Notes under the pieces: generated by a model
Seen by the model: only the letters and a program-made list of their open reading frames with translations
Database searches by the model: none
Told to the model about the DNA's origin: nothing
Part shown: positions 1 through 64,000 of the stretch, one piece after another
Numbering within the stretch: position 1 is the stretch's first letter
Layout: every line of letters starts with the position of its first letter
Source: Aeropyrum camini SY1 = JCM 12091
GTDB lineage: Archaea; Thermoproteota; Thermoprotei_A; Sulfolobales; Acidilobaceae
NCBI RefSeq assembly: GCF_000591035.1
Contig: NC_022521.1
Coordinates: 1,364,001-1,428,000 of the forward strand
Direction of reading: 5' to 3'
Length of the DNA: 64,000 bases
Made by a program: the position numbers and the translations under genes

Positions 1-1559
1 TGGTAGGACGGGTGCAGCGGCGGTATGTGGGTGTACTCGAGCATGTAGGTGACGCTCTTCAGGAACTCTATGTTAATCGGGTGTGCAGTCTTCTTCGCTA
101 TGTCGACGAAAGCTTGTCTGGCCTCGTCGGAGATGAACATGTCCAGGTTACCCTGGGCTAGCTTGTTTACAAACTGCTGGTCGTCCATCAGCTGGGCAGC
201 CTTCTCCCTTATGGGTATGTGGGCGCTCACTATGCTGTGGATGGCCACGAGGTCGGGATCGTTAGCCTTCAGTATCAATAGGAACGCTATTCTATGATAA
301 GCTTCCTTCAGATCGTCGTACTTCGGGTTAAGCTTACCAGCGTTGGCGCTTATCATCCAGACAAAGGGCTGGCTGAGGGTTACAGGCTTCTTGCCAGGCT
401 CTCCCGCGGGGAAGAGGCTGTATGCGAACCTCTCCTTCACCTCCTCAGGAGTCAAGCCCCTCTGCTCACCAGTCTGTGGGTCTGTGTAGTACTTCTTGGT
501 CTGCCACTCGGTCCAGTACCAGGTGCCTCCTATGTCGAACGCCGTCTTAGCCGACACTATGGTTGGGTGTATCTGCTTTGCCCAGTCCCACTCCAGCATG
601 TTCTCCGGGGTGAGGCCGTTCCTGGCCAGGGCATATTCTACTGCGAGCCACTTGTAGAGGGCCTCAAGGTTTAGGTAGAGCTTGTCCGGGTTGCTGCCGG
701 TGAACTCACCACCGAAGGCGTAGTAGAACTGCACCAGGTCGGGGTGGGCACTCCCCTTCCTGTGTATAACACCCCACTCGGAGCAGCCGTTATCCACAGC
801 CTCCTTGGCAATCCTCATCACGTCTTTCCATGTATACTCGCCTGAGTCGATCTTCTTCGCAATATCCCATGCGTCGTAGCCGAGGCACTCCATAACAGGC
901 TTCAGTATGTAAAGGGGCCTGGCCTCTGTGTCCTGGGGGAGGGCGTAAATCCTCCCCTTGTAGGTGACGCTGCTCCAGAGGCTGTCGTAGTAGTCCTCTA
1001 GCTCGGTCCCCATGTAGGCGTTCGCATAGTCAGTTATATCAAGCAGGTATCCCTCCTTGGCGAATGTGGATATCCACCTGTAGCTAACTGCAATTATATC
1101 AGCCTCCTGCTTCAAGGGGAAGCTCTGCTGGAAAACCTTCGCGGGCTCGTCGGCGTTGGCAGAGAACTTTATATCCTCTATAACTATTTTGAAGTTGACG
1201 CCCTCATCCTCAAGTATCTTGTTAAGCCTCGCCGCAGCCTCCACTATACCGTAAACCCTCATAATGCTGTTTGGATCGCCGGAACCGTGAACCCTGTATT
1301 TAGCCTCTGTGACTCCGTTCGCAGATAGGAAGCGTGCTATGTTGACTATGTCCTCCCGTACATTGCCGGTGAGAGGTTTAAGCTCAACCGCCTCGGCCTC
1401 AGTCTTGGTAGCAGGGGTTGTCTCCGCCGCGGTACCTGTCTCGGTTTCAACAGTCTCGGGAGCTTGCCTCGTTGCTATGTAGACGGCTGCCGCTATGATA
1501 ACTATGAGGACAATGGCTGCCGCTATGTAGATAGTGGTCCTGTTAGTCTGGAATCCCAT
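1..1559 (-). CDS. ABC transporter substrate-binding protein, family 1 (sugar-type), C-terminus cut by window edge
   Basis: Extracellular solute-binding lipid- or TM-anchored protein that would deliver a solute, probably a carbohydrate, to an ABC permease lying outside the window. The frame is open from the ATG at 1559 to base 1, giving 519 visible codons. Residues 9-28 form an uninterrupted hydrophobic segment (IYIAAAIVLIVIIAAAVYIA), followed by a Thr/Glu-rich linker (about 32-52) typical of crenarchaeal binding proteins, then a family-1 binding-protein fold with WISTFAKEGYLLDIT and GRIYALPQDTEARPL. AGGTGAT lies 8 nt before the ATG, and an AT-rich TATA element (about 1590-1604) sits upstream. 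The gene is divergent from the oligopeptide operon at 2180. The substrate is inferred from the family only. Confidence 0.85.
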   Translation of the reverse strand, partial: MGFQTNRTTIYIAAAIVLIVIIAAAVYIATRQAPETVETETGTAAETTPATKTEAEAVELKPLTGNVREDIVNIARFLSANGVTEAKYRVHGSGDPNSIMRVYGIVEAAARLNKILEDEGVNFKIVIEDIKFSANADEPAKVFQQSFPLKQEADIIAVSYRWISTFAKEGYLLDITDYANAYMGTELEDYYDSLWSSVTYKGRIYALPQDTEARPLYILKPVMECLGYDAWDIAKKIDSGEYTWKDVMRIAKEAVDNGCSEWGVIHRKGSAHPDLVQFYYAFGGEFTGSNPDKLYLNLEALYKWLAVEYALARNGLTPENMLEWDWAKQIHPTIVSAKTAFDIGGTWYWTEWQTKKYYTDPQTGEQRGLTPEEVKERFAYSLFPAGEPGKKPVTLSQPFVWMISANAGKLNPKYDDLKEAYHRIAFLLILKANDPDLVAIHSIVSAHIPIREKAAQLMDDQQFVNKLAQGNLDMFISDEARQAFVDIAKKTAHPINIEFLKSVTYMLEYTHIPPLHPSY

Positions 1560-2179
1560 GCTCGCATCACCTGCTACACTCATATAATCTATATAATTAA
1601 AAGTATGGTTGCAGAGATATTAAAGATCTCTTCGGCTAAATTAATATTGAATACAAAATCAAAGAAAACATAGAAACTTATGAACAACAGGAACAAGCAG
1701 TAAAACAATGTTATACGCCTGAAAATAAGAATCTTGAAGTAGCGGCTCTCCCTACACATAGTTTACAACAAGAGTGGAGGATAAAACTGTGAAAAGATAG
1801 GAGTAAGCTAATGGCCGCGAATGGAAGGCGGTGACAGGCTATGCATGATGACACGGGGTTTCCTGGACACCACCCTACAGGGGCGGTGTATGAAGAAAGG
1901 TAGAGACGCTGATAGAGCTAAAGCACATTAACACTGGCTCGAGAGATGAAGACAGGCTGTTAGGGGCGGATAGGCTTTTTCCAAACTCGAGGATAATGCG
2001 TTTCACACGCTTCACCAGCCTAACCTCTCACCGTGTTAGTATGACTCGCTGGCCATGGCAGCAGTAAAACAGTTCATTGTAGTGGGATGGCATAACTTCA
2101 ATTCGTCCTTTAAGATATAAATATTTGAGGGTTTTCACTAAAGTAAATAGTGCCTTATTAAGGTGGGGTTGGTTTCGGT
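1560..2179. other. 620-bp divergent intergenic region with two promoters and a guide-RNA candidate
   Basis: No protein gene is visible here. The left end holds the TATA-like element for the leftward binding protein (TTTTAATTATATA read on the minus strand, about 1590-1604). The right end holds a TATA-like element AAGATATAAATATT (about 2112-2125) for the rightward dpp operon, followed by AAGGTGGGG before the ATG at 2180. The middle (about 1800-1960) is richer in GC and contains C/D-box-like motifs, listed separately. I see nothing else I can name. Confidence 0.6.
1838..1915 (+). ncRNA. candidate C/D-box guide RNA
   Basis: A perfect C box ATGATGA (1845-1851) is followed after 11 nt by CTGG (1863-1866, a degenerate D' box). 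A 23-nt segment comes next that can fold as ACACC-A-CCC ... GGG-GC-GGTGT. Then come an ATGAAGA C'-like box (1890-1896), a 12-nt spacer (1897-1908) and a perfect D box CTGA (1909-1912). The 11- and 12-nt spacers match archaeal C/D sRNAs, and the hairpin would bring D' and C' together. Against it, D' and C' are each one base off, the terminal stem is weak, and I could not assign a target. Confidence 0.35.
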
Positions 2180-3727
2180 ATGGCTTTAGCTAACACACGC
2201 GTTATCCTCGCGGCTGTCATAGTCATCATAGTCATTGCTGCTGGCTTTTACATGCTGTTCTTCAGGCAACAGGCGGCTAATGTCGTCGTCATTGGGACGA
2301 CCGATGATGTGACGGAGCTCGACCCGGCTACCAGCTACGACTTCTTCACGTGGGAGGTTCTGAGTAATGTTATGGCAGGGCTTGTCACCTACGATCAGCA
2401 GGGTAACATAGTGCCCTATCTTGCCGAGAGCTGGGAGTCACAGGATGGTGGGAAGGTTTGGATATTCCATCTGAGGCAGGACGCTAAGTTCCCTGACGGC
2501 ACTCAATGTGATGCTAACGTTGTTGTGAGGAGTATAAAGAGGGTTATGACTATACAGGGCGACCCCAGCTGGCTTGTCACCGAGTTTGTCGAGAATGTGG
2601 AGGCTCTGGACCAGTGGACTGTCAAGTTCACGCTAAAACAGCCCACAGGCTATTTCCTGGCTGTCGTGGCAACACCACCCTACTACCCAGTCCACCCCAA
2701 CTACCCTGAGGACCAGCCGGCGCCCGACGCGACCTGGGGAGGCTGCGGCCCCTACATGATAGACGAGTTCGTGAGGGATCAGTACCTCAGGCTAAAGCCG
2801 AACCCCAACTTCTTCGGCGAGGAGCCGAAGAACGACGGCGTTATAATAAGGTTCTACGAGGGTAGCGAGGACCTGAGGAGCGCTCTGGAGGCCGGGGAGA
2901 TTGATGTAGCCTGGAGGACTCTGAACCCCAGCGATCTTGAGGACCTGAAGAACAAGGGCTATAACGTTAAGGAGGTGCCGGGCCTGTTCATAAGGTATCT
3001 TGTCCTCAGGGTGTCTCAGCCGCCTCTAGACGATGTGAGGGTTAGGCAGGCTCTCGCCGCCGCCATAGACAGGCAGGACATAGTGGACAGGGTATTCAGG
3101 GGCACTATGGAACCGCTATACAGCATGGTCCCCTCGGGGATGTGGAGCCACTATCCGGCGTTCAAGGAGAAGTACGGTGAAGGCCCCAACCTGGAGCTGG
3201 CCAGGCAGCTCCTATCCCAGGCTGGCTACAACGAGTCTAACAAGCTGATGGTCGAGCTATGGTATACTCCAGAGCACTACGGCGACACCGAGGCCGCCCT
3301 CGCCGCCGTCATAAAGGAGCAGTGGGAGGCGACTGGAATAATAAGCGTGGAGATAAAGAGCAGCGAGTGGGGAACCTACGTCGACCAGCTGAGCAGCGGG
3401 CAGATGATGATTAGCCTCCTGGGCTGGTACCCCGACTACCTGGATCCCGACAACTTCCTAACACCATTCCTACTAAGCACGGCCAACTCGTGGACAGGAA
3501 CAGGCTACGCCAACCCCCAGGTGGACCAGCTCCTAAGGCAGGCTATGACCTCGACGGACATGAACGAGAGGGCCCAGCTCTATAAGCAGGTGCAGGAGAT
3601 ACTTGCCGAGGAAGCACCGTTCATACCGCTGGTGCAGGGCAAGCTCTTCGTGGTAACGTCGACAGAGGTTACTAGCATAGAGGTAAGCCCGCTACAGTTC
3701 CTGATATACTCAAGCATTTCTAAGTGA
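2180..3727 (+). CDS. dppA: Oligopeptide/dipeptide ABC transporter, substrate-binding protein (family 5)
   Basis: Captures peptides or related solutes outside the cell for the permease encoded just downstream. The 515-residue length is usual for the DppA/OppA family. Residues 7-28 form a hydrophobic anchor. The family-5 lobe is evident from IGTTDDVTELDPATSYDFFTWEVLSN split around residues 38-63, LVTYDQQGNIVPYLAESW and the later DVRVRQALAAAIDRQDIVD segment. The ATG at 2180 follows AAGGTGGGG. It is the first gene of a five-gene set, with 139 bp to the permease, the largest gap in the cluster, so a second promoter or processing site there is possible. The actual substrate cannot be read from sequence; archaeal family-5 proteins also bind oligosaccharides. 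Confidence 0.9.
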   Translation: MALANTRVILAAVIVIIVIAAGFYMLFFRQQAANVVVIGTTDDVTELDPATSYDFFTWEVLSNVMAGLVTYDQQGNIVPYLAESWESQDGGKVWIFHLRQDAKFPDGTQCDANVVVRSIKRVMTIQGDPSWLVTEFVENVEALDQWTVKFTLKQPTGYFLAVVATPPYYPVHPNYPEDQPAPDATWGGCGPYMIDEFVRDQYLRLKPNPNFFGEEPKNDGVIIRFYEGSEDLRSALEAGEIDVAWRTLNPSDLEDLKNKGYNVKEVPGLFIRYLVLRVSQPPLDDVRVRQALAAAIDRQDIVDRVFRGTMEPLYSMVPSGMWSHYPAFKEKYGEGPNLELARQLLSQAGYNESNKLMVELWYTPEHYGDTEAALAAVIKEQWEATGIISVEIKSSEWGTYVDQLSSGQMMISLLGWYPDYLDPDNFLTPFLLSTANSWTGTGYANPQVDQLLRQAMTSTDMNERAQLYKQVQEILAEEAPFIPLVQGKLFVVTSTEVTSIEVSPLQFLIYSSISK

Positions 3728-3866
3728 GCCCGGCTCTAAAAGACTCACTCCCAACACTACTTTTCCCCAATCAACTCCACACGTCCGGGTTTAGCGGTAA
3801 GCTTTTCCCTCCGCCCTAACCTTATCGGTATGCGGTATATGGTCGGGGTGCACGTGAGCTAGGGGT

Positions 3867-4886
3867 GTGTATAGGGTCTTGAGCCTGCTCCGCTATGCTG
3901 TCACCAGGGCTCTGGCTATAGTGCCTACAGTTCTGATTCTCTATACTGTAGTGTTTATAGTGTTGCGGGTTATACCCGGCGACCCTGTTTCAGCCGCTCT
4001 CGGGACTCGTAGTGTTCCGCCTGAGGAGCTTGAGGCTATCAGGGAGAGGCTGGGACTGAACCAGCCTCTATGGAGACAGTACGTTGACTATCTTCTAGGT
4101 GTACTCAGGGGGGATTTCGGCGAGAGCATGACCCTGTACGGGAGGCCTGTCGCCAGGGATATTCTGGAAAGGTTTCCAGCGACACTCGAACTCACTATAT
4201 TTGGGTTCATGGTCAGCGTTGTCCTGGGCGTCGGCAGCGGAGTGGCGGCCGCGTTTCGGGGAGGGTTAGTGGATAGGCTTCTGAGGACCTCGAGCATAGT
4301 TGCGTATACCCTCTTCATACCGTGGCTCGGCCTCATGCTAAAGTATGTGTTCAGCATAAAGCTCGGAATTCTCCCCACAGGGGGGAGAATAGACCCTAGG
4401 GTTGATCTCAACGTTGTGACGGGGCTCTACGTGCTGGACTCTATAATAACAGCCAATCCGGCGGCTCTAGTGAGCGCTATTGAACACCTGATACTCCCCT
4501 CCCTAACGCTTGGTATAGTTTTAAGCGGTGTTTACACGAGGCTGGTGAGGATACATGTTGCAGAAGCTCTTAGGAGCGAGGTGGCTATAGCCTACAGGGC
4601 CCGGGGGCTGAGGGAGTCGAGGATAGCGGTCCACATGCTGAGGATAAGCCTGATACCGACGATAACAATGATGGGCCTCCAGTTCGCTATACTCCTCGGG
4701 GGCGCGGTGCTGACGGAGGCGGCCTTCAGCTGGCCGGGGTTGGGCAGCCTTCTAGTAGAAAGGATATCCTACAGGGACTATAGCACCATCCAGGGTGTCA
4801 CAGTTTTCTTCGCGTTCATGGTGGGCATGGTCAGCCTTATAGTAGACATTATCTACGCTATCGTAAACCCCAGGGTGAGATACTAG
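3867..4886 (+). CDS. dppB: Oligopeptide ABC transporter permease (DppB/OppB type)
   Basis: One half of the membrane channel of the peptide transporter. The 339-residue product shows the DppB N-terminal signature (first helix about 13-33, then VIPGDPVSAAL), six hydrophobic segments, and the EAA loop ALRSEVAIAYRARGLRESRI that docks onto the ATPases. The start is GTG at 3867; an overlapping GTG at 3865 is out of frame. Only 4 bp separate it from dppC, so translation is probably coupled. The family C-terminus (GLGSLLVERISYRDYSTIQG) is intact. Confidence 0.92.
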   Translation: MYRVLSLLRYAVTRALAIVPTVLILYTVVFIVLRVIPGDPVSAALGTRSVPPEELEAIRERLGLNQPLWRQYVDYLLGVLRGDFGESMTLYGRPVARDILERFPATLELTIFGFMVSVVLGVGSGVAAAFRGGLVDRLLRTSSIVAYTLFIPWLGLMLKYVFSIKLGILPTGGRIDPRVDLNVVTGLYVLDSIITANPAALVSAIEHLILPSLTLGIVLSGVYTRLVRIHVAEALRSEVAIAYRARGLRESRIAVHMLRISLIPTITMMGLQFAILLGGAVLTEAAFSWPGLGSLLVERISYRDYSTIQGVTVFFAFMVGMVSLIVDIIYAIVNPRVRY

Positions 4887-4890
4887 CGGG

Positions 4891-5748
4891 GTGGCAGCTG
4901 TGCCGATTCCCCCCCCGGGAAAGGCCTTAGCGGGGCCGGGCTCAGGCTTCATAGTAGCTGGCCTCGCTATAATAATATTCTACATAGCGGTCGCCGTGGC
5001 GGCACCCTACATAGCCCCATACAGCCCCTACAGCAAAGTCGGAGACGTGGCGGAGCATCCTTCTCCCCCCTCCCTCAAGCACCCCTTCGGCACCAACGAG
5101 ATAGGCTACGACATGTTCTCTAGGGTGGTCCTTGGAACCAGGATTGTATTGAAGGTAGTTCTCCTCTCCAGCGTTATGGGCCTAATAATCGGCGTCCCCC
5201 TAGGGCTGGTCAGCGGCTACTTCGGCGGCCCCCTCGATAGGGTTTTAAGCATTATAATGGACAGCCTCTACGCGTTCCCCGGTATAGTACTGGCCATAGC
5301 AATAGCCAGCGTTCTCGGCCCCAGCGTTATCAACGCAGCTATAGCACTCATGGTGGTCTACGTACCAGCCTATTTCAGGATGACTAGAGCCCGGGTCATC
5401 GAGACCAAGACCCAGGATTACATAGTAGCCCTCAGAGTTCTAGGCGCCCCACACTCAAGGATAATGTCACGCCACATACTCCCCGGCGTAATGCCCACGG
5501 TCCTCGTGGTCTACGGCCTGGCAAGCGCTGACGCGATACTGACTGAGGCTGGCCTAAGCTTCTTCGGCCTCGTAGTCACCTACCCGGCACCAGACTGGGG
5601 GCTCGACATAAGCTACGGGATTAAGCAGTTCCTCTCCGGCAGCTGGTGGCTAACGCTTTTCCCCGGACTCGCCATACTAACCCTCGCCCTAGGCTTTGCA
5701 ATGGTGGGAGAGGGGCTTGCTGAGAGGTTCCGGGCGAGGGCCGTCTAG
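4891..5748 (+). CDS. dppC: Oligopeptide ABC transporter permease (DppC/OppC type)
   Basis: Second channel subunit pairing with DppB. The 285 residues begin with GTG at 4891. They have a cytoplasmic Pro/Gly-rich N-terminus, a first TM helix (about 20-42), the DppC motif HPFGTNEIGYDMFSRVVLG near residue 67, and the EAA loop VIETKTQDYIVALRVLGAPH around 168-190. Five to six TM helices are visible. The gene lies 4 bp after dppB and 18 bp before dppD. Confidence 0.92.
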   Translation: MAAVPIPPPGKALAGPGSGFIVAGLAIIIFYIAVAVAAPYIAPYSPYSKVGDVAEHPSPPSLKHPFGTNEIGYDMFSRVVLGTRIVLKVVLLSSVMGLIIGVPLGLVSGYFGGPLDRVLSIIMDSLYAFPGIVLAIAIASVLGPSVINAAIALMVVYVPAYFRMTRARVIETKTQDYIVALRVLGAPHSRIMSRHILPGVMPTVLVVYGLASADAILTEAGLSFFGLVVTYPAPDWGLDISYGIKQFLSGSWWLTLFPGLAILTLALGFAMVGEGLAERFRARAV

Positions 5749-5766
5749 CCAGGTAGGGGGTGGCTT

Positions 5767-6717
5767 ATGGCTATACTAGAAATCCGCGGCTTAAAGGTCT
5801 ACTACCATACCCTCAGTGGAATAGTGAGGGCGGTGGACGGTGTAAGCCTATCTATAGACAAGGGCGAGTGGCTGTCAATAGTAGGGGAGAGCGGCAGCGG
5901 GAAAAGCACCCTGGCCCTCAGTATCCCCCGCCTCATCATGCCCCCAGGAAGGATCGTTGAGGGGCGTATCATCTACTCGGGGGTAGACCTCCTGGGCCTC
6001 GCAGACGATGAGGTCAGGAGGTACAGGGGCAGGGAGGTAGGGATGGTATTCCAAGACCCCACAGCCTACCTAGACCCCTACCGTACTGTGGGGAGCCAGA
6101 TAGCAGAGGCCCTGCTCGAGCACGGCCTGGCATTCGACCGCCGGGAGGCAGAGGCTTTGACGGGCGACGCTCTAGAACTCGTCGGGATACCGAGGGATAG
6201 GGCCTCCGTATACCCACACCAGCTGAGCGGGGGTCAGAGGCAGAGGGTGGCTATAGCCGCTGCAGTCGCCCTCGAGCCTAAGATACTTATAGCGGACGAG
6301 CCCACCACCGCGCTCGACGTAGTAGTGCAGGCTAAAATAATGGACTTGATGAAGCGGCTTCAGGAAGAGCGGGGTCTCACTGTTCTGCTGGTCACACATG
6401 ACATAGGCCTAGCCGCAGAGTACAGCGATAGAATAGCGGTGATGTATGCAGGAGAGCTGGTGGAGGTGGGCCCGGCGGTAGAAGTTGTCTCGCACCCCAT
6501 CCACCCGTACACGGAGATGCTGGTAAACAGCGTGCCAGACCCTTGGGAGGACAGGGAGATAAAACCGATACCCGGCTCCCCCCCAGACCTCCGCAACCCC
6601 CCGCCGGGCTGCAGGTTCCACCCCCGCTGTCCCCTGAGACAGAGTGTGTGCACCGCTACAGAGCCAACTCTTAAGAGGGTAGACGGAGGGAGGAGCCACT
6701 CATGCCTCATAAGATAG
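5767..6717 (+). CDS. dppD: Oligopeptide ABC transporter ATP-binding protein (DppD type)
   Basis: One of two ATPases powering the transporter. The 316 residues carry Walker A GESGSGKST (40-48), the ABC signature LSGGQRQRVAIA, Walker B LIADEPTTALD, and the H-loop VTHD. The DppD/OppD C-terminal extension has the Cys motif PPGCRFHPRCPL, which in relatives can bind an iron-sulfur cluster. The ATG at 5767 follows GGTAGGGGGTGG. It is 19 bp from dppF. Confidence 0.94.
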   Translation: MAILEIRGLKVYYHTLSGIVRAVDGVSLSIDKGEWLSIVGESGSGKSTLALSIPRLIMPPGRIVEGRIIYSGVDLLGLADDEVRRYRGREVGMVFQDPTAYLDPYRTVGSQIAEALLEHGLAFDRREAEALTGDALELVGIPRDRASVYPHQLSGGQRQRVAIAAAVALEPKILIADEPTTALDVVVQAKIMDLMKRLQEERGLTVLLVTHDIGLAAEYSDRIAVMYAGELVEVGPAVEVVSHPIHPYTEMLVNSVPDPWEDREIKPIPGSPPDLRNPPPGCRFHPRCPLRQSVCTATEPTLKRVDGGRSHSCLIR

Positions 6718-6736
6718 CTCGGGGTGAGCATACTCG

Positions 6737-7777
6737 ATGAACGGCGGCCCGATAATCAGCATTGAAGGCCTGAAGGTGCACTACCCCGTGTACTATACTC
6801 TTCTAAAGAGAATTCTAGGGAGGCCGGACGCCGTTGTGAGGGCTGTGGACGGCGTGAGCCTTGATATACGGGAGGGCGAGGTCCTGGCTGTAGTTGGCGA
6901 GAGCGGTTGCGGGAAGACGACGCTGGGTAAGGTCATCGTCGGTATTGAGGAGCCGACAGAGGGTTGGATACGGTATAGGGGAGAGCTTCTCACACCCCAG
7001 AAGCTATCCCGGGATAGGAGACTCCGGAGGAAGCTGCAGATGATCTTCCAGGATCCCTACAAGAGCCTCGACCCCCTGATGCCGGTGGGAGAGCAGGTTG
7101 CAGAGCCCCTAGTCATTCACGGGCTTGCTACAGGCAGTGAGGCCAGGCGGAAGGCCCTTGAGATGCTGGAGAGCGTAGGCTTGACGCCCGGCCGAGAGTT
7201 CTACTGGAGAAGGCCCCACCAGCTGAGCGGGGGTCAGAGGCAAAGGGTGGCTATAGCGAGGACGCTGATACTCGAGCCCGAGGTTATAGTGGCTGACGAG
7301 CCCGTCTCCATGATAGACGTCTCCATGAGGGCCTCCATCCTAGACCTTATAATGAATTACCACAGGGAGACCGGGGCGACGATAGTCCTCATAACCCACG
7401 ACATAGCTGTCGCCAGGGCTGTTGCCGACAGGATAGCCGTTATGTACCTTGGCAAGATAGTGGAAGTCGGTGATCCGAGGAGCGTAATAGAGGATCCCAG
7501 GCACCCGTATACAGCGGCTCTAGTGACATCTACACCCTCCGTCAGCAGGAGGAAGCCCCCAAGATTCCCCATAGCGGGGGAGGTGCCCAGTGCAGTCACC
7601 ATACCCCCTGGCTGCAGGTTCCACCCCCGCTGCCCCCTGGCCGATGCAAAGTGTAAGAGCCTCGAGCCCCCTCTAACGGGTGAAGAGGACAGGCTCTACG
7701 CGTGCCACTACCCCCTGGAGCCTGGCTCGCTCTGGAAAGAGTCTGGTGAGCTGTCCAGCGGGGAAAACCGTATATAG
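6737..7777 (+). CDS. dppF: Oligopeptide ABC transporter ATP-binding protein (DppF type)
   Basis: Second ATPase of the transporter, 346 residues. Walker A GESGCGKTT spans 54-62, the signature is LSGGQRQRVAIART, and Walker B is VADEPVSMIDVS, the variant common in archaeal DppF. An insertion after strand 1 (TLLKRILGRPDAVV) is characteristic of DppF/OppF. The C-terminal PPGCRFHPRCPL motif is shared with DppD. It closes the operon; the next gene begins 21 bp downstream and could be co-transcribed. Confidence 0.94.
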   Translation: MNGGPIISIEGLKVHYPVYYTLLKRILGRPDAVVRAVDGVSLDIREGEVLAVVGESGCGKTTLGKVIVGIEEPTEGWIRYRGELLTPQKLSRDRRLRRKLQMIFQDPYKSLDPLMPVGEQVAEPLVIHGLATGSEARRKALEMLESVGLTPGREFYWRRPHQLSGGQRQRVAIARTLILEPEVIVADEPVSMIDVSMRASILDLIMNYHRETGATIVLITHDIAVARAVADRIAVMYLGKIVEVGDPRSVIEDPRHPYTAALVTSTPSVSRRKPPRFPIAGEVPSAVTIPPGCRFHPRCPLADAKCKSLEPPLTGEEDRLYACHYPLEPGSLWKESGELSSGENRI

Positions 7778-7798
7778 GGGGGCGCTAGGCCTTTACAG

Positions 7799-8692
7799 GT
7801 GGTGCACATTTCCTTGAGCCTCCTTACACTTGCTGGTGACACAATGCTGCTTAAGGGCAGCCCCTCTACACTCCTCTACAAGCACGGCGATACGGTCTTC
7901 CTCGTAGACCCAGGGCACGGTAAGAAGAGGGCTAAACAGCTCTCCAAAGCCGTCGAGAAGCTTGGAGGGGAGGCTGTAGCAATAGTTACCCACTTCCACA
8001 GCGACCACTTCTCGACGCTATACCAGGGCTTCCAACCCGCCGCCATCCTGGCCCCAGGGAAGGACCTTCCCATGGTTAGATACAGCACCATGAGGCTCCA
8101 CTACACCTTCGGATACCCCTTCACGGGTGCCGAGGACTACCTGCTCTTCAAGGCCAAAGACGTTGATAACGTGGAGCCGCTCGAGGCGGAGAGGATTAAG
8201 CCACTGAGGCTAGTGCCCTTACCCGGCCATACACCCGGCCAGACGGGGGTTGAGACGCCCGATGGCGTCCTCTACGCGGCCGACTCTATATTTGGAGAAA
8301 GAGTGCTGCAGGCGTACGCTGTCCCATACCACTCCAACCCCTGCCAGGCCCTGGAGACTCTAACTAGCCTCCAGGACATGGTAAACAGGCTGGAGGTCAT
8401 TGTGCCTAGCCATGGAAAACCTGTAAAGGGAGAGGAGGCTCAGAGGCTCCTTGAGATGAACATAGAAAGGCTGGAAGACGCCTGGGCAGCTCTTATGGAG
8501 GAGTTGTCGAGGGCTCCGGCCCCGGTGGGTCTCCTAGCATCAAAGCTTATGAAGAGGTATGGGGCGGAAGCCACGCCTACCCTTGCCATACTAGTCGAGA
8601 CCGCTGTAAGAGGCTACATAGGCTGCCACGGGGCCGAGCTGGAGCCTATTCTTGAGAGTGGCATGGTTAAGTGGAGGGTTAGAAGGCGGTAA
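7799..8692 (+). CDS. Metallo-beta-lactamase-fold hydrolase
   Basis: A 297-residue member of the MBL superfamily. The metal-binding signature HFHSDH is at residues 65-70, a further His is in LPGHTPGQTG (about 142), and an Asp is in YAADS, giving the usual two-metal site. The family includes thioesterases, glyoxalase II-like enzymes and ribonucleases; nothing here fixes the substrate. A C-terminal extension after residue 215 looks helical. The start is GTG at 7799 (a second GTG follows immediately). It lies 21 bp after dppF in the same direction, so it may share the transcript, but a role in peptide use is only a guess from position. Confidence 0.82.
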   Translation: MVHISLSLLTLAGDTMLLKGSPSTLLYKHGDTVFLVDPGHGKKRAKQLSKAVEKLGGEAVAIVTHFHSDHFSTLYQGFQPAAILAPGKDLPMVRYSTMRLHYTFGYPFTGAEDYLLFKAKDVDNVEPLEAERIKPLRLVPLPGHTPGQTGVETPDGVLYAADSIFGERVLQAYAVPYHSNPCQALETLTSLQDMVNRLEVIVPSHGKPVKGEEAQRLLEMNIERLEDAWAALMEELSRAPAPVGLLASKLMKRYGAEATPTLAILVETAVRGYIGCHGAELEPILESGMVKWRVRRR

Positions 8693-8798
8693 GTCATACC
8701 CAGCCGGGCACTCAGGCTAGAATACATGCTGCGTAAAGTAGCATCTTTATTAGGAACTGGGTTTAGTTTGGATGCTAGTGTGACAACGGTGGTACCAG

Positions 8799-10178
8799 TT
8801 GTCAGGCGGAAGAGTGGAGGAGGTTGTGAAAAGGCTTGCCGAGATAAGGGCAATGGACGCTAGGGGAGAGGGTGGCAGGCTCTTCACATACCTCTACGAG
8901 ACGGGAGATCCCGGCGTGAAGGAGGTTTCCCTCAGAGCTTTTGAAATGTTTCTAGACACCAATGCCCTCGACCCTACAGTGTTCAAGAGCGCCTTGTTCT
9001 TCGAGAGGGAGCTCGTCTCCTTCGCCTCAAGCCTCGCTGGAGGTGTTGAAGGTGTTGTCGGAACAGTGACCTACGGAGGCACGGAGAGCATAATACTGGC
9101 GGCTATGGCCGCGAGGGAATGGTATAGATCCCTGGGCGGCTCTCGGACTCCGGGTATCGTGGCGCCTCAAACCGTCCACCCTTCAGTGAGAAAGGCTGCA
9201 AGCTATCTGGGTATGAGGCTATCTATAGCCCCTGTAGACCCGGGGTCTAAGAGGGTTGACATTGACAGACTCGCATCACTGGTAGACGATGGCACCGCCA
9301 TGGTTGTCGTCTCGGCCCCAAACTACCCTTACGGCACTGTCGACGATGTTAGGGGCGTTGCCGAGGCCCTGTCCGGCAGGAGGGTTTGGCTCCACGTGGA
9401 CGCCTGCATAGGAGGCTTCATACTACCCTTCATGAGGGAGCTAGGCCTGTACAATGGGGCGTTCGCCTTTGATGTCGAGGGGGTGTACTCCGTGTCAATG
9501 GACCTGCACAAGTACGGCTACTCGCCTAAAGGGGCTTCAGTGCTTCTATTCAGGGATGGGAGCCTGAAGAAACACAGCATATTCGCCGACCTCAGGTGGC
9601 CCGGGTATCCCTTTATAAACGCAACAGTCTTATCCTCGAGGAGCGTAGCGCCCTTAGCAGCCGCATGGGCCGTGGCAAACTACCTGGGCCGTAGGGGGTA
9701 TCTAGAGCTTGCCAGAAAGGCTGTCGAAGCTAGAGACGAGATAATGCGGGGTCTAGAGTCTATTGGCTTTAGGAGCATAGCCCCTATAGAGTCGACAATA
9801 CTCTCGGTAGCTCTCGACGATCCCGTGGATACCCTGAGGTTCCATGCTAACATGTCTAGAAGGGGCTGGATACTCGGGCTACAGCCCGGTGTGAAGGGTT
9901 TAGCCCCGCCGAATATACATCTAACGATATCCCCCATCCACAAGCTCGTGACACCCCAGTTCCTAAGGGACGCTAGGGCCTCCTCAGGCGAGCCGCTTCC
10001 TGAGGAGCTGGAGGAGGCAAGGCACCTCCTAGAAAGCAGGGGGCCTCTTGAGCTGGCTGGTATGATAGGGAGGACCCCGTACGACCAGGTCATCATAGCG
10101 TGGATCCTCTCATCGATACCGCCGGACGTGGCTGAGGACCTCGCCAGAGAGCTTACTGTAGAGGTGTACCACGGTTGA
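8799..10178 (+). CDS. PLP-dependent decarboxylase family protein, sphingosine-1-phosphate-lyase-like
   Basis: A 459-residue group II PLP enzyme. The PLP-binding lysine is K238 in DLHKYGYSPKGAS. This HKYGYSPKG form matches sphingosine-phosphate lyases more than the tyrosine/aspartate decarboxylase MfnA. Other family marks are TYGGTESIILA (cofactor phosphate loop, about 89-99), HPSVRKAASYLG and HVDACIGGFILPF. The TTG start at 8799 is weakly supported. The stop overlaps the start of the MFS gene by 4 bp (TTGA), so the two are translationally coupled. Crenarchaea are not known to make sphingolipids, so the natural substrate is open; a lyase acting on another phospho-amino alcohol, or an amino-acid decarboxylase, are both possible. 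Confidence 0.8.
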   Translation: MSGGRVEEVVKRLAEIRAMDARGEGGRLFTYLYETGDPGVKEVSLRAFEMFLDTNALDPTVFKSALFFERELVSFASSLAGGVEGVVGTVTYGGTESIILAAMAAREWYRSLGGSRTPGIVAPQTVHPSVRKAASYLGMRLSIAPVDPGSKRVDIDRLASLVDDGTAMVVVSAPNYPYGTVDDVRGVAEALSGRRVWLHVDACIGGFILPFMRELGLYNGAFAFDVEGVYSVSMDLHKYGYSPKGASVLLFRDGSLKKHSIFADLRWPGYPFINATVLSSRSVAPLAAAWAVANYLGRRGYLELARKAVEARDEIMRGLESIGFRSIAPIESTILSVALDDPVDTLRFHANMSRRGWILGLQPGVKGLAPPNIHLTISPIHKLVTPQFLRDARASSGEPLPEELEEARHLLESRGPLELAGMIGRTPYDQVIIAWILSSIPPDVAEDLARELTVEVYHG

Positions 10179-11323
10179 GGCGCTCCCTGCTCCTAGCAGG
10201 CCTAGCCCTCTCCGTCTTCTCGAGCCAGGCGATATGGGTCACCTACTCACCAGTGACGAGCCTTGTCGCCGAGGATCTGGGCGTATCTAAGGAAGAGGTT
10301 GGCCTCCTAGCTATAGTCTACCCTGCGGCCTTCCTAGCGCTTACAATCCCTAGCGGCGTACTTCTAGATAGGGCTTTCAGGACCTGGCTTACTGTGGGTG
10401 TGCTTCTGACAGGAGTAGCGGGCGTTCTGAGGCTTCTAGACCCCCTCAGCTACGAGTGGCTGCTGGCATGCCAGGTCCTCGCTGCACTGGGCCAGCCCCT
10501 ACTACTCAACTCCTTCGCCCCCGCAGCATCAACGATCAGGCCTGAGCGTAGGGACACCGTGGTCTCGCTCCTAAGTTTCGCCATGTATCTGGGGATCATA
10601 TACGCCCTGGGAACAGGCTACTACATCTACACTAGGCTCGGCCTCCAATGGTTAAACATACCTATCGCAGCCGTATCGGCAGCCAGCATAATATTATATG
10701 TAGCAGGTCTACAAGCCTTACCTCAACAGGCGGGATCTGGTCTTGGTTTCAAGGATGTAGCTTCGGAGTTTAGACTAGTGGTTGGCAGGAGGGATCTATG
10801 GCTTCTCGGCCTGATACTAGGCCTGGGTGTTGCGCTGTTCGACAACATGTCGATATGGCTTGAGGCTGCACTGTCAACTAAGGGGCTGGGAGATATAGCT
10901 GGCCGCTCTGTAGCCCTAGCACTCTTAGCAGGTCTGGTGGGCGTCTTGGTCGTACCCCCCAGAGTTATCAGGGCGGGGCTTAGGTCGTGGTACATCAGGG
11001 CGGCGGCATTACTGGTAGCCGTACTATACCTAGCCTTGGCACTGGAGACCAGCAGGCTTGCAGTGCAGGCTTTGATCCCGCTGGCGGGGCTTGTCATGCT
11101 CCCCGCATACCCAGTGATAATGGAGTGGATATCAACCTATTACGATAAGCGGCTCCAAGGCAAAGCTGCAGGGGCCATAGGGTTCGTTAGCAGGATCCTC
11201 ACAGTATCCCTCGCATCGGCCGCTACACTATTCCTATCTAGCCCCTCAACCTACTTCTCCTTCCTAGCAGCCCTTTCAGCAATAGCATTTGCCATAGCCC
11301 TTCTACTCCCCTCAGACCGCTGA
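10175..11323 (+). CDS. Major facilitator superfamily transporter
   Basis: A 382-residue integral membrane carrier with about twelve hydrophobic segments in two halves. The start SVFSSQAIWVTYSPV and the loop PSGVLLDRAFRTWLTVG after helix 2 (an MFS motif-A-like loop) resemble FLVCR/DIRC2-like and related MFS members. TTG at 10175 overlaps the TGA of the upstream PLP enzyme, implying a two-gene unit, so the carrier may move the substrate or product of that enzyme (inference). A Lys/charged C-terminus LLLPSDR ends the protein. Confidence 0.85.
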   Translation: MRRSLLLAGLALSVFSSQAIWVTYSPVTSLVAEDLGVSKEEVGLLAIVYPAAFLALTIPSGVLLDRAFRTWLTVGVLLTGVAGVLRLLDPLSYEWLLACQVLAALGQPLLLNSFAPAASTIRPERRDTVVSLLSFAMYLGIIYALGTGYYIYTRLGLQWLNIPIAAVSAASIILYVAGLQALPQQAGSGLGFKDVASEFRLVVGRRDLWLLGLILGLGVALFDNMSIWLEAALSTKGLGDIAGRSVALALLAGLVGVLVVPPRVIRAGLRSWYIRAAALLVAVLYLALALETSRLAVQALIPLAGLVMLPAYPVIMEWISTYYDKRLQGKAAGAIGFVSRILTVSLASAATLFLSSPSTYFSFLAALSAIAFAIALLLPSDR

Positions 11324-11370
11324 AAAAGTTTAGGGAAAGTCTCGGGCACCACCTCTACCGTTCCTAAAGC

Positions 11371-13014
11371 TTATTTGAGAAGGAGCCTCAGGACAGCTGC
11401 AGCCACTATAAGCGCAGCCAGCGCTATAATTAGGGTGCGTGTGTCCAGCCCGAGGACACTCCATATTGATGTTGTGATTGTGGATAGAGTCTTGGTTATC
11501 GTGCCAATCGTAGTCGTATACGTTCCCACCCCGGTAAAAGTCTCTGTCTTTGTAACCGTGGCTGTTGCACCTCCTGTTACAGTTGATGTTATAGTTCTGT
11601 AGCTTATACTCGTCTCTGTTACAGTCACAGTAGATGTTGAGGTTGCACCTCCTCCGGAGGCTCCGCTTCCCGGCTGTTCTCCGGAGAGAATTTTCTGGAT
11701 ATCACTGCTAGAGAGGTAGATGAGGGCGTAGTTGTTGGAGAAGCTTAGCTCGTCGTTACCACCCTCTACAGCTATATATGCAACAAGGTCCTCGCCAGTA
11801 TAACCAGAGTCAGGGAGGCTCAGCTCGACCCCTATAGTGTAAGTCCGTCTATCGCTCACAGCCAGAGGTGTATCGTAGACGGCGGAAGCGCTGTAGACGG
11901 GGGTCTCCTCGTTGCTCCCGAGAAGGATAGCCCACATGAGCATATCCTCCGTCATGTCGACGTCTCCCATGTTGAAAACTTCTACGTCAGCCTCAATCAC
12001 AATAGTAGGGCCCTCCTTGACGGAATAGCTGGTGTTCAAAAGCGTTAAAGCTAGGTCTGGAGGGTCTGTCGTCACGCCTTTGGTCTTCAAGCCTCCAGCC
12101 GAAGTTACAGGCGAGCCCTTCCCGTTTAGGTCGAAAACTATTATCGGAGGAATCTTGGGAGACGACACTATGGGCGGTAGCGCGGATATCTCCTTCTCGA
12201 TAAGCCTCTTGAGGTGCGTCATAACCTTGGGATCGGCCTCAAACTTGAACCACTTCCACGCGGGGTCGCTACCCTTGACTAGCTTCGAGGAGAGCGTAGA
12301 GAGTGCTGGATCTGTAGAGCTAGTGTAGAGCCTCGGCGTCCTCTTCAGTATGTTGCACACCTCTAGCATGTCCTTAACAGTACTCCTTATCATAGACTCG
12401 GTCTTCTTAGGGTCGGATGCGAGAGAGTCGGGGTCACGGCCTTTAATTATAGATGCCACCGCATGTCCAAGGGGAGGGCTGTACCCTGTGTGGGCGAAGG
12501 AGTCTTGCATAGCGTGGAGGTAGACGCCGTAGCCTACTAATACACCCTGTGTTGGCCCCGCAGAGGCGAAGCCCCCGTGGACAGAGGACTTGCTCTTGGA
12601 CAGGTAGGAGGCTACTTCGGAGGGACTGCCCATCGAGTGGAGCGTTTTCAACTGTGTTGTATACCTATTATACTCGTCGATAATAGCCCTAACGATAATG
12701 TTAGGGAGCAGGACGTAAGCGGCTCTCCCATACCTCTTCACATAATCGTCTATCGTCTTCTTTATGGCAGTACTAAGGCCGGGGAGAGGCGAGGTGTCCG
12801 AGTCTAGATCTACAGACATGTTCGCACTGGCTATAATTCTAGCCTCTATCGGCTCGAAGCAGGTGGCAAGGGCTAGGTAGTATGTGAGGTAGTAGTGCGT
12901 ATCCTTCTCGTAAGCCTGGGCCGTGTATACAGGTGGAGCTGTTGAGACTAGGAGGGCTAGCGCCATGGTTGCTGATGCAAGTTTTAAAAGCGCGCTCCTG
13001 AGTTTTTGCACCAA
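11371..13014 (-). CDS. Secreted, C-terminally anchored surface protein with phospholipase C-like and CARDB-like domains
   Basis: The 547 residues begin with a signal peptide (about 1-34, ending AQA). A globular domain follows that contains DTHYYLTYYLALATCF and YLHAMQDSFAHTGYSPP. Its His/Asp pattern resembles DUF6765/zinc-dependent phospholipase C folds (moderate confidence). A beta-sandwich resembling CARDB (about 320-435: PDLALTLLN ... VEVFNMGDVDM) comes next, then a Ser/Thr/Val-rich stalk with TVTVTET and a final TM helix with tail RLLLK. It would sit outside the cell, anchored by its C-terminus. The start is TTG or the adjacent GTG at 13011, after GGAGGATAATA. Confidence 0.75.
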   Translation of the reverse strand: MVQKLRSALLKLASATMALALLVSTAPPVYTAQAYEKDTHYYLTYYLALATCFEPIEARIIASANMSVDLDSDTSPLPGLSTAIKKTIDDYVKRYGRAAYVLLPNIIVRAIIDEYNRYTTQLKTLHSMGSPSEVASYLSKSKSSVHGGFASAGPTQGVLVGYGVYLHAMQDSFAHTGYSPPLGHAVASIIKGRDPDSLASDPKKTESMIRSTVKDMLEVCNILKRTPRLYTSSTDPALSTLSSKLVKGSDPAWKWFKFEADPKVMTHLKRLIEKEISALPPIVSSPKIPPIIVFDLNGKGSPVTSAGGLKTKGVTTDPPDLALTLLNTSYSVKEGPTIVIEADVEVFNMGDVDMTEDMLMWAILLGSNEETPVYSASAVYDTPLAVSDRRTYTIGVELSLPDSGYTGEDLVAYIAVEGGNDELSFSNNYALIYLSSSDIQKILSGEQPGSGASGGGATSTSTVTVTETSISYRTITSTVTGGATATVTKTETFTGVGTYTTTIGTITKTLSTITTSIWSVLGLDTRTLIIALAALIVAAAVLRLLLK

Positions 13015-13139
13015 ATATTATCCTCCAACCCCACTTCCAAAAGGTTATTAATGATGTAGGTATGGAACGCTTATATATGACTACACTAAGACGAGATATA
13101 TACCCGGATGAGGCTGTCGAGAGCCTAGCACTCCAAACC

Positions 13140-15125
13140 TCACACCTCCCTCAACACCTTTTCTGGCTTCTCCTGGAACGCCGACCCGTAGCCAACCAGG
13201 ATCACTGTATCAGGCTGCAGAGCATCCAGTATCTCCGGCCTGTTAGTAGAAACTATTAGGGTTATACCCTGGCCTCTCGCCAGCCTGCCCAGCTTGCGGG
13301 CTATTCTTCTAGCAGTCAGAGGATCTAGATGGGCCATGAACTCGTCTATAACCAGCAGGTTCGGCCTTTCAGCTAGGAGGCTGGCCAGCTTAGCCCTCTC
13401 CTTCTGCCCTGTGCTAAGCTCCCTAAAGCTAGCCCTGAAAAATATCGCGTCCCCCAGGCCCACGCTGCTTAGGACCTCGACAGCCGCGCCGGGGTCTCCA
13501 AGCTTAGAGGCCACATGCTCTAGCAGGGTTTCACTCCCGAAGGAGGGTTCTATCTCTCCCGGGAGCAGTGCAGCCGCCTTAACATTGGAGGGGACCGCAA
13601 CCTCACCCCTATCAGGGCTATAGTTATCGCTCTCAATTCCCAGTGCCTTCCCAAGTATCATGCGTAGCAATGTAGTCTTGCCCGCCCCGCTAGCCCCGAC
13701 CACAGCTGCAACGGTGCTAGGATTAACAGTTATGTTGACATCCTTCAAGACATACCTCTCAACAACCCTCCTCTCGGCGCCGAACGCCCTGAGCACTTCC
13801 TGAAGCTCTTCGGGAAGCCTCTCTATGTCAAGGGTGCTTCTATAGGACTTAGTAACACCGGAAAGGGAAACAGGCCCGCTAAGCTTCTCACCGGCTTTAT
13901 ACCTGGGCCTGTAGAGCACTCCTCCATGGCTCCTGGCAACCGGGTCGCTGGACAGGAACTCCTCGATGATGCGCTTAGCCCTATCGCTCAGAGGGTACAT
14001 CAGCACAGGACGCCCGCTGGCCGTGTCCCACATGTACTTGAAACCGGCTCGCTCGAAGAACGGGTTATACCTAGCCATCTGAGCTATAGTCTCAACCACA
14101 TGCTTCGCCCTCTTCATTTCCGGGATTCTCCTCTCTCTGATCCATTCAAGAGCCAGCCGTACCGAGGCAACCCCAAGGCCGTCGCCCCTGTAGTCAGGGT
14201 GGACCACAACTCTGGCTATCCTCGCGGCCGCGGTGTTAGCCCGAGCCAGCGCCTCATCCGCTATCTCCTCACCCACAGCCGCCCTAGCTATCCTCCGGCT
14301 GCCGTAGAGCCTAGCAAGCTCCCTGAACCTTGCTAGAAGGCTCCTCCTATCACGGTGGTCGACAGGCCAGAAAGTTGGGTGGAACCAGTCCTTCGGAAAC
14401 ACCTTCTCCCTAATCATCTTTTCCACTTCAAAGCCGCCGTCTGGCCTTGGGACGCGGCGGTGCATCAAGGGTATTGGGGTGTCGACCCTCACGTACCCCA
14501 CTATCTTAGGCTCGTACGGCTTGCGGTCCAGAAGCTCGATAACCATAAACCTGCTGCTAGGAAGACTCCCCCTTATCTCTTGAAGCTTCATGGGGACCCT
14601 GTCCGTAGGGCATTCAGGCTGAATATTACTCTCAACATAAGCTCCGCAAACCGGGCATTTCCATATAGCAACTATCTCCTCCTTGCTGGCGTAGTGATAC
14701 TGCTCCAGCCCGACTATCTCTTTATAATCATCCTCAGTGTAGGCCTCCCTAGCCAGGAGTCTATAGCTATATACACTCCTGCCTAGAACAGCCTCTCTTT
14801 CAACAGAGACAACCCTACTCCACACAGGCCATACAAGAACCTTCTCCTCCCCCCGGTAGACCCTCCAGAGTCTATAGCTCTCCCTTGGAGCCACCATTAC
14901 TCCTCCAATATCCTCAGGCTCCTCACGAAGCTCAACCTCGACTAGCTCACCGAGGGGGAACCATCGGGCTATGCTCCCAGTCATGAGGAGATGTAGGTTT
15001 CTCCCCTCGTGTTCAACAGTAAGCCCACCAAGCCACCTCCAGCCAACACGAGGTACACGGCGCCCAGCCACCCTGGCCTTAAAGGGCTTCATTATAGGAG
15101 GACGATAATGAGACACACTAAACAC
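13140..15125 (-). CDS. ABC-type ATPase fused to GNAT acetyltransferase domain (COG2401 type)
   Basis: A 661-residue cytoplasmic protein with no TM segment. Order: an N-terminal region with a Cys pair CPVCGAYVESNIQPEC (a probable zinc ribbon, about 177-192); a GNAT domain (about 265-400) with the acetyl-CoA loop VVHPDYRGDGLGVASVRLA; then an ABC ATPase (about 425-655) with Walker A GASGAGKTT, signature LSTGQKERAKLA and Walker B NLLVIDEF. The combination defines a known archaeal family of unknown function, perhaps an RNA- or translation-linked acetyltransferase. The start is GTG at 15125; an internal ATG at residue 12 (15092) is also possible. Confidence 0.85.
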   Translation of the reverse strand: MFSVSHYRPPIMKPFKARVAGRRVPRVGWRWLGGLTVEHEGRNLHLLMTGSIARWFPLGELVEVELREEPEDIGGVMVAPRESYRLWRVYRGEEKVLVWPVWSRVVSVEREAVLGRSVYSYRLLAREAYTEDDYKEIVGLEQYHYASKEEIVAIWKCPVCGAYVESNIQPECPTDRVPMKLQEIRGSLPSSRFMVIELLDRKPYEPKIVGYVRVDTPIPLMHRRVPRPDGGFEVEKMIREKVFPKDWFHPTFWPVDHRDRRSLLARFRELARLYGSRRIARAAVGEEIADEALARANTAAARIARVVVHPDYRGDGLGVASVRLALEWIRERRIPEMKRAKHVVETIAQMARYNPFFERAGFKYMWDTASGRPVLMYPLSDRAKRIIEEFLSSDPVARSHGGVLYRPRYKAGEKLSGPVSLSGVTKSYRSTLDIERLPEELQEVLRAFGAERRVVERYVLKDVNITVNPSTVAAVVGASGAGKTTLLRMILGKALGIESDNYSPDRGEVAVPSNVKAAALLPGEIEPSFGSETLLEHVASKLGDPGAAVEVLSSVGLGDAIFFRASFRELSTGQKERAKLASLLAERPNLLVIDEFMAHLDPLTARRIARKLGRLARGQGITLIVSTNRPEILDALQPDTVILVGYGSAFQEKPEKVLREV

Positions 15126-15389
15126 ACCCTTATCTAAGGAGCCTAATCACACGACTATAAACCTAGCATAACAAAAAGCGAGGCCCTAAGCGCTTTAAAC
15201 AACTTTTCGTCTACCCGCCAGATTATCCGATGCTTGCTGAATTACGTACTAAAATTCTGAAACAGTTAAAGACGGTTATCACCAAGTTATGTTCACTCAT
15301 CCTACGACTAGTTGACTGTGACTGTCGCAGCCCGACTATAAGTGTATATTACAAGTGTAGTTAAAACTTTTTTAGTAAGTAAACACACT
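15126..15389. promoter_or_regulatory. AT-rich intergenic region with TATA element for the zinc-finger gene
   Basis: No gene is seen in this stretch. At its right end the run GTTAAAACTTTTTT (15360-15373) lies about 25 nt before the ATG at 15390. That is the spacing of an archaeal TATA box for a leaderless transcript. GTGTATATTAC (about 15343-15353) is a second possible box. The left part holds the upstream region of the leftward ATPase gene. Confidence 0.45.
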
Positions 15390-15515
15390 ATGCCAATCTG
15401 GTGCATAGCTGTGGAGGAGTACGAGTGTAAGGAGTGCGGAATAAAATTTTCTTCAAAGGAAGAGTTTGAAAAACACATGAAAGAACATCACTCGCACGAG
15501 CATCATCATCATTAG
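15390..15515 (+). CDS. Tiny C2H2 zinc-finger protein with histidine tail
   Basis: A 41-codon frame from ATG 15390 to TAG 15515. It contains a textbook C2H2 finger, YECKECGIKFSSKEEFEKH followed by MKEHH: C-x2-C-x12-H-x3-H with the hydrophobic F and second core position in place. The tail is SHEHHHH. Such single-finger proteins occur in crenarchaea and their viruses, where they act as small DNA-binding regulators or metal-binding proteins. A TATA-like run about 25 nt upstream suggests a leaderless mRNA starting at the ATG; a GTG at 15411 would be an alternative start. It stands alone in AT-rich DNA, which may hint at foreign origin. Target and role are unknown. Confidence 0.7.
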   Translation: MPIWCIAVEEYECKECGIKFSSKEEFEKHMKEHHSHEHHHH

Positions 15516-15817
15516 ACATAACGAAATCTTATAAATAGTTTTGTCCATTTTTATATAAAACATAACAATTGATCCTAGTTTTATGATTAAATTGAATAAA
15601 GCAGTTTGCTTATAGCTTGAATAACCCACTTATCCGAACTCATGTATATGACACTTTTTTGAACGGTTGCCAGAGGGTTTTAGCTCTTAACCGTGTTTAA
15701 CTACCCTGCTAACTAAAATATTTTTAGCATATACGAGAGTTTTTCCCGAGGAGGAATAACACGCGGGAGAGATATAGATACCATAAAATTGTGTTAAGCT
15801 GGTAATAATTGTAAGGT
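15516..15817. other. AT-rich intergenic region upstream of the thioredoxin-CcdA gene
   Basis: About 300 bp with no gene I can support. It is markedly AT-rich compared with its neighbours, with several TATA-like runs such as TTTTTATATAAAAC (about 15549-15562) and AAAATATTTTTAGC (about 15715-15728). A purine-rich GAGGAGGAATAA (about 15749-15760) resembles a ribosome-binding site but no good frame follows it. Confidence 0.5.
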
Positions 15818-17047
15818 TTGGATAGTCTAGTTGTCCACGAGGGTTGGAGGTTCATTCTCACGATGGAGAGGCGGGGAAGCCTTAGGCTGGAAGCGGGCAG
15901 ACACTTGACTCTAGGCTTAGTCCTGCTGATAGGAGTAGTCCTGGGAGGGGCGTTTTTAGGGTTTCTAGCTGGCGAGCTTAGCCAGGTATCGCTGGTATAC
16001 TCGTCACAATGTTACCTGAAATCGTCGCCTCAGCTTGATAGGCTTATAGAGACTGGTGAGAGGATAGCTGTTATGTTTTCCAGCGAAACATGCCCAACCT
16101 GCAAGGTGATAGAGCCTGTTTGGCTTGAGATTTGTAAGCAGGGTGGTTATGAAGGAGTTAAGATGGTGGTAATAAAGCTTGATAACGACACTGCTGACGC
16201 CTTCCTGGAGCATGGTGTTACAGGCACCCCCACTTTCATGCTATTCGAGAATGGTAGAGAGCTGTCTAGGTACGTGGGAGCGTTTAAGGGCGATATAGAG
16301 GAGGGGATTAGGAATTGGATAGACGCTGGGCTCAAACAAGATAGCGGTTTAGAGGGGTCCACAGAGTTTGTAGGCGGATCAGCTATGCCCATTGACCTAC
16401 CTGGCCAGGGATCAAGCTTATCACTGTCTAGCACGGTAACGATTATTACCGCGTTTCTAGCAGGATTCATAGCAGCCTTGTCACCCTGCGTACTCCCTGT
16501 TCTTTACTCGTACATTACAGGATTGGGCGTGTCATCGGGAGGTAAACCGCCTCTATATGCTGTACCTCTAGCACCCGCCCTAGCCGCCCTGGGGGCCGGC
16601 TTGATAGGTGCCCTGTTTCTAGCTGTTGGAGCCCTGCTCGAGCCTTTTCGCCAGGCTATACTTTTCGCAGCTTCCTTAGCGCTGGTTTCATCAGGCATCC
16701 TCGAGATAATGGGTATACCCACTTACACAGCCATAAAGACCCGGAGTGGAGGTGGTCTGCTAGGCTTCAGCCTGCTCTACGGAGTGCTCTCGGTTCAGTG
16801 CAGCCTTCCACTTGTACTCGGCGGTCTTCTGCTCATTGCGGGTGGCGGCCTGGAAACCGGGCTTGTTTCCCTGGCGGCTTTCTCGGTCGGCATAGGAATA
16901 CCGGTAGCGATTGCAGTGGTTGCGGTGAGGATTGGGGAGGCTAAGATCCAAAGCATGATGAGCTCGGCTAGACTGATGAAAGCCGGCTATATAGCGGTGT
17001 CTATAGGTGGCGTGTATATGCTTGCCTATTCACTTGGAGTAGCCTAG
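15818..17047 (+). CDS. Thioredoxin domain fused to CcdA/DsbD-type transmembrane electron carrier
   Basis: Moves reducing equivalents across the membrane, most likely to keep apocytochrome c or other extracytoplasmic thiols reduced. Counting from the TTG: one N-terminal TM helix (about 28-52), a thioredoxin domain with active site CPTC (C92, C95) and GTPTFMLF, a linker, then a six-helix CcdA module starting with SPCVLPVLYSY and with a second half-motif GVLSVQCSLPLVLGG. The single-chain fusion replaces separate CcdA and thioredoxin proteins. The start is uncertain: TTG 15818, or ATG 15863 (MERRGSL), which has GGAGG 12 nt upstream. It lies 23 bp before the CcmF-like gene, supporting the cytochrome c role. 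Confidence 0.88.
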   Translation: MDSLVVHEGWRFILTMERRGSLRLEAGRHLTLGLVLLIGVVLGGAFLGFLAGELSQVSLVYSSQCYLKSSPQLDRLIETGERIAVMFSSETCPTCKVIEPVWLEICKQGGYEGVKMVVIKLDNDTADAFLEHGVTGTPTFMLFENGRELSRYVGAFKGDIEEGIRNWIDAGLKQDSGLEGSTEFVGGSAMPIDLPGQGSSLSLSSTVTIITAFLAGFIAALSPCVLPVLYSYITGLGVSSGGKPPLYAVPLAPALAALGAGLIGALFLAVGALLEPFRQAILFAASLALVSSGILEIMGIPTYTAIKTRSGGGLLGFSLLYGVLSVQCSLPLVLGGLLLIAGGGLETGLVSLAAFSVGIGIPVAIAVVAVRIGEAKIQSMMSSARLMKAGYIAVSIGGVYMLAYSLGVA

Positions 17048-17070
17048 GATCTCCGGGGGGTATTGCTTGT

Positions 17071-20000
17071 ATGTCTAGCATGATTGGCCTGCACTATGCA
17101 ACAATCCTGCCAGCGATAGCTTATCTATTGCTGGCCTTAACAATTTTACTTCTAGCAGTTGGCAGAGAGGCCGCGGCAAAAAGGACGTTTATGGTAAGCT
17201 TGCTCTTGGTGGTGCTTGGCTGGATTCCGTATATAGCGGCCTTTGTCTCCCTCGACTTCAGCCTTGATGAGGTTGCGAGAAACGCTTCGAACGATCTATC
17301 ACTATACCTAAGGATCGGGGCTGCTTGGTCGGGAGGGGGCGGTAGCCTCTACCTGTTTTCAGCCTTTTTGTCTCTAGCCATCCTTCTCCAAACTAAGCTA
17401 AATAAGGGATTAAACAGATTTGCTATGATGGTTTTTGCACTCCTGGTCTTAGCCTCAATGTCCACAGCAATTCTCATGGGAGCCTTTGGCACTGGGCCTG
17501 TAGATCGTGGAGGACTCGGCATTAACCCTCTGCTCAAGAATTATTGGGTGGTGCCTCACCCCACCTCCACCTTCTTGGGCTACAGCTTCATACTTGTCGG
17601 GTCCTTAGCACTGGCCCTAGGGTATAAATCGGGCTTTTCGACCCAGCTTCTTGGCCTCGCGTTTCTCACATTTGGACTCGTCTTCGGCGGGATGTGGAGC
17701 TACGAGACGTTCGGGTGGGGAGGCTATTGGGCATGGGATCCTGTGGAGACAAGCCAGCTCTCAGTCTGGCTGGCAGCGGTCGCTTCGATACACATGATAG
17801 GCCCTCTCAAGGACTTGCGCCGGGGCTTCGCAGCCTATGCGGCCAGCTCTGTATTCCTCGCTCTCTACGTTACGAGGAGCGGCGTAAGCCCTCTCCACAG
17901 CTTCGCCGCTGAGAGCTTTGCAGCCGTGATACTGTTAGCAGCTTCTCTGATACTCATGATAGTGTCAATACTGCTATTTTCCGATGGCATCGGAGCGCTA
18001 ATTGATGAGCTGCAGAGTAACCTGCGCCAGCCAACTCAGCCCCCTAGAGTCACCGGGTTTGGTAAGCTTTCAACCATGCTCCTGATTATCGGCTCCTCAT
18101 CCATAGCCATCGCAGCTCTAATAGTATACTCCTCACTATTCACACCCTCTCTGTTGAAGCTCCTCGGCTTCAATACCCAGCCGCCGTCGTTTGAGCAGGG
18201 GGTGAGATTCTATAACACGCTCATGATGCCGTTGGCCCTGGCTTCCCTCTATGCCGTGGCAGGATACTACCTGTCAGTATGGGCGGGGAGAAAGGCGGTT
18301 TATGCTTTCTTCATAACATTAACAGTCGCACTATCTATAATCGGGCTCGCCACTATTAGGGGTACTCTAGTCGTATCGCCCCTATCCGACAAAGCGACGA
18401 ACCTGGCTTCGGCTATTCTGCTGGCGGGAGGTTCGATATCTAGCTCTACACTTTTAACCATGGCGTTATGGAAAACCTATAGCGTGATTAGGGGTAGAGC
18501 TGCGAAAGGCGTGTACACACTAAGGATCATACTGGAAAAGCTTGTGCACGCCTCAATGCTCATGATTCTAGTTTCGGTTGCGTTGAGCGGCAGCTACGCC
18601 TATAACCGGGGATATGCCGAAGAAGTGTTCGTACCCTTGGGGGGAGAAGCTAATGTTATGGGGGTGACTATATCATACGAAGGCTTCGACTACGAGACAC
18701 ACCAAGGTAGTATTGATCTCAAGAACAACCTCGACGAAAACATTTTATTATATACAGCTAGAGAAGCTCTAAAGCTGATTGACGAGGATATAGCATCAGC
18801 TGTGAGGGAATATAGGCTAGCATCCATAGAATCCCAGTCAAACCAGGCTATCCGGACCCTCCTCCAGGCTTCAACTAGCATCTCAGAGTACATAGGCGTC
18901 TTCGACTCGACAGTCGGCTTAGCCGACTTAACTGTTGTAGATGTGAGAACTGGGGCTAACAGACTATGGATACAAGATAGGGAAGCGTCTATACAGCTCG
19001 TTAATACTGGACTGGAGGTTGCTGTGGACCCCAGGCTTGACTCGGAGACCGGGAGAATAGAGGGTGGCGTCGTAAGTATTGTCTTCTACCCCGAGAAGCT
19101 GGTTGTCCACGGGCTCGACAGCCCATTAAAGCTAGACTCCTACTCATACCTCTACATTAAATTCAAGGAGCCTGTCGAAATCATCCTCGGAAACATAACT
19201 GTAAAAATAGGGGAAGCCACAGTCTATCCCGCCGAGAACAACAGTAGTATAGAGGGAGTAGCAGCGGCAGGATCCACGGTTTTTCGGGGAGCAGCTCTTA
19301 AGGTGACCTCGGGCCTGATTTCTCTGGATTCGGTGGATGTAGAACTGCCATACCAGCTGGACAGAGGCCAGTTCCTCTACTTTATGGTTTACAAGGGCCA
19401 GGCGGAGGTTTTGGCGGATGTCTTGTCTTCAAGCATATCAGGCCTGCTAGAGTCCGGCGTTGTCTCGCGGGCGACCGGGGAAGATATAGAGAGCTTTAAA
19501 GTGCCGCGTAAGGCTCCATCCGGGGTAAGCCTCAGGCTGTACATGGCTGTTGATGGAGAGCCTGTGGAGGCGGATCTACGGTTCGAGGCTAACGGCGAGG
19601 CTATAGGGATACATGGTTTGGTGATAGATACCGTAATTATGAGGAAGGGACTCTCCCACGTATATATCTCGGTGCAGGCGCCCATGGTTAAGGGCCACTT
19701 CGGCGAATATCATGAACTCATGATTTACTACCTCAATAAAGCGATGAACACACTAAGCCCTGAGGAGTATCTAGCCCTAGCCTCCATAATGGCGGCTGGA
19801 TATAACGTGGCCAGCATAAGGTCTTCACCAAGCATAGAAAGATCGGCGCTGCTCGTTGAGAGGGCGACCCTAGACCTCTACCTGCTCTCGGAGGGGTTCC
19901 ATGAGGAAACTTCTGCAGCTGCTAATGGCATAATGCTCACAGTTAAAATAGTACCGGGAACTCCGATCCTTTGGCTTACAGGCCTCTTAGCCGGAACATT

Positions 20001-20091
20001 CCTTTTCTTTATGTCGCTTCTTCATATCTACACAATACTAAGAAAATCCGCGGAATGGAGTAGCGGCACATGGGCTAGGGCAACCCCTTAA
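17071..20091 (+). CDS. Very large CcmF/CcsA-like cytochrome c heme lyase subunit
   Basis: A heme-handling membrane protein of 1006 residues. The tryptophan-rich heme-binding motif GGYWAWDPVE lies near residues 215-225, preceded by SGGGGSLYLFSAF and followed by TRSGVSPLHSFAAE, the layout of CcmF. There are roughly a dozen TM helices up to about residue 515. A long hydrophilic domain (about 515-965) follows, expected outside the cell, and a last TM helix (about 970-992). Bacterial CcmF is about 650 residues with a smaller periplasmic domain, so this extension is unusual. It is in an operon with the thioredoxin-CcdA fusion. No other ccm genes are in the window. Confidence 0.85.
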   Translation: MSSMIGLHYATILPAIAYLLLALTILLLAVGREAAAKRTFMVSLLLVVLGWIPYIAAFVSLDFSLDEVARNASNDLSLYLRIGAAWSGGGGSLYLFSAFLSLAILLQTKLNKGLNRFAMMVFALLVLASMSTAILMGAFGTGPVDRGGLGINPLLKNYWVVPHPTSTFLGYSFILVGSLALALGYKSGFSTQLLGLAFLTFGLVFGGMWSYETFGWGGYWAWDPVETSQLSVWLAAVASIHMIGPLKDLRRGFAAYAASSVFLALYVTRSGVSPLHSFAAESFAAVILLAASLILMIVSILLFSDGIGALIDELQSNLRQPTQPPRVTGFGKLSTMLLIIGSSSIAIAALIVYSSLFTPSLLKLLGFNTQPPSFEQGVRFYNTLMMPLALASLYAVAGYYLSVWAGRKAVYAFFITLTVALSIIGLATIRGTLVVSPLSDKATNLASAILLAGGSISSSTLLTMALWKTYSVIRGRAAKGVYTLRIILEKLVHASMLMILVSVALSGSYAYNRGYAEEVFVPLGGEANVMGVTISYEGFDYETHQGSIDLKNNLDENILLYTAREALKLIDEDIASAVREYRLASIESQSNQAIRTLLQASTSISEYIGVFDSTVGLADLTVVDVRTGANRLWIQDREASIQLVNTGLEVAVDPRLDSETGRIEGGVVSIVFYPEKLVVHGLDSPLKLDSYSYLYIKFKEPVEIILGNITVKIGEATVYPAENNSSIEGVAAAGSTVFRGAALKVTSGLISLDSVDVELPYQLDRGQFLYFMVYKGQAEVLADVLSSSISGLLESGVVSRATGEDIESFKVPRKAPSGVSLRLYMAVDGEPVEADLRFEANGEAIGIHGLVIDTVIMRKGLSHVYISVQAPMVKGHFGEYHELMIYYLNKAMNTLSPEEYLALASIMAAGYNVASIRSSPSIERSALLVERATLDLYLLSEGFHEETSAAANGIMLTVKIVPGTPILWLTGLLAGTFLFFMSLLHIYTILRKSAEWSSGTWARATP

Positions 20092-20204
20092 AATATATAT
20101 TTTGTATCCATAGTAGCAAAAGCACATACTGGTCGATAAACCTCACGATATCAGAGGCGAAGTGCACGTTCTACGGTGGAAGTAGAAGGTTGTGAAACAA
20201 AGAT

Positions 20205-22457
20205 ATGTCAAAATTATTTGGAGGAGCAGTTCTGGCCGTATCGGCTGCAATGCTTCTCCTCGTTATACTTTTCGCGTCCCTTCAGGGCAGCGTCTCAGCA
20301 GCCTACACGGTGCTTATAGACGACTCCCACACCTACGGGAGAAGCCTTATCTACAACGCTATAAGCTCTAAAACGGGTATTGCGCTGCTCCAGTACTCCG
20401 ACTTCGCCGCCGGAACTGTCTACACCGACACGGGGTTCGACGGAGTCCTCACAACGTACCTAGGTACTACGAATCTCGCGACAGCCAAGTGGAATAGCAA
20501 CTGGTCAGGAGATGATGTTTTCAACGATGTTGCTGCTAAGGATCAGTCGGGCTCTGTTGTGGTGGGTTATACTAAGAAGTCATATAGTTTGGGTGTAATA
20601 GCAGGGTATACTAATCAAGGCCTCCTAATAGACGACTATGTGTTCGGTGTCGAATCCGCCAAGAATGTTGTGGTAAATGGTATAGTCTACAGCCCGGCTC
20701 ACGGAGCCTACGTTATAGTGGGGAACCTTGAAGGCTTCCTCAACCTACCCCAAGCTGGATTCATCGCAGTTGGAGACGCCTCGGGGGTGGGCGGTACCGT
20801 AAAGTTCCTGTATGCTTATAGCGGCTTCGAGAAAGTAGACGTCGTGAAGGATCCTTCGAGCAGTTACTACGGCTATATAGCTGTGGCCGCAACATTCTTC
20901 AACAACACTGACATGAGCTTTGACGACGCAGGCGTTGTCATACTAGATCCTAACCTAAACCTCATCTCCTCAATGTATTTAGAGCTTCCAGGGCATGAGA
21001 GAAGCTTGGACGTTGCATTCTACGGTAACGATGTGGTGCTCGTAGGCAGCAGCGTTTTGGCTTCAGGTGGAAGCCTCGGCTTCGCATCAGCCAACAGCTA
21101 CGACTTCACGAACGCAACATGGACTAACCTCTGGCACATGGTTATAGACACGCCGCTTGACGACGCTGTCACAGGTGTTGATGTCAAGTCCGGCAACATC
21201 TATATCTCAGGCTACGCGTCAATGCAGTCCAACGGCCAGGCAACAGCCTTCCTGGGTATTATTACCGGAGGTAGCCCCAGCCAGACAGCACTTTACGACT
21301 ACACAGGAGGCAGCACAGTGTTCAACGACGTGAAGGCTGACGGTAACCAGTTTATCCACGCTGCGGGTAAGGTGGTTGGCCAGCCTTTCCCAGGCGCTCT
21401 GGCCCCTAGCAGCCTTTCCCCGGTCCTCTCACAGCAGATAGCATTGCCTCGGAGCGATGCGGTGAAGGATTCTAAAATAACTAATACGGATATAACCGGA
21501 CAGTCACAGTTGATAAATACTGTTATAGACAATCCAACAATACTCAGCGGCCTCTACGTAGTATTAGCTCCCCAAGACGAGGGTGGCGATACAGGCACAT
21601 CTACATCTACAACGACCACAACAACCCTAACAACCATCACTGTAACCAAGACCATAATAACCTCGACAACCGACACAGCAACAACATTTCCAGGCACGGC
21701 GACCCCAACCTTCCCCCAGCAGCCCTACTGCATAGACATTAGCACCGGCAGCAAGTCGCCCGGAGTACTTGACCCTCTAGGCACGCTCGAGAACCCAATG
21801 CTGCAGGCGCCAGACTGGGGGACAAGCCAGCCTATGGGCAGGCCGGTCTCATCGGTACAGCTTTCTGCGTGGCCCTCATTCCAGGGGGTCCAAGGCTTCC
21901 CCGGCCAGTGGATAACAGCCTACTTTGACATTCAAGACCCTAGCAAGCCCGACTATAACTACACAAGCAGGCCCGTGACAACATACGCCATAAGCTTCTA
22001 CCTACCAGCTCCAGGGCAGCTAGTCATGGAGTGGACTGCCGACGACTCTGGCGAGCTATTTATTGACGGCACCCTAGTCCAGACCCATACAGGGCAGTAT
22101 GCATTCCAGACTACAGCGTCTTACCAGGCAAACCTAAGCCAGGGGAACCATGTGATCGAGATTAGAGTTACGGATGTGCATGGGCAATATACAGGCCTAT
22201 TCGTCAGCGGAAGTGTATGCGTCAGCGCGTGCACGACCGAAACTGTAACAACTACCGTGTACGCACCGGGTGTCACGACATCGACTCTGACGAAGACCGA
22301 GGAAGGCGCTCAGGCCACGGTCACCTCTTTCATATCGGAGGATGAAGGCCCTCTCTCCGGCCTGCTCGACTTAATACCCGGCGGTATAGCTGGAGTAGTA
22401 GCTATAGCAGCCGCAGTAGTGGTGTTATCCGGCATAGCTGTGAGAATATTAAAGTAG
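20205..22457 (+). CDS. Large stalked surface protein with propeller-like region and PA14-like domain
   Basis: The 750 residues have a signal peptide (about 1-31, ending SVSAA). A long beta-rich region with recurring VAVAATF/GYTK/ISGYAS-type strands (about 35-440) could be a propeller. A Thr-rich linker (STSTTTTTTLTTIT) follows, then a PA14-like sandwich (about 575-675: FYLPAPGQLVMEWTADDSG, ELFIDGTLVQTHTG) with two Cys. The end has a second Thr/Val stalk (ETVTTTVYAPG), a TM helix and the tail RILK. It probably stands on the cell surface. It lies 113 bp downstream of the CcmF-like gene, and whether it works with it is unknown. Confidence 0.7.
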   Translation: MSKLFGGAVLAVSAAMLLLVILFASLQGSVSAAYTVLIDDSHTYGRSLIYNAISSKTGIALLQYSDFAAGTVYTDTGFDGVLTTYLGTTNLATAKWNSNWSGDDVFNDVAAKDQSGSVVVGYTKKSYSLGVIAGYTNQGLLIDDYVFGVESAKNVVVNGIVYSPAHGAYVIVGNLEGFLNLPQAGFIAVGDASGVGGTVKFLYAYSGFEKVDVVKDPSSSYYGYIAVAATFFNNTDMSFDDAGVVILDPNLNLISSMYLELPGHERSLDVAFYGNDVVLVGSSVLASGGSLGFASANSYDFTNATWTNLWHMVIDTPLDDAVTGVDVKSGNIYISGYASMQSNGQATAFLGIITGGSPSQTALYDYTGGSTVFNDVKADGNQFIHAAGKVVGQPFPGALAPSSLSPVLSQQIALPRSDAVKDSKITNTDITGQSQLINTVIDNPTILSGLYVVLAPQDEGGDTGTSTSTTTTTTLTTITVTKTIITSTTDTATTFPGTATPTFPQQPYCIDISTGSKSPGVLDPLGTLENPMLQAPDWGTSQPMGRPVSSVQLSAWPSFQGVQGFPGQWITAYFDIQDPSKPDYNYTSRPVTTYAISFYLPAPGQLVMEWTADDSGELFIDGTLVQTHTGQYAFQTTASYQANLSQGNHVIEIRVTDVHGQYTGLFVSGSVCVSACTTETVTTTVYAPGVTTSTLTKTEEGAQATVTSFISEDEGPLSGLLDLIPGGIAGVVAIAAAVVVLSGIAVRILK

Positions 22458-22467
22458 AGAACATCTA

Positions 22468-22502
22468 ACTTTCTTTTTAATTTTTAATTCTTTCTTTTTT
22501 CC
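22468..22502 (+). terminator. Pyrimidine/poly-T transcription terminator
   Basis: Repeated T runs (CTTTCTTTTTAATTTTTAA, then CTTTCTTTTTT) begin about 12 nt after the stop of the surface protein gene. Clustered oligo-T tracts without a hairpin are the usual archaeal terminator. They point in the same direction as the gene. Confidence 0.7.
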
Positions 22503-22732
22503 TCCCATAAATAAACACTGAAAACCCAGGGTTCACTCGCTGTCCACACACTATATTCAAGCTCATCTCACCAAACGGCATTAGGCCTGGATTTTGATCT
22601 CTGTTGCATGGCTTTTCCTTGCCGGGAGAGAAACTTCTTCCGCCGTACCTGGCACTCTACTCCGCTTCTGACGGATAGCGGGGGGTTTAAGAATCGTTTT
22701 GACAGACTATTTTCAGCTGGGTTTGGGGGTTT

Positions 22733-23548
22733 ATGGTCATGGCTCGTCTTGATCTAGTCGTGCTTCAATCGGCCTCAACTCATGATAAGGAGGCTAACTT
22801 GAAGTCTCTTAGGAGGCTCTCATCCGAGATAAGGAGTTCGCCTGACATAGTGGTTACTCCTGAGTACCTCATGTTCGATCCTACGGGCCTGGCTAGGGAT
22901 GTTGTTTATAGGGCTGCCGAGGACCTGGAGGGCCAGTGGTCCCAGGAGCTCTCCAGGATGGCTGAGAGGCTTGGCGCCTGTGTGCTAGGTCACATGTTTC
23001 TGAGGACCTCCTCCGGGAGAGTTGCGAACGCTGCTGTGCTCTACGGTAAGGACGGGGGGATAATGGGTGTGTACCGTAAGACGCATCTTTTCGACGCTTA
23101 TGGCTATAAGGAGAGTAGCTTTACAGAGCCCGGTGACAGGCTTTGGAGGCCTCTGGAGGCCTGTGGAGCCAGGATAGGGGTTGCGATTTGCTATGAGCTG
23201 CGCTTTCCCGAGGTATTCAGAGCCCAGGCTCTAAACGGTGGAGTAGACCTCTTCCTAGTCCCTGCTGCATGGTATAAAGGGCCTGGCAAGGAGGAAGCGC
23301 TCAGCGTTCTATCCAGGGCTAGGGCACACGAGAACACCTCATACGTTGCTGTAGCATCCAACGCGGGGCCAAACTTCGTGGGGCGTAGCATGATCGTTCA
23401 TCCCTTTGGCTACACCCTAGCCCAAGCCCCCCCGTGGGAATGGGTGCTCGAGCAGGAAATAGACCTTAGTGAAGTGGCCAAGGCCCGCAACTCGCTCCCA
23501 GTCCTTAAGCATGTAAAGCCACAGCTATACAGTTACTTGCCAAGATAA
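22733..23548 (+). CDS. Carbon-nitrogen hydrolase (nitrilase superfamily)
   Basis: Hydrolyses a non-peptide C-N bond such as an amide or omega-amide. The 271-residue length is normal for the family. The catalytic triad is complete: E44 (VVTPEYL), K116 (VYRKTHLFD) and C153 (GVAICYELRFPE). The substrate is unknown; the LRFPE context after the Cys resembles omega-amidase and deaminated-glutathione amidase branches. The start is ATG 22733 or ATG 22739; GGGTTTGGGGG precedes both. A TATA-like GGGTTTAAGAA lies at about 22682-22692. It is a single-gene unit. Confidence 0.87.
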   Translation: MVMARLDLVVLQSASTHDKEANLKSLRRLSSEIRSSPDIVVTPEYLMFDPTGLARDVVYRAAEDLEGQWSQELSRMAERLGACVLGHMFLRTSSGRVANAAVLYGKDGGIMGVYRKTHLFDAYGYKESSFTEPGDRLWRPLEACGARIGVAICYELRFPEVFRAQALNGGVDLFLVPAAWYKGPGKEEALSVLSRARAHENTSYVAVASNAGPNFVGRSMIVHPFGYTLAQAPPWEWVLEQEIDLSEVAKARNSLPVLKHVKPQLYSYLPR

Positions 23549-23824
23549 AGAGGGGAGGTAGTAGGCTCCTCTAACTCTAAGTATGAAGGGGGCGAATCTA
23601 GCCTTCCCTCAAACTCCCTTCCTCCCTTCTACTAGGGTGGTGTGGACGGGTAGAGTACAACGGCTAGTGGACCGTTTATTATGCTTTCGTGGATATATGG
23701 GTTTCATTTAGCCTGTTTTGATTTTTCAAAATATGGATATGTGTTAGAGTTTATGGTCTTCCGGTAATTATTAGTAATAAATAAAATACTGGATGATAGT
23801 GAGATAGATGCGAGGGGAGGGGGT

Positions 23825-24577
23825 ATGCCTGGGAGCATACCCCTGATCGGAGAGAGATTCCCCGAGATTGAGGTCGTGACCGATCACGGCGTTATCAAGC
23901 TACCCGACCACTATGTTAGCCAGGGTAAGTGGTTTGTACTGTTCAGCCATCCAGCAGACTTCACGCCGGTTTGCACCACTGAGTTCGTTAGCTTTGCAAG
24001 GAGGTACGAGGACTTCCAGAGGCTCGGTGTGGACCTTATAGGTCTTAGCGTTGACAGCGTGTTCAGCCATATAAAGTGGAAGGAGTGGATAGAGAGGCAC
24101 ATAGGCGTCAGGATACCGTTCCCGATTATAGCAGATCCACAGGGCACTGTTGCTAGGAGACTAGGCCTGCTTCACGCTGAGAGCGCTACCCATACGGTTA
24201 GAGGTGTTTTCGTAGTCGATGGTAGAGGCGTGATCAGAACTATACTATACTACCCCATGGAGCTCGGCAGGCTAGTTGACGAGATACTAAGGATAGTGAA
24301 GGCTCTGAAGCTTGGTGACAGCTTAAAGAGGGCTGTACCTGCCGACTGGCCCAACAACGAGATAATAGGCGAGGGACTCATAGTGCCGCCGCCGACTACA
24401 GAGGACCAGGCTAGGGCCAGGCTGGAGTCAGGCCAGTACCGCTGCCTAGACTGGTGGTTCTGCTGGGACACGCCAGCCAGCAGAGAGGATGTGGAGGAGG
24501 CTAGGAGATATCTTAGAAGAGCGGCTGAGAAGCCTCCCAAGCTGCTCTACGAGGAGGCTAGACCCCACGCCCACTAG
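23825..24577 (+). CDS. tpx: Peroxiredoxin (archaeal 1-Cys Prx6-type thioredoxin peroxidase)
   Basis: Reduces hydrogen peroxide and alkyl hydroperoxides. The 250 residues contain the peroxidatic cysteine C50 in [11 protein letters not shown] and two C-terminal cysteines, C207 and C213, in [12 protein letters not shown]. These are the same positions as in the structurally characterised Aeropyrum pernix enzyme, which forms a decameric ring. The C-terminal arm (about 170-245) is complete. A strong GAGGGGAGGGGG precedes the ATG at 23825. Upstream AT-rich DNA (about 23764-23790) gives a leader of several tens of nt. It is monocistronic and convergent with the surface protease gene. Confidence 0.95.
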
Positions 24578-24634
24578 AGCCTTACTATCCAGCCTATAAC
24601 CCATTACCTCTAAACTTTTATATTATATTTACAG

Positions 24635-26554
24635 TCATCTAAATAATCTCGAGATAGCCGCTCCTAGCAGCAGGGAAAGCACGGCCGCTAGTAGTATTGC
24701 TATAGAATATGCTCCAGCGTTACTCTCCACGGGGATCTCCTTCTCCACAGTTTTTGTAACCGTCAATGTTGATTGTTGTGTAACAGTCACCGTCTCTGCG
24801 GCTTCCGTTGAGGCATGTATGCTCTCAGGTATCTGCGCCTTCTCCGCACCTAGCGCTAGAGCTACGGAGCCGAGGTAGAGTAGTGCCTTGCTGGATGTCA
24901 GCAGCTTCTCTATGCCCTCCATCGCGTCGATCGAGGCTAACGCCGCTTTTGGGTATTGTGCAGACTGCATCGGGAGCTGGGAAGCGATGTAGCTGGCTAG
25001 CCCTGCTATGCCCTCCGCCGCTGACTCAGGCTCCAGGGTGAATGCATCGTGGAGGTATGAGGAGGCTGCGGCGATAGCCTCAACAGAATAGCCTGCGGTC
25101 TCGAGAGGGTTGTCCTTGGTGGAGAGGGCTAGGCTGACAAGGTACTCTGACCTCTCGTAGCCGCGCTTACCAGTTTCATTACCAATCTGTATCACGTATG
25201 CTGTTGTAGTTACTGCCTGCGACTCCACAACCCGAGCTAGCTTCTCTAAGGCACTCTCATCGAGAGCAACCCCTCCCTGGGAGGGTTCGGCAATGCTGGC
25301 CCAGAGTTCCGCCCATCTTGCCAGCGATAGGGCGGATGCTATCCTTATAACGCCCTCATAGTTTGCGCCTCCCAGGATGCTCACAGGGATGAGGTACCTT
25401 CCATCCTTCTCCACCAGCATATCCAGGCCTGTTGAGTACTCGTAGGCGGCCTCGCCAAGGATTCCGTAGGCTTTGAGAGCCGCATCGAGGCTCACATCTG
25501 TCACTCCACTGATTCCCTCCAGCCTCTCCATAACAGTTGAGATGCTGTTCTGCGACTCTTCTACAAGGCTGGTGACGTCGAAGTCTCCGTTGGCGGTCTC
25601 ACTAACCTCCACAGCGGCTTTGGCGTAAGAGAAGGCTAGAGTCGCCTCCACCGCTGCAGCGTAGTAGAATCCCTCGTCAACGAGGTCTAAGGCCTGGTCC
25701 GACAGTTCCAGCACCCTCTGGACCAGCGTCCCGTCCATTCCGTTAACCAGGTCCCTAGCCAGCTGGACCGTATCCACGGTGTACTGGTCTAGCATGGTGA
25801 GGATCTGTTGAGACGGTTGGGGGTAGGCTTTCGGCTCTGGAGTGGGCAGTCCGAGGACCTTGGCGGCTTCTACCAGCGTGCTTACCCCCACAACCTCTAC
25901 GCCCAGGCTCTTGCCATACTCTACTAGGTCTATCGACACGGGGGTGGAGACTATTCTAACTATTGGCCCTGACCTTTCGACTTTCCTTGCTATGTATGTA
26001 TACTTCTCCTGGCCGTGGGGTATGAGGAAAATCTTTGCCCCAGCAGAGGCGGCCGCCTCAAGCTTCTCCTTCAAACCCCCAACAGGACCCACGCTCGTGT
26101 CGGGCAGTATCATGCCGGTCGCCGCATAACCCTCTGGGCATGACCCTGTTGTTAGGAGGGAGTATGTTGCGAGGGCCATTGCCAGACCGGCGCTCGGCCC
26201 TCCGACAACTATGCTGCTAGACTCTATTACATAGTAGTAGTCCAGCCTTGACATGTCCACACCAGCCGCGAGGCTTGCCGCGAAAGCAGCTACCCTGGCG
26301 CTGCCAAGAGTGTCCAGCTGGCTGGCCGGGCTTGTTGAGATGAAAACCCTCCCCTCTCCAGGGGATCTTACGGTGACTACGAGCCTCCCAGTGACGCCCT
26401 CACCCGAGCTAGACACGGCGACTATCATTGATTCGCAGGAAACCTGCGAGCCACCCATCTCCTGGTCTGACCCGGCGGCTAGGGCGGGTGTTACGGAAGC
26501 CACGAGGATAATGGCTAGCAATGCTGCTGGGTATAGAGCTGTCTTCAACCCCAC
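24635..26554 (-). CDS. Secreted, C-terminally anchored Lon-like (S16) serine protease
   Basis: The 639 residues have a signal peptide (about 1-27, ending ALA), then a Lon proteolytic-domain-like fold. The catalytic Ser is S121 in GGPSAGLAMALA and Lys is K164 in GGLKEKLEAA. The 43-residue spacing equals that between Ser and Lys in bacterial Lon. There is no AAA+ ATPase module. A long helical region follows (about 245-575), then a TVTVTQQ/TVTKTVEKE stalk, a TM helix and tail RLFR. It resembles COG1750 archaeal proteases. An ATP-independent S16 enzyme outside the cell would act on surface or exogenous proteins. The start is GTG at 26554 after AGGGGTTAA. Confidence 0.8.
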   Translation of the reverse strand: MGLKTALYPAALLAIILVASVTPALAAGSDQEMGGSQVSCESMIVAVSSSGEGVTGRLVVTVRSPGEGRVFISTSPASQLDTLGSARVAAFAASLAAGVDMSRLDYYYVIESSSIVVGGPSAGLAMALATYSLLTTGSCPEGYAATGMILPDTSVGPVGGLKEKLEAAASAGAKIFLIPHGQEKYTYIARKVERSGPIVRIVSTPVSIDLVEYGKSLGVEVVGVSTLVEAAKVLGLPTPEPKAYPQPSQQILTMLDQYTVDTVQLARDLVNGMDGTLVQRVLELSDQALDLVDEGFYYAAAVEATLAFSYAKAAVEVSETANGDFDVTSLVEESQNSISTVMERLEGISGVTDVSLDAALKAYGILGEAAYEYSTGLDMLVEKDGRYLIPVSILGGANYEGVIRIASALSLARWAELWASIAEPSQGGVALDESALEKLARVVESQAVTTTAYVIQIGNETGKRGYERSEYLVSLALSTKDNPLETAGYSVEAIAAASSYLHDAFTLEPESAAEGIAGLASYIASQLPMQSAQYPKAALASIDAMEGIEKLLTSSKALLYLGSVALALGAEKAQIPESIHASTEAAETVTVTQQSTLTVTKTVEKEIPVESNAGAYSIAILLAAVLSLLLGAAISRLFR

Positions 26555-26664
26555 TTAACCCCTGAGATATATCAACCGGTTGTTTGCCGAGGCAAATATA
26601 GGGAATTCAATAAATTCATCGTCGTTATTGCAAGAGATGGATTATCTATGCGGACCCGGATTCA

Positions 26665-27399
26665 CTATTTATCATTGCAGAGTTTTGAGCAGACCTTGCG
26701 GTATATATCCCGCACTCCTCTGAGCCCCTCCTCAAACTCGATTTTCTCGTTAAACCGTTTCACCACCGGCCTATAGCCGAGCCTAGATTCCACCATTGAA
26801 GCCAGCTGCTCTTCATCGAACCCCTGGTCGGGCCCTAGAACTATGATGTGGGGCTTAACCTTTTCCACCGAGTCGAGGAAGTCTTTTTCGCTTCCAAGGA
26901 ACGCGTTGTATACGTATCTAACCGCGGAAACTACCTTCAGCCTAGACGACTCGCTTAGTATAGGCTTTCTCCCCTTTAACCTCTCCACAGTCGAGTCACG
27001 TGCAATGACTACATGCAGCTTACCCAGGCTGCTGGCGTACTTCAGGAGCTCTATATGGCCGGGATGTAGCACCTCGAAGGTGCCTCCCACGAAGACGCGT
27101 ATCTCTTCAGGAGCTTTGTCAGGCCACTCGGGCTCCTCCACACCCAGGTACTTCAGGGCGTCTATCAAGCCCTCCGCGTAGCTGGCGGCCGAAAGGGCTG
27201 TGGCGTAGTCCCCTTTTGAAGCGTAGTATTCCGCATCCCCCACGTACCTTTCGGCTGCGTCGAGAAGGTTTCCTATGTCCAGAGGGGCTGTACTACTCTT
27301 GTCTTCTCCAAGCCTGGATTTAAGCCTCTCTATGGCGCTCCTGGCGTTCCTGATGTATTGCAGTGCCCTCTCCTCCACGTCCCCAGGCCCCGTTACCAC
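26665..27399 (-). CDS. ribL: DUF357 domain fused to cytidylyltransferase-like FAD synthase (RibL type)
   Basis: Likely makes FAD from FMN and a nucleotide triphosphate. The C-terminal two-thirds (about 98-235) match archaeal RibL: FVGGTFEVLHPGHIELL carries the HxGH nucleotide-binding motif, and VIARDSTVERLKGRKPIL and HIIVLGPDQGFDEE follow. The N-terminal 90 residues are a helical DUF357 domain (AERYVGDAEYYASKGDYATAL). Stand-alone RibL is about 150 residues, so this is a fusion. GTG at 27399 is used as start with weak support. A metallophosphoesterase gene starts 57 bp upstream in the same direction. Confidence 0.8.
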   Translation of the reverse strand: MVTGPGDVEERALQYIRNARSAIERLKSRLGEDKSSTAPLDIGNLLDAAERYVGDAEYYASKGDYATALSAASYAEGLIDALKYLGVEEPEWPDKAPEEIRVFVGGTFEVLHPGHIELLKYASSLGKLHVVIARDSTVERLKGRKPILSESSRLKVVSAVRYVYNAFLGSEKDFLDSVEKVKPHIIVLGPDQGFDEEQLASMVESRLGYRPVVKRFNEKIEFEEGLRGVRDIYRKVCSKLCNDK

Positions 27400-27456
27400 T
27401 CTACCGTCCCCCCGGGCTGCACTGCATCCTAATGCTCCTAGGCGGTTTAGGGTGTA

Positions 27457-28119
27457 TTATGCTGTGTGCAGCTCCGCCTCCACAAAGCCGTTGAATATCT
27501 TAACTAGAGCGTACCTCCCCTCATACGCCGGCCCTGGGTTCACGAAGACTGTGTCTCCAACGACCTCAATACCCGGGGATTCGTGTATATGCCCGAACAG
27601 GTGGGCTCTGGGCTTATGCATATCCACCAGGGTTTTGAGGTCGTGTAGACCGGCCCTGACACCCGCGAAGGTAGTGTCGAGGATGCCATGGGGGGGATGA
27701 TGGGTTAATAGTACGTCTATGGGTAACCTGCTGGACTCTATGGAGCGAAGGAGCATCTCCCTACTTGTCCTTGGATCCATGCCCCCCACCCCGGCGAACA
27801 CAAGCCCACCCACCCTAACAAGCCTCCCATCGATAAGTACGCCCGAGCTGTGTAGAACCCTCCTGACCCCGGCATGGTCAAGGTTTCCAGTTACTGCTAG
27901 AAGAGTGACGCACTCCCTCTTCGACCACTCAAGAACCGCTACAGCCGCCTTCTCGCACTCGAAATCTCCTGTAGCCGCCAAGATCAGGGGCTTTATAGGG
28001 AGCGAAGCTAGTATATCCCTAAGCCTCCCAAGGCTACAGTGAATATCTGATATGTGGAGTATAATGCTTTTATCCAAACCTCTGCAACCCCTCCTATCGA
28101 ACGCGCGCCCCAGCTCCAC
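27457..28119 (-). CDS. Calcineurin-like metallophosphoesterase
   Basis: A phosphoesterase with the complete two-metal motif set: HISDIH, a GDFE segment, GNLDHAG, THHPPHG and FGHIHE. At up to 220 residues it is a minimal catalytic domain of the YfcE/MJ0936 size class, so a small phosphodiester substrate is likely (inference). The ORF can start at GTG 28119, but TTG 28077 has GGAGGGG 10 nt upstream and puts the first strand (DKSIILHISDIH) at the N-terminus, so I prefer it. TTTTTTATGTAATAATATA just upstream supplies the promoter, shared as a divergent region with the acyl-CoA ligase. The RibL-like gene follows. Confidence 0.85.
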   Translation of the reverse strand: MELGRAFDRRGCRGLDKSIILHISDIHCSLGRLRDILASLPIKPLILAATGDFECEKAAVAVLEWSKRECVTLLAVTGNLDHAGVRRVLHSSGVLIDGRLVRVGGLVFAGVGGMDPRTSREMLLRSIESSRLPIDVLLTHHPPHGILDTTFAGVRAGLHDLKTLVDMHKPRAHLFGHIHESPGIEVVGDTVFVNPGPAYEGRYALVKIFNGFVEAELHTA

Positions 28120-28177
28120 CTATATTATTACATAAAAAAACGCTGTGGGATACAATAGTTGTTTATAGGTGTGTTAG

Positions 28178-29893
28178 TTGGAGGAAGCCAAGTCAAAGGC
28201 GGCGGAGGCCTATCTATCACGCCCCTGGCTTAAAAAATATGATGAGGGTGTCCCGGCTGATATCGAGGTCCCAGATAAGCCCCTTTACTGGATTCTTGAA
28301 GAAACCGCATCCAAGTTCCCGAATAGGGCCGCACTCATATTCTACGGTAGGAGGGTTACCTACAGGGAGCTATTCGACTCGGCCCGCAGGTTCGCAGGCT
28401 ATCTCCGCTCTCGAGGGGTGGGTAAAGGAGATGTAGTCGGCCTCTTCCTCCCCAACTCACCCCAGTTCGCCATAGCCTTCTACGGAGCCCTTATGGCGGG
28501 GGCGACTGTGAGCCCGATGAACGTTCTCTACAGCCCCCGGGAGATACACCACCAGCTCTCCGACAATAAGGCCAGGGTTCTTGTGGCTATAGATATGTTT
28601 AAGGAGAAAGTTGTCGCAGGCTTGCCAAGCAGTGTTGAGGAGGTGCTATGGACCGGCATACAAGATTATCTTCCGGGGCTTAAGGCGGTGCTGTACAAGC
28701 TGTTTAGGAGACCGCCTAGCCCGCCCAGAGGCGGCATTCATAAGAGGTTTATGGACGCTCTCAAGCACGAGCCGATCGATTCCAAGCCCGATATAAACCC
28801 GCGGGAGGATGTGGCTGCTCTAATGTACACTGGCGGAACCACTGGCACCCCGAAAGGGGCTATGCTGACCCATAGGAACTTGCTGGCCAACGTCCTCCAG
28901 ATTGATGCGTGGTTCAAGAGGGGAGTGAGGGGGGAGGATGTTTTCGTGGGGGCACTACCATGGTTCCACATCTACGGTCTAACCGCTGTCCTGAACAGCG
29001 GAGTCCATAAAGCGGCAACCATAATAGTCTATGCAAGGCCGAATATCGATGAGATCATGAGGGATATCGAGAGGTATAGGGCCACGGTTTTCCACGGGGT
29101 ACCCACGCTCTACAGGATGATAATAAACCACCCCCAGGTTGAGAAGTTCAACCTTCGAAGCCTGGAGGTATGTATAAGCGGTGCGGAGCCCCTGCCGAAG
29201 GCTGTTGCCGAGAGGTTTATGGAGCTTACCGGAGCAAAGCTTAGAGAGGGATACGGCCTCACTGAGACGAGCCCTGTGACCCATGTCAACCCCATATTAG
29301 GCGAGGCACGCTACGGCAGCATAGGCCTCCCGGTGCCCTCCACGGTGGCAGCGATAGCTGATCCCGAAGCCCCCGAACTATTAGAACCTGGAGAGGTGGG
29401 GGAGCTGGTCGTGTCTGGCCCTCAGGTTATGAAGGGCTACTACAACAGGCCTGAGGAGAACGAGAAAGTGTTCTTCGACTGCTGCGGGCTCACGTGGCTG
29501 CGCACAGGGGACATGGCCCGCATGGATGAGGACGGCTACTTCTACATTGTGGATAGGAAGAAGGACATAATAAAGTACAAAGGCTACAGCGTCTTCCCGA
29601 GGGAGATAGAGGAGGTTCTCTACAGGCACGAGTGCGTCAGGGAAGCCGCAGTTATAGGCGTCCCCCACCCGGAGTATAACGAGGTGCCTAAGGCTTTCGT
29701 ATCTCTGAGGGAAGAGTGTAAGGGGAAGGTTAAGCCGGAGGACATCATAGAGTTCGCCAGGCAGAACCTAGCCCCATACAAGGTGCCTAAGGAGGTTGAA
29801 ATAAGGGACGATCTCCCGAAGAGCGGTGTCGGCAAGATACTGAGGAGGGTGCTTAGAGAGGAGGAGCTTAGAAAGAGGGGTATGGGGGGTTAA
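28178..29893 (+). CDS. AMP-forming acyl-CoA synthetase (long-chain fatty-acid-CoA ligase family)
   Basis: Activates a carboxylic acid to its acyl-CoA through an acyl-adenylate. The 571 residues show the AMP-binding loop YTGGTTGTPKGAMLTH, the motif GYGLTETSPVTH, RTGDMARMDEDGYFYIVDRKKDIIKYKGYS split over the A8 region, and the catalytic lysine in PKSGVGKILRR near the C-terminus. All hallmarks are intact. Chain-length preference cannot be read. The start is TTG at 28178, close to a promoter-like GTTTATAGG. It is convergent with the YHS-domain gene, with only 2 bp between the stops. Confidence 0.9.
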   Translation: MEEAKSKAAEAYLSRPWLKKYDEGVPADIEVPDKPLYWILEETASKFPNRAALIFYGRRVTYRELFDSARRFAGYLRSRGVGKGDVVGLFLPNSPQFAIAFYGALMAGATVSPMNVLYSPREIHHQLSDNKARVLVAIDMFKEKVVAGLPSSVEEVLWTGIQDYLPGLKAVLYKLFRRPPSPPRGGIHKRFMDALKHEPIDSKPDINPREDVAALMYTGGTTGTPKGAMLTHRNLLANVLQIDAWFKRGVRGEDVFVGALPWFHIYGLTAVLNSGVHKAATIIVYARPNIDEIMRDIERYRATVFHGVPTLYRMIINHPQVEKFNLRSLEVCISGAEPLPKAVAERFMELTGAKLREGYGLTETSPVTHVNPILGEARYGSIGLPVPSTVAAIADPEAPELLEPGEVGELVVSGPQVMKGYYNRPEENEKVFFDCCGLTWLRTGDMARMDEDGYFYIVDRKKDIIKYKGYSVFPREIEEVLYRHECVREAAVIGVPHPEYNEVPKAFVSLREECKGKVKPEDIIEFARQNLAPYKVPKEVEIRDDLPKSGVGKILRRVLREEELRKRGMGG

Positions 29894-29895
29894 CA

Positions 29896-30120
29896 TTAGC
29901 AGCTGTGCCCGTGGCCGTGGTGCTCGTGATGGTGCCCATGATGCTCATGGCCCGGCATGCCCTGGGGACCGTGGGTTAAGTAGTATTCAGGGTTCTTTTC
30001 GAAGGCTGTCTTGCACTGGGGGCTACAGAAGTAGTATATCTTCCCCTTATAAACGGTTTTATACGTGGCTGTGGATGTTTCCACCTCCATCCCGCATACT
30101 GGATCTACAGCTTTAGCCAT
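29896..30120 (-). CDS. YHS-domain metal-binding protein with histidine-rich tail
   Basis: A 74-residue cytoplasmic protein. A YHS domain (about 4-48: DPVCGMEVETSTATYK ... YYFCSPQCKTAFEKNPEYYL) supplies Cys residues seen in copper-handling proteins and in the N-termini of copper ATPases. It is followed by a tail of about 20 residues in which His alternates with Gly and Glu (HEHHGHHHEHHGHGHSC). The tail should bind copper, nickel or zinc strongly, so buffering or delivery of metal is likely (inference). ATG at 30120 is preceded by GGTGCGGGAGTT, and a TTTAAAATG TATA-like element lies about 25-35 nt further upstream. Confidence 0.85.
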   Translation of the reverse strand: MAKAVDPVCGMEVETSTATYKTVYKGKIYYFCSPQCKTAFEKNPEYYLTHGPQGMPGHEHHGHHHEHHGHGHSC

Positions 30121-30238
30121 AACTCCCGCACCATACCTAGCCTGTCACAGCGAGGCATTTTAAATGGAGATATATTGGGTATGGGGAATGGGAAGTCTGT
30201 AGTAGTCTGAGACCCGAGGGTCTAGACGGGCAGGGGGG

Positions 30239-31465
30239 CTATACGCTGTGGGCTGCAATCTCTTCCAGCTTGAGTAGAGCCTCCTCCGTTGTGTTCGCTG
30301 ATGTCCTCCTAAAGCCCGCACCCTTGGCTATGAACTCTAGCGCCTTGGGGTCTTTCAGGCCGTGACCGGTTAGTATTAGCACTACTCTACGTCCATCGCG
30401 TATAACGCCTTCGCTTCGCAGCCTTATAAGGCCTGCGAGGCTTGTCGCGCTCGCGGGCTCCACCAGCATCCCCTCATGCTCGGCTAGAATTCTCAATGAC
30501 TTTAGAATCTCGCCGTCACTAACCGAAGCCATCAACCCTCCAGACTCTTCGACGGCTCTAAGCGCCTTCGCCGCGTTAACAGGATTACCAATCCTAATGG
30601 CTGAGGCTATTGTGCTGGGGTTCCTAACTCTCTCTACGGCTCCAGACCTGCTAGCCCAGGCCTTATACAGGGGTGACGCCCCCTCGGCCTGTACACCCAC
30701 CATCCTGGGCTTAATGCTGGGTAGGCCTAGGAGGCTTGCCTCCTTAAATCCCTTCCAAATGGCCGATATATTCCCCGCGTTGCCCACAGGCACTACTACA
30801 TAGTCTACACTATCCAGGTCCTCGAGAATCTCAAACGCAATGGTTTTCTGCCCCTCCAGCCTGTAGGGGTTTATACTGTTAAGGGAATATGCCAGGCCCT
30901 TCACGGCAGCGGTCCTAGCGGCCTCCAGGGAGTCGTCGAAGGTGCCTTCAACCTCCAGTATCCAAGCCCCCAGGGCCTGTATCTGTGAGAGCTTGCCAGA
31001 CGCTATACCCCCCTTTGGGATTAGTATGACTGGCTCGACCCCAGCCCTCCTAGCGTACGCCGCCATACTGGCCGCGGTGTTGCCAGTGCTGGCCGCCGCT
31101 ACAATGCGGTAGCCGAAAGAAGCGGCGACGCTGACGCCAACCGTCATACCCCTGTCTTTAAAGCTGCCTGTTGGGTTGAGGAACTCGAGCTTCCCGTATA
31201 CCTCAACGCCCAACATCCTCGACAGGTTTTCCAGCTTGACGAGAGGGGTTGACCCCTCGCCCATAGTGACAATCCTGCGGGCCCTCGGCAGAAGGTCTCT
31301 ATACCTCCAAACACCCCTACCCCTCGGAGTCCCGCCGCTGGAGTATACGGGCTCCAGCAGGCCCCCGCACCTAGGGCAGGTGAATAGGGAGGGTGAGGAG
31401 GGATAGTTGGATCCGCAGGCGACACAGCGTAACGCGCTGGGACCGTCTACAACCTCGTCAATAAT
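30239..31465 (-). CDS. thrC: Threonine synthase with N-terminal zinc ribbon; start codon non-canonical or unresolved
   Basis: Converts O-phosphohomoserine to threonine with PLP. The catalytic domain carries the PLP lysine in GSFKDRGMTV, AAASTGNTAASMAAYA and PVGNAGNISAIWKG. The first ATG (31264, before GEGSTPL) would remove a zinc ribbon that is clearly encoded upstream in the same frame: CVACG followed by CPRCGG, a known N-terminal feature of archaeal threonine synthases. Back to the in-frame stop near 31548 there is no ATG, GTG or TTG. The TATA-like CTTAAATATGC (about 31505-31515, minus) puts transcription start near 31484, so an ATT at 31465 (after GGGGTTGAG) or a CTG at 31489 is likely. 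I use the ATT. Confidence 0.8.
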   Translation of the reverse strand: MIDEVVDGPSALRCVACGSNYPSSPSLFTCPRCGGLLEPVYSSGGTPRGRGVWRYRDLLPRARRIVTMGEGSTPLVKLENLSRMLGVEVYGKLEFLNPTGSFKDRGMTVGVSVAASFGYRIVAAASTGNTAASMAAYARRAGVEPVILIPKGGIASGKLSQIQALGAWILEVEGTFDDSLEAARTAAVKGLAYSLNSINPYRLEGQKTIAFEILEDLDSVDYVVVPVGNAGNISAIWKGFKEASLLGLPSIKPRMVGVQAEGASPLYKAWASRSGAVERVRNPSTIASAIRIGNPVNAAKALRAVEESGGLMASVSDGEILKSLRILAEHEGMLVEPASATSLAGLIRLRSEGVIRDGRRVVLILTGHGLKDPKALEFIAKGAGFRRTSANTTEEALLKLEEIAAHSV

Positions 31466-31594
31466 CTCAACCCCGCGGACGCCAAGCAGGGATAGTGGTG
31501 GGAATGCATATTTAAGGAGAAGCGGGTGTAAAAGGCTGGCATCCCCACCCTACACAACCCCTTAACTATGTAATACCCTGTGCTATAATGGGAC

Positions 31595-31610
31595 GCCGAC
31601 TTATATCGGC
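31595..31610 (+). promoter_or_regulatory. TATA box inside a perfect inverted repeat, upstream of the 187-residue gene
   Basis: The sequence GCCGA-CTTATA-TCGGC forms 5-bp arms exactly around a TATA-like core. It lies about 75 nt before the ATG at 31687. A palindrome centred on the TATA box is a natural operator for a dimeric repressor. The arms could also be chance. Confidence 0.4.
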
Positions 31611-31686
31611 GGGCACATACTAATTCGGTGTGGAGGCTCCCCACTCGATGCGGCGGACCTCGGGTTTGAGGCGGTGATTTTGGGGT

Positions 31687-32250
31687 ATGAGTAGCAGTAA
31701 CGTGGATCCGATATCAGAGGCCTTCAGGGAGGTGTTGGAGGAGATCTATTGGCAGGAGAGTCTTGAAGATGCTGAGAGGAGGCTCGAAGAGCTGATATCC
31801 TCTATGGACGAGGACCTCAGGGAGCTTCTTCTCGAGAAGAGAAGGGAGTATTGCAGCAACCCGGAGGCTGTTGTTTCCATACTCAGCCTCGAGGCCCTCC
31901 TCTCGTCTGAGGACCTGAGGGGGCTGGGGCAGGAGTATAAGCAGGCGATGATAGCGAAGGCCATGATAAATGCTGCGTTCCTGATCCAGTGCACACCTAC
32001 CTGGGGAGAGCTAGCCCCCGATGAGAAGGCATGGGTGCTGGCGCCGCTCTACAAGGCTAGCTACGGGATAGAGCTAGCCCTAAGAGGGGAGGGCGTGGAT
32101 AAGCTCCATCTCAACCACGCTCTCGAAATGCTTGAGACAGCACTAGCCAGGGCTGAGATGCTGGGGCTAGTGGAGGAGATGAGGGAGCATATAGAGACTA
32201 TGGCTGAAAAGCTCTTCGAAGAGAGGGGGAGCACCTCTTCGGAGCCCTAG
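31687..32250 (+). CDS. Conserved-looking helical protein of unknown function
   Basis: I do not recognise this 187-residue soluble protein. It is almost entirely helical and acidic: an N-terminal charged coiled-coil-like part (SLEDAERRLEELISSMDED), a middle hydrophobic helix (AMIAKAMINAAFLIQC) with two Cys in the protein, and a C-terminal amphipathic pair (HALEMLETALARAEMLGLVEEM). No signal peptide or TM helix. GGCGGTGATTTTGGGGT precedes the ATG, giving a good ribosome-binding site. It is monocistronic, between the divergent threonine synthase and convergent tRNA-Tyr. Confidence 0.75.
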   Translation: MSSSNVDPISEAFREVLEEIYWQESLEDAERRLEELISSMDEDLRELLLEKRREYCSNPEAVVSILSLEALLSSEDLRGLGQEYKQAMIAKAMINAAFLIQCTPTWGELAPDEKAWVLAPLYKASYGIELALRGEGVDKLHLNHALEMLETALARAEMLGLVEEMREHIETMAEKLFEERGSTSSEP

Positions 32251-32442
32251 TCTTAGCATCAATGTAAAGGTAAAGATAGATAGCTTTTCAATGCTGAGAA
32301 CCTGCTGCCACAAGACATGAACAACCCTATTAACTATGGTGCAGCATTATCCATACTCCACATTTCCCACCCCAGCATCTCCTCAGTTGGGAGGGGTGAG
32401 GAGAGGCTAAGCCGGAGGTGGTCCGGGGGCGGGGGACCATAG

Positions 32443-32556
32443 TGGTCCCGCCGCGGGGATTCGAACCCCGGACCACCCGGTGTCTGCGGGGAGACACCGG
32501 GTTACTCCGCCCGTGTCCCACTACAGCCGGGCGCTCTGCCGCTGAGCTACGGCGGG
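32443..32556 (-). tRNA. tRNA-Tyr (GUA) with intron, CCA encoded
   Basis: Read on the minus strand: acceptor CCCGCCG (32556-32550) pairs with CGGCGGG (32453-32447); D arm GCTC-AGCGGCA-GAGC; anticodon stem CCCGG/CCGGG; loop C-T-GTA-G-A after splicing, so the anticodon is GUA; T arm CGGGG-TTCGAAT-CCCCG. Discriminator A and a genome-encoded CCA follow. The C1-G72 pair is the archaeal tRNA-Tyr identity mark. An intron of 39 nt lies after position 37. Upstream, CCTTATAGG (about 32583-32591) sits about 30 nt before the 5' end as TATA box. Confidence 0.95.
32482..32520 (-). other. tRNA-Tyr intron with canonical bulge-helix-bulge splice motif
   Basis: The 39-nt intron is bounded by AG^T at the 5' site and AC^A at the 3' site. 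Each is a 3-nt bulge, separated by a 4-bp central helix CTGT/GCAG. The anticodon stem forms one outer helix and the intron itself (GGG-ACAC with GTGT-CTC-CCC) the other. This is the standard substrate of the archaeal splicing endonuclease, at the common 37/38 position. Confidence 0.9.
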
Positions 32557-32662
32557 ACCACTATTCTAAACCAATCTCTGGAACCTATAAGGTTTGAAGC
32601 CGTCCACTCAGCGGTAACGTGTTCCCCTGGTAGGCATGTAATAGCTTTCCCTCGCTAAGTAT

Positions 32663-32733
32663 CCTGGATGGGCGATGAGGATAGGCGGGCTTTCCTGAGA
32701 CGTGTGATGAGTGCGGTCGTATCCGAGTCCAGC
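32663..32733 (+). ncRNA. Probable C/D-box guide RNA
   Basis: A terminal stem CTGGA (32664-32668) pairs with TCCAG (32728-32732). Inside are a C box GCGATGA (32672-32678, one base from consensus), a 16-nt spacer, a perfect D' CTGA (32695-32698), a 5-nt D'-C' linker, a perfect C' GTGATGA (32704-32710), a 12-nt guide (32711-32722) and a D box CCGA (32723-32726, one base off). Order, linker length and the 12-nt guide are those of archaeal C/D sRNAs that direct 2'-O-methylation. TGTAATAGC about 25 nt upstream may be the TATA box. Guide targets were not identified. Confidence 0.55.
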
Positions 32734-32797
32734 TGGTTTGTTTAAACTTCCGGATGGACAGTTACTTCTACATGGATATAATGGGGGGTGGGATGTA

Positions 32798-33286
32798 TTG
32801 AGTGTAAAGCTCGAAGTTGTGGATATAGAGATTCCTGAGGGTGCTAACGTCATAATAGGTAGGAGCCATTTTATAAAGACTGTTGAGGACCTTTACGAGG
32901 CCCTCGTGACTAGCTGCCCCTCGCTGAAGTTTGGCATAGCGTTCTGCGAGGCCTCCGGTAAGAGGCTTGTCAGGCATGATGGAAACGATGAGGACCTCAG
33001 GAAGAAGGCTATCGAAGCTTGTATGAAGATAGGAGCAGGCCACGTTTTTGTGGTGTACATTAGGAATGGGTGGCCTATTAATGTGCTTAACGCCATAAAG
33101 AGCGTTCAAGAAGTGGTATCGATAGACGCGGCTACAGCTAACCCTGTGAAGGTTGTTGTTGCCGACCTCGGGGATCAGAGAGCCCTCCTGGGTGTGGCGG
33201 ACGGGTTTAAGCCTCTAGGTGTTGAGGGCGAAGACGATATAAGGGAGAGGAAGGAGTTTCTGAGGAAGATAGGCTATAAACGATGA
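32798..33286 (+). CDS. Adenosine-specific kinase family protein
   Basis: Similar to the small archaeal/thermophile family annotated as adenosine-specific kinase (TM1056/PAE2307-like); the enzymatic role rests on structural work on relatives. The protein is about 162 residues: [71 protein letters not shown] and the glycine-rich [15 protein letters not shown] segments are characteristic. I choose TTG 32798 because GGGGGGTGGGATG precedes it and it fits the family N-terminus. A longer GTG frame from 32711 would run into the guide-RNA candidate. The 3' end overlaps the convergent S9 peptidase by 13 bp. Confidence 0.8.
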
Positions 33287-35193
33287 TTTTTGCCTCCTAC
33301 ACCTGCTTCCCCCTTATCGCTTGTGCTGGCGAGGCCAAGCCTTTCTTTTATCCACTTGAGCTTGAGCTCGAGCCTCTTCCTCCTGTGACGTGGCGACGCG
33401 AGTATACTGTGGCCGTGGCTTCCCTTAGTGAACACTACCAGGAAGCTTTCCTTGCCGTTGACCTTTAGAGCTGTGTGCATTGCGAGTGCCTGGTCTATGA
33501 AGCAACGGTAATCCTCCACACTGTGAATTATCATTACTGGCGTATTCACGTTCTTTGCGTGGAATGCGGGGCTCCTCTTAACGTACTCTTCGAGATTGTC
33601 CAGGGGAGTGCCGCCTATCTGGTCGGGGTCAAACCAGTAACCTATGTCTGCCGCCCAGAAGTCCGCTATCCAGTCGGCTATACCATTCTCGCTCACAGCT
33701 GCTCTGAACCTGCTCGTCTTCGTTACGATGACGTTTGTCATGTAACCACCGTAGCTTATACCAGTCACGGCCATCTTACCCTCGTCAACACGGCTACTCT
33801 CTACAACAGCGTCCAGGAACTTCATTAGCTGCTTGTAGTCGGTATCCCCATACCTACCCCTTATGTCGGCGAACTCCTCTTCATACCCGTCGCTACCCCT
33901 GGGGTTGGCGTAGGCCACTGTGAAGCCCTCGGACGCGAAGAGCTGCATCTCACCGTAGAATCCATAGCCGTACATGCCCTTTGGCCCTCCGTGTATGAAT
34001 AGGATTAGGGGCTTACTCTCCTCACCCTCTGGCTCTATGTACCAGCCCTCGACAACTTCACCCTCCGCCTCTACTTCGACTCTCCGGGGCTTGTACAGTC
34101 TGAACTCCTCGACAACCCAGCGGTTAATGCTTGACACCCTCTCAACATCCCCGCCCTTAAACCTGTACACCTCCGGGGGCTCCGTTGGTGAGGAGGCTAT
34201 GTACACAACCTCCTCTCCATTGGAGTCTGCCTGAACAACTATCATATCCCCCCTAACTAGGTCCTCAACCCGCCCTTCCACGGCGGCGATAACGCTCCTG
34301 CCCCTGTCTGCATAGACTATCACAGGCTCTCCTCCGAATCCCCCTGCTATAGACCATATATTCCTATCCAGGATACCGCATGTTAGGCAGGAAGTCTTGC
34401 CCCGATCCTCGAGGAGGTACAGCTTACTGTGGCTTGCAAGCCCTATCTCTCGTTTATGCGCCAGCATAAAGAGCCTCCCATTTATGCAGCGCAGCTGTGA
34501 GACCGTCAGGCCCTCGAGGACCGTCTCCGGCTCCCCACCACTAATGGGTACGCTCTTGACCACAGTGTCGAGGGGATCGACCCATCTTCTCAGGGTGACG
34601 TAATAGATGCTGTTGCCGCAAGGCTCGGCGGTAAGAACACCCAGATCCTCGCTGGTGAGCCTCGAGGTCCTCCCAGACTCGGCGTCAACCAGGTGTATCT
34701 GGTCGGCTAACCCCGCTACTAGACCGCTACCATCAAACCATAGGGGGAGTCTATCTGTGGCCACATAGTCTCCATCCTTGTCACGTGTTTTCTCGTCGGC
34801 CACAGGAGCAACAACGTACACCTTTGTGGCACTAGCCCATCCGAGCTCGGATACCCCATGAGTGAACCATGCTACCCTCCTGGGCTCGCCTCCTCTCCCA
34901 ACGATGTAGAGGCCAGACCCTTTCTCACCCTTGCCCGAGCCCCTCCTGCTCGCGAATGCGAGCTTCGAGGCGTCCGGGCTCCATGAGGGCATAGAGTCGC
35001 CCTCGCCCTGGTAGTAGGACTCGCCCCCTTCGCGCCAGACAACTCTTATCTCAGGCCGATTCTTATTGGCTCCCAAATCAGGTATAACGGCCGAAAACGC
35101 TATGTCGCCCTTGCTCGAGAGCCGTGGTGAGGAGAGCCTGGCTATGCTGAGGAGAGCATCAACATCGAAGCGTCTAGCATTCTCATGCAACAA
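33274..35193 (-). CDS. S9-family serine peptidase (acylaminoacyl-peptidase/prolyl oligopeptidase type)
   Basis: Cleaves N-acylated or short peptides, probably in the cytoplasm (no signal peptide). The 639 residues contain an N-terminal beta-propeller (about 1-370, with [14 protein letters not shown] and similar blades) that gates an alpha/beta-hydrolase domain. The nucleophile S480 is in [10 protein letters not shown], preceded by the oxyanion segment [14 protein letters not shown]. The acid is probably in HSVEDYRCF and the His in GSHGHS. A. pernix has a well-studied acylpeptide hydrolase of 582 residues; this is a longer relative. The start is TTG at 35193 (a second TTG follows). CTTTAAGTC upstream (about 35226-35236) may be its TATA box. 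Confidence 0.88.
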
Positions 35194-35240
35194 CCGGGCA
35201 CCGGACTATAGACTAGGTGTGTTGAAGACTTAAAGCCTGG

Positions 35241-35248
35241 CTATAAAA
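35241..35248 (+). promoter_or_regulatory. TATA box for the H/ACA guide RNA
   Basis: CTATAAAA is a near-ideal archaeal TATA box. It lies about 26-30 nt before the 5' strand of the RNA's lower stem (35274), on the plus strand, where no protein gene starts. GGCTTTAAG nearby belongs to the opposite strand promoter. Confidence 0.65.
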
Positions 35249-35269
35249 CAATTATGGCTCATGAAGGGG

Positions 35270-35358
35270 GCTCGGGCCGGGGGCCCGCCCTGCCGCCGAA
35301 ACCGGCCCGTAATTCTGCGGGCTCTTGGATGGGCGGCAGTTTCTGCCCCGGCCTACAC
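35270..35358 (+). ncRNA. Probable single-hairpin H/ACA guide RNA, predicted to target 16S rRNA
   Basis: Lower stem GGGCCGGGG (35274-35282) pairs with CCCCGGCCT (35346-35354), followed directly by ACA (35355-35357). Upper stem CTGCCGCC (35290-35297) pairs with GGCGGCAG (35332-35339). A GA-rich internal loop (GAAA opposite CTTGGAT) resembling a k-turn and an apical GCCCG/CGGGC hairpin complete it. The pocket strands are GCCCGCC (35283-35289) and TTTCTG (35340-35345), and the distance from upper stem to ACA is 15 nt, as required. The strands CCCGCC and TTTCT pair with GGCGGG and AGGAA of the universal archaeal 16S segment AGGAAUUGGCGGGGG, leaving UU in the pocket. This predicts pseudouridine at the first U (E. 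coli position 920). Confidence 0.75.
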
Positions 35359-35381
35359 AATAGTGTTCAGAAGCCAGGTGT

Positions 35382-36116
35382 TCAACCCTTCTGGGGCGGT
35401 ACGAGCCCACCCATGTCCTCGATCTCCTTAGACGCCTCCTCTATATCCTTGAAAGTGTCTATGCTCCTCCAGTAGAAAGGCGGTATTTCATACCTAGCCG
35501 CCACTAGCTTTCCATCGGAGGCCAGCTGAGGGAATGTTGTCTTCTCAATGTCGCCCTGCTGGGGGAGATACTTCACTATCTCCTTGCTGACGGCGTAGAG
35601 CCCCCCGTTTATCCAGTAGTCGTATATGAAGGGCTTCTCCCTGAACCCTGTGACATTGCCGTCGTCGAGCTTTAGAATACCGTAGGGGCTCCTGAGGGGT
35701 ACTGCAGCTATCCCGGCCACAGCTTCCCTCTCCCTGACAAGCCTGACCAGGGGGTCGGGGTCTATGTTGGTGACTATGTCCCCGTTGACTACTAGGACGA
35801 GGTTTTCCTTCTCAATTATGTGTCTAGCGTTCCAGAGGGCCCCGGCGGTGCCCAGCGGCTTGTCCTCGACCACGTACGTTATCTTAACGCCGAACTTAGC
35901 CCCCGAACCCATCTCCTCTATAATCCTCTCCTTTAGGTAGCCTACGAGGAGGACGAACTCCTCAACGCCGTAGTATCGGAGCCACTCTATCTGGTGGACT
36001 AGGACAGGCTTCCCAGCCACCTCAAGCAGGGGCTTGGGCTTATGCTCTGTGAGAGGCCTTAGCCTTTTACCGTAGCCTCCGGCTAGAATCAGTGCCAACA
36101 CTCGTATCAGCCCCAA
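35382..36116 (-). CDS. Sugar-phosphate nucleotidyltransferase (NDP-sugar pyrophosphorylase)
   Basis: Joins a nucleoside triphosphate and a sugar 1-phosphate to make an NDP-sugar for glycosylation or polysaccharide. The 244 residues are a single catalytic domain: LILAGGYGKRLRPLTEHKPKPLLEV (nucleotide loop, described in parts), LVVNGDIVTNID with the metal Asp, and YWINGGLYAVSKEI. The C-terminal left-handed beta-helix of larger relatives is absent. Sugar and base are undetermined; the short form resembles mannose-1-phosphate guanylyltransferases and glucose-1-phosphate thymidylyltransferases. The stop lies about 25 bp from the end of the guide RNA on the other strand. Confidence 0.85.
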   Translation of the reverse strand: MGLIRVLALILAGGYGKRLRPLTEHKPKPLLEVAGKPVLVHQIEWLRYYGVEEFVLLVGYLKERIIEEMGSGAKFGVKITYVVEDKPLGTAGALWNARHIIEKENLVLVVNGDIVTNIDPDPLVRLVREREAVAGIAAVPLRSPYGILKLDDGNVTGFREKPFIYDYWINGGLYAVSKEIVKYLPQQGDIEKTTFPQLASDGKLVAARYEIPPFYWRSIDTFKDIEEASKEIEDMGGLVPPQKG

Positions 36117-36261
36117 AAGACAGGTATAAGCGACTACCCTTATAGATTAGGCCTTATCATCGCTGGGCGGGCTGGCTGCGAATCTGAGTGCACAGACCCT
36201 GCTGCCTACACTGGCGCTTTTGTGGGTGCCGAGCCAGCGGTAAAAAATCTTCACGGGCTCT

Positions 36262-37848
36262 TTATCTGCGCGTGAGGAGGAAGAGGCCTATGCCGCCTAA
36301 TACGATAGCCGCTACAGCTGCTATAGCGAGGGTCATTGGGAAGCCTCCTTCCTCTCCGCCACCAGATGCGTCCTCTTCACCGGCTTCTTCTCCGCCCGTA
36401 GTTGTTATTTCTACGCCGCCTCCCCCTGTCTTGGTTGTTTGCCTAGGGGTCGAAGCCTCCGTCTTCGGTTCTGTTGTCCCCGTAATACCCGTCTGTCCTG
36501 TCTCTGTTGCTGTGGCCTCGCCTCCGCCGTCCGATGGCGCTTCTCCCCCGAGCGTCACTGATATTTTAACGGGCACACTTTCTATATCGACAGCGTACTT
36601 CTCCTCGGAAGCGTCTTCGAAAGCTATCGCCACAACCTTAGCCTCTACATTCTCTTCTGATATCTCACCTCTTAAGAGGCTCCTCTCAACTGCGCTCAGA
36701 TCGGGCGAGTTGGAGGGGACTTTCCTTGTAAGCTTCATAGTGTAGATCCATTCACTCCAGTCCCCAGGATTAATGGGCTCCATCGAGATGACTCCCTCTA
36801 TCGAACCAATGCCCCCGGGCAGGGTGGAGGATATCTCTAGCCTATACCCGTCTGCGAGATTGTCGTCGTATAGCGCTGATATGTCGGGGCCGATCATCGT
36901 ATTCACAGCCTGCGAGGTCGCGAACTCCCCTGAGACGAACACCTCGATGGCCAGGCCCACGTGGTGGGCTCCTCTTGAAACCCCGCTCACTTCAACGGAA
37001 TAGCTAATCTCCACCATACCGTCCTCTGTTGTTATAGCCTCAATCTTTATGCCCTCTATCCTTGTTATCTCCACGCTCACGCTGTTGCTGTTAGTCTGTA
37101 GGAGTGAATAGAAGGGCTCGTCCTCACTTGGCTCCTCGGTTTCTGTGTAGGTATAGGTGATGGGTATCCCCGTGTAGGTTGTTGTCCCGGTCTTCTCACC
37201 GCCACCTCCTATGCTGAAGTCCAGCTGGTCTTCGATAGTCTGGACGGGGCTCATTGTGGCGTCAAACACGCCTATAGCGAAGAAACCATAAACGTCTAGG
37301 GTGTCGGCGTTTGAAAGAATCTCGTCTATACCACTTGTAATTGTAGTGTCAAAAGTGAAGTTTAGGATGTAGGTATTATCGGACGCCTCAGGCGTGCTGG
37401 CCATGAAAGTGTATGAGCCACCTTCAAATTCTACCGTGGCTGCCGCCATTGTCTGCCTCCCAGCTCCCGGCATATACATGTCTGCTACACTGGCCTGGAT
37501 ACTCGCCCATCCATCCTCACCTTTAGACGCCTCTATCGTCAAGTCAAGAGTTACAAATATGAAAAGGTTCTCCCTCTCCTCCACGGGACCCGGCTCGGGT
37601 ACAGAGCCTTCAGCTACTACCACTACCGTAAAATCGCCTGTGTCGGGATCGAGCTTTACAGATACTCTCTTCACGTCCCCGGAACTCGCGTCTAATATGT
37701 TCTCGGTGGCAAAGTAGTTTACATCTCCAGTAGGGTCCTCGAACGATAGCGAGGCAGGACTACCTACAGTTACAAGGCTTGAGAGAGGGGCGGGCAGGAT
37801 TATTGCCAGGACACCAAGTAGTGCAACCAGCTTAAGAGATCCCCTCAA
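36262..37848 (-). CDS. Stalked, C-terminally anchored surface protein of unknown function
   Basis: The 528 residues have a signal peptide (about 1-25) and a beta-rich ectodomain. An opening motif SFEDPTGDVNYF and a later repeat of DPDTGDFTVVVV suggest beta-sandwich units. A Thr/Gly/Glu-rich stalk (about 440-500, TATETGQTGITGTTEP) follows, then a TM helix and the basic tail LLTRR. It is acidic and Thr-rich, as expected for a glycosylated archaeal surface protein. I recognise no catalytic motif. It is monocistronic, upstream of the sugar nucleotidyltransferase gene on the same strand, with 145 bp between them. Confidence 0.72.
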   Translation of the reverse strand: MRGSLKLVALLGVLAIILPAPLSSLVTVGSPASLSFEDPTGDVNYFATENILDASSGDVKRVSVKLDPDTGDFTVVVVAEGSVPEPGPVEERENLFIFVTLDLTIEASKGEDGWASIQASVADMYMPGAGRQTMAAATVEFEGGSYTFMASTPEASDNTYILNFTFDTTITSGIDEILSNADTLDVYGFFAIGVFDATMSPVQTIEDQLDFSIGGGGEKTGTTTYTGIPITYTYTETEEPSEDEPFYSLLQTNSNSVSVEITRIEGIKIEAITTEDGMVEISYSVEVSGVSRGAHHVGLAIEVFVSGEFATSQAVNTMIGPDISALYDDNLADGYRLEISSTLPGGIGSIEGVISMEPINPGDWSEWIYTMKLTRKVPSNSPDLSAVERSLLRGEISEENVEAKVVAIAFEDASEEKYAVDIESVPVKISVTLGGEAPSDGGGEATATETGQTGITGTTEPKTEASTPRQTTKTGGGGVEITTTGGEEAGEEDASGGGEEGGFPMTLAIAAVAAIVLGGIGLFLLTRR

Positions 37849-37903
37849 ATCTGGTTCTCCGCAGCCTTTAAACGGCTACGCTGTAAGATGGCGCTAACAT
37901 GCG

Positions 37904-38104
37904 TTAATATTTGTATATGCGCGGGAAATACATACTCCCTTTAAAATTACTGCTGCCAGTAACTACATCCTTATGCTCTGCAAACAACTCTAGCAGAACC
38001 GGGCGTTCACAGGGCAGGATCCTGTACGTCATAGAGATGAGCGGATCATACATGTAGGGCTGGAGAGGAGCCATGGCTCCCCATGAGCCCTGATCTTCAT
38101 GCAT
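37904..38104 (-). CDS. Small hypothetical protein, coupled to the nuclease gene
   Basis: A 66-residue frame whose ATG overlaps the TAA of the upstream beta-CASP-like gene by one base (TAATG), a classic coupling arrangement. The composition looks protein-like (YDPLISMTYRILPCERPVLL, then LFAEHKDVVTGSSNFKG) but I recognise no family. It could be a small partner of the nuclease, or a chance frame in the 3' region of the operon. No TM helix. Confidence 0.35.
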   Translation of the reverse strand: MHEDQGSWGAMAPLQPYMYDPLISMTYRILPCERPVLLELFAEHKDVVTGSSNFKGSMYFPRIYKY

Positions 38105-39084
38105 TAGGGCTGAGCTTCAGAACGTATTCCCAAGACCTTCTCGATATATTTCGCGGTGAACCAGGCGTCGCTACCCCTGTAGGCGTCCACGATAACCCTC
38201 TTCGGCCCGGCTTCCCTGATGTAGTCTATGATCTCCCTGAATGTTGCATGGTCGCTGAAGGAAACGTTTATCATCCTATCTCCCGACCACGCGGCGGGGG
38301 CTCTCATCTCCCAGCCAGTCAGCCTGACGTGGACCCCGGGAAATCTCCTGATACTGTTGAGCCTTGTCATGTGGAGGAACACTACTGCCGAATAGTCTAT
38401 TGGGCCTCCGGTGTAGATCTCCACCTCTCCTAGGTCTACCCCGTAGAACTCGCTGGCTATGAGGGAGAGCCTGTAAGTCTTCTCGTCGGCCACGAAAGGG
38501 TAGTCCACGCCCCTTAGCCGTAGCTGCGCCATGACCTCCTGGAGTTTACCGTTGTACCCGTATATCCACACTGGCCCTTCCCCCACGAACCTGTCTATTA
38601 TCTCTATGAGAGCGGCTATGGCGTCCCACTCGCTCCACCTCCTCTGGAGTCTGGGGCTACCATACGTGGCGTCAACTACTAGGATGTCGAGGTCCTGGAG
38701 GGGTGGTGTACCGGGCATTTTGAAATCGCTCGTGTAGCCAAACCTGCCGTGGCCCGTCTCCACTAAGACCTGGGCGCTGCCTGCTATATGCCTTGCCTTG
38801 ACTAGCGTCACCCTTTCACCGTCGAAATCCAGCGAGGCCCCGTAGGGGAGTTCGACCCTCCTCTCGGGAGGCACCCTCTTCCCCAGTACCTCGAGAAACC
38901 TAAAGGTGTATGGGGTGGCTATTATGAGAAGGCTCTCTCTCACGCTCCGTGAGAGCCCCTTCATGTGGTCTTCATGAGCATGTGTGACTATCCTAACGGG
39001 CCTTCTATGGTAGGCGTCGGCGGCAAAGCTGCAGCCTAGTAGTATTGCCCCCTTGCTGGTGACTCTGGCGCCGCAGCCTTCCAA
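38104..39084 (-). CDS. Metallo-beta-lactamase/beta-CASP-like nuclease
   Basis: A 326-residue nuclease-type MBL protein. The metal motif is THAHEDHMKGL (about 34-44), with SDF (YTSDFKMPG), an Asp in VVDATYGS, and FSDHATF near the C-terminus, the beta-CASP/SNM1 hallmark. Members act on RNA ends, RNA processing or DNA crosslinks. It lacks the KH domains of archaeal CPSF-like proteins, so an exonuclease-like DNA/RNA enzyme is plausible. It begins 15 bp after hemA and is probably expressed with the heme operon, though no link to heme is known. Confidence 0.8.
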   Translation of the reverse strand: MEGCGARVTSKGAILLGCSFAADAYHRRPVRIVTHAHEDHMKGLSRSVRESLLIIATPYTFRFLEVLGKRVPPERRVELPYGASLDFDGERVTLVKARHIAGSAQVLVETGHGRFGYTSDFKMPGTPPLQDLDILVVDATYGSPRLQRRWSEWDAIAALIEIIDRFVGEGPVWIYGYNGKLQEVMAQLRLRGVDYPFVADEKTYRLSLIASEFYGVDLGEVEIYTGGPIDYSAVVFLHMTRLNSIRRFPGVHVRLTGWEMRAPAAWSGDRMINVSFSDHATFREIIDYIREAGPKRVIVDAYRGSDAWFTAKYIEKVLGIRSEAQP

Positions 39085-39099
39085 GCCTTATCCCAGAGT

Positions 39100-40389
39100 T
39101 TAGCGCTGGCAGCCGCCTCTCTTTACAGATAACCCCACTTCACCTGGTGCTACCGTTTTAAACCCGGAGTTCTCGGCTATCCTAGCGAACTCGCTGACTA
39201 GTATAGCCTCTATGTCCTCCAGCGACAGTTTACCCCTGTTACTTGCCTCTTCGAGAAGCCTTCTCAACGCGCCCCCTACTTTTTTTGTGTAGGAGTTGAG
39301 TGCGAGATCCACGGCCTCGCGGGGGTCGACGCCGTTCCTAAGGCTAGCAAGCGTTCTTTCATACTCCCTCTCGGCGAGTATGGAGAGGGCCCTCATGACG
39401 GATCTCGAAGACTCTCTAGCCCTTCTCCTAGAGAGGGCATCCAGCAGGGCCTCCAGCTCCTCCTCTATTATCGCCTCGGCTGTGGGGAGCCAACGCAGCC
39501 TCTCCTCCATTATCCTCTTAGCCTCCTCCTCAACCTCGGGCATATGGAAAACCCTGCCCGCCACCTTCGGGGTAACCGGCGGGTTTGAGATGTCTACTAT
39601 AACTCTGGGGCTCACGCTCCTCTCAATCCTCCCTCTCTCCAGAATATTGGTAGAGCCTGCTATGGCGACGAAGAGAGCGTCTAACTCTTTTAGAAGCTTC
39701 GCCAGCTCGTCAAGCGGTAGTACCAGGGATTCCACGCCCCTGCACTTGACAGCGACCTCCCAAGCCCTCTCGGGAGTCCTGTTAAACACCGCTACAACTC
39801 TCGGTCTCCACCTGGTGCACAATGCTCTGGCTATGCCTACGGAAGCCATGCCCGCCCCCACTATGCCAACTCTCGCCCCGTTAAGCCCACCTCCTAGGAG
39901 GCTGGCTGCTAGAGACACCGCCGCGCTGGAGTACCCCACTCCACCCGACGATATGCCCGTCTCGCTTCTAACCCTGGCCCCAGTCTTGAGAGCCCTGTGG
40001 AACACCTCGTCGAGCAGAGGCGTGGTGAACCCCTTCTCCCTAGACTTAAGCCAGGCTCTGCGCACCTGTCCTAGGACCTCGTGATCACCTATTATCTGAG
40101 ACTCGAGGCCCGAGGCCACTCTGAAGAGGTGTCTGGCGGCATTGATACCTTGTAGCCTTACCAGGCCTTCTCCACCGGGGGAGGCTATGGTGGAGGCGAG
40201 GTCCTCCACTAGCCGGGATGGGCTGTCTAGATAGACCTCGAACCTGTTGCACGTTGCTATTATGATGGTGCCCCTCGATGCATAACCTATAGTGTCTAGG
40301 TGTTTCTCCCACTCTTTCTCAAGCCTGGCCACGTGCTCCCTGGAGGAGGTCTTAACGTTTACCCCTATCATGGCGAGCCTGTCTATCAT
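39100..40389 (-). CDS. hemA: Glutamyl-tRNA reductase
   Basis: Reduces glutamyl-tRNA(Glu) to glutamate-1-semialdehyde, the committed step of C5-pathway heme synthesis. The 429 residues have the catalytic cysteine in IIATCNRFEVY (about residue 48), the NADPH Rossmann loop GIVGAGMASVGIARAL and the C-terminal helical dimerisation arm. Fourth gene of the hemB-hemL-hemC-hemA operon; its start shares a base with the hemC stop. The ATG at 40389 follows GGAGGTGGC, which lies inside hemC. Confidence 0.95.
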   Translation of the reverse strand: MIDRLAMIGVNVKTSSREHVARLEKEWEKHLDTIGYASRGTIIIATCNRFEVYLDSPSRLVEDLASTIASPGGEGLVRLQGINAARHLFRVASGLESQIIGDHEVLGQVRRAWLKSREKGFTTPLLDEVFHRALKTGARVRSETGISSGGVGYSSAAVSLAASLLGGGLNGARVGIVGAGMASVGIARALCTRWRPRVVAVFNRTPERAWEVAVKCRGVESLVLPLDELAKLLKELDALFVAIAGSTNILERGRIERSVSPRVIVDISNPPVTPKVAGRVFHMPEVEEEAKRIMEERLRWLPTAEAIIEEELEALLDALSRRRARESSRSVMRALSILAEREYERTLASLRNGVDPREAVDLALNSYTKKVGGALRRLLEEASNRGKLSLEDIEAILVSEFARIAENSGFKTVAPGEVGLSVKRGGCQR

Positions 40390-41312
40390 TAAGAGCCACC
40401 TCCTGTTTTATGCCAGCCCTCCACAACCCGTGACAGCTCCTCTCCAAGACTGACGCCGATTCTCCTAGCCTCCTCGATCCTCCCCTCGGCTCTAGCCCAG
40501 TAGGCTCTGGCTCCGTCTGGCGAGAGGGCGGCGGCGGTCACCCTAACCATGCTCCCGCCCAGCGGCTCAGCATATGCGGCTACAGGGGTTCTACAGCCAG
40601 CACTCGCCCCCTCAAGCACACCCCTCTCAGCCCAGGCCACATGCCACCATGGGGGCTTGTCCAAATCTCGTAGCATCTTCTCGACCTCGCTCCCAACCCT
40701 GGCTACGACAGCCACGAACCCCTGGCCGGGCGCTGGGGGGAAGTAGCTCGGGTCTAGGGGCGTGTACTCTACGTCGACGCCTAGCCTTATGAGGCCCGCC
40801 TCCGAGGCAAGTATGGCGTCGTAGAGGCCCTCCCTAAGCTTCTTCAGCCTCGTGTCTAGGTTGCCCCTGAGGTTCTCCACCCTGATCCTCGGGTTGTAGT
40901 GGAGGGAGAGAGCCCTCCTCCTCGCGCTGGATGTGCCTATGGTTGAACCGGGCTCCAGGTCCTCGACCCTCCCAGGGCCTTGTCGTGATATGAGGGCATC
41001 TCTGGCGGACGGCCTGCTGGCTATGTAGACTATTTTGAGAGGGCCACCGTAACCGCTGGTTGGCATGTCCTTCAGGCTATGAACGGCAATGTCTGCAGCC
41101 CCAGACGCCACGGCCCTGTCGACCTCCCTCGTGAACACCCCTACGACTCCAATTGACTCCAGCGGCCTGTCGCTCCACACGTCGCCAGTGCTCTTCACCC
41201 TCACCACCTCCCAGTGCACCGAGACTCCCGCGTACCTGGAGAGCTCTTCCAGGGCCTGCTCTACCTGCAGGAGGCTGAGCCTACTCCCTCTCGCCGCCAC
41301 CTTCACCCTCAA
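40389..41312 (-). CDS. hemC: Porphobilinogen deaminase (hydroxymethylbilane synthase)
   Basis: Polymerises four porphobilinogens into hydroxymethylbilane. The 307 residues contain AARGSRLSLLQVEQ at the N-terminus, the catalytic Asp in VHSLKDMPTS, GTSSARRRAL and RGNLDTRLKKL for cofactor/substrate phosphate binding, and the dipyrromethane-carrying Cys in GASAGCRTPVAAYA (near residue 242). It overlaps hemL by 4 bp upstream and touches hemA downstream. Confidence 0.95.
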   Translation of the reverse strand: MRVKVAARGSRLSLLQVEQALEELSRYAGVSVHWEVVRVKSTGDVWSDRPLESIGVVGVFTREVDRAVASGAADIAVHSLKDMPTSGYGGPLKIVYIASRPSARDALISRQGPGRVEDLEPGSTIGTSSARRRALSLHYNPRIRVENLRGNLDTRLKKLREGLYDAILASEAGLIRLGVDVEYTPLDPSYFPPAPGQGFVAVVARVGSEVEKMLRDLDKPPWWHVAWAERGVLEGASAGCRTPVAAYAEPLGGSMVRVTAAALSPDGARAYWARAEGRIEEARRIGVSLGEELSRVVEGWHKTGGGS

Positions 41313-42607
41313 GACCCCAGCACCGTCTTGAGCGAGTTCCTGAGGACCTCAACCGCAATCTCTAGGGCCTCACTCTGGTGTGGGAGGCCCGTGAATACTG
41401 CCTCCAGGTTCGAGGGAGCTATAAATACGCCCCTCCTGAGCATCTCTTCGTGGAGCTTGACGTAGAGCTTCTGATCAGCCTTTCTCGCCTGGGCAGCGTT
41501 GGAAACCTCCTCGACTCCTATGAAAAGCTGCATCATGCTCTCCACCCTGTTTATAGTGTAGGGTAAGCCCGTCCTGTCGAGGACCTCGGATGCCGCCTCC
41601 TCGAGAGCTTTTGCCGCTTCCCTCGAAACACGGTAGACCGGCTCCTCCTCGAGAGCCTTCAGCGTGGCCAGCCCGGCAGCCATGGTTATGGGGTGCGCGT
41701 TGAACGTTCCCGCGTTGAACACCTTGCCCTGGGGTGTTAGGAGGCTCATCACCTCCCTAGACCCTGCCACAGCGCCGACCGGGAAGCCGCCGCCTATTAT
41801 CTTGCCCAGAACAATTATGTCACCTTCAATGTTGAAGTAGCCTTGAGCCCCTTCGAGGCCGAGCCTGAACCCTGTAACCACCTCATCCAGGATCAGAAGC
41901 GCCCCACTTTCTCTGGAAAGCCTCTGGAGGGCCGTTAGGAATTCCCTGCGGGGAGGTATAACCCCAGCATTAGCTATAACAGGCTCTACTATGACTCCCG
42001 CTATCCTGTCTCCATAATCGGCGAAGACGCGTTCCAGAGCCTCGACATCGTTATACGGGGAGACAAGGGTTAGCCTGGCGACAGCCTCAGGCACCCCCGC
42101 GCTGGTAGGGACGCCGTAGTGTGCAGCCGCGCTCCCAGCTGCAACGAGAACAGCATCATGGCTGCCGTGGTAGCACCCGTCGAACTTCAGTATGAGGTCT
42201 CTCCCAGTGTACCCTCTAGCAAGCCTTATGGCTGTCATTGTGGCCTCTGTACCTGAATTGACGAACCTTATCATACCCCCCTTCTTAACATAGCCTAGTA
42301 TCTTCTCTGCCAGGAGGACCTCGGCTTCGCCGGGCGCCCCGTACAGCCACCCCCGGGCCAGGGCCTCCTCTATCGCCTCTAAAACCCTGGGGTGCTTATG
42401 GCCTAGTATGAGGGGGCCGTAGGCTAGCACCAGGTCAACGATCCTGGCGCCGTCTACGGTGTACAAGTAAGCGCCCTCCCCCCTCTCAACGTAAAAGGGA
42501 TAGGGCTTGACGGCAGCCCTAACCGGGCTATTGACGCTTCCCGGGAATAGCTCCTTAGCCCTCTCGAAGAGCATTCTACTCTTCTCGCCTGATGCCAACG
42601 CTTCCAC
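41309..42607 (-). CDS. hemL: Glutamate-1-semialdehyde 2,1-aminomutase
   Basis: Turns glutamate-1-semialdehyde into 5-aminolevulinate using PLP/PMP. The 432 residues show the N-terminal motif FPGSVNSPVRA, substrate loop VNSGTEATMTAIRLARG, DGCYHGSHDAVLV, LILDEVVTGFRLG and the PLP lysine in VLGKIIGGGFPVGA. Full length and uninterrupted. It follows hemB by 33 bp and overlaps hemC by 4 bp. Directly complements HemA in the C5 pathway. Confidence 0.95.
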   Translation of the reverse strand: MEALASGEKSRMLFERAKELFPGSVNSPVRAAVKPYPFYVERGEGAYLYTVDGARIVDLVLAYGPLILGHKHPRVLEAIEEALARGWLYGAPGEAEVLLAEKILGYVKKGGMIRFVNSGTEATMTAIRLARGYTGRDLILKFDGCYHGSHDAVLVAAGSAAAHYGVPTSAGVPEAVARLTLVSPYNDVEALERVFADYGDRIAGVIVEPVIANAGVIPPRREFLTALQRLSRESGALLILDEVVTGFRLGLEGAQGYFNIEGDIIVLGKIIGGGFPVGAVAGSREVMSLLTPQGKVFNAGTFNAHPITMAAGLATLKALEEEPVYRVSREAAKALEEAASEVLDRTGLPYTINRVESMMQLFIGVEEVSNAAQARKADQKLYVKLHEEMLRRGVFIAPSNLEAVFTGLPHQSEALEIAVEVLRNSLKTVLGS

Positions 42608-42640
42608 CTCTCAGAGCCCCGATCCCAGGGTAGTGGGGGT

Positions 42641-43753
42641 CTAGAAGGGTGTCTTACTGCTCTTGAGGGCTTCGGCCGCCTCGAGGGCGTGGTACGTTAT
42701 TACGGCGTCGGCTCCTGCCCTCGCTATGCTTGTGAGGACCTCCAGCATGAGGGTCTCATAGTCTACCAGCCCTTTCTCGGCGGCCGCTTTGAGCATGAGG
42801 TACTCGCCGCTAACGTTGTAAGCGGCGAGGGGGAGCCAGGGGATGCTCCTCTTAACCTCGCTTATAACGTCCAGGTAGCTGAGGGCGGGCTTCACCATGA
42901 CGATGTCCGCACCTTCGACAGCGTCGAGGAGAACCTCCTTAACAGCCTCAAACCTATTCCTAGGGTCCATCTGGTAGCTCCTCCTATCACCGAAGCGCGG
43001 CGACGAGTCCATAACATCCCTAAAGGGCCCGTAGAAGCCGCTGGCGTACTTCGCGCTGTAACTCATGATACCAACTTCAGTGTAGCCAGCCTCGTCCAGC
43101 GCCCTCCTAATGGCGGCAACCTGGCCGTCCATCATGCCCGAGGGGGCTACAAAGTCGGCCCCTGCCTCGGCTAGGCTGACGGACACCCTACCATAAGCCT
43201 CTATAGACCTGTCATTCTCTATTAGAACCCCCCTGGGCGTCTCCCTGGGATAGCCGCAGTGGCCGTGGTCTGTGTAGCCGCAGAGGCAGACGTCCGCCAT
43301 AACCACGGGCTTCCAACCCATCTCCCCCCTGATGAACCTTATAGCCCGCTGCACGGGCCCCCGGGGGCTCCAGGCCTCGGATCCTTCGAAGTTCCTCATA
43401 CCCGGTGTGCCGAAGATGAGGAAGTTCCTTACGCCGAGGTCTAGCGCGCGGGAGACAAGCTCCACCAGCTCGCGCGACTCGGGCGGGTATTTGTAATGTC
43501 CTGGAAGCCCTCTCAGGGGCTTGGGAGACTTGAGGCCGTCCTCGACGAACAGGGGGAGTATAAACATTGAAGGGTCTAGCCTAGTTTCTGCAACCAGGCT
43601 TCTGACACCGGGGTGGATCCTCAGCCTTCTGGCTCTAACCCGGGGGAAGGAGAAGCCTGATGCGGCAAGCTCCCTGAGCCAGGCCTCGCTGCTCCTCTGC
43701 AACCCATCCACCCTCAGTCTACCCCGGGTGATGGGTTGGTTGCATCCGCTCAT
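42641..43753 (-). CDS. hemB: Delta-aminolevulinic acid dehydratase (porphobilinogen synthase)
   Basis: Condenses two 5-aminolevulinates into porphobilinogen. The 370 residues include the zinc-binding Cys cluster VCLCGYTDHGHCGY, the first Schiff-base lysine in SYSAKYASGFYGPFR and the second in VMVKPALSYLD. The first 35-40 residues are an extension compared with the usual about 330-residue enzyme, but the upstream TATA-like ATATATACTG (about 43790-43803, minus) fits an ATG at 43753 with a short leader. First gene of the heme operon. Confidence 0.95.
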   Translation of the reverse strand: MSGCNQPITRGRLRVDGLQRSSEAWLRELAASGFSFPRVRARRLRIHPGVRSLVAETRLDPSMFILPLFVEDGLKSPKPLRGLPGHYKYPPESRELVELVSRALDLGVRNFLIFGTPGMRNFEGSEAWSPRGPVQRAIRFIRGEMGWKPVVMADVCLCGYTDHGHCGYPRETPRGVLIENDRSIEAYGRVSVSLAEAGADFVAPSGMMDGQVAAIRRALDEAGYTEVGIMSYSAKYASGFYGPFRDVMDSSPRFGDRRSYQMDPRNRFEAVKEVLLDAVEGADIVMVKPALSYLDVISEVKRSIPWLPLAAYNVSGEYLMLKAAAEKGLVDYETLMLEVLTSIARAGADAVITYHALEAAEALKSSKTPF

Positions 43754-43784
43754 GATATCCGCTGGTGCTTATGGGGCTATAGCG

Positions 43785-43903
43785 CCAAATAACAGTATAT
43801 ATATGATATATATCGCGGATAGGTCCTCGAAACCGCCGCCAGAGCGGGGGCGGTAGAGTGATATAGCCCCCAAGCTGACACTGTTCCCCTAGGGTTATCA
43901 GCG
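43785..43903 (+). promoter_or_regulatory. Divergent hemB/pheS promoter region and structured pheS leader
   Basis: A run of alternating TATA (about 43794-43813) provides TATA boxes on both strands, so hemB and pheS probably share this control region. On the pheS side the predicted transcript starts near 43835 and has a leader of about 70 nt. It contains ACCGCC (43832-43837) complementary to GGCGGT (43849-43854), and GGGGGC (43846-43851) complementary to GCCCCC (43866-43871). The two hairpins share bases and cannot form together. No tRNA-like or T-box motif is evident. Confidence 0.5.
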
Positions 43904-45370
43904 TTGGAAGTTACTTTAAGCCAGGGCGAGTACAGGCTGTTAAGGCTCATGGCTGAGAGGGGGTTCAGGGAGGGTACGCTCGAGGAAGCCGCCAAGATAC
44001 TCGGCGTCGACAAGAGCAGCCTGGCCAGCCTCTCAAACCTACTGGCAGAAAAGGGTGTAGTCGAGGTCAAGGAGAGGGTTGAGGAGCATTATGTATTAAC
44101 CGAGAGGGGTAGGGATGCGTTAGAGCGGGGGCTGCCCGAGGAGAAGCTAGTCCTCTTCCTAGCAGGCAGGGGTGGGGAGGCTAGTGTTGAGGAGGTTAGG
44201 AGGGCTCTAGGAGAGGAGGCGGGCATAGCACTGGGCCAGGCCGCTAGGAAGGGGTTGGTGGTGATAGCCGGGGGTGTAGTGAGGCTGGCCGTAGATCAGG
44301 CCGAGGCTCTTAAGACGATAACTCCCCTGAAAAAACTATTAGAGAACGTTGCCTCAGGTTCTAAGCCCACAGACGGGGGTGAGCTGCTTAGAGAGGCTTT
44401 GAGCAGAGGTCTCATTAGAAGGGAGGCTAGGCGGAGCATAGTTCTGAGGGTGAAGGTAAACCCCGAGGAGGCCCTGGCCAGGGCGAGGGTTGAGGCCGCA
44501 GGTCTCACAAGGGATATGCTGAAGAGCGGCGAGTGGAGGCGGCTCAGGTTCAAGACGTACAACGTGAAGGCCGAGCCCCCGAGGGTTCTGCCGGCCCGCC
44601 GACACTTCTTAGCCGAGTTCATAGAGAGGTTAAGGGATATATTGAGGGAGCTTGGCTTCAGAGAGGTCCGCGGCCCCCTTGTCGAGCTGGAGCTATTCAA
44701 CTTCGACGTGCTATTCCAGGCCCAGGACCACCCGGCCAGGGAGATACACGACAGTCTCTGGATAAAAAGCCCCAGGCGGGGTGACCTCTCAGGCTACTCG
44801 GACCTGGTGGAGAGGGTGGCGTCTGTCCACGAGAGAGGCTGGAAGTACAGGTGGAGCTCCGAAGTTGCCTCACGCTACATACTCAGAAGCCAGACCACGG
44901 CAGTATCCGCAAGGATACTAGCGACAAGGCCCAACCCGCCCGCCAGGTTCTTTACAGTGGGGAAGGTTTTCAGGAGCGACGCCGTAGGGCCCACGAGGCT
45001 CCCAGAGTTCCACCAGCTCGACGGGATAGAGGGGGATGAGGGCTACACTTTCAGGGACCTCCTTGGCAGGCTCGACGAGATAGCCTCGATGCTTGGTCTC
45101 AAGCTGAAGTTCAAGCCAGCCTACTTCCCCTTCACCGAGCCCAGCGTAGAGGGCTATGTGAGACTCCCTAACGGGAGGTGGCTGGAGCTATTCGGGGCTG
45201 GAATGTTCAGGCCCGAGGTCCTGGAGGCGGTCGGCGTCGACTACCCCGTGGGGGCCTGGGGCTTTGGTATTGAGAGGCTGGCGATGGCTTTCTACGGGGT
45301 GAGCGATATACGCAAACTCTACACTAGAGACGTCGACGAGGTTAGAGGTATGAGGGTGAGGTGGTTCTAG
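43904..45370 (+). CDS. pheS: Phenylalanyl-tRNA synthetase alpha subunit
   Basis: Catalytic subunit of the (alpha-beta)2 class II synthetase. The 488 residues have an N-terminal winged-helix part (about 1-70, GTLEEAAKILGVDKSSLASL) of the archaeal/eukaryotic type. The class II core follows: motif 2 FFTVGKVFRSDAVGPTRLPE near 345-365, FHQLDGIEGDEGYTFRDL, and motif 3 VGAWGFGIERLAM (about 456-468). TTG at 43904 is the likely start. The stop lies 1 bp before the pheT GTG. Confidence 0.95.
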   Translation: MEVTLSQGEYRLLRLMAERGFREGTLEEAAKILGVDKSSLASLSNLLAEKGVVEVKERVEEHYVLTERGRDALERGLPEEKLVLFLAGRGGEASVEEVRRALGEEAGIALGQAARKGLVVIAGGVVRLAVDQAEALKTITPLKKLLENVASGSKPTDGGELLREALSRGLIRREARRSIVLRVKVNPEEALARARVEAAGLTRDMLKSGEWRRLRFKTYNVKAEPPRVLPARRHFLAEFIERLRDILRELGFREVRGPLVELELFNFDVLFQAQDHPAREIHDSLWIKSPRRGDLSGYSDLVERVASVHERGWKYRWSSEVASRYILRSQTTAVSARILATRPNPPARFFTVGKVFRSDAVGPTRLPEFHQLDGIEGDEGYTFRDLLGRLDEIASMLGLKLKFKPAYFPFTEPSVEGYVRLPNGRWLELFGAGMFRPEVLEAVGVDYPVGAWGFGIERLAMAFYGVSDIRKLYTRDVDEVRGMRVRWF

Positions 45371-45371
45371 G

Positions 45372-47018
45372 GTGCCGGTGATCAGGGTTAGGAAGGAGAG
45401 GCTGGAGGACCTCACAGGCCTTGGCTTAGGGGAGCTGGAGGAGCTCCTCTTTAGACTGAAGTGTGAGGTCGAGCAGCCGGAGGAGGGCGTGCTGGAGGTG
45501 GAGGTCAATCCTGACAGGCCCGACATGTTCATAGGAGAGGGTATAGCGAGGGCGGTCAAGGGTATCGCGGGGCTCGAGGAGGGCTGGAGGCCGCCGGAGG
45601 TTGTCGAGGCCCCGGTCCTCCTGAGGGTTGAGAGGGTGCCGCAGAGGCCCTATATAGGGGCCGCAGTTGTGTACGGGGTTAGCGTCGACGAGCTATTCCT
45701 CGAGGAGCTCATACAGTTCCAGGAGAAGCTGCACGACTCTCTGGGGAGGAGGAGGGCCAAGATAGCAATAGGCTTCCACGACCTGGCGAAGCTCCCCTCA
45801 AACATTGTGGAGTACAAGCTCCTACCCATAGACACTCGGATGAAACCCCTAGGCTACGGAGGCTCCGAGATGAGCTTCAGGGAGTTCCTACTAGTAGACG
45901 AGAAGGGGAACCTCTACGGCGGCCTAGCGGCGAAAGACGACAGCCACCCCTTCCTCCTCTCCGGAGGCGAGGTCATAGCAGCCCCTCCAGTTATAAACAG
46001 TGAGATAACCCGCGTCGAGCCCGGTACTAGAGACCTCTTCATAGACGTCACAGGAACGTCGGCAGAGCTCGTCGCGAAGACCCTAGACATAATAGTAACC
46101 AGCCTCGCCGAGAGGAGGGGCGCCAGGGTTGGCATGGTAAGGCTAGAGGGGTCTAGTACAGCCTGGGGTTCAACACCCCTGCTATCAGAGGCTAAACGGA
46201 CTCTAGACCCGCGGTCGGTCTCCAAGCTCCTCGGGGTTAAGGTGTCGCCCGAGGATGCAGCCCTCCACCTCAGGAGGATGAGGCACAACGCGACGCCCAA
46301 GGGGGGTGTCGTAGAGGTTAGGGTGCCCCCCTTCAGGGCTGACATTCTAGGCGAGGTCGACCTGGCCGAGGATATAGCGATCTCCATAGGCTACGAGGCA
46401 CTAGGTCGCCGGTGGCCTGGCAAGTTCCACGGCGGCAGCCTCAGGTGGGAGACCCAGGTTTACAGGGCCGTCAAGGACCTGCTCGTCGGCCTTGGCTTCA
46501 CAGAGGTGGTGCAGCTGGTGCTGACTAGCCCGAGGCTTGTCGAGGCCGCTGGCTTCTCCGGCATTGCAGTCGAGGTGCTAAACCCTGTCCAGCAGGAGTA
46601 CAGCGTCCTGAGGCCCACACTATTGATAACCCTGCTTCAAACCCTTAGGGAGAACCAGCATAGGCGGAAGCCGGTGAAGGTTTTCGAGGCTGGCAGTACT
46701 GTCTACCTTGAGGATGGGGAGCCGCGTGACGAGGAGAGGCTCGCCCTGGGCGTTCTAGACGAGGAGGCTGGTTTCGAGGACGTGCAGGCCCCTGTTTACG
46801 CTGTTCTGAGGATCATCGGCGTCGAGTTCGAGGTCGGAGAGGCGAGCCACCCAATGTTCATGGAGGGGAGGGCCGCCGTTATCAGGGTCGGCGGCGAGAC
46901 GCTGGGGTATATAGGAGAGGTTAAGCCCGAGGTCCTCGAAGCCTTCGGCCTGGAGTATCCTGTGGCCGCGGCTGAGATCTCGCTAGAGGTGCTGGCTAGA
47001 TGGACGTCCAGGACCTGA
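45372..47018 (+). CDS. pheT: Phenylalanyl-tRNA synthetase beta subunit
   Basis: Partner of PheS for tRNA binding and editing. At 548 residues it is the short archaeal/eukaryotic form, lacking the bacterial EMAP and anticodon-fold extensions. Recognisable parts are EVEVNPDRPDMFIGEGIARAV split near residue 40, HDLAKLPSNIVEYKLLPID (B3/4 editing region), and the C-terminal catalytic-like domain with LNPVQQEYSVLRPTL and KVFEAGSTVYLEDGEP. The start is GTG 45372. It overlaps mptA by 19 bp, so these are co-translated. Confidence 0.94.
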   Translation: MPVIRVRKERLEDLTGLGLGELEELLFRLKCEVEQPEEGVLEVEVNPDRPDMFIGEGIARAVKGIAGLEEGWRPPEVVEAPVLLRVERVPQRPYIGAAVVYGVSVDELFLEELIQFQEKLHDSLGRRRAKIAIGFHDLAKLPSNIVEYKLLPIDTRMKPLGYGGSEMSFREFLLVDEKGNLYGGLAAKDDSHPFLLSGGEVIAAPPVINSEITRVEPGTRDLFIDVTGTSAELVAKTLDIIVTSLAERRGARVGMVRLEGSSTAWGSTPLLSEAKRTLDPRSVSKLLGVKVSPEDAALHLRRMRHNATPKGGVVEVRVPPFRADILGEVDLAEDIAISIGYEALGRRWPGKFHGGSLRWETQVYRAVKDLLVGLGFTEVVQLVLTSPRLVEAAGFSGIAVEVLNPVQQEYSVLRPTLLITLLQTLRENQHRRKPVKVFEAGSTVYLEDGEPRDEERLALGVLDEEAGFEDVQAPVYAVLRIIGVEFEVGEASHPMFMEGRAAVIRVGGETLGYIGEVKPEVLEAFGLEYPVAAAEISLEVLARWTSRT

Positions 47019-47851
47019 AGCCGCCCAAGCCCCTCTACCTGGAGAGGGTCGGCTTCCGGGGGGTTAGGAGGAGGACATTGCTGGAGACTCCTGAGGGGCC
47101 TATAACGCTTGACCTAGAGCTAGACGTGTATGTAGACCTGGACAGGAGCAAACGGGGGGTCCACCTCTCAAGGAACATCGAGGCTGTGGAGGCGGTAGTC
47201 TCGGAGAGGAGGGCGAGGAGTATAGAGGGGCTGCTGAGGGCCATAGCCAAAGAGCTGCTCTCAAGGCACGGCTACGCTGAGAAGGCCACTGTAAGGGCGA
47301 GGACGCGGTACTACATAGACCTCGAAGCCGCGGGTATTAAGGGGCGCGAGCCCGTGGGCGTGGCGGTCACAGTCTCCCTAACCAGGTCTGGTGTAGAGAG
47401 GTGGCGGGTCGCCGTTTCCGTGAGGGGGATGACAGTCTGCCCCAGCGCCCAGACAACTATAGCGGAGGAAGAGGGGATCAGAGACCCCTCGAAAGCCCCG
47501 AGCCACAGCCAGAAGGTTCTCCTGAAGGGCACGGTAGACACCGAGAAGGTTATGGTCAGGATAGAGGACCTCGCGAGAGCCCTCCTCCTAAGCTTCTCGG
47601 CACCCACGTTCACACTACTAAAGAAGCCGCAGGAGGCTAGGCTGATCCTCGAGGCGTTCACAAGACCTATGTTCGTGGAGGACGTTGTCCGGGAGGCGGC
47701 CTGGAGGATAGCGGCGATCCCCTACATACCCGGCGATGCGCTGCTGCAGGTTGAGGCCGTTAGCCTGGAGAGCATCCATCCGCACGACCTAGTGGCCATG
47801 CTTAGGAGCAGGGTTTCCGAGGTGAGGAGCCTCGAGCCGGAGCGCAGCTAG
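47000..47851 (+). CDS. mptA: GTP cyclohydrolase MptA (FolE2/COG1469 type)
   Basis: Opens GTP to a dihydroneopterin cyclic phosphate (archaeal MptA) or dihydroneopterin triphosphate (FolE2), the first step to tetrahydropterin C1 carriers. The 283 residues show GVHLSRNIEAV (metal His region), ARTRYYIDLEAAGIKGREP, VRGMTVCPSAQTTIAEEEG (described in parts) and HSQKVLLKGTV. ATG at 47000 lies within the end of pheT. MptE, a later enzyme of the same pathway, is at 55.6 kb, which supports a pterin route in this organism. Confidence 0.9.
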   Translation: MDVQDLKPPKPLYLERVGFRGVRRRTLLETPEGPITLDLELDVYVDLDRSKRGVHLSRNIEAVEAVVSERRARSIEGLLRAIAKELLSRHGYAEKATVRARTRYYIDLEAAGIKGREPVGVAVTVSLTRSGVERWRVAVSVRGMTVCPSAQTTIAEEEGIRDPSKAPSHSQKVLLKGTVDTEKVMVRIEDLARALLLSFSAPTFTLLKKPQEARLILEAFTRPMFVEDVVREAAWRIAAIPYIPGDALLQVEAVSLESIHPHDLVAMLRSRVSEVRSLEPERS

Positions 47852-47882
47852 CTGGAGGTGTCCTGGCGATCTGGAGAGGGAG

Positions 47883-49133
47883 GTGTACTCCAAGCCCTGG
47901 TACTGGGGTTGCCGCGGCATTGCCTGCAGCGACGCGGGAGGAGGCTTCACCATTATCACCGGTGTGGAGTGCGACGAGCCACTGGCGGCTATAGCGCACC
48001 GCGGTAGGGTCGACGCAGAGTCTGGGAGAGAGGTTATGGAGGCCCTCCTTCGGGGGGGCGCGGGCCTTGACGTCGAGTGTATACACCCCATCGTATCTGT
48101 CGAGGAGGTCTCGCTGGAGAGCGCTGGCCCGAGGAGCATGTCGTACCGGCTCCTCTCCAGACCCTACGGCCTGCTCCTGGCCAAGGTTTACAGGAGGCCC
48201 CCGCCTGTTGACAGGGAGTGGCTTCTCCTCAGAACCCTGGCGCGATACGGCCTACCCCTAGCGCCCCGCCCCCTCTGCAGGGCGTCCCTAGAGGGGAGGC
48301 CGTACATGGTTATACACGAGTATGTGGAGGGGGTGCCCGCGGCCACCCTGTTTATCGAAGCCGCTAAGCAGAGCCTTAAAACCGGGGTGGCCGCAGTCCC
48401 CTCAGAAGCCGGCTCCCTCGGGGTCGCCGTGGCCGCGATCCACGCCAACCTGGCCTCATGCAGGGAATCTTGGTGCAAACCTGAGGAGCCCGCGGAGGCT
48501 CTTGTTGAGAGGTGGAAAAGGAGGCTGGCGTCGAGGGCCGCAATGATAGAGGACCTCGCCAGTGGACTCCCGGCTGAGGAGGCCCGTATCATCGCCGAGG
48601 CCGCCTCCGCCCTGCGACAGCTGTATAGGCGTGAGTGGAGGGGACTCAGAGGCGGTGTGGCCATGCAGATCCACGGAGACCTTCACCTATACCAGGTGCT
48701 CGTTTCTAGAAGCGGTAGGATAGTGGTTACCGACTTCGAGGGCGAGCCTTCGAGGCAGCCTGCAGGGGCTATGGAGAAGGAGCACCCTGAGAGGGATCTA
48801 GCGGCGCTTCTGAGGAGCCTGGACTACGCCAGCGTACTCGCGGCCCAGGCTCTCGAGGGGAAGACTGTGGATGCAGCTATAGAGAAGGCTAGGGGGGAGC
48901 TGGGAGGCTGGGTTGAGGCTAGCTACCGGGTTATCGAGGCCAGCTACATAGACGCACTATCCAGGGCTGGGTTCCCCGGTGAAGTAGCAAGGGAGAGGCT
49001 TGCCTTCTGGCTGGTGGAGAGGGCGAGCTACGAGACGGTTTATGAGCTGAAGTACAGGACAGGCTATCATCTGATACCCGCCACCGCGCTGCTAGAGGCT
49101 GTGGAGGGCGGCATGGATTGGCTGGAGCGATAG
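47883..49133 (+). CDS. Maltokinase-like (aminoglycoside-phosphotransferase fold) kinase
   Basis: A 416-residue sugar-kinase-like protein of the family that includes maltokinase and the kinase part of trehalose synthase fusions. Catalytic loop MQIHGDLHLYQVL (HGDxH), metal motif VVTDFEGEPSRQPAG, then ERDLAALLRSLDYA. The C-terminal ASYETVYELKYRTGYHLIPAT is typical of maltokinases. The N-terminal lobe has the likely ATP lysine in LLLAKVYRRPPP. It would phosphorylate a disaccharide such as maltose or trehalose (inference). Start GTG 47883 after GAGAGGGAG. It overlaps the next gene by 16 bp. Confidence 0.75.
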   Translation: MYSKPWYWGCRGIACSDAGGGFTIITGVECDEPLAAIAHRGRVDAESGREVMEALLRGGAGLDVECIHPIVSVEEVSLESAGPRSMSYRLLSRPYGLLLAKVYRRPPPVDREWLLLRTLARYGLPLAPRPLCRASLEGRPYMVIHEYVEGVPAATLFIEAAKQSLKTGVAAVPSEAGSLGVAVAAIHANLASCRESWCKPEEPAEALVERWKRRLASRAAMIEDLASGLPAEEARIIAEAASALRQLYRREWRGLRGGVAMQIHGDLHLYQVLVSRSGRIVVTDFEGEPSRQPAGAMEKEHPERDLAALLRSLDYASVLAAQALEGKTVDAAIEKARGELGGWVEASYRVIEASYIDALSRAGFPGEVARERLAFWLVERASYETVYELKYRTGYHLIPATALLEAVEGGMDWLER

Positions 49134-50017
49134 TCCCCCGCTCCGTTTACAAGGACCTCGTCCCCCAAGGCACTAGGAGGGTCTCTGTAGCGACTCTAGG
49201 CGGGATGGAGAACTTCGACCTTGACTACTACAGGGTTGATCTCAAGGGGCTCATAGTGCACAAGCCCCCCACACCCGACGCAGAGCTGATAAGAGGTGAC
49301 GTCAGGCTTGAGATCGCCCCTAGACCGTGGATAGAGATGTGTAGGTGGCACAGCGGCCCTCTGGATAGGCGAGACAACCCCCTAACCAGGATATACTGCA
49401 CCACCCCGGCCCAGGGCTTCTGCAGGCAGCATAGGAGGAGTGAGAGGGCTCTCTACGACGAGTGCTTTGGTTCACATGGAGATAGGGGTTTATGGGCGTG
49501 TAAGGCTCTAGACGCTGCTGTGCAGGCGGAATACGCGGTCTACCTGGCAGCCTTCTACAGCCCCTCAGCCCCAGTGAAAGTCGGGGTCACCAGGAGGTTC
49601 AGGATCCTGGAGAGGCTTGCGGAGCAGCCCCACATAGCAGCGACCACGGTAGCCGTCCTCGACAGCGCCTACAGGGCTAGGATCCTAGAGATAGAGATAA
49701 GCAGGAGAGGGATAGCAAGGCAGACCACCAGGAAGACGAGAGTAGCCAGGTACCTGAGGAGGATGGAGCCACTAATAGCCCTCAGGAGGGCGGCTGAGGA
49801 GGCTTCAAGCCTCGCCAGCGTAACCTGGAGCGGGAAGCTGTTCGCCGTTGAGCCGCCGCCGGGCATTTCAGACCCAATACAGCCTAGGCCAAGGCTGAAA
49901 TTCACAGTCGCAGGCTACTGGGGAGGCCTCCTAGGCCTCCGCGCCGGGGGGGATATACTGTGGGTGAGGTCGGGCGACGTGATGCACAAGACAAGCCTTG
50001 CATACGCGGAGGCCTAG
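49118..50017 (+). CDS. DUF2797-family zinc-binding protein
   Basis: A 299-residue protein of unknown function. A Cys/His-rich part (about 75-135: CRWHSGPLDRR, YCTTPAQGFCRQH, YDECFGSHGDRGLWACKAL) probably binds zinc. The central segment YAVYLAAFYSPSAPVKVGVTRRFRI resembles the GIY-YIG-like core noted in DUF2797 proteins (KVGxTR). If nuclease-like, nucleic acid would be the substrate (inference). TTG at 49118 lies within the end of the kinase gene, so the two are coupled. Last gene of the pheS operon group. Confidence 0.75.
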   Translation: MAGAIVPRSVYKDLVPQGTRRVSVATLGGMENFDLDYYRVDLKGLIVHKPPTPDAELIRGDVRLEIAPRPWIEMCRWHSGPLDRRDNPLTRIYCTTPAQGFCRQHRRSERALYDECFGSHGDRGLWACKALDAAVQAEYAVYLAAFYSPSAPVKVGVTRRFRILERLAEQPHIAATTVAVLDSAYRARILEIEISRRGIARQTTRKTRVARYLRRMEPLIALRRAAEEASSLASVTWSGKLFAVEPPPGISDPIQPRPRLKFTVAGYWGGLLGLRAGGDILWVRSGDVMHKTSLAYAEA

Positions 50018-50045
50018 GAGGAGCGCGGGCGGTTCAAGGGGCCGA

Positions 50046-50279
50046 CTACTCCTCCTTCTCGAGGGCCTTGGACAACACCAGGGATCTGGCCAGGCTTACA
50101 GAGGCTGATAGCAGAGCCAGGCCTATAAGAGCGGCGAGAAGGCTAGCCGCAACCCTAGGCTCCTCGAGAGTTATGAGGCTGAGGGCGTTGCCGAAGAAGT
50201 ACAGCGACAAGGCTCCGAACAGTACCGCGAGGGCGACGGCAACTATCTCCGGGAGCCTACCCCTAAGCCTGCTGGACAA
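50046..50279 (-). CDS. Small two-helix membrane protein
   Basis: A 77-residue frame with two hydrophobic helices (about 11-34 and 43-63) joined by a short loop (ITLEEPRV) and a charged C-terminus (SKALEKEE). Helix composition and a clean start ATG make it a plausible real gene. I recognise no family. AACATATTTACCC on the minus strand (about 50317-50330) may be its TATA box. Confidence 0.6.
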   Translation of the reverse strand: MSSRLRGRLPEIVAVALAVLFGALSLYFFGNALSLITLEEPRVAASLLAALIGLALLSASVSLARSLVLSKALEKEE

Positions 50280-50344
50280 CCCTCAGCCATCCCCTAACCG
50301 AACCCTGGTCGGATTATGGGTAAATATGTTAGTCGCCTGCTGCG

Positions 50345-50460
50345 CAGCGGGTGGAGGGCGTCAGCCAGGGGTTCGGGCCTCACCAAGGCTCCAGCACCCC
50401 TTCGCCGTGTGGGAGCTGGAGCCCCTCGGTAGCGGCAGACGTCATCAAAGCCCTCCCGAG
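50345..50460. repeat. Nested inverted repeats in a 249-bp gene-free gap
   Basis: GGCTCCAGC (50387-50395) and GCTGGAGCC (50415-50423) form a perfect 9-bp stem. Outside it GGAGGGC (50353-50359) matches GCCCTCC (50450-50456). The stretch is GC-rich, unlike the AT-rich TATA-containing start of the same gap. It lies downstream of the leftward gene at 50529 and upstream of the leftward gene at 50279. Either strand could be transcribed. No tRNA, SRP or RNase P signature is visible. It could be a structured RNA or a processing/termination element. Confidence 0.45.
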
Positions 50461-50528
50461 AGTAAGCTTTACACCTCTACACAGTTATAGATGCCTGGGG
50501 CTTTTTGTTCCAGCTGGCCGCGCCTCCT

Positions 50529-50969
50529 TTAGCCTCTGGAGGCGAGGCTTACCAGGTATGATATGAACTGTGCTGCGATGGAGGGCAGTATGATGAAGCC
50601 AAGTATTATGCCGTAGAGGGGGCTGGCGTCGAACTCAACAGCCACTCTAGCACCCTCGGCGCTGTATTCCATGTCAACAACCCCATCCCCTACCACTGCC
50701 ATGGTGAGTATAAAGCCCAACAGTAGGGCTGAGGACCTGAACACAGGCTCCAGCACAGTACCTTTCAACCCCCTAGCCGCGATTACGAGGAGGTAGATGG
50801 CGAGCACTAGAGTACCGGCCCCGCTGAGACCCACTCCCCCCTGTGGGATGGCTATGATGCTGGGCAGCAAGACTCCGAATACTAACACTACCAATGTCAG
50901 GTCCAGGAGCCCCAGGAACGCAGCCCTGGCGAACCTAAATAGCCAGGTCAGAGCTTCATCCCTAGCCAT
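50529..50969 (-). CDS. Integral membrane protein of unknown function
   Basis: About 146 residues from ATG 50969 (MARDEAL); a longer frame reaches 51005 but the ATG at 50969 overlaps the stop of the upstream gene (ATGGCTAG), the usual coupling arrangement. Four hydrophobic segments: LGLLDLTLVVLVFGVLLPSI, GTLVLAIYLLVIAA, SALLLGFILTMAVV and PLYGIILGFIILPSIAAQF. No recognisable domain. It sits in a run of small membrane proteins on the same strand, which may form one complex (inference). Confidence 0.7.
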   Translation of the reverse strand: MARDEALTWLFRFARAAFLGLLDLTLVVLVFGVLLPSIIAIPQGGVGLSGAGTLVLAIYLLVIAARGLKGTVLEPVFRSSALLLGFILTMAVVGDGVVDMEYSAEGARVAVEFDASPLYGIILGFIILPSIAAQFISYLVSLASRG

Positions 50970-51345
50970 GGAGCCCGGCCCCCACGCCCTCGACCCCCAT
51001 GTCAATCTCTAGCCTGTAGAGACCGGCGATCCTCGCCTCGAACACAATATCCTCCACCTTCTGCGCAGCCTCCCGGGGGATCTCGACCTCAACATACCCC
51101 CCGCCCGCGAGGTCCACAGGCCCTCCCTGGTAGGCCTCTCCGCCCGCCGTTATTATGAGTCTCGCGCCGGAGAGCTCAATGGAGCCGGTGTAGGCCAGCC
51201 TGACCACCACTACATCTCCTCTCTCATATGTCTCAAGCTGGAAACCCCCCTCCCTGACGCTGGAGGCGAAGTCGTATAGTGGGGCAGCCGCTAATGCGGT
51301 TAGCAGCAGACCGGAGGCTATTATAAATAGCTCGAGGATCCTCAA
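50962..51345 (-). CDS. Membrane-anchored beta-rich extracellular protein
   Basis: A 127-residue protein: N-terminal hydrophobic signal or anchor (about 1-22, ELFIIASGLLLTALAAAP), then a beta-sandwich-like domain (GDVVVVRLAYTGSIELSGARLIIT ... YVEVEIPREAAQKVEDI, described in parts) and a Gly-rich end. No family recognised. Its stop overlaps the next membrane gene, and a third membrane gene lies 62 bp upstream, suggesting a small operon. Confidence 0.68.
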   Translation of the reverse strand: MRILELFIIASGLLLTALAAAPLYDFASSVREGGFQLETYERGDVVVVRLAYTGSIELSGARLIITAGGEAYQGGPVDLAGGGYVEVEIPREAAQKVEDIVFEARIAGLYRLEIDMGVEGVGAGLHG

Positions 51346-51407
51346 CCTTCAGACACCCGCCGAACACTCTTCCAAGATCATCTACGGCTGTCTAAGGTAG
51401 AAGCCTG

Positions 51408-51704
51408 CTACCCCCGCTCCTTTGGGCAGCCTCGGAAAAGGTCGACACCCCTGGAGAGGACCACCGAGCCAGCTGCCAGCGCGATGGCTAGGAAAGCTAC
51501 TTTTACCAGCATATCTATCAGTATGCTACTGTTAACGGTTATAGCCTCAGCTATACTGGCTGCAGGCTCCACCTCGACTCTGAATGTATTGTAGGCGTCG
51601 TATGCTGTATAGAAGACGAAGCCGACCATTCCGAGACCTAGTATTATGAGGAAGGCTCCCACGCTGATGGAGGCAACTCCACCGAGCAAAACTGCGTCCA
51701 CCAC
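51408..51704 (-). CDS. Small membrane protein with two transmembrane helices
   Basis: 98 residues: a long N-terminal hydrophobic stretch (about 4-33), an extracellular-looking loop (FRVEVEPAASIAEAITVNSS) and a second helix (about 65-86) with a Cys/Lys tail. No family recognised. First gene of the apparent three-gene membrane set 51704-50529. Confidence 0.65.
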   Translation of the reverse strand: MVDAVLLGGVASISVGAFLIILGLGMVGFVFYTAYDAYNTFRVEVEPAASIAEAITVNSSILIDMLVKVAFLAIALAAGSVVLSRGVDLFRGCPKERG

Positions 51705-51793
51705 GGATTGATAATGTGACGAGGCGTTGTTGAAAAAGGTTTGAGCCTCGAAGAAGGCTTTACGCGGGTTTGGGGCTCTTGCGACTTACTACC

Positions 51794-53146
51794 CTAATCC
51801 TCTTTAGACGCAGGTATATCTTCGGGTTCATAGTCCTCGAGGGCGCCGTCCAGGTACTCTCTATAGCCTTGCAGGTCCAGGAGTCCATGGCCGCTGAGGT
51901 TGAAGGCTATGACAACCCTCCTACCCTCCTCCCTCGCCTTTACAGCCTCGTCCATAGCCGCCTTGACTGCGTGGGCGCTTTCCGGTGCGGGCACTATACC
52001 CTCGGCCCTTGTAAACATGTGTGCAGCCCTGAACACCTCAGTCTGGTGGTAAGCCCTTGCCTCCACAATGCCGTGCTTAAGGAGAACGCTGAGGGTCGGA
52101 GCAACGCCATGGTACCTAAGGCCGCCAGCGTGTATCGGGGGCACCTGGTATGTGTGGCCCAGCGTGTGCATCTTCAAAAGGGGGGTGAGGCCAGCGGTGT
52201 CCCCATAGTCATAAGTGTAGACTCCTCTTGTCATGCTAGGGCTGGCCTTAGGCTCTATTGCTATGAACCTTGTAGAACTCGAGCCCTTTAGCCTGTGCCT
52301 TATGAACGGGTAGGTGAAGCCGGCGAAGTTGCTGCCCCCGCCTACTGCACCGATCATTATGTCGGGGTAGACCCCCGCCTCTCTGAACTGTTTCTCCGCC
52401 TCAAGCCCTATAACGGTCTGGTGGAGGAGCACGTGGTTGAGCACGCTGCCCAGGCTGTACCTAGCGTTCCCCCCACTCTTAAGCACATCCTCTATAGCCT
52501 CGCTGATAGCTATACCTAGGCTGCCGGGGTGGTTGGGGTTCTCGGCCAGAAGCTTCCTACCAAACTCCGTCTTATCGCTAGGGCTGGGATACACCTCGGC
52601 TCCGTAGAGCTCCATGAGCGTCCTCCTATATGGCTTCTGCTGGTAGCTCACCCTCACCATGTACACCCTAACCTTTACGCCGAAGTAGGCGCCGGCTGCT
52701 GAGAGGGCCGACCCCCACTGGCCGGCTCCGGTCTCGGTTACAAGCCTCTCAACACCCTCAAGCTTATTGTAGTATGCCTGTGCCAGGGCAGTGTTTATCT
52801 TGTGGCTACCAGTAGGGGTCACCCCCTCATACTTATAGTAGATTTCCGCTGGGGTGTTAAGCATCCTCTCCAGGTTTACAGCTCTTAGGAGGGGCGTAGG
52901 CCTCCTGGCGAACGCTATTTAGGCTTCGCGGACTGCGGCTGGTATAGGTATGTATCTCTCGCCGCTGACCTCCTGCTCTATCAGCGCCTTCGGGAAGAGG
53001 GCTGTCAGGGCTGAGGGGTCTACAGGCTCTCCCGTCTTGGGGTTTAGAGGCGGAGGAACAGCCTCTGGTAGGTCAGGGAGGATGTTGTACCAGGAGGTGG
53101 GGACCTCCTCCACGGAGAGGTCGAACCTGAACCTCGCTAAATCCAT
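51794..53146 (-). pseudogene. trpB: Tryptophan synthase beta chain (TrpB2 type), interrupted by an in-frame TAA
   Basis: Condenses indole with serine to tryptophan. Two frames in the same register make one TrpB2 protein of about 450 residues. The first (53146-52919, 75 residues) has [18 protein letters not shown] and [19 protein letters not shown]. The second resumes after the stop with [17 protein letters not shown] and includes the PLP lysine in [27 protein letters not shown] and [11 protein letters not shown]. The TAA is at 52921-52919, where relatives have an aromatic residue (VREAY), so one substitution explains it. The first ATG after the stop (52864) would omit about 95 residues. It could be a real nonsense mutation, a sequencing error or a readthrough site. 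CCTTAAACC about 25 nt upstream suggests a leaderless mRNA. Confidence 0.85.
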
Positions 53147-53215
53147 TGGCGCGACATCAGCCTCGACCGGGTTTAAGGATTCTTATCACCCACGATATTT
53201 AAGCGTTCCGGAGGC

Positions 53216-54940
53216 CTACCTGTGGGTGTATATGACCTTGTAGACGCCATCGTCGACGCTGTCTACCCTCACGAACCCGTACCTCACGAACTGTAGACGG
53301 CTGTCTACGCTATAGCTCCTTAAAGCCTCCTCCGCGTACCCCCTGTGCTTCTTGAGCTCGAGCTCTACGGGCTCGAGGACCTCAACGCTAGTCTCCTCGC
53401 CCCTCTTCACCCACTGGACTATGGGCAGCCTCATCTTCCTCGCATACTCAAGGCTGGGGTCTACCTCCCTGAGGACACCGTGGCTGGCTGTAAAGTTGGA
53501 GAAGCCCATGAGCCTCAGCTGCCTCCCCTCCACCACATCCTCCCTCGAGAGGAGCAGCCGGTCGCCAGTGCAGACCGTAATGCTCCTCTTCCTATCGGGC
53601 CGGCTGGGGTGGAACGGTATCTCCGCGGTTTTACACTCACCATGGACAAGCTCCACCTCCATCTCGACCGGGTCTTCGACGTACATTATCCTATCCGCCC
53701 TCTCGTCCAGGAGCTTCCTGTTGACTGCCGCCAGGTTTGCCCAGCTTATAGTGGCGTCTGTGGGCTTCACCCCCACCTCGAGAATGATCTGCCTTATAGC
53801 CTCCGAGAGAATACCCCTCCTCCTCAGACCGGCTATCGTTCCAAACCTGGGGTCATCATAGCCCATGAACTCGCCGGGCCTCTCCTCGAGAAGCTTCCTT
53901 ATCTTGCTCTTGCTCAGTATGAAGCCCTCCAGCTTTAGCCTTCCGAAGTGTATGAAGAAGGGGGGCCTCCAGCCCATGCACTTATAGACTGCGAGCTGCT
54001 TCTCAGTGTTCAGTTGGTGCTCCTTACCCCTAAGCACATGTGTTATCCCCATCATGTGGTCGTCGACGCTGACTGCAAAGTTGTATGTCGGCCACACAAC
54101 GTACTTGCTGCCCACAAGCGGGTGTGGATGCTTTTCCGTGTCTATAATTCTCATCGCCACCCAGTCCCTCAGGCTAGGGTTGGGGTGCCGCGGGTCCGTC
54201 TTCATCCTAACCACCGCCTCCTCCTCGTAGAACTCGCCTTCAAGCATCTTCTCGAAAAGCTCCAGGTTCTCCTCAGGGCTTAGATCCCTCGTGGGACAGT
54301 ACTCCCCCCGTGACAGGAATTCCTTACCCTCCCTACCGCAGTTGTCCACATAGGCGCAGCCCCTCTCTATAGCCCTCCTCGCCACACCGTAGAACACCTC
54401 CATCCGGAGGCTCTGGATGTACTCCTCGTCCCAGGACACGCCAAGCCACCTGAGGTCCTGGCGGATGAGCTCGTAAGCCTCCTTCAACGGGGTTTTCGTC
54501 CTCGGGTCTGTGTCTTCGAAGCGGAGAACCATCTTGCCGCGATACATCCTGGAGTACTCGTAATTAACTATGGCGGGCCTAGCATTGCCTATGTGTATGA
54601 CAAAGTCGGGGTTGGGGGCGAACCTAAGCTTAACCTTGCCACGCTCAGCCCCGGGAAGGGGGGGAAGCCCTCTCTCGCCCTCCTCACGCTTCTCCTCGAA
54701 CCTGGCGAGCTCCGGGTATTGCTCTGAGAGGAGCCTCCTCTGCTTGTCGAGGGGCATAGAGTTCACACGCTCCACAATGCCCCTAGCCAGGGAGGCTATC
54801 TCCCTAGCCCTACTCCTCAGCCCGGGATGGTCTCCCAGGAGCATCGACATAACGCTGCCCACGCTAGCCCTACCACCGTGCTTGACGGCATCCCTTAGAG
54901 CATACCCTAGCAGGAGCCTCTCTAAATCCCCTGAAGCCAA
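53216..54940 (-). CDS. gltX: Glutamyl-tRNA synthetase (archaeal class I type)
   Basis: Charges tRNA(Glu), and in many archaea also tRNA(Gln) for later amidation; this fits the HemA pathway, which consumes Glu-tRNA. The 574 residues have the archaeal/eukaryotic beta-barrel C-terminal anticodon domain. The HIGH motif appears as HIGN in FAPNPDFVIHIGNARPAIVN, and KMSKS as LSKSKI in GFILSKSKIRKLL. An N-terminal helical extension (about 1-95) is typical. Two Cys-containing segments (VDNCGREGKEFLSRGEYCP) may bind zinc. Start ATG or alternative near 54940. Confidence 0.93.
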   Translation of the reverse strand: MASGDLERLLLGYALRDAVKHGGRASVGSVMSMLLGDHPGLRSRAREIASLARGIVERVNSMPLDKQRRLLSEQYPELARFEEKREEGERGLPPLPGAERGKVKLRFAPNPDFVIHIGNARPAIVNYEYSRMYRGKMVLRFEDTDPRTKTPLKEAYELIRQDLRWLGVSWDEEYIQSLRMEVFYGVARRAIERGCAYVDNCGREGKEFLSRGEYCPTRDLSPEENLELFEKMLEGEFYEEEAVVRMKTDPRHPNPSLRDWVAMRIIDTEKHPHPLVGSKYVVWPTYNFAVSVDDHMMGITHVLRGKEHQLNTEKQLAVYKCMGWRPPFFIHFGRLKLEGFILSKSKIRKLLEERPGEFMGYDDPRFGTIAGLRRRGILSEAIRQIILEVGVKPTDATISWANLAAVNRKLLDERADRIMYVEDPVEMEVELVHGECKTAEIPFHPSRPDRKRSITVCTGDRLLLSREDVVEGRQLRLMGFSNFTASHGVLREVDPSLEYARKMRLPIVQWVKRGEETSVEVLEPVELELKKHRGYAEEALRSYSVDSRLQFVRYGFVRVDSVDDGVYKVIYTHR

Positions 54941-54987
54941 CCCCTCAACCCCTAAAGCTAACGGTTAGCGATCGGGATCCCTTATAC

Positions 54988-55605
54988 GTGGGTGGCCAGA
55001 GGTTGGCCGGGAGTGGACTGCCAGAGGGTGTATGGCTAGAGTTCGTGGCGGCACCCTGTGGGGAAAGGTACACCATGCCCTTGGGTGTAATAGGCTCTGG
55101 AGGGGCTTGGAGGTTCAGGCTATACCCCGGTGTCGGGCTGGTGAAGATAGCTGAGTCGAGGGGCTGGAGGGTGGATCTCAGGCTCCTAGCCCCCCTCGAC
55201 CCACTAGCCTTCATGGAGAGCTACCTACACCGCCTTGAGGAGAGGCTTTCCTACAAGAGCGGCTGCCCGGAGCCCGACTTCAGCCTAGGCTCCTGGTACT
55301 CCTGCTCCGCCGTCAGGGAGGGTGAGGAGGAGGGGGTGTTGTGGTTCATCTGCAAGGGCGGGCTCAAGCGGCTAGTCCAGGCACCCCAGACTCCTTACTA
55401 CCGGGCCTACGGCTGCTTCGTGGAGCTTCTGGTAGCGGCTACGAAGGCTAAGGCCGGGTTCAGGGAGTACCTAGGTGTCGATATAGCCGCGCTCGGCAGG
55501 AGCTTCTACACCTGTGTGGAGAGGAGCGCGCCGGAGAGGAGGGACCTAGTGGAGGCTGCCCGGGTTGCCCTGCAGGATCTTCTACATGCTGCTGGAGAGG
55601 CTTGA
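54988..55605 (+). CDS. DUF447-like (FMN-binding split-barrel) protein
   Basis: A 205-residue cytoplasmic protein. The beginning, EFVAAPCGERYTMPLGVIGSGGAWRFRLYPG (described in parts around residues 18-47), resembles the flavin-binding split-barrel start of archaeal DUF447 proteins; the assignment is moderate. Seven Cys are present. CTTATAC (54981-54987) looks like a TATA box only a few bases before the GTG at 54988, so the true start may be farther in, such as TTG 55003. The 3' end overlaps mptE, and DUF447 may act with the pterin pathway (inference). Confidence 0.6.
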   Translation: MGGQRLAGSGLPEGVWLEFVAAPCGERYTMPLGVIGSGGAWRFRLYPGVGLVKIAESRGWRVDLRLLAPLDPLAFMESYLHRLEERLSYKSGCPEPDFSLGSWYSCSAVREGEEEGVLWFICKGGLKRLVQAPQTPYYRAYGCFVELLVAATKAKAGFREYLGVDIAALGRSFYTCVERSAPERRDLVEAARVALQDLLHAAGEA

Positions 55606-56299
55606 GCCTCTCGAGAAAATCTACACGGCGGCTGTCGAGCCTGTCATGGGCCATCCCCGCCATAGAGAGACGGCTGCGCAGCTAAGGGCTGATGCAGACC
55701 CTCTGGAAACGTGCGAGGCCCTGGCCTGGCTCTACGAGCTGGCCCGGGGAAGGCAAGTCTGTATTATAGGGCCCCGTGCTGGTGGCCGGGCTGGGGAGGG
55801 CTGCGAGGTCCTAGCCGGCCCGGAGGCCGCGGCTCAATGGGCGGCTGGCCAGGCGGTCAAGCTTCATTTCACAACCGGGGATGGGGACCTAAACCCCCTC
55901 CTAGCCACATCGATACACGCCTACACTCAGGCTTACATACTCCACCTCCACGGCGACAACTGGTGGGTGACGAGGCCGTGGAGGGCGCCGGGGTTCATGA
56001 TCGTTTACTCCAGCCAGGTTTCTCCATCAACTCCACAGCCAGTAATAGCTCCACTGGGCTACACCGACGGCGATCGCGCGGTGGTCCTGGCTATGGCCCT
56101 CGAGGCGGAGTCTGTAGTGCTCCGGGGCTTCTGGGGCCAGCCCCACGCAGGCCACAAGACATGGGGAGGCCAGCCCGGGGCTAAGGCGGTGAAGCTGATG
56201 CTTGCTGCTAGAATCGTTGAGCAGGCGGCAGGCTACATGGGGTACAGGGTTAGGAGGAGGACGGTTTCGGGTGAGCCTGAATGGCTTGAGAAGGCTTAA
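55589..56299 (+). CDS. mptE: 6-hydroxymethyl-7,8-dihydropterin pyrophosphokinase (MptE type)
   Basis: Adds pyrophosphate to 6-hydroxymethyldihydropterin in the archaeal pterin cofactor route begun by MptA. The DUF115/MptE motifs are clear: AYILHLHGDNW, PLGYTDGDRAVVLAMAL and HKTWGGQPGAKAVKLMLA. The protein is about 236 residues from ATG 55589 (MLLERLEP), which overlaps the previous gene and has AGGA upstream; an in-frame TTG at 55565 is less likely. It overlaps the upstream gene by 17 bp, so they are co-translated. Confidence 0.88.
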   Translation: MLERLEPLEKIYTAAVEPVMGHPRHRETAAQLRADADPLETCEALAWLYELARGRQVCIIGPRAGGRAGEGCEVLAGPEAAAQWAAGQAVKLHFTTGDGDLNPLLATSIHAYTQAYILHLHGDNWWVTRPWRAPGFMIVYSSQVSPSTPQPVIAPLGYTDGDRAVVLAMALEAESVVLRGFWGQPHAGHKTWGGQPGAKAVKLMLAARIVEQAAGYMGYRVRRRTVSGEPEWLEKA

Positions 56300-56314
56300 C
56301 AGGAGGGCGGGCCT

Positions 56315-56602
56315 CTAGCCCTCTCCGCCCTCTTCCTTCACTACCTCAGCCACACCGCCTACGGCCTGCCCGGGGAGAGGTGGCTTAAACCTGACTACAA
56401 CAACCCCGCCCCTCCTCCCGTGGAGCCTCAGCACCCTCCCCTTGTAGACGTTACCGTACCTGTCCCTATAGAGGGCTGTTCCCGACACGTATAGACCAGC
56501 TTTCCGGGGATCGTCTAGGAGAAGCTTCACAAGGGCGTGCTGGGTGTACTGCGTATTTGTACCTCTCCTGTAGCCGAGTATAACTCCCCTAACCCTCGCC
56601 AC
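56315..56602 (-). CDS. rpl35ae: Large ribosomal subunit protein eL33 (L35Ae)
   Basis: A 95-residue ribosomal protein. The eL33 pattern is clear: VRGVILGYRRGTNTQYTQHA, YRDRYGNVYKGRVLRLHGRRG, VVVRFKPPLPGQAVG. Basic with a beta-barrel composition. Convergent with mptE. GCTATATTAGCC upstream (about 56645-56656, minus) is a likely TATA box. Start ATG 56602 within the frame MARVRG. Confidence 0.92.
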   Translation of the reverse strand: MARVRGVILGYRRGTNTQYTQHALVKLLLDDPRKAGLYVSGTALYRDRYGNVYKGRVLRLHGRRGGVVVVRFKPPLPGQAVGGVAEVVKEEGGEG

Positions 56603-56678
56603 AGCCGGCGCACCCCCTGCGGGTTGAATCGGAGGCCGGAGGGCTAATATAGCTGAGGCAAAGAGGGCGTTGGGGTGG

Positions 56679-56754
56679 TGGTAGCCGGGCGGGGATTCGA
56701 ACCCCGGTCACGGGGGCCAGAGCCCCGCATCCTGGGCCGCTAGACGACCCGGCT
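56679..56754 (-). tRNA. tRNA-Gln (CUG), CCA encoded, no intron
   Basis: Minus strand: acceptor AGCCGGG (56754-56748) pairs with CCCGGCT (56689-56683); discriminator A and encoded CCA follow. D arm GTCT-AGCGGCCCA-GGAT, anticodon stem CGGGG/CCCCG, loop C-T-CTG-G-C giving anticodon CUG, T arm CGGGG-TTCGAAT-CCCCG. The A1-U72 pair is usual for archaeal tRNA-Gln. TATTTTAACC (56781-56790, minus) lies about 30 nt upstream as TATA box. Confidence 0.93.
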
Positions 56755-56854
56755 ACCGTCTGACCCACTCCCGGCCTGTGGGTTAAAATAGGTGTGCGGA
56801 GGGATTTAAGGATTTAGAGTCTCCGGGGGCGGCTTTGCGCGGGGGAGTGCGGGT

Positions 56855-57328
56855 TTGGGCGTGGATGAGGCCTACCAGGCTCTTCTGAGGGCTTGTGGGG
56901 AGAGGGGCTTCGAGGAGTGTAGGGACGCTTACAGGATGTTTCTAGAGGAGGCTTGTAGGGAGGCTGGATCATGCCCTAAAAGGAGGTCTCCAGGGACTGG
57001 CCAGGGGAGGTACGCTTGGGTGGAGGCTGTACTCAGGTCGGGCGTGCCCGACGGGCGTTCTAGGCTGATACTATATGTTATAAGCAGGTATCTAGTGAAC
57101 GTGAAGGGTTTGGAGCCGGGTGAAGCCGAGGCTGTTATAGAGGAGTTCCTTAGGGTTTGTTGCGAGAGGCATGGTAACTGTAGGAAGATCTACAAGTCGT
57201 GGATCAGGAATGTGCTGAGGAGAGTGAAGGAGGGTGGGTGGCGGCCGTGGACCCTGGAGAGGATCAAGAGCGAGGACCCGGAACTCTATAGTATCATAGA
57301 GTCTATAATCTCCGGCGGGGGAGGGTGA
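56855..57328 (+). CDS. priX: Primase accessory subunit PriX-like protein
   Basis: Likely non-catalytic third subunit of the archaeal PriSL primase. The 157-residue length equals Sulfolobus PriX (about 154). The PriX/PriL-C-like core is visible: RYAWVEAVLRSGVPDGRSRLILYVISRYLVNVKGLEPGEA (in parts, about 52-91), then FLRVCCERHGNCRKIYKSW and WRPWTLERIKSEDPEL. TTG 56855 or GTG 56861 as start. A Cys-rich N-terminal half (CGERGFEECRDA ... CREAGSCPKR) is notable. It is followed by a hairpin terminator. Confidence 0.75.
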   Translation: MGVDEAYQALLRACGERGFEECRDAYRMFLEEACREAGSCPKRRSPGTGQGRYAWVEAVLRSGVPDGRSRLILYVISRYLVNVKGLEPGEAEAVIEEFLRVCCERHGNCRKIYKSWIRNVLRRVKEGGWRPWTLERIKSEDPELYSIIESIISGGGG

Positions 57329-57336
57329 AAGCTTCG

Positions 57337-57356
57337 TTACCACTCCTTAGTGGTAA
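57337..57356 (+). terminator. Hairpin after the priX gene
   Basis: TTACCAC (57337-57343) and GTGGTAA (57350-57356) form a perfect 7-bp stem with a 6-base loop, 9 nt after the stop codon. A short T run (CGTTTTCC) follows a few bases later. It resembles an intrinsic terminator; the palindrome could also bind a protein upstream of atpK. Confidence 0.5.
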
Positions 57357-57435
57357 AACTCGTTTTCCCGGCTACAATTGGGGTCAATAGAATATCACCC
57401 CTCCCGGCGGGCTGTGTACCTTTCGGTGGTAGGCT

Positions 57436-57744
57436 ATGAAGATTCTGTCGAGGACCCTGATGCTGCTGGGTCTGATAACGCTGGCCCTCTCCTCATACAC
57501 AGCTGCGGCCCAGGAAGCTGCTGACCCGCTGGAGTTCGCGGCCAAGGCAATAGGTGCGGGCCTCGCCGTAGGCCTGGCAGGAATAGGGGGTGGCTATGCG
57601 GTCGGCGTTGCCGGGGCGGCCGCCATAAGCAGCATAACCGAGAAGCCAGAAATGTTCGGAAGGTCCCTGCTATTCGTCGTGCTCGGCGAGGGAATAGCTA
57701 TATACGGCTTGCTAATAGCCCTGCTTCTCCTACTCGTGGTGTGA
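57436..57744 (+). CDS. atpK: A-type ATP synthase proteolipid subunit K
   Basis: Forms the membrane rotor ring that carries protons or sodium. The 102 residues have an N-terminal signal-like helix (about 1-25, ending AAA), a Gly-rich helix ([23 protein letters not shown]) and a second helix with the essential carboxylate Glu in [13 protein letters not shown]. The Gly-rich helix and single Glu fit an archaeal c subunit. No other ATP-synthase genes are nearby, so K is encoded apart from the main operon. T-rich TTTTCTAATTTTCTAAA (57776-57792) follows as terminator. Confidence 0.9.
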
Positions 57745-57864
57745 GGCTCTTCCACGCCAACACCACTTTCCACCAGTTTTCTAATTTTCTAAATTATAAC
57801 CCGCTGCAACAACCCACCCCATCCATGGGGATGAGCGCTGAGGCCTCCCTCAAGGGAGAAGTGG

Positions 57865-59292
57865 ATGAGCGACTTTCCCAGGTGGTTTGACTGGGTTATC
57901 GAGGCTGCCGAGGTCTATGACTACGGCAGGTATCCAGTGAAGGGTATGGGTGTATGGATGCCTTATGGCTTCCAGATAAGGCGTAGGGTGCTAGAGGTTA
58001 TCAGAGGGCTGCTCGACTCAACAGGCCATGAGGAGGTCCTCTTCCCCCTCCTCATACCTGAGCACCTGCTCAGGAGGGAGAGCGAGCATATCAGGGGGTT
58101 CGAGGGCGAGGTTTACTGGGTGACCCATGGGGGGAGGGAGGAGCTCGACGTCAAGCTTGCTCTGAGGCCGACGAGCGAGACTAGCATAACCTATATGGAG
58201 ACCTTCTGGATAAAGAGCTATAGGCAGCTGCCCAAGAAGTACTACCAGGTTGTAAGCATATTCAGGTATGAGACCAAGGCTACGAGGCCTATGATACGTC
58301 TGAGGGAGGTCACAACCTTCAAGGAAGCCCACACGGTCCACGAGAGCTTTGAAGACGCAGAGCGCCAGGTCCTGGAAGCTATAGAGGTTTATAAAGCCAT
58401 ATTCGACAGGCTCCTAATTCCCTACGTTATATCCAAGAGGCCCGAGTGGGACAAGTTCGCTGGAGCCCTCTATACAATAGCATTCGACACGGTCATGCCA
58501 GATGGCAGAGCCCTCCAGATAGGCACAGTCCACCACTTGGGCCAGAGCTTCACCAGAGCCTTCGACTTTAGAATCCAGATGAGGGACGAGCGTCTAGACC
58601 ATCCCTGGCAGACAAGCTACGGTGTGAGCGATAGGGTTGTGGCCAGCCTGATAGCGGTGCACGGTGATGACAGGGGCCTAGTTATACCCCCCTCAGTCGC
58701 TCCCATCCAGGTTGTAATCGTACCCATAACGCCGGGTGACGAGGAGAAGCGTGGGAGAGTACTATCGTATACCGCACGCGTGGCGGAAAGGCTGGAGAAG
58801 GCTGGTTTCAGGGTTCACGTGGACGATAGAGAGTGGGAGAGGCCTGGAGCCAAGTTCTATTACTGGGAGGCTAAGGGGGTACCACTAAGAGTGGAGATAG
58901 GGCTCAGAGAGGCCGAGGAGGAGACCCTGACGATAGCTAGGAGAGACACCCTCGAGAAGGTAGAGGCGCCTTTAGGGGAAGCTGAGGGTAGGATTAGGGA
59001 GCTGATGGCCCAGGTCGAGTCGAACCTTAGGAGGAGGGCTCAGAGCTTCTTCAAGGAGAGACTACTCAGGACTGATAGCCTCGAGGATGCGGGTGAGTGG
59101 GTTGAAAGCCGCAGGGGGATAGCTGAGGTCCCGTGGTGCGGTAGGGAGAGTTGCGGCCTGGAGATGGAGGAGAGGGTTAACGGGAAAGTGCTGGGAACCC
59201 CCTGGCCGGAGGAGCCGGTTGAGGATGGTAAACGCTGCCCCGTCTGCGGCCGCCCCGCCGTAGCATGGATAAGGCTGGCGAAAACCTACTAG
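57865..59292 (+). CDS. proS: Prolyl-tRNA synthetase (archaeal/eukaryotic type)
   Basis: Class II synthetase, 475 residues. Motif 2 is in [17 protein letters not shown], followed by [10 protein letters not shown]; motif 3 in [20 protein letters not shown]. The anticodon domain (about 290-385) and the archaeal zinc domain ([14 protein letters not shown] and [13 protein letters not shown]) are complete, and the protein ends in the conserved KTY. GGGAGAAGTGG precedes ATG 57865. A TATA-like AAATTATAAC lies at 57790-57799. Confidence 0.95.
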
Positions 59293-59351
59293 CCGCTGGA
59301 GGGTGTAGATATAAATAAGCTTTTCCACAACAAACCCCTAAGCGAGGGTGG

Positions 59352-59648
59352 ATGAAGAGGATGCCCAAGAAGAGGGAAAGCAGGGGTAGAAGGAAAGGGG
59401 CTAAAGGGAAGGCCGGCACAGTACAGTGCGACAACTGCGGCCGGGTCGTCCCCGCGGACAAGGCCATATGTGTAACCAGGATGTACAGCCCCGTGGACCC
59501 ACAGCTGGCCGAGGAGCTTGAGAAGAAGGGAGCCATAATAATGAGATACCCGGTCACGAAATGCTACTGTGTCAGCTGCGCCGTACACTACGGGATAGTA
59601 AAGATAAGGCCGGAGGAGCAGAGGAAGCCCAAGGGCTTCCAGCTATAA
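59352..59648 (+). CDS. rps26e: Small ribosomal subunit protein eS26
   Basis: A 98-residue zinc-ribbon ribosomal protein found in eukaryotes and crenarchaea. Basic N-terminus (PKKRESRGRRKGAKGK), VQCDNCGRVVPADKAICVTR with the first Cys pair, and KCYCVSCAVHYGIVKIRPEE with the second. GAGGGTGG precedes ATG 59352; a second in-frame ATG is three codons later. AGATATAAATAAGC (59308-59321) is its TATA box. Confidence 0.95.
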   Translation: MKRMPKKRESRGRRKGAKGKAGTVQCDNCGRVVPADKAICVTRMYSPVDPQLAEELEKKGAIIMRYPVTKCYCVSCAVHYGIVKIRPEEQRKPKGFQL

Positions 59649-59744
59649 GACCCTCACGCCTAAACGGGGCGACCTGTAACCCCGGTTTTACAGTTCGACT
59701 CAGAAGCCTTACCGCCCTGTCCCGCGTGCACGGGCTTGATTAGT

Positions 59745-60227
59745 ATGGAGCTGGTTGACAGCCTCTGGCATCTAGACGTGATATCGTCTCGCATACAGAA
59801 GTCCGGCTCCGACTTCATACTCTCAGGGCCGATGAACCTTTGGCTGCAGGGGTTTAAGGTAAGGCCGAGGCCGTACTTCATTGTGGTCACGAGTAGAGAG
59901 TACAGCGGGAGAGTAGTCGAGGTCCTAAGCATTGGGGCCAGGAGGGTGGGATGGGAGGAGTGGTGGAGCGGCGTTAGGAGGGGTCTCGAGGCCAGGCTCA
60001 ACCTTAGAGGGGCGGAGATCGCCGTAGTCGCCGATCCCGAGCTGGCTCTGGGAGGGGGTGTCGTTGGGTTTAAGGCCTCAGAGCTGGCTAGAGAGTCTAG
60101 CATGCTTATAATAGGTGGAGTTGTGGTTAGGCTCGCGCCGCTACACTTTGAGGCGAGCCTTTGGGAGGCTCTGGGTGGTAGGGCGCCTTGGCGGGTAGAA
60201 GGGCTTGGAGGAATAGCGAGGAGATAG
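59745..60227 (+). CDS. Unknown protein, partner of the downstream nuclease
   Basis: About 160 residues from ATG 59745 (an ATG at 59736 is also in frame). I do not recognise it. The part SGPMNLWLQGFKVRPRPYFIVVTS with a following VVEVLSIGARRVGW weakly recalls nucleotidyltransferase-like folds of toxin or tRNA-modifying enzymes, but no catalytic GS...D-D motif is visible. It overlaps the PD-(D/E)XK gene by 40 bp, a strong sign of functional coupling. Confidence 0.65.
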   Translation: MELVDSLWHLDVISSRIQKSGSDFILSGPMNLWLQGFKVRPRPYFIVVTSREYSGRVVEVLSIGARRVGWEEWWSGVRRGLEARLNLRGAEIAVVADPELALGGGVVGFKASELARESSMLIIGGVVVRLAPLHFEASLWEALGGRAPWRVEGLGGIARR

Positions 60228-60865
60228 CAGCCCGTATACTTGAGAGGTCGGGCTTCAGGGTGCTCGACTTCCACGTTCCGATTGAAGAGGGGGGTGTGGA
60301 AGTCGGGGAGATCGACATAGTTGCTGAGAAGGGCGGCCAGAAATACTCGGTTGAGGTTAAGGCTGGAATGGCGGATATAAACGCGGTGAGACAGGCATAC
60401 GTCAACAGCCTGGTATCGGGCATGAAACCCATGATAATAGCTCGGGGTGCGGACGAGGGGGCCCGCAGGCTTGCTGAGAAGCTGGGGGTGGAACTTATAG
60501 TGCTGCCTGACGTGGTCGTGTCATCCACGGACGACTTGAAGGAGATAGTTGAGGAGGCTGTAGACCATGCTATAATTTCGCTCCTTGAACCTCTCCTGCA
60601 CTGCGAAACCCTGGATAGCAGCGACCTTGCAATCCTCGAGGCGATATCCAGGGCCAGGAGCTTTAGGGAGGCGGCGGAGAGGCTGGGGGTGGGGGTGGAG
60701 GAGCTGGCTTCTAGTGTTGAACGGCTCAAAAAGGCGGGCGTACTCCCCAAGTCGTCATACAAGAGGATGAGGGCCGCGGCGTTCATAGTTCTAGTAGGCT
60801 GTAGATTACTGGCGGATGGCCGATACCGTGCTAGCGAGGGAGAGCAACATGTACCCCGCCCCTGA
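60188..60865 (+). CDS. PD-(D/E)XK-type nuclease-like protein with C-terminal HTH
   Basis: 225 residues. The N-terminal domain (about 1-115) has the restriction-like nuclease core: E in NSEEIAARILERSGFRVLDF, D in EVGEIDIVAEKGG, and ExK in KYSVEVKAGMADI, resembling YraN/RecB-nuclease-like archaeal proteins. The C-terminal half has a winged-helix-like segment (LAILEAISRARSFREAAERLGVGVEEL). It could cut DNA or RNA in repair or defence; no modification enzyme is adjacent. Start codon near 60188 overlaps the previous gene. Confidence 0.72.
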   Translation: MAGRRAWRNSEEIAARILERSGFRVLDFHVPIEEGGVEVGEIDIVAEKGGQKYSVEVKAGMADINAVRQAYVNSLVSGMKPMIIARGADEGARRLAEKLGVELIVLPDVVVSSTDDLKEIVEEAVDHAIISLLEPLLHCETLDSSDLAILEAISRARSFREAAERLGVGVEELASSVERLKKAGVLPKSSYKRMRAAAFIVLVGCRLLADGRYRASEGEQHVPRP

Positions 60866-60867
60866 CA

Positions 60868-60910
60868 CCCGCTCTCACTCACACGCCGTCCTTCGGCGGG
60901 CTCGAGCGGG
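60868..60910. repeat. Inverted repeat between convergent genes
   Basis: CCCGCTC (60868-60874) and GAGCGGG (60904-60910) enclose an inner hairpin GCCG-TCCTT-CGGC (60885-60897). It begins 3 nt after the stop of the nuclease gene and lies before the stop of the leftward small gene at 60982. A bidirectional termination or RNA-end-protecting role fits. Confidence 0.5.
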
Positions 60911-60981
60911 CTCTCTACAGCGGGGCCATTTAAAGGGTATAGCCGACCGCCAGTGATAAAATATGGCCTCGCGGCAGGCCC

Positions 60982-61158
60982 CTACCCTACTCCTCTCCTC
61001 CTCGCCTCCCTCCTAAGATGCTCTAGAACCCAGTACGGGTCTCCGTCGTACATCTCCTCCAGCCTTTCTATAGCGTCCATCCATCTCCTGCCGTAGAGTT
61101 TTTTGGCTAGGGTTATAGTCTCCTGGAGAACCTTCTTAGCCTCGTCGATGCCCTCCAA
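60982..61158 (-). CDS. Small conserved-looking protein, 58 residues
   Basis: A frame from TTG 61158 to TAG 60982. The product begins EGIDEAKKVLQETITLAKK and continues LYGRRWMDAIERLEEMYDG, then DPYWVLEHLRREARRRG. It is strongly helical, with alternating charge and hydrophobic positions, and clearly protein-like. TTAAGGGG and CAAGCC precede the TTG. No family recognised. It lies 57 bp downstream of NMD3 on the same strand and may be co-transcribed, which suggests but does not prove a link to ribosome biogenesis. Confidence 0.6.
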   Translation of the reverse strand: MEGIDEAKKVLQETITLAKKLYGRRWMDAIERLEEMYDGDPYWVLEHLRREARRRGVG

Positions 61159-61214
61159 GGCTTGAACCCCTTAACCTCCCTAGGCCATTCATGCCTTGTA
61201 CCCTCCAGAGGCTT

Positions 61215-61958
61215 TTACCTCTCCCCACGCTGTGAAGCACCCTCCAGCCTGACTACTATTGTCTTCCTAGATCTCCTCTTTCCCATGCTGCTTGTCCCAA
61301 CGTGCTCGTACACTATTCTAGACACCTTGACACGCGCTATGGAACCTAGTCTGGAGACGAACCTAGCCGCGGCGCCTCTATGGTGGAAGTATACGTCCAC
61401 GCCGCCCCTGACTGGGATAACATCTACGGGAGCCTCCTTCGGGTCGAGAGTATTTAGAACCCTCTCCACAGTATCCTCAGCCGCCGCCCCTCTAACCTGG
61501 ACTAGTGTGTCATACTCTCCGCTCCTCTTGACAATGCAGAGCGGGCACGTGGAGGGGTTCAGCCTCAGGACAATACTTCGGGATACATTGAACGCTAGGC
61601 CCTGGTGCGAGGCTTTTAGACGGAGCCTCACCCTGGTCCTCCAGTCCAGGCTTGTCTCGAGTGACCATCCCTCCAGCACGACCTGCTCAACCGGATGGAC
61701 AGGCTTATATGCAATACTAGAGAGTATAAGGCCGACCCCCTCCTCCGGCGTACGGTAGTACAGCCACCTGTGTCCAACCCTGATTCTCCCGCACGACGTG
61801 CAAACGTCTACAGCCAGCTCCCTGGGCAGACCCTCCACGACCCCATGCCTCTTATCGAAACACTCCGGACAGAGTCCTCGCAACAGCACCTCACTAGGCC
61901 TACCGCAACCCGCACAGCTCTTCAAGCCTCTCACGAAAGCCTCCACCCCCCGGGTCAA
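61215..61958 (-). CDS. nmd3: NMD3-family protein (60S export/assembly homologue)
   Basis: Archaeal homologue of the eukaryotic large-subunit export adaptor; in archaea thought to act in late large-subunit maturation. The N-terminal zinc fingers are clear: SCAGCGRPSEVLLRGLCPECF and DVCTSCGRIRVG, and a third CPLCIVKR near 137. An OB-like C-terminal region with VDVIPVRGGVDVYFHHRGAA follows. 247 residues, lacking the eukaryotic NES tail. The start at 61958 is uncertain. Confidence 0.85.
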   Translation of the reverse strand: MTRGVEAFVRGLKSCAGCGRPSEVLLRGLCPECFDKRHGVVEGLPRELAVDVCTSCGRIRVGHRWLYYRTPEEGVGLILSSIAYKPVHPVEQVVLEGWSLETSLDWRTRVRLRLKASHQGLAFNVSRSIVLRLNPSTCPLCIVKRSGEYDTLVQVRGAAAEDTVERVLNTLDPKEAPVDVIPVRGGVDVYFHHRGAAARFVSRLGSIARVKVSRIVYEHVGTSSMGKRRSRKTIVVRLEGASQRGER

Positions 61959-62036
61959 ACGGCGTTGTGTGTAGCTTTCCCTTCCGCCACGCTCTTTAAG
62001 CCTCTACGACACGCCGGCTCTACAGCGGGAGGGCCT

Positions 62037-62525
62037 ATGTCGGGCGTCGAGCCCCCCAGTCCCATAATAGGTTTGCTAGTCTCACTGGGATATGTATTGC
62101 TCGCCTGTAGCTCCACAGCGTCCTGCACACTCTATAACCCCCGAGGACGTGGTGGAAGGCTCGCAGTCCCTATGGACTGGCCGAGCAAGATTAAGCCCGC
62201 GCCTGCGGATGTCCCTCCTGGCGGGGAGGTCCTCGACCCACACACGCTCAGGCCTTTAGAGGGTGCCCCAAGGGGCTCATGGGTTGTCGTATCGGAGCCT
62301 GGTGCTAGGGCAGCCGTTGAAAAGCATGTAGGACGCGTCGTACGCACTGTCCAGCCAAGGCTCCTCCATGCAGTGAGACTCTACACCACACCCACTCAAG
62401 AGGTGGTTAGGATTCTGAGGGAGAGCAGCGCCCCCCTAGTTCTACCCTGCGGAAACCTTTGGAGGAGCCTCCCCCTGAGCCTGCCATGCGGTAGCGACAG
62501 TAGGGGCGCGAGCCTGGCCAGCTAG
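62037..62525 (+). CDS. Hypothetical protein
   Basis: 162 residues from ATG 62037, preceded by GCGGGAGGGCCT and a TATA-like CTCTTTAAGCC (61990-62000). I do not recognise it. A hydrophobic N-terminal segment (IIGLLVSLGYVLLACSS) with Cys, then SCTLYNPRGRGG, PMDWPSKIKPAPADVPPGGEV and WVVVSEPGARAAVEKH; Cys pairs recur near the end (LVLPCGNLW, LPCGSDS). It may be a small membrane-tethered or secreted enzyme. It overlaps the convergent FAU-1 gene by 4 bp. Confidence 0.6.
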   Translation: MSGVEPPSPIIGLLVSLGYVLLACSSTASCTLYNPRGRGGRLAVPMDWPSKIKPAPADVPPGGEVLDPHTLRPLEGAPRGSWVVVSEPGARAAVEKHVGRVVRTVQPRLLHAVRLYTTPTQEVVRILRESSAPLVLPCGNLWRSLPLSLPCGSDSRGASLAS

Positions 62526-63937
62526 GGGTACCTGGACTTTAGAAGGCCTAAGGCCCTCTCAGCCTGCCTCTCCGCTTCACGGCACAGCGTGTCCGTCAGC
62601 AGGCCGGAGCTACACGCCACCTCCAGGTCGCCCCTATCTATGATCTCCGGCTCCTCTCCAGGCCTCTTTACCACATCCACGAGAAGGTCGAGGTACTTGA
62701 CGCCTTCGAAGCCGACCTCAGGAGGAGTGTTAACATTAGCATACACGCCCAGCAGCCTACCAGCCCTGTCATAGTATTCATGGACGGTGAGCCAGTCACC
62801 TAGGAACACGCTGGTCACCCCCCTGTCTCCAGGACGCCTCTCCAAACCTAGCCCGTCGTAGACACCAGCACTCCTGAACGTCCTCTCGAGCACGATCTCC
62901 CCCCCACGCCCTGCATTGGGCCTGTAGGAAGACACCCTAAATGGCCCCAGCCTTATGGTCTCGCCGTCCGGCCTCCTGTGGAGTATCACCGCTGTCCTGC
63001 CGACTAGTCTTGAGGATATGAACCTGACTATGAGATCCCCCGCCTCAGCACCCCAAAACCCCTCCCTGACCCCCTCCTCCGCGAAGTCGGTTAACAGGCC
63101 CTCTGCATCGCTGCTCCAGCTCTTCAGGCTATGGTGGTTGTTGACGGTGGGGTAGAGGCCTGCCCTCAGCCCGTCCATAACCCTCTTAGCTGTGCTAGGA
63201 AGGTAAACTAGGGAGAGGTACTCCCCCCGGGAAACAACGGCCAGCTCTCTCCCAGGCCCCTCTCCCCACAGCCTCTCAGCCTCTCTCGCCAGCCGTCTGA
63301 TCTCGGCCGACAAATCCTCCTCCCCCACCAGCCTAGCACCGCTTCTAACGTGCACCGAGAACCTGTTCAGGTCTACGCCGCTCGCCTCCACGGCTTTCAA
63401 GGCCCTAGCCGCCTCTTCGCCTGAGAGGTGCCTGCTAACCCTCACCCCAGAGCCGGGGTGGGATACCCTGGCCGTGAGGCCGGTCAACTCCACCCCGAGC
63501 CTCCCCTCCACAACAGACTCCCCAGGGGGGCTCCTAACCACTGTGAGCCTGACCATGCTTCCGGGTTGGGGGCACTCGCCACCCCTGATGACGATCTCGA
63601 CCCCACCGGGCCCCTCAGCCCTACACCCCTCCACAGCTCGCGCGTCTACAACACTTCTCAGACCGAGGATACTCCTCCTCACCGCAGCATGACCAACCTC
63701 CTCCAGAAGATCCCGCTCAAACCTCTCTCCAGCCTCGTAGGGGAACCCATGTATAACAACCTCGTCTCTACTCTCCTCGCCATGTTTGACAGTGATGTTT
63801 GGGGGCCTAGCAGAAACGGGGACCTGTATCCTGCTGAGCATAGTCCTGCTGAGGTCGGATAGCAGGTAGCCCTTCTTAAGGGCGAGCGCGACCAGCGCGG
63901 TGGCGTATATCCCCCTAACCCTCACGGCGTATAGCAA
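62522..63937 (-). CDS. FAU-1 family RNA-binding protein/ribonuclease (DUF402 C-terminus)
   Basis: Archaeal AU-rich-RNA-binding protein family, implicated in RNA processing. The N-terminus LLYAVRVRGIYATALVALAL is the family start; a central S1-like region follows, and the C-terminal DUF402 domain ends with GDWLTVHEYYDRAGRLLGVYANVNTPPE and LDLLVDVVKRPGEEPEIIDRGDLE (described in parts). The frame is open to the window edge at 64000. By family comparison I place the start at TTG 63937 or GTG 63925, so the gene is probably complete at about 470 residues. Confidence 0.82.
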   Translation of the reverse strand: MLYAVRVRGIYATALVALALKKGYLLSDLSRTMLSRIQVPVSARPPNITVKHGEESRDEVVIHGFPYEAGERFERDLLEEVGHAAVRRSILGLRSVVDARAVEGCRAEGPGGVEIVIRGGECPQPGSMVRLTVVRSPPGESVVEGRLGVELTGLTARVSHPGSGVRVSRHLSGEEAARALKAVEASGVDLNRFSVHVRSGARLVGEEDLSAEIRRLAREAERLWGEGPGRELAVVSRGEYLSLVYLPSTAKRVMDGLRAGLYPTVNNHHSLKSWSSDAEGLLTDFAEEGVREGFWGAEAGDLIVRFISSRLVGRTAVILHRRPDGETIRLGPFRVSSYRPNAGRGGEIVLERTFRSAGVYDGLGLERRPGDRGVTSVFLGDWLTVHEYYDRAGRLLGVYANVNTPPEVGFEGVKYLDLLVDVVKRPGEEPEIIDRGDLEVACSSGLLTDTLCREAERQAERALGLLKSRYP

Positions 63938-64000
63938 CCGGACGCAGACCCCCCACGGCCGTTTAGAGGGGTGTTGGAGGCCTTCTTCGACGCCCTTCAA

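Follow-up and report, generated by a model that had tools for sequence, protein, structure and literature searches.

What occupies the gap between the genes for tRNA-Tyr and an adenosine-specific kinase-like protein in Aeropyrum, where an original prediction had placed a candidate C/D-box guide RNA? We followed up this question in the 64-kb stretch of DNA that carries the locus (64,000 nucleotides, hereafter the window, to which all gene coordinates refer), which belongs to a genome with a single contig of 1,595,994 bases. Our analyses indicate that the element is very probably an archaeal double-guide C/D-box sRNA, predicted from its sequence to direct 2'-O-methylation of 16S rRNA at G844 and G864. 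We take these nucleotides to be the equivalents of E. coli G874 and G894, using a numbering anchor that we assume to be correct, and the target stretch presumably lies in the neck of the small subunit, in the h25/h27 region. This assignment is based on the observed sequence anatomy, guide–target pairing, conservation, a swapped guide order in other families, and a fibrillarin gene in the same genome. The candidate was borne out by its boxes, by the pairing of both guides with 16S rRNA, and by its conservation in many related genomes.

Box architecture and terminal stem

The boxes follow each other in the order C, D', C', D with the spacing of archaeal C/D-box sRNAs (Table 1). Both strands of the window were scanned for this order, using RTGATGA for C and C' and CTGA for D and D' and allowing one mismatch in each box but no more than two overall, and the single matching place was this sRNA. 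Two registers of box C were accepted there, starting at 32672 or 32675. The former corresponds to the box C that had been predicted, GCGATGA at 32672–32678; this string is present, but the register is not favored by the relatives and lies 3 bases upstream of the corrected box. When 53 distinct relatives were aligned on the conserved D' guide, 34 of them had a perfect RTGATGA at 32675–32681 (ATGATGA in 18, GTGATGA in 16), the position at which Aeropyrum has ATGAGGA. These relatives were obtained by a parser with fixed guide cores, and the invariance of the cores is thus partly given by construction. The parser input comprised 71 loci, and the 17 that remained unparsed were sorted by eye into six with swapped guides, two unrelated loci, four with another D' guide, and five that deviate in one guide or box.

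With the corrected register, the predicted count of two perfect boxes and two that are one base off still holds, as C and D each deviate by one base from the consensus, and the D', C', and D boxes, the linker, and the 12-nt D guide were all found where they had been predicted. As box C sits at 32675–32681, the D' guide comprises 13 nt and not the 16 nt (32679–32694) previously assigned to it. The same register demands that the terminal stem adjoins the kink-turn, which is the case for TGGGC/GTCCA. The fold predicted for the Aeropyrum sequence contains this stem, and its register is paired in 155 of 212 cells across the 53 relatives, with at least three contiguous pairs in 29 of them and compensatory changes recognizable by eye, such as GCGGC/GCCGC in G003. 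The strings of the terminal stem proposed before, CTGGA/TCCAG, are present as well, but their pairing is not kept in relatives: only 73 of 212 cells are paired, which is about the level of chance (approximately 80 for random pairing with equal bases), and this stem was rejected. The predicted free energy of the lone sRNA strand is not unusual (z 0.66).

Table 1. Features of the sRNA locus and its neighbors (window coordinates).
Feature	Position	Strand	Basis
tRNA-Tyr(GUA) with intron	32446–32556	-	Rfam RF00005, 55.4 bits; anticodon read
C/D-box sRNA gene	32664–32732	+	Box order, guide–target pairing, conservation; ends approximate
Terminal stem 5' arm TGGGC	32669–32673	+	Predicted fold pairs it with GTCCA 32727–32731; register kept in relatives
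Box C ATGAGGA	32675–32681	+	Aligned to relatives with perfect box C; one base off RTGATGA
D' guide TAGGCGGGCTTTC	32682–32694	+	9 Watson–Crick pairs with 16S AAGCCCGCC; predicted N+5 site G844 (presumed E. coli G874)
Box D' CTGA	32695–32698	+	Sequence
D'–C' linker GACGT, 5 nt	32699–32703	+	Sequence
Box C' GTGATGA	32704–32710	+	Sequence
D guide GTGCGGTCGTAT	32711–32722	+	11 pairs (2 G-U) with 16S GTACGGCCGCA; predicted N+5 site G864 (presumed E. coli G894)
Box D CCGA	32723–32726	+	Sequence; one base off consensus; CTGA in 39/53 parsed relatives
Terminal stem 3' arm GTCCA	32727–32731	+	Predicted fold and relatives
Adenosine-specific kinase-like gene, TTG start	32798–33286	+	Pfam PF04008, 3.5e-73; start backed by relatives

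Guide pairing with 16S rRNA

The target search covered every rRNA and tRNA match in the genome, each in gene orientation. Complementarity to an rRNA or tRNA across an N+5 nucleotide had been set beforehand as a check of the candidate, and both guides passed it in 16S rRNA: the D' guide pairs with positions 842–850 and the D guide with positions 860–870, which places their N+5 sites G844 and G864 at a distance of 20 nt. By the pairing criterion in section 16 of PMC4644070, D' passes with its nine Watson–Crick pairs, and the two G-U pairs of D are allowed for double guides. For the D guide, 16S GTACGGCCGCA was the best site among the scanned targets. The 45 tRNA matches were discarded as targets, as their best sites had 8–9 pairs including G-U, below the 16S sites. 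Taken singly, the pairing of these GC-rich guides is not significant, as the best score was reached in 86 of 1000 shuffles in the case of D and in 652 of 1000 in the case of D'. When the guide pairs were shuffled, joint pairing of this quality within 100 nt was reached in 4 of 1000 trials with dinucleotide shuffling and in 7 of 1000 with base shuffling. Because the pairing of a single guide is weak, the target assignment rests on the guide pair and on the relatives. In scans of nine genomes against their own 16S and 23S rRNA, the 16S D' site was the best or equal best in eight, the exception being G089 with its different D' guide, and the 16S D site was found in eight, the exception being G039 with an A-C mismatch in the guide. 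The 16S target sequence is identical in all 11 genomes read.

For the D' guide, there were two candidate sites, 16S AAGCCCGCC or a site around position 1907 of 23S rRNA, and we therefore considered that a genuine sRNA might use its D' guide in Aeropyrum for 23S G1907 and not for 16S G844. The 23S pairing in the genome of the window is slightly longer (10–11 pairs with one G-U, as compared to 9 in 16S), but the T at guide position −3 has no partner in it, and the site is far from the D target. Moreover, the 23S site is present in only the two Aeropyrum genomes among nine aligned and missing in the other seven, and relatives without it keep the same D' guide core and the 16S site. We consider this alternative improbable, and G1907 was rejected as D' target in view of its restriction to Aeropyrum among the nine aligned genomes; 16S G844 is the preferred target.

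The D cores of the 53 parsed members with normal guide order are TGCGGTCGTA (26), TGTGGCCGTA (22), TGCAGCCGTA (3), and TGCGGCCGTA (2), the last being the perfect complement of the 16S target. From these counts, a G-U pair at either of two symmetric positions is the rule in the D duplex, and an A-C mismatch occurs in 3 of the 53. Nearly all normal-order D guides (L144–L260) thus keep one G-U or A-C, as if they avoided the self-complementary CGGCCG, which a perfect D guide would contain and which may favor dimers. Dimer avoidance is nevertheless a suggestion only, as the swapped sRNAs L244, L245, L246, L256, and L257 use the perfect form. One lineage of family f9 (genus g40; L199, L200, L203, and L209, found by the model described below) has kept the D guide for 16S G894 and carries a different D' guide, for which no good rRNA target was found in the 16S and 23S rRNA of G089 itself.

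Conservation and gene neighborhood

Guides and target are conserved in relatives, and the sRNA is conserved across families while its flanks have diverged. The surrounding DNA has a 94% match in G004 of the same genus, and short conserved pieces were found in G003, G005, and G011. A search of 229 genomes of the class for the two guides in the order seen in Aeropyrum gave 48 places in 46 genomes, whereas the reversed control pattern was detected in one genome; of the 48 places, the second one of G003 looks like a chance match. When a sequence-only model of the sRNA, built from five members, was run on 214 genomes of the order, 121 of them had matches at E values of 0.1 or below; the weak matches were not counted as members, because unrelated C/D RNAs (L217, L226) and a match resembling coding sequence (L232) are among them. 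The genome of the window encodes fibrillarin (E 1.3e-104), the one C/D RNP protein that was searched.

The tRNA gene, predicted to be an adjacent and divergent tRNA-Tyr, was confirmed as tRNA-Tyr(GUA) by Rfam and by its anticodon; ARAGORN missed this intron-containing tRNA in the window. tRNA-Tyr lies beside the sRNA in seven of nine relatives scanned, in both orientations: it is divergent in four loci of the same genus, and co-directional and upstream of the sRNA in G011, G057, and G017, so that the relative orientation of the two genes differs from genus to genus. In G011 (L148, L085), the sRNA match starts 12 nt after the co-directional tRNA-Tyr, and a dicistronic transcript of the two is possible; the distance is greater in G057 and G017.

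On the other side of the sRNA, the shorter kinase start at 32798, for which the original prediction had argued, is supported by the Pfam domain and by relatives. In the long frame, the Adenosine_kin domain starts at residue 37, which is 7 residues into the short form, and the nearest relatives, which by name are from Aeropyrum and other Desulfurococcales, align from residues 1–4 of the short form. The long frame from 32711 would cross the sRNA, whose identification thus also supports the shorter start. As this start follows 71 nt after the end of box D on the same strand, and as L7Ae control via kink-turns in leaders is reported for archaea in PMC5539422, the boxes could also represent a kink-turn that binds L7Ae within the 5' leader of the mRNA for the kinase, i.e., a cis-regulator rather than a guide. 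However, a 301-base query that included the kinase start found sRNA and kinase together only in G000, G004, and G005, whereas G003 and G011 matched the sRNA side alone and G017 has the two on separate contigs. In addition, the conservation is concentrated on the guides, which a cis-acting kink-turn would not need. A leader element is therefore very unlikely, and the guide RNA is the reading that we retain.

An equally doubtful proposal is that the sRNA mainly aids the removal of a 16S intron whose start lies some 15 nt downstream from the D target site in Aeropyrum, with methylation being secondary. The 16S genes of G000 and G004 are indeed interrupted directly after GGCTGAAA, beside the D target, but G085, G087, G164, G165, and G039 possess the sRNA and have no 16S insertion at that place. 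The idea that an intergenic stretch resembles C/D boxes by chance, which the two imperfect boxes of the four might suggest, can practically be dismissed, as none of 30 dinucleotide shuffles of the window gave a match in the box scan and the sRNA is conserved between diverged flanks.

The rRNA genes themselves contain insertions. In the 16S gene of the window's genome (L092), there are two intron-like insertions at gene positions of about 880–940 and 1140–1210, the first of which is the one close to the D target site; the insertion at this place is longer in G004. The 23S match of the window's genome covers 3856 bases, as compared to 2987 model positions.

Swapped guide order and proposed function

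A noisy pattern for the arrangement with the 864 guide first and the 844 guide second matched 30 of the 229 genomes from the class, with the control pattern occurring in four genomes, and 23 of the 31 places were read. Both guides together with C, D', C', and D boxes within the criteria were present at 15 of these places, whereas five fail only on a D box with two mismatches and three look like chance. All 15 full swapped-order sRNAs belong to families f2 and f3, in which the pattern search of the 229 genomes did not find the Aeropyrum-type order. A route to such a swap is known, as section 10 of PMC4644070 presents Methanopyrus sRNAs whose guides are related by a circular rearrangement of this kind, and C/D sRNAs in circular form are reported for Nanoarchaeum in PMC3491384. 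What is special about the swap is that both guides remain on one RNA after the flip. Since the guide pair is kept across several families while its order flips between lineages, we tentatively suggest that the guides for 16S G874/G894 might be selected as a pair, and that a simultaneous bridging in the sense of h25/h27 chaperoning, and not only the two methylations, could be what is conserved, the polarity of the bridge being irrelevant; we would not yet favor this view. A family with one guide pair in both orders offers a natural test of paired chaperones versus two independent guides.

In C/D-box sRNAs, boxes C and D form a kink-turn and boxes C' and D' a kink-loop, which are bound by a complex of L7Ae, Nop5, and fibrillarin. 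In the case of the Aeropyrum sRNA, this complex would bind both elements, the D' guide would direct 2'-O-methylation of G844, and the D guide would direct that of G864. As both guides would act so close to each other on one 16S stretch, the sRNA probably also helps to fold it. We infer the transcription of the sRNA, its RNP assembly, the methylation, and the folding aid; the specific prediction that the 16S rRNA of Aeropyrum carries 2'-O-methyl groups at these two nucleotides can be checked.

Comparison with known systems

The sRNA belongs to a well-known kind and is a conventional double guide. A search in Rfam gave no family above its gathering score, and all sub-threshold matches were archaeal C/D families, the best being sR44 (RF01129) with E 1.3e-4. 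sR44 and the other sub-threshold sR families share the box architecture of the Aeropyrum sRNA, but the guides of sR44 differ and the score is 25.8 bits as compared to a gathering score of 45, and the Aeropyrum sRNA is therefore not a member of sR44. A literature search by title and abstract opening, with supplementary tables and most subscription papers outside its reach, found no paper on Aeropyrum C/D sRNAs. C/D sRNAs predicted for A. pernix were listed early on, and the sRNA may already be included somewhere.

The co-directional order of tRNA-Tyr and sRNA in G011, G057, and G017 resembles the dicistronic tRNA–C/D sRNA genes of Nanoarchaeum described in PMC3491384. Aeropyrum differs from these in that its tRNA-Tyr is divergent, and a joint transcript is therefore not expected there. 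Among 489 archaeal C/D sRNAs in PMC4644070 (2015), 262 are predicted double guides, and helices 3, 18, and 27 are given as the densest region of 16S rRNA. The study covers seven species, none of them from Aeropyrum, and its double guides are like the Aeropyrum sRNA in having four boxes, two guides, and N+5 sites in 16S rRNA within 100 nt. The guide swap that it describes took place between sRNAs of Methanopyrus, whereas the swap of the Aeropyrum-type sRNA is one between families, with both guides kept.
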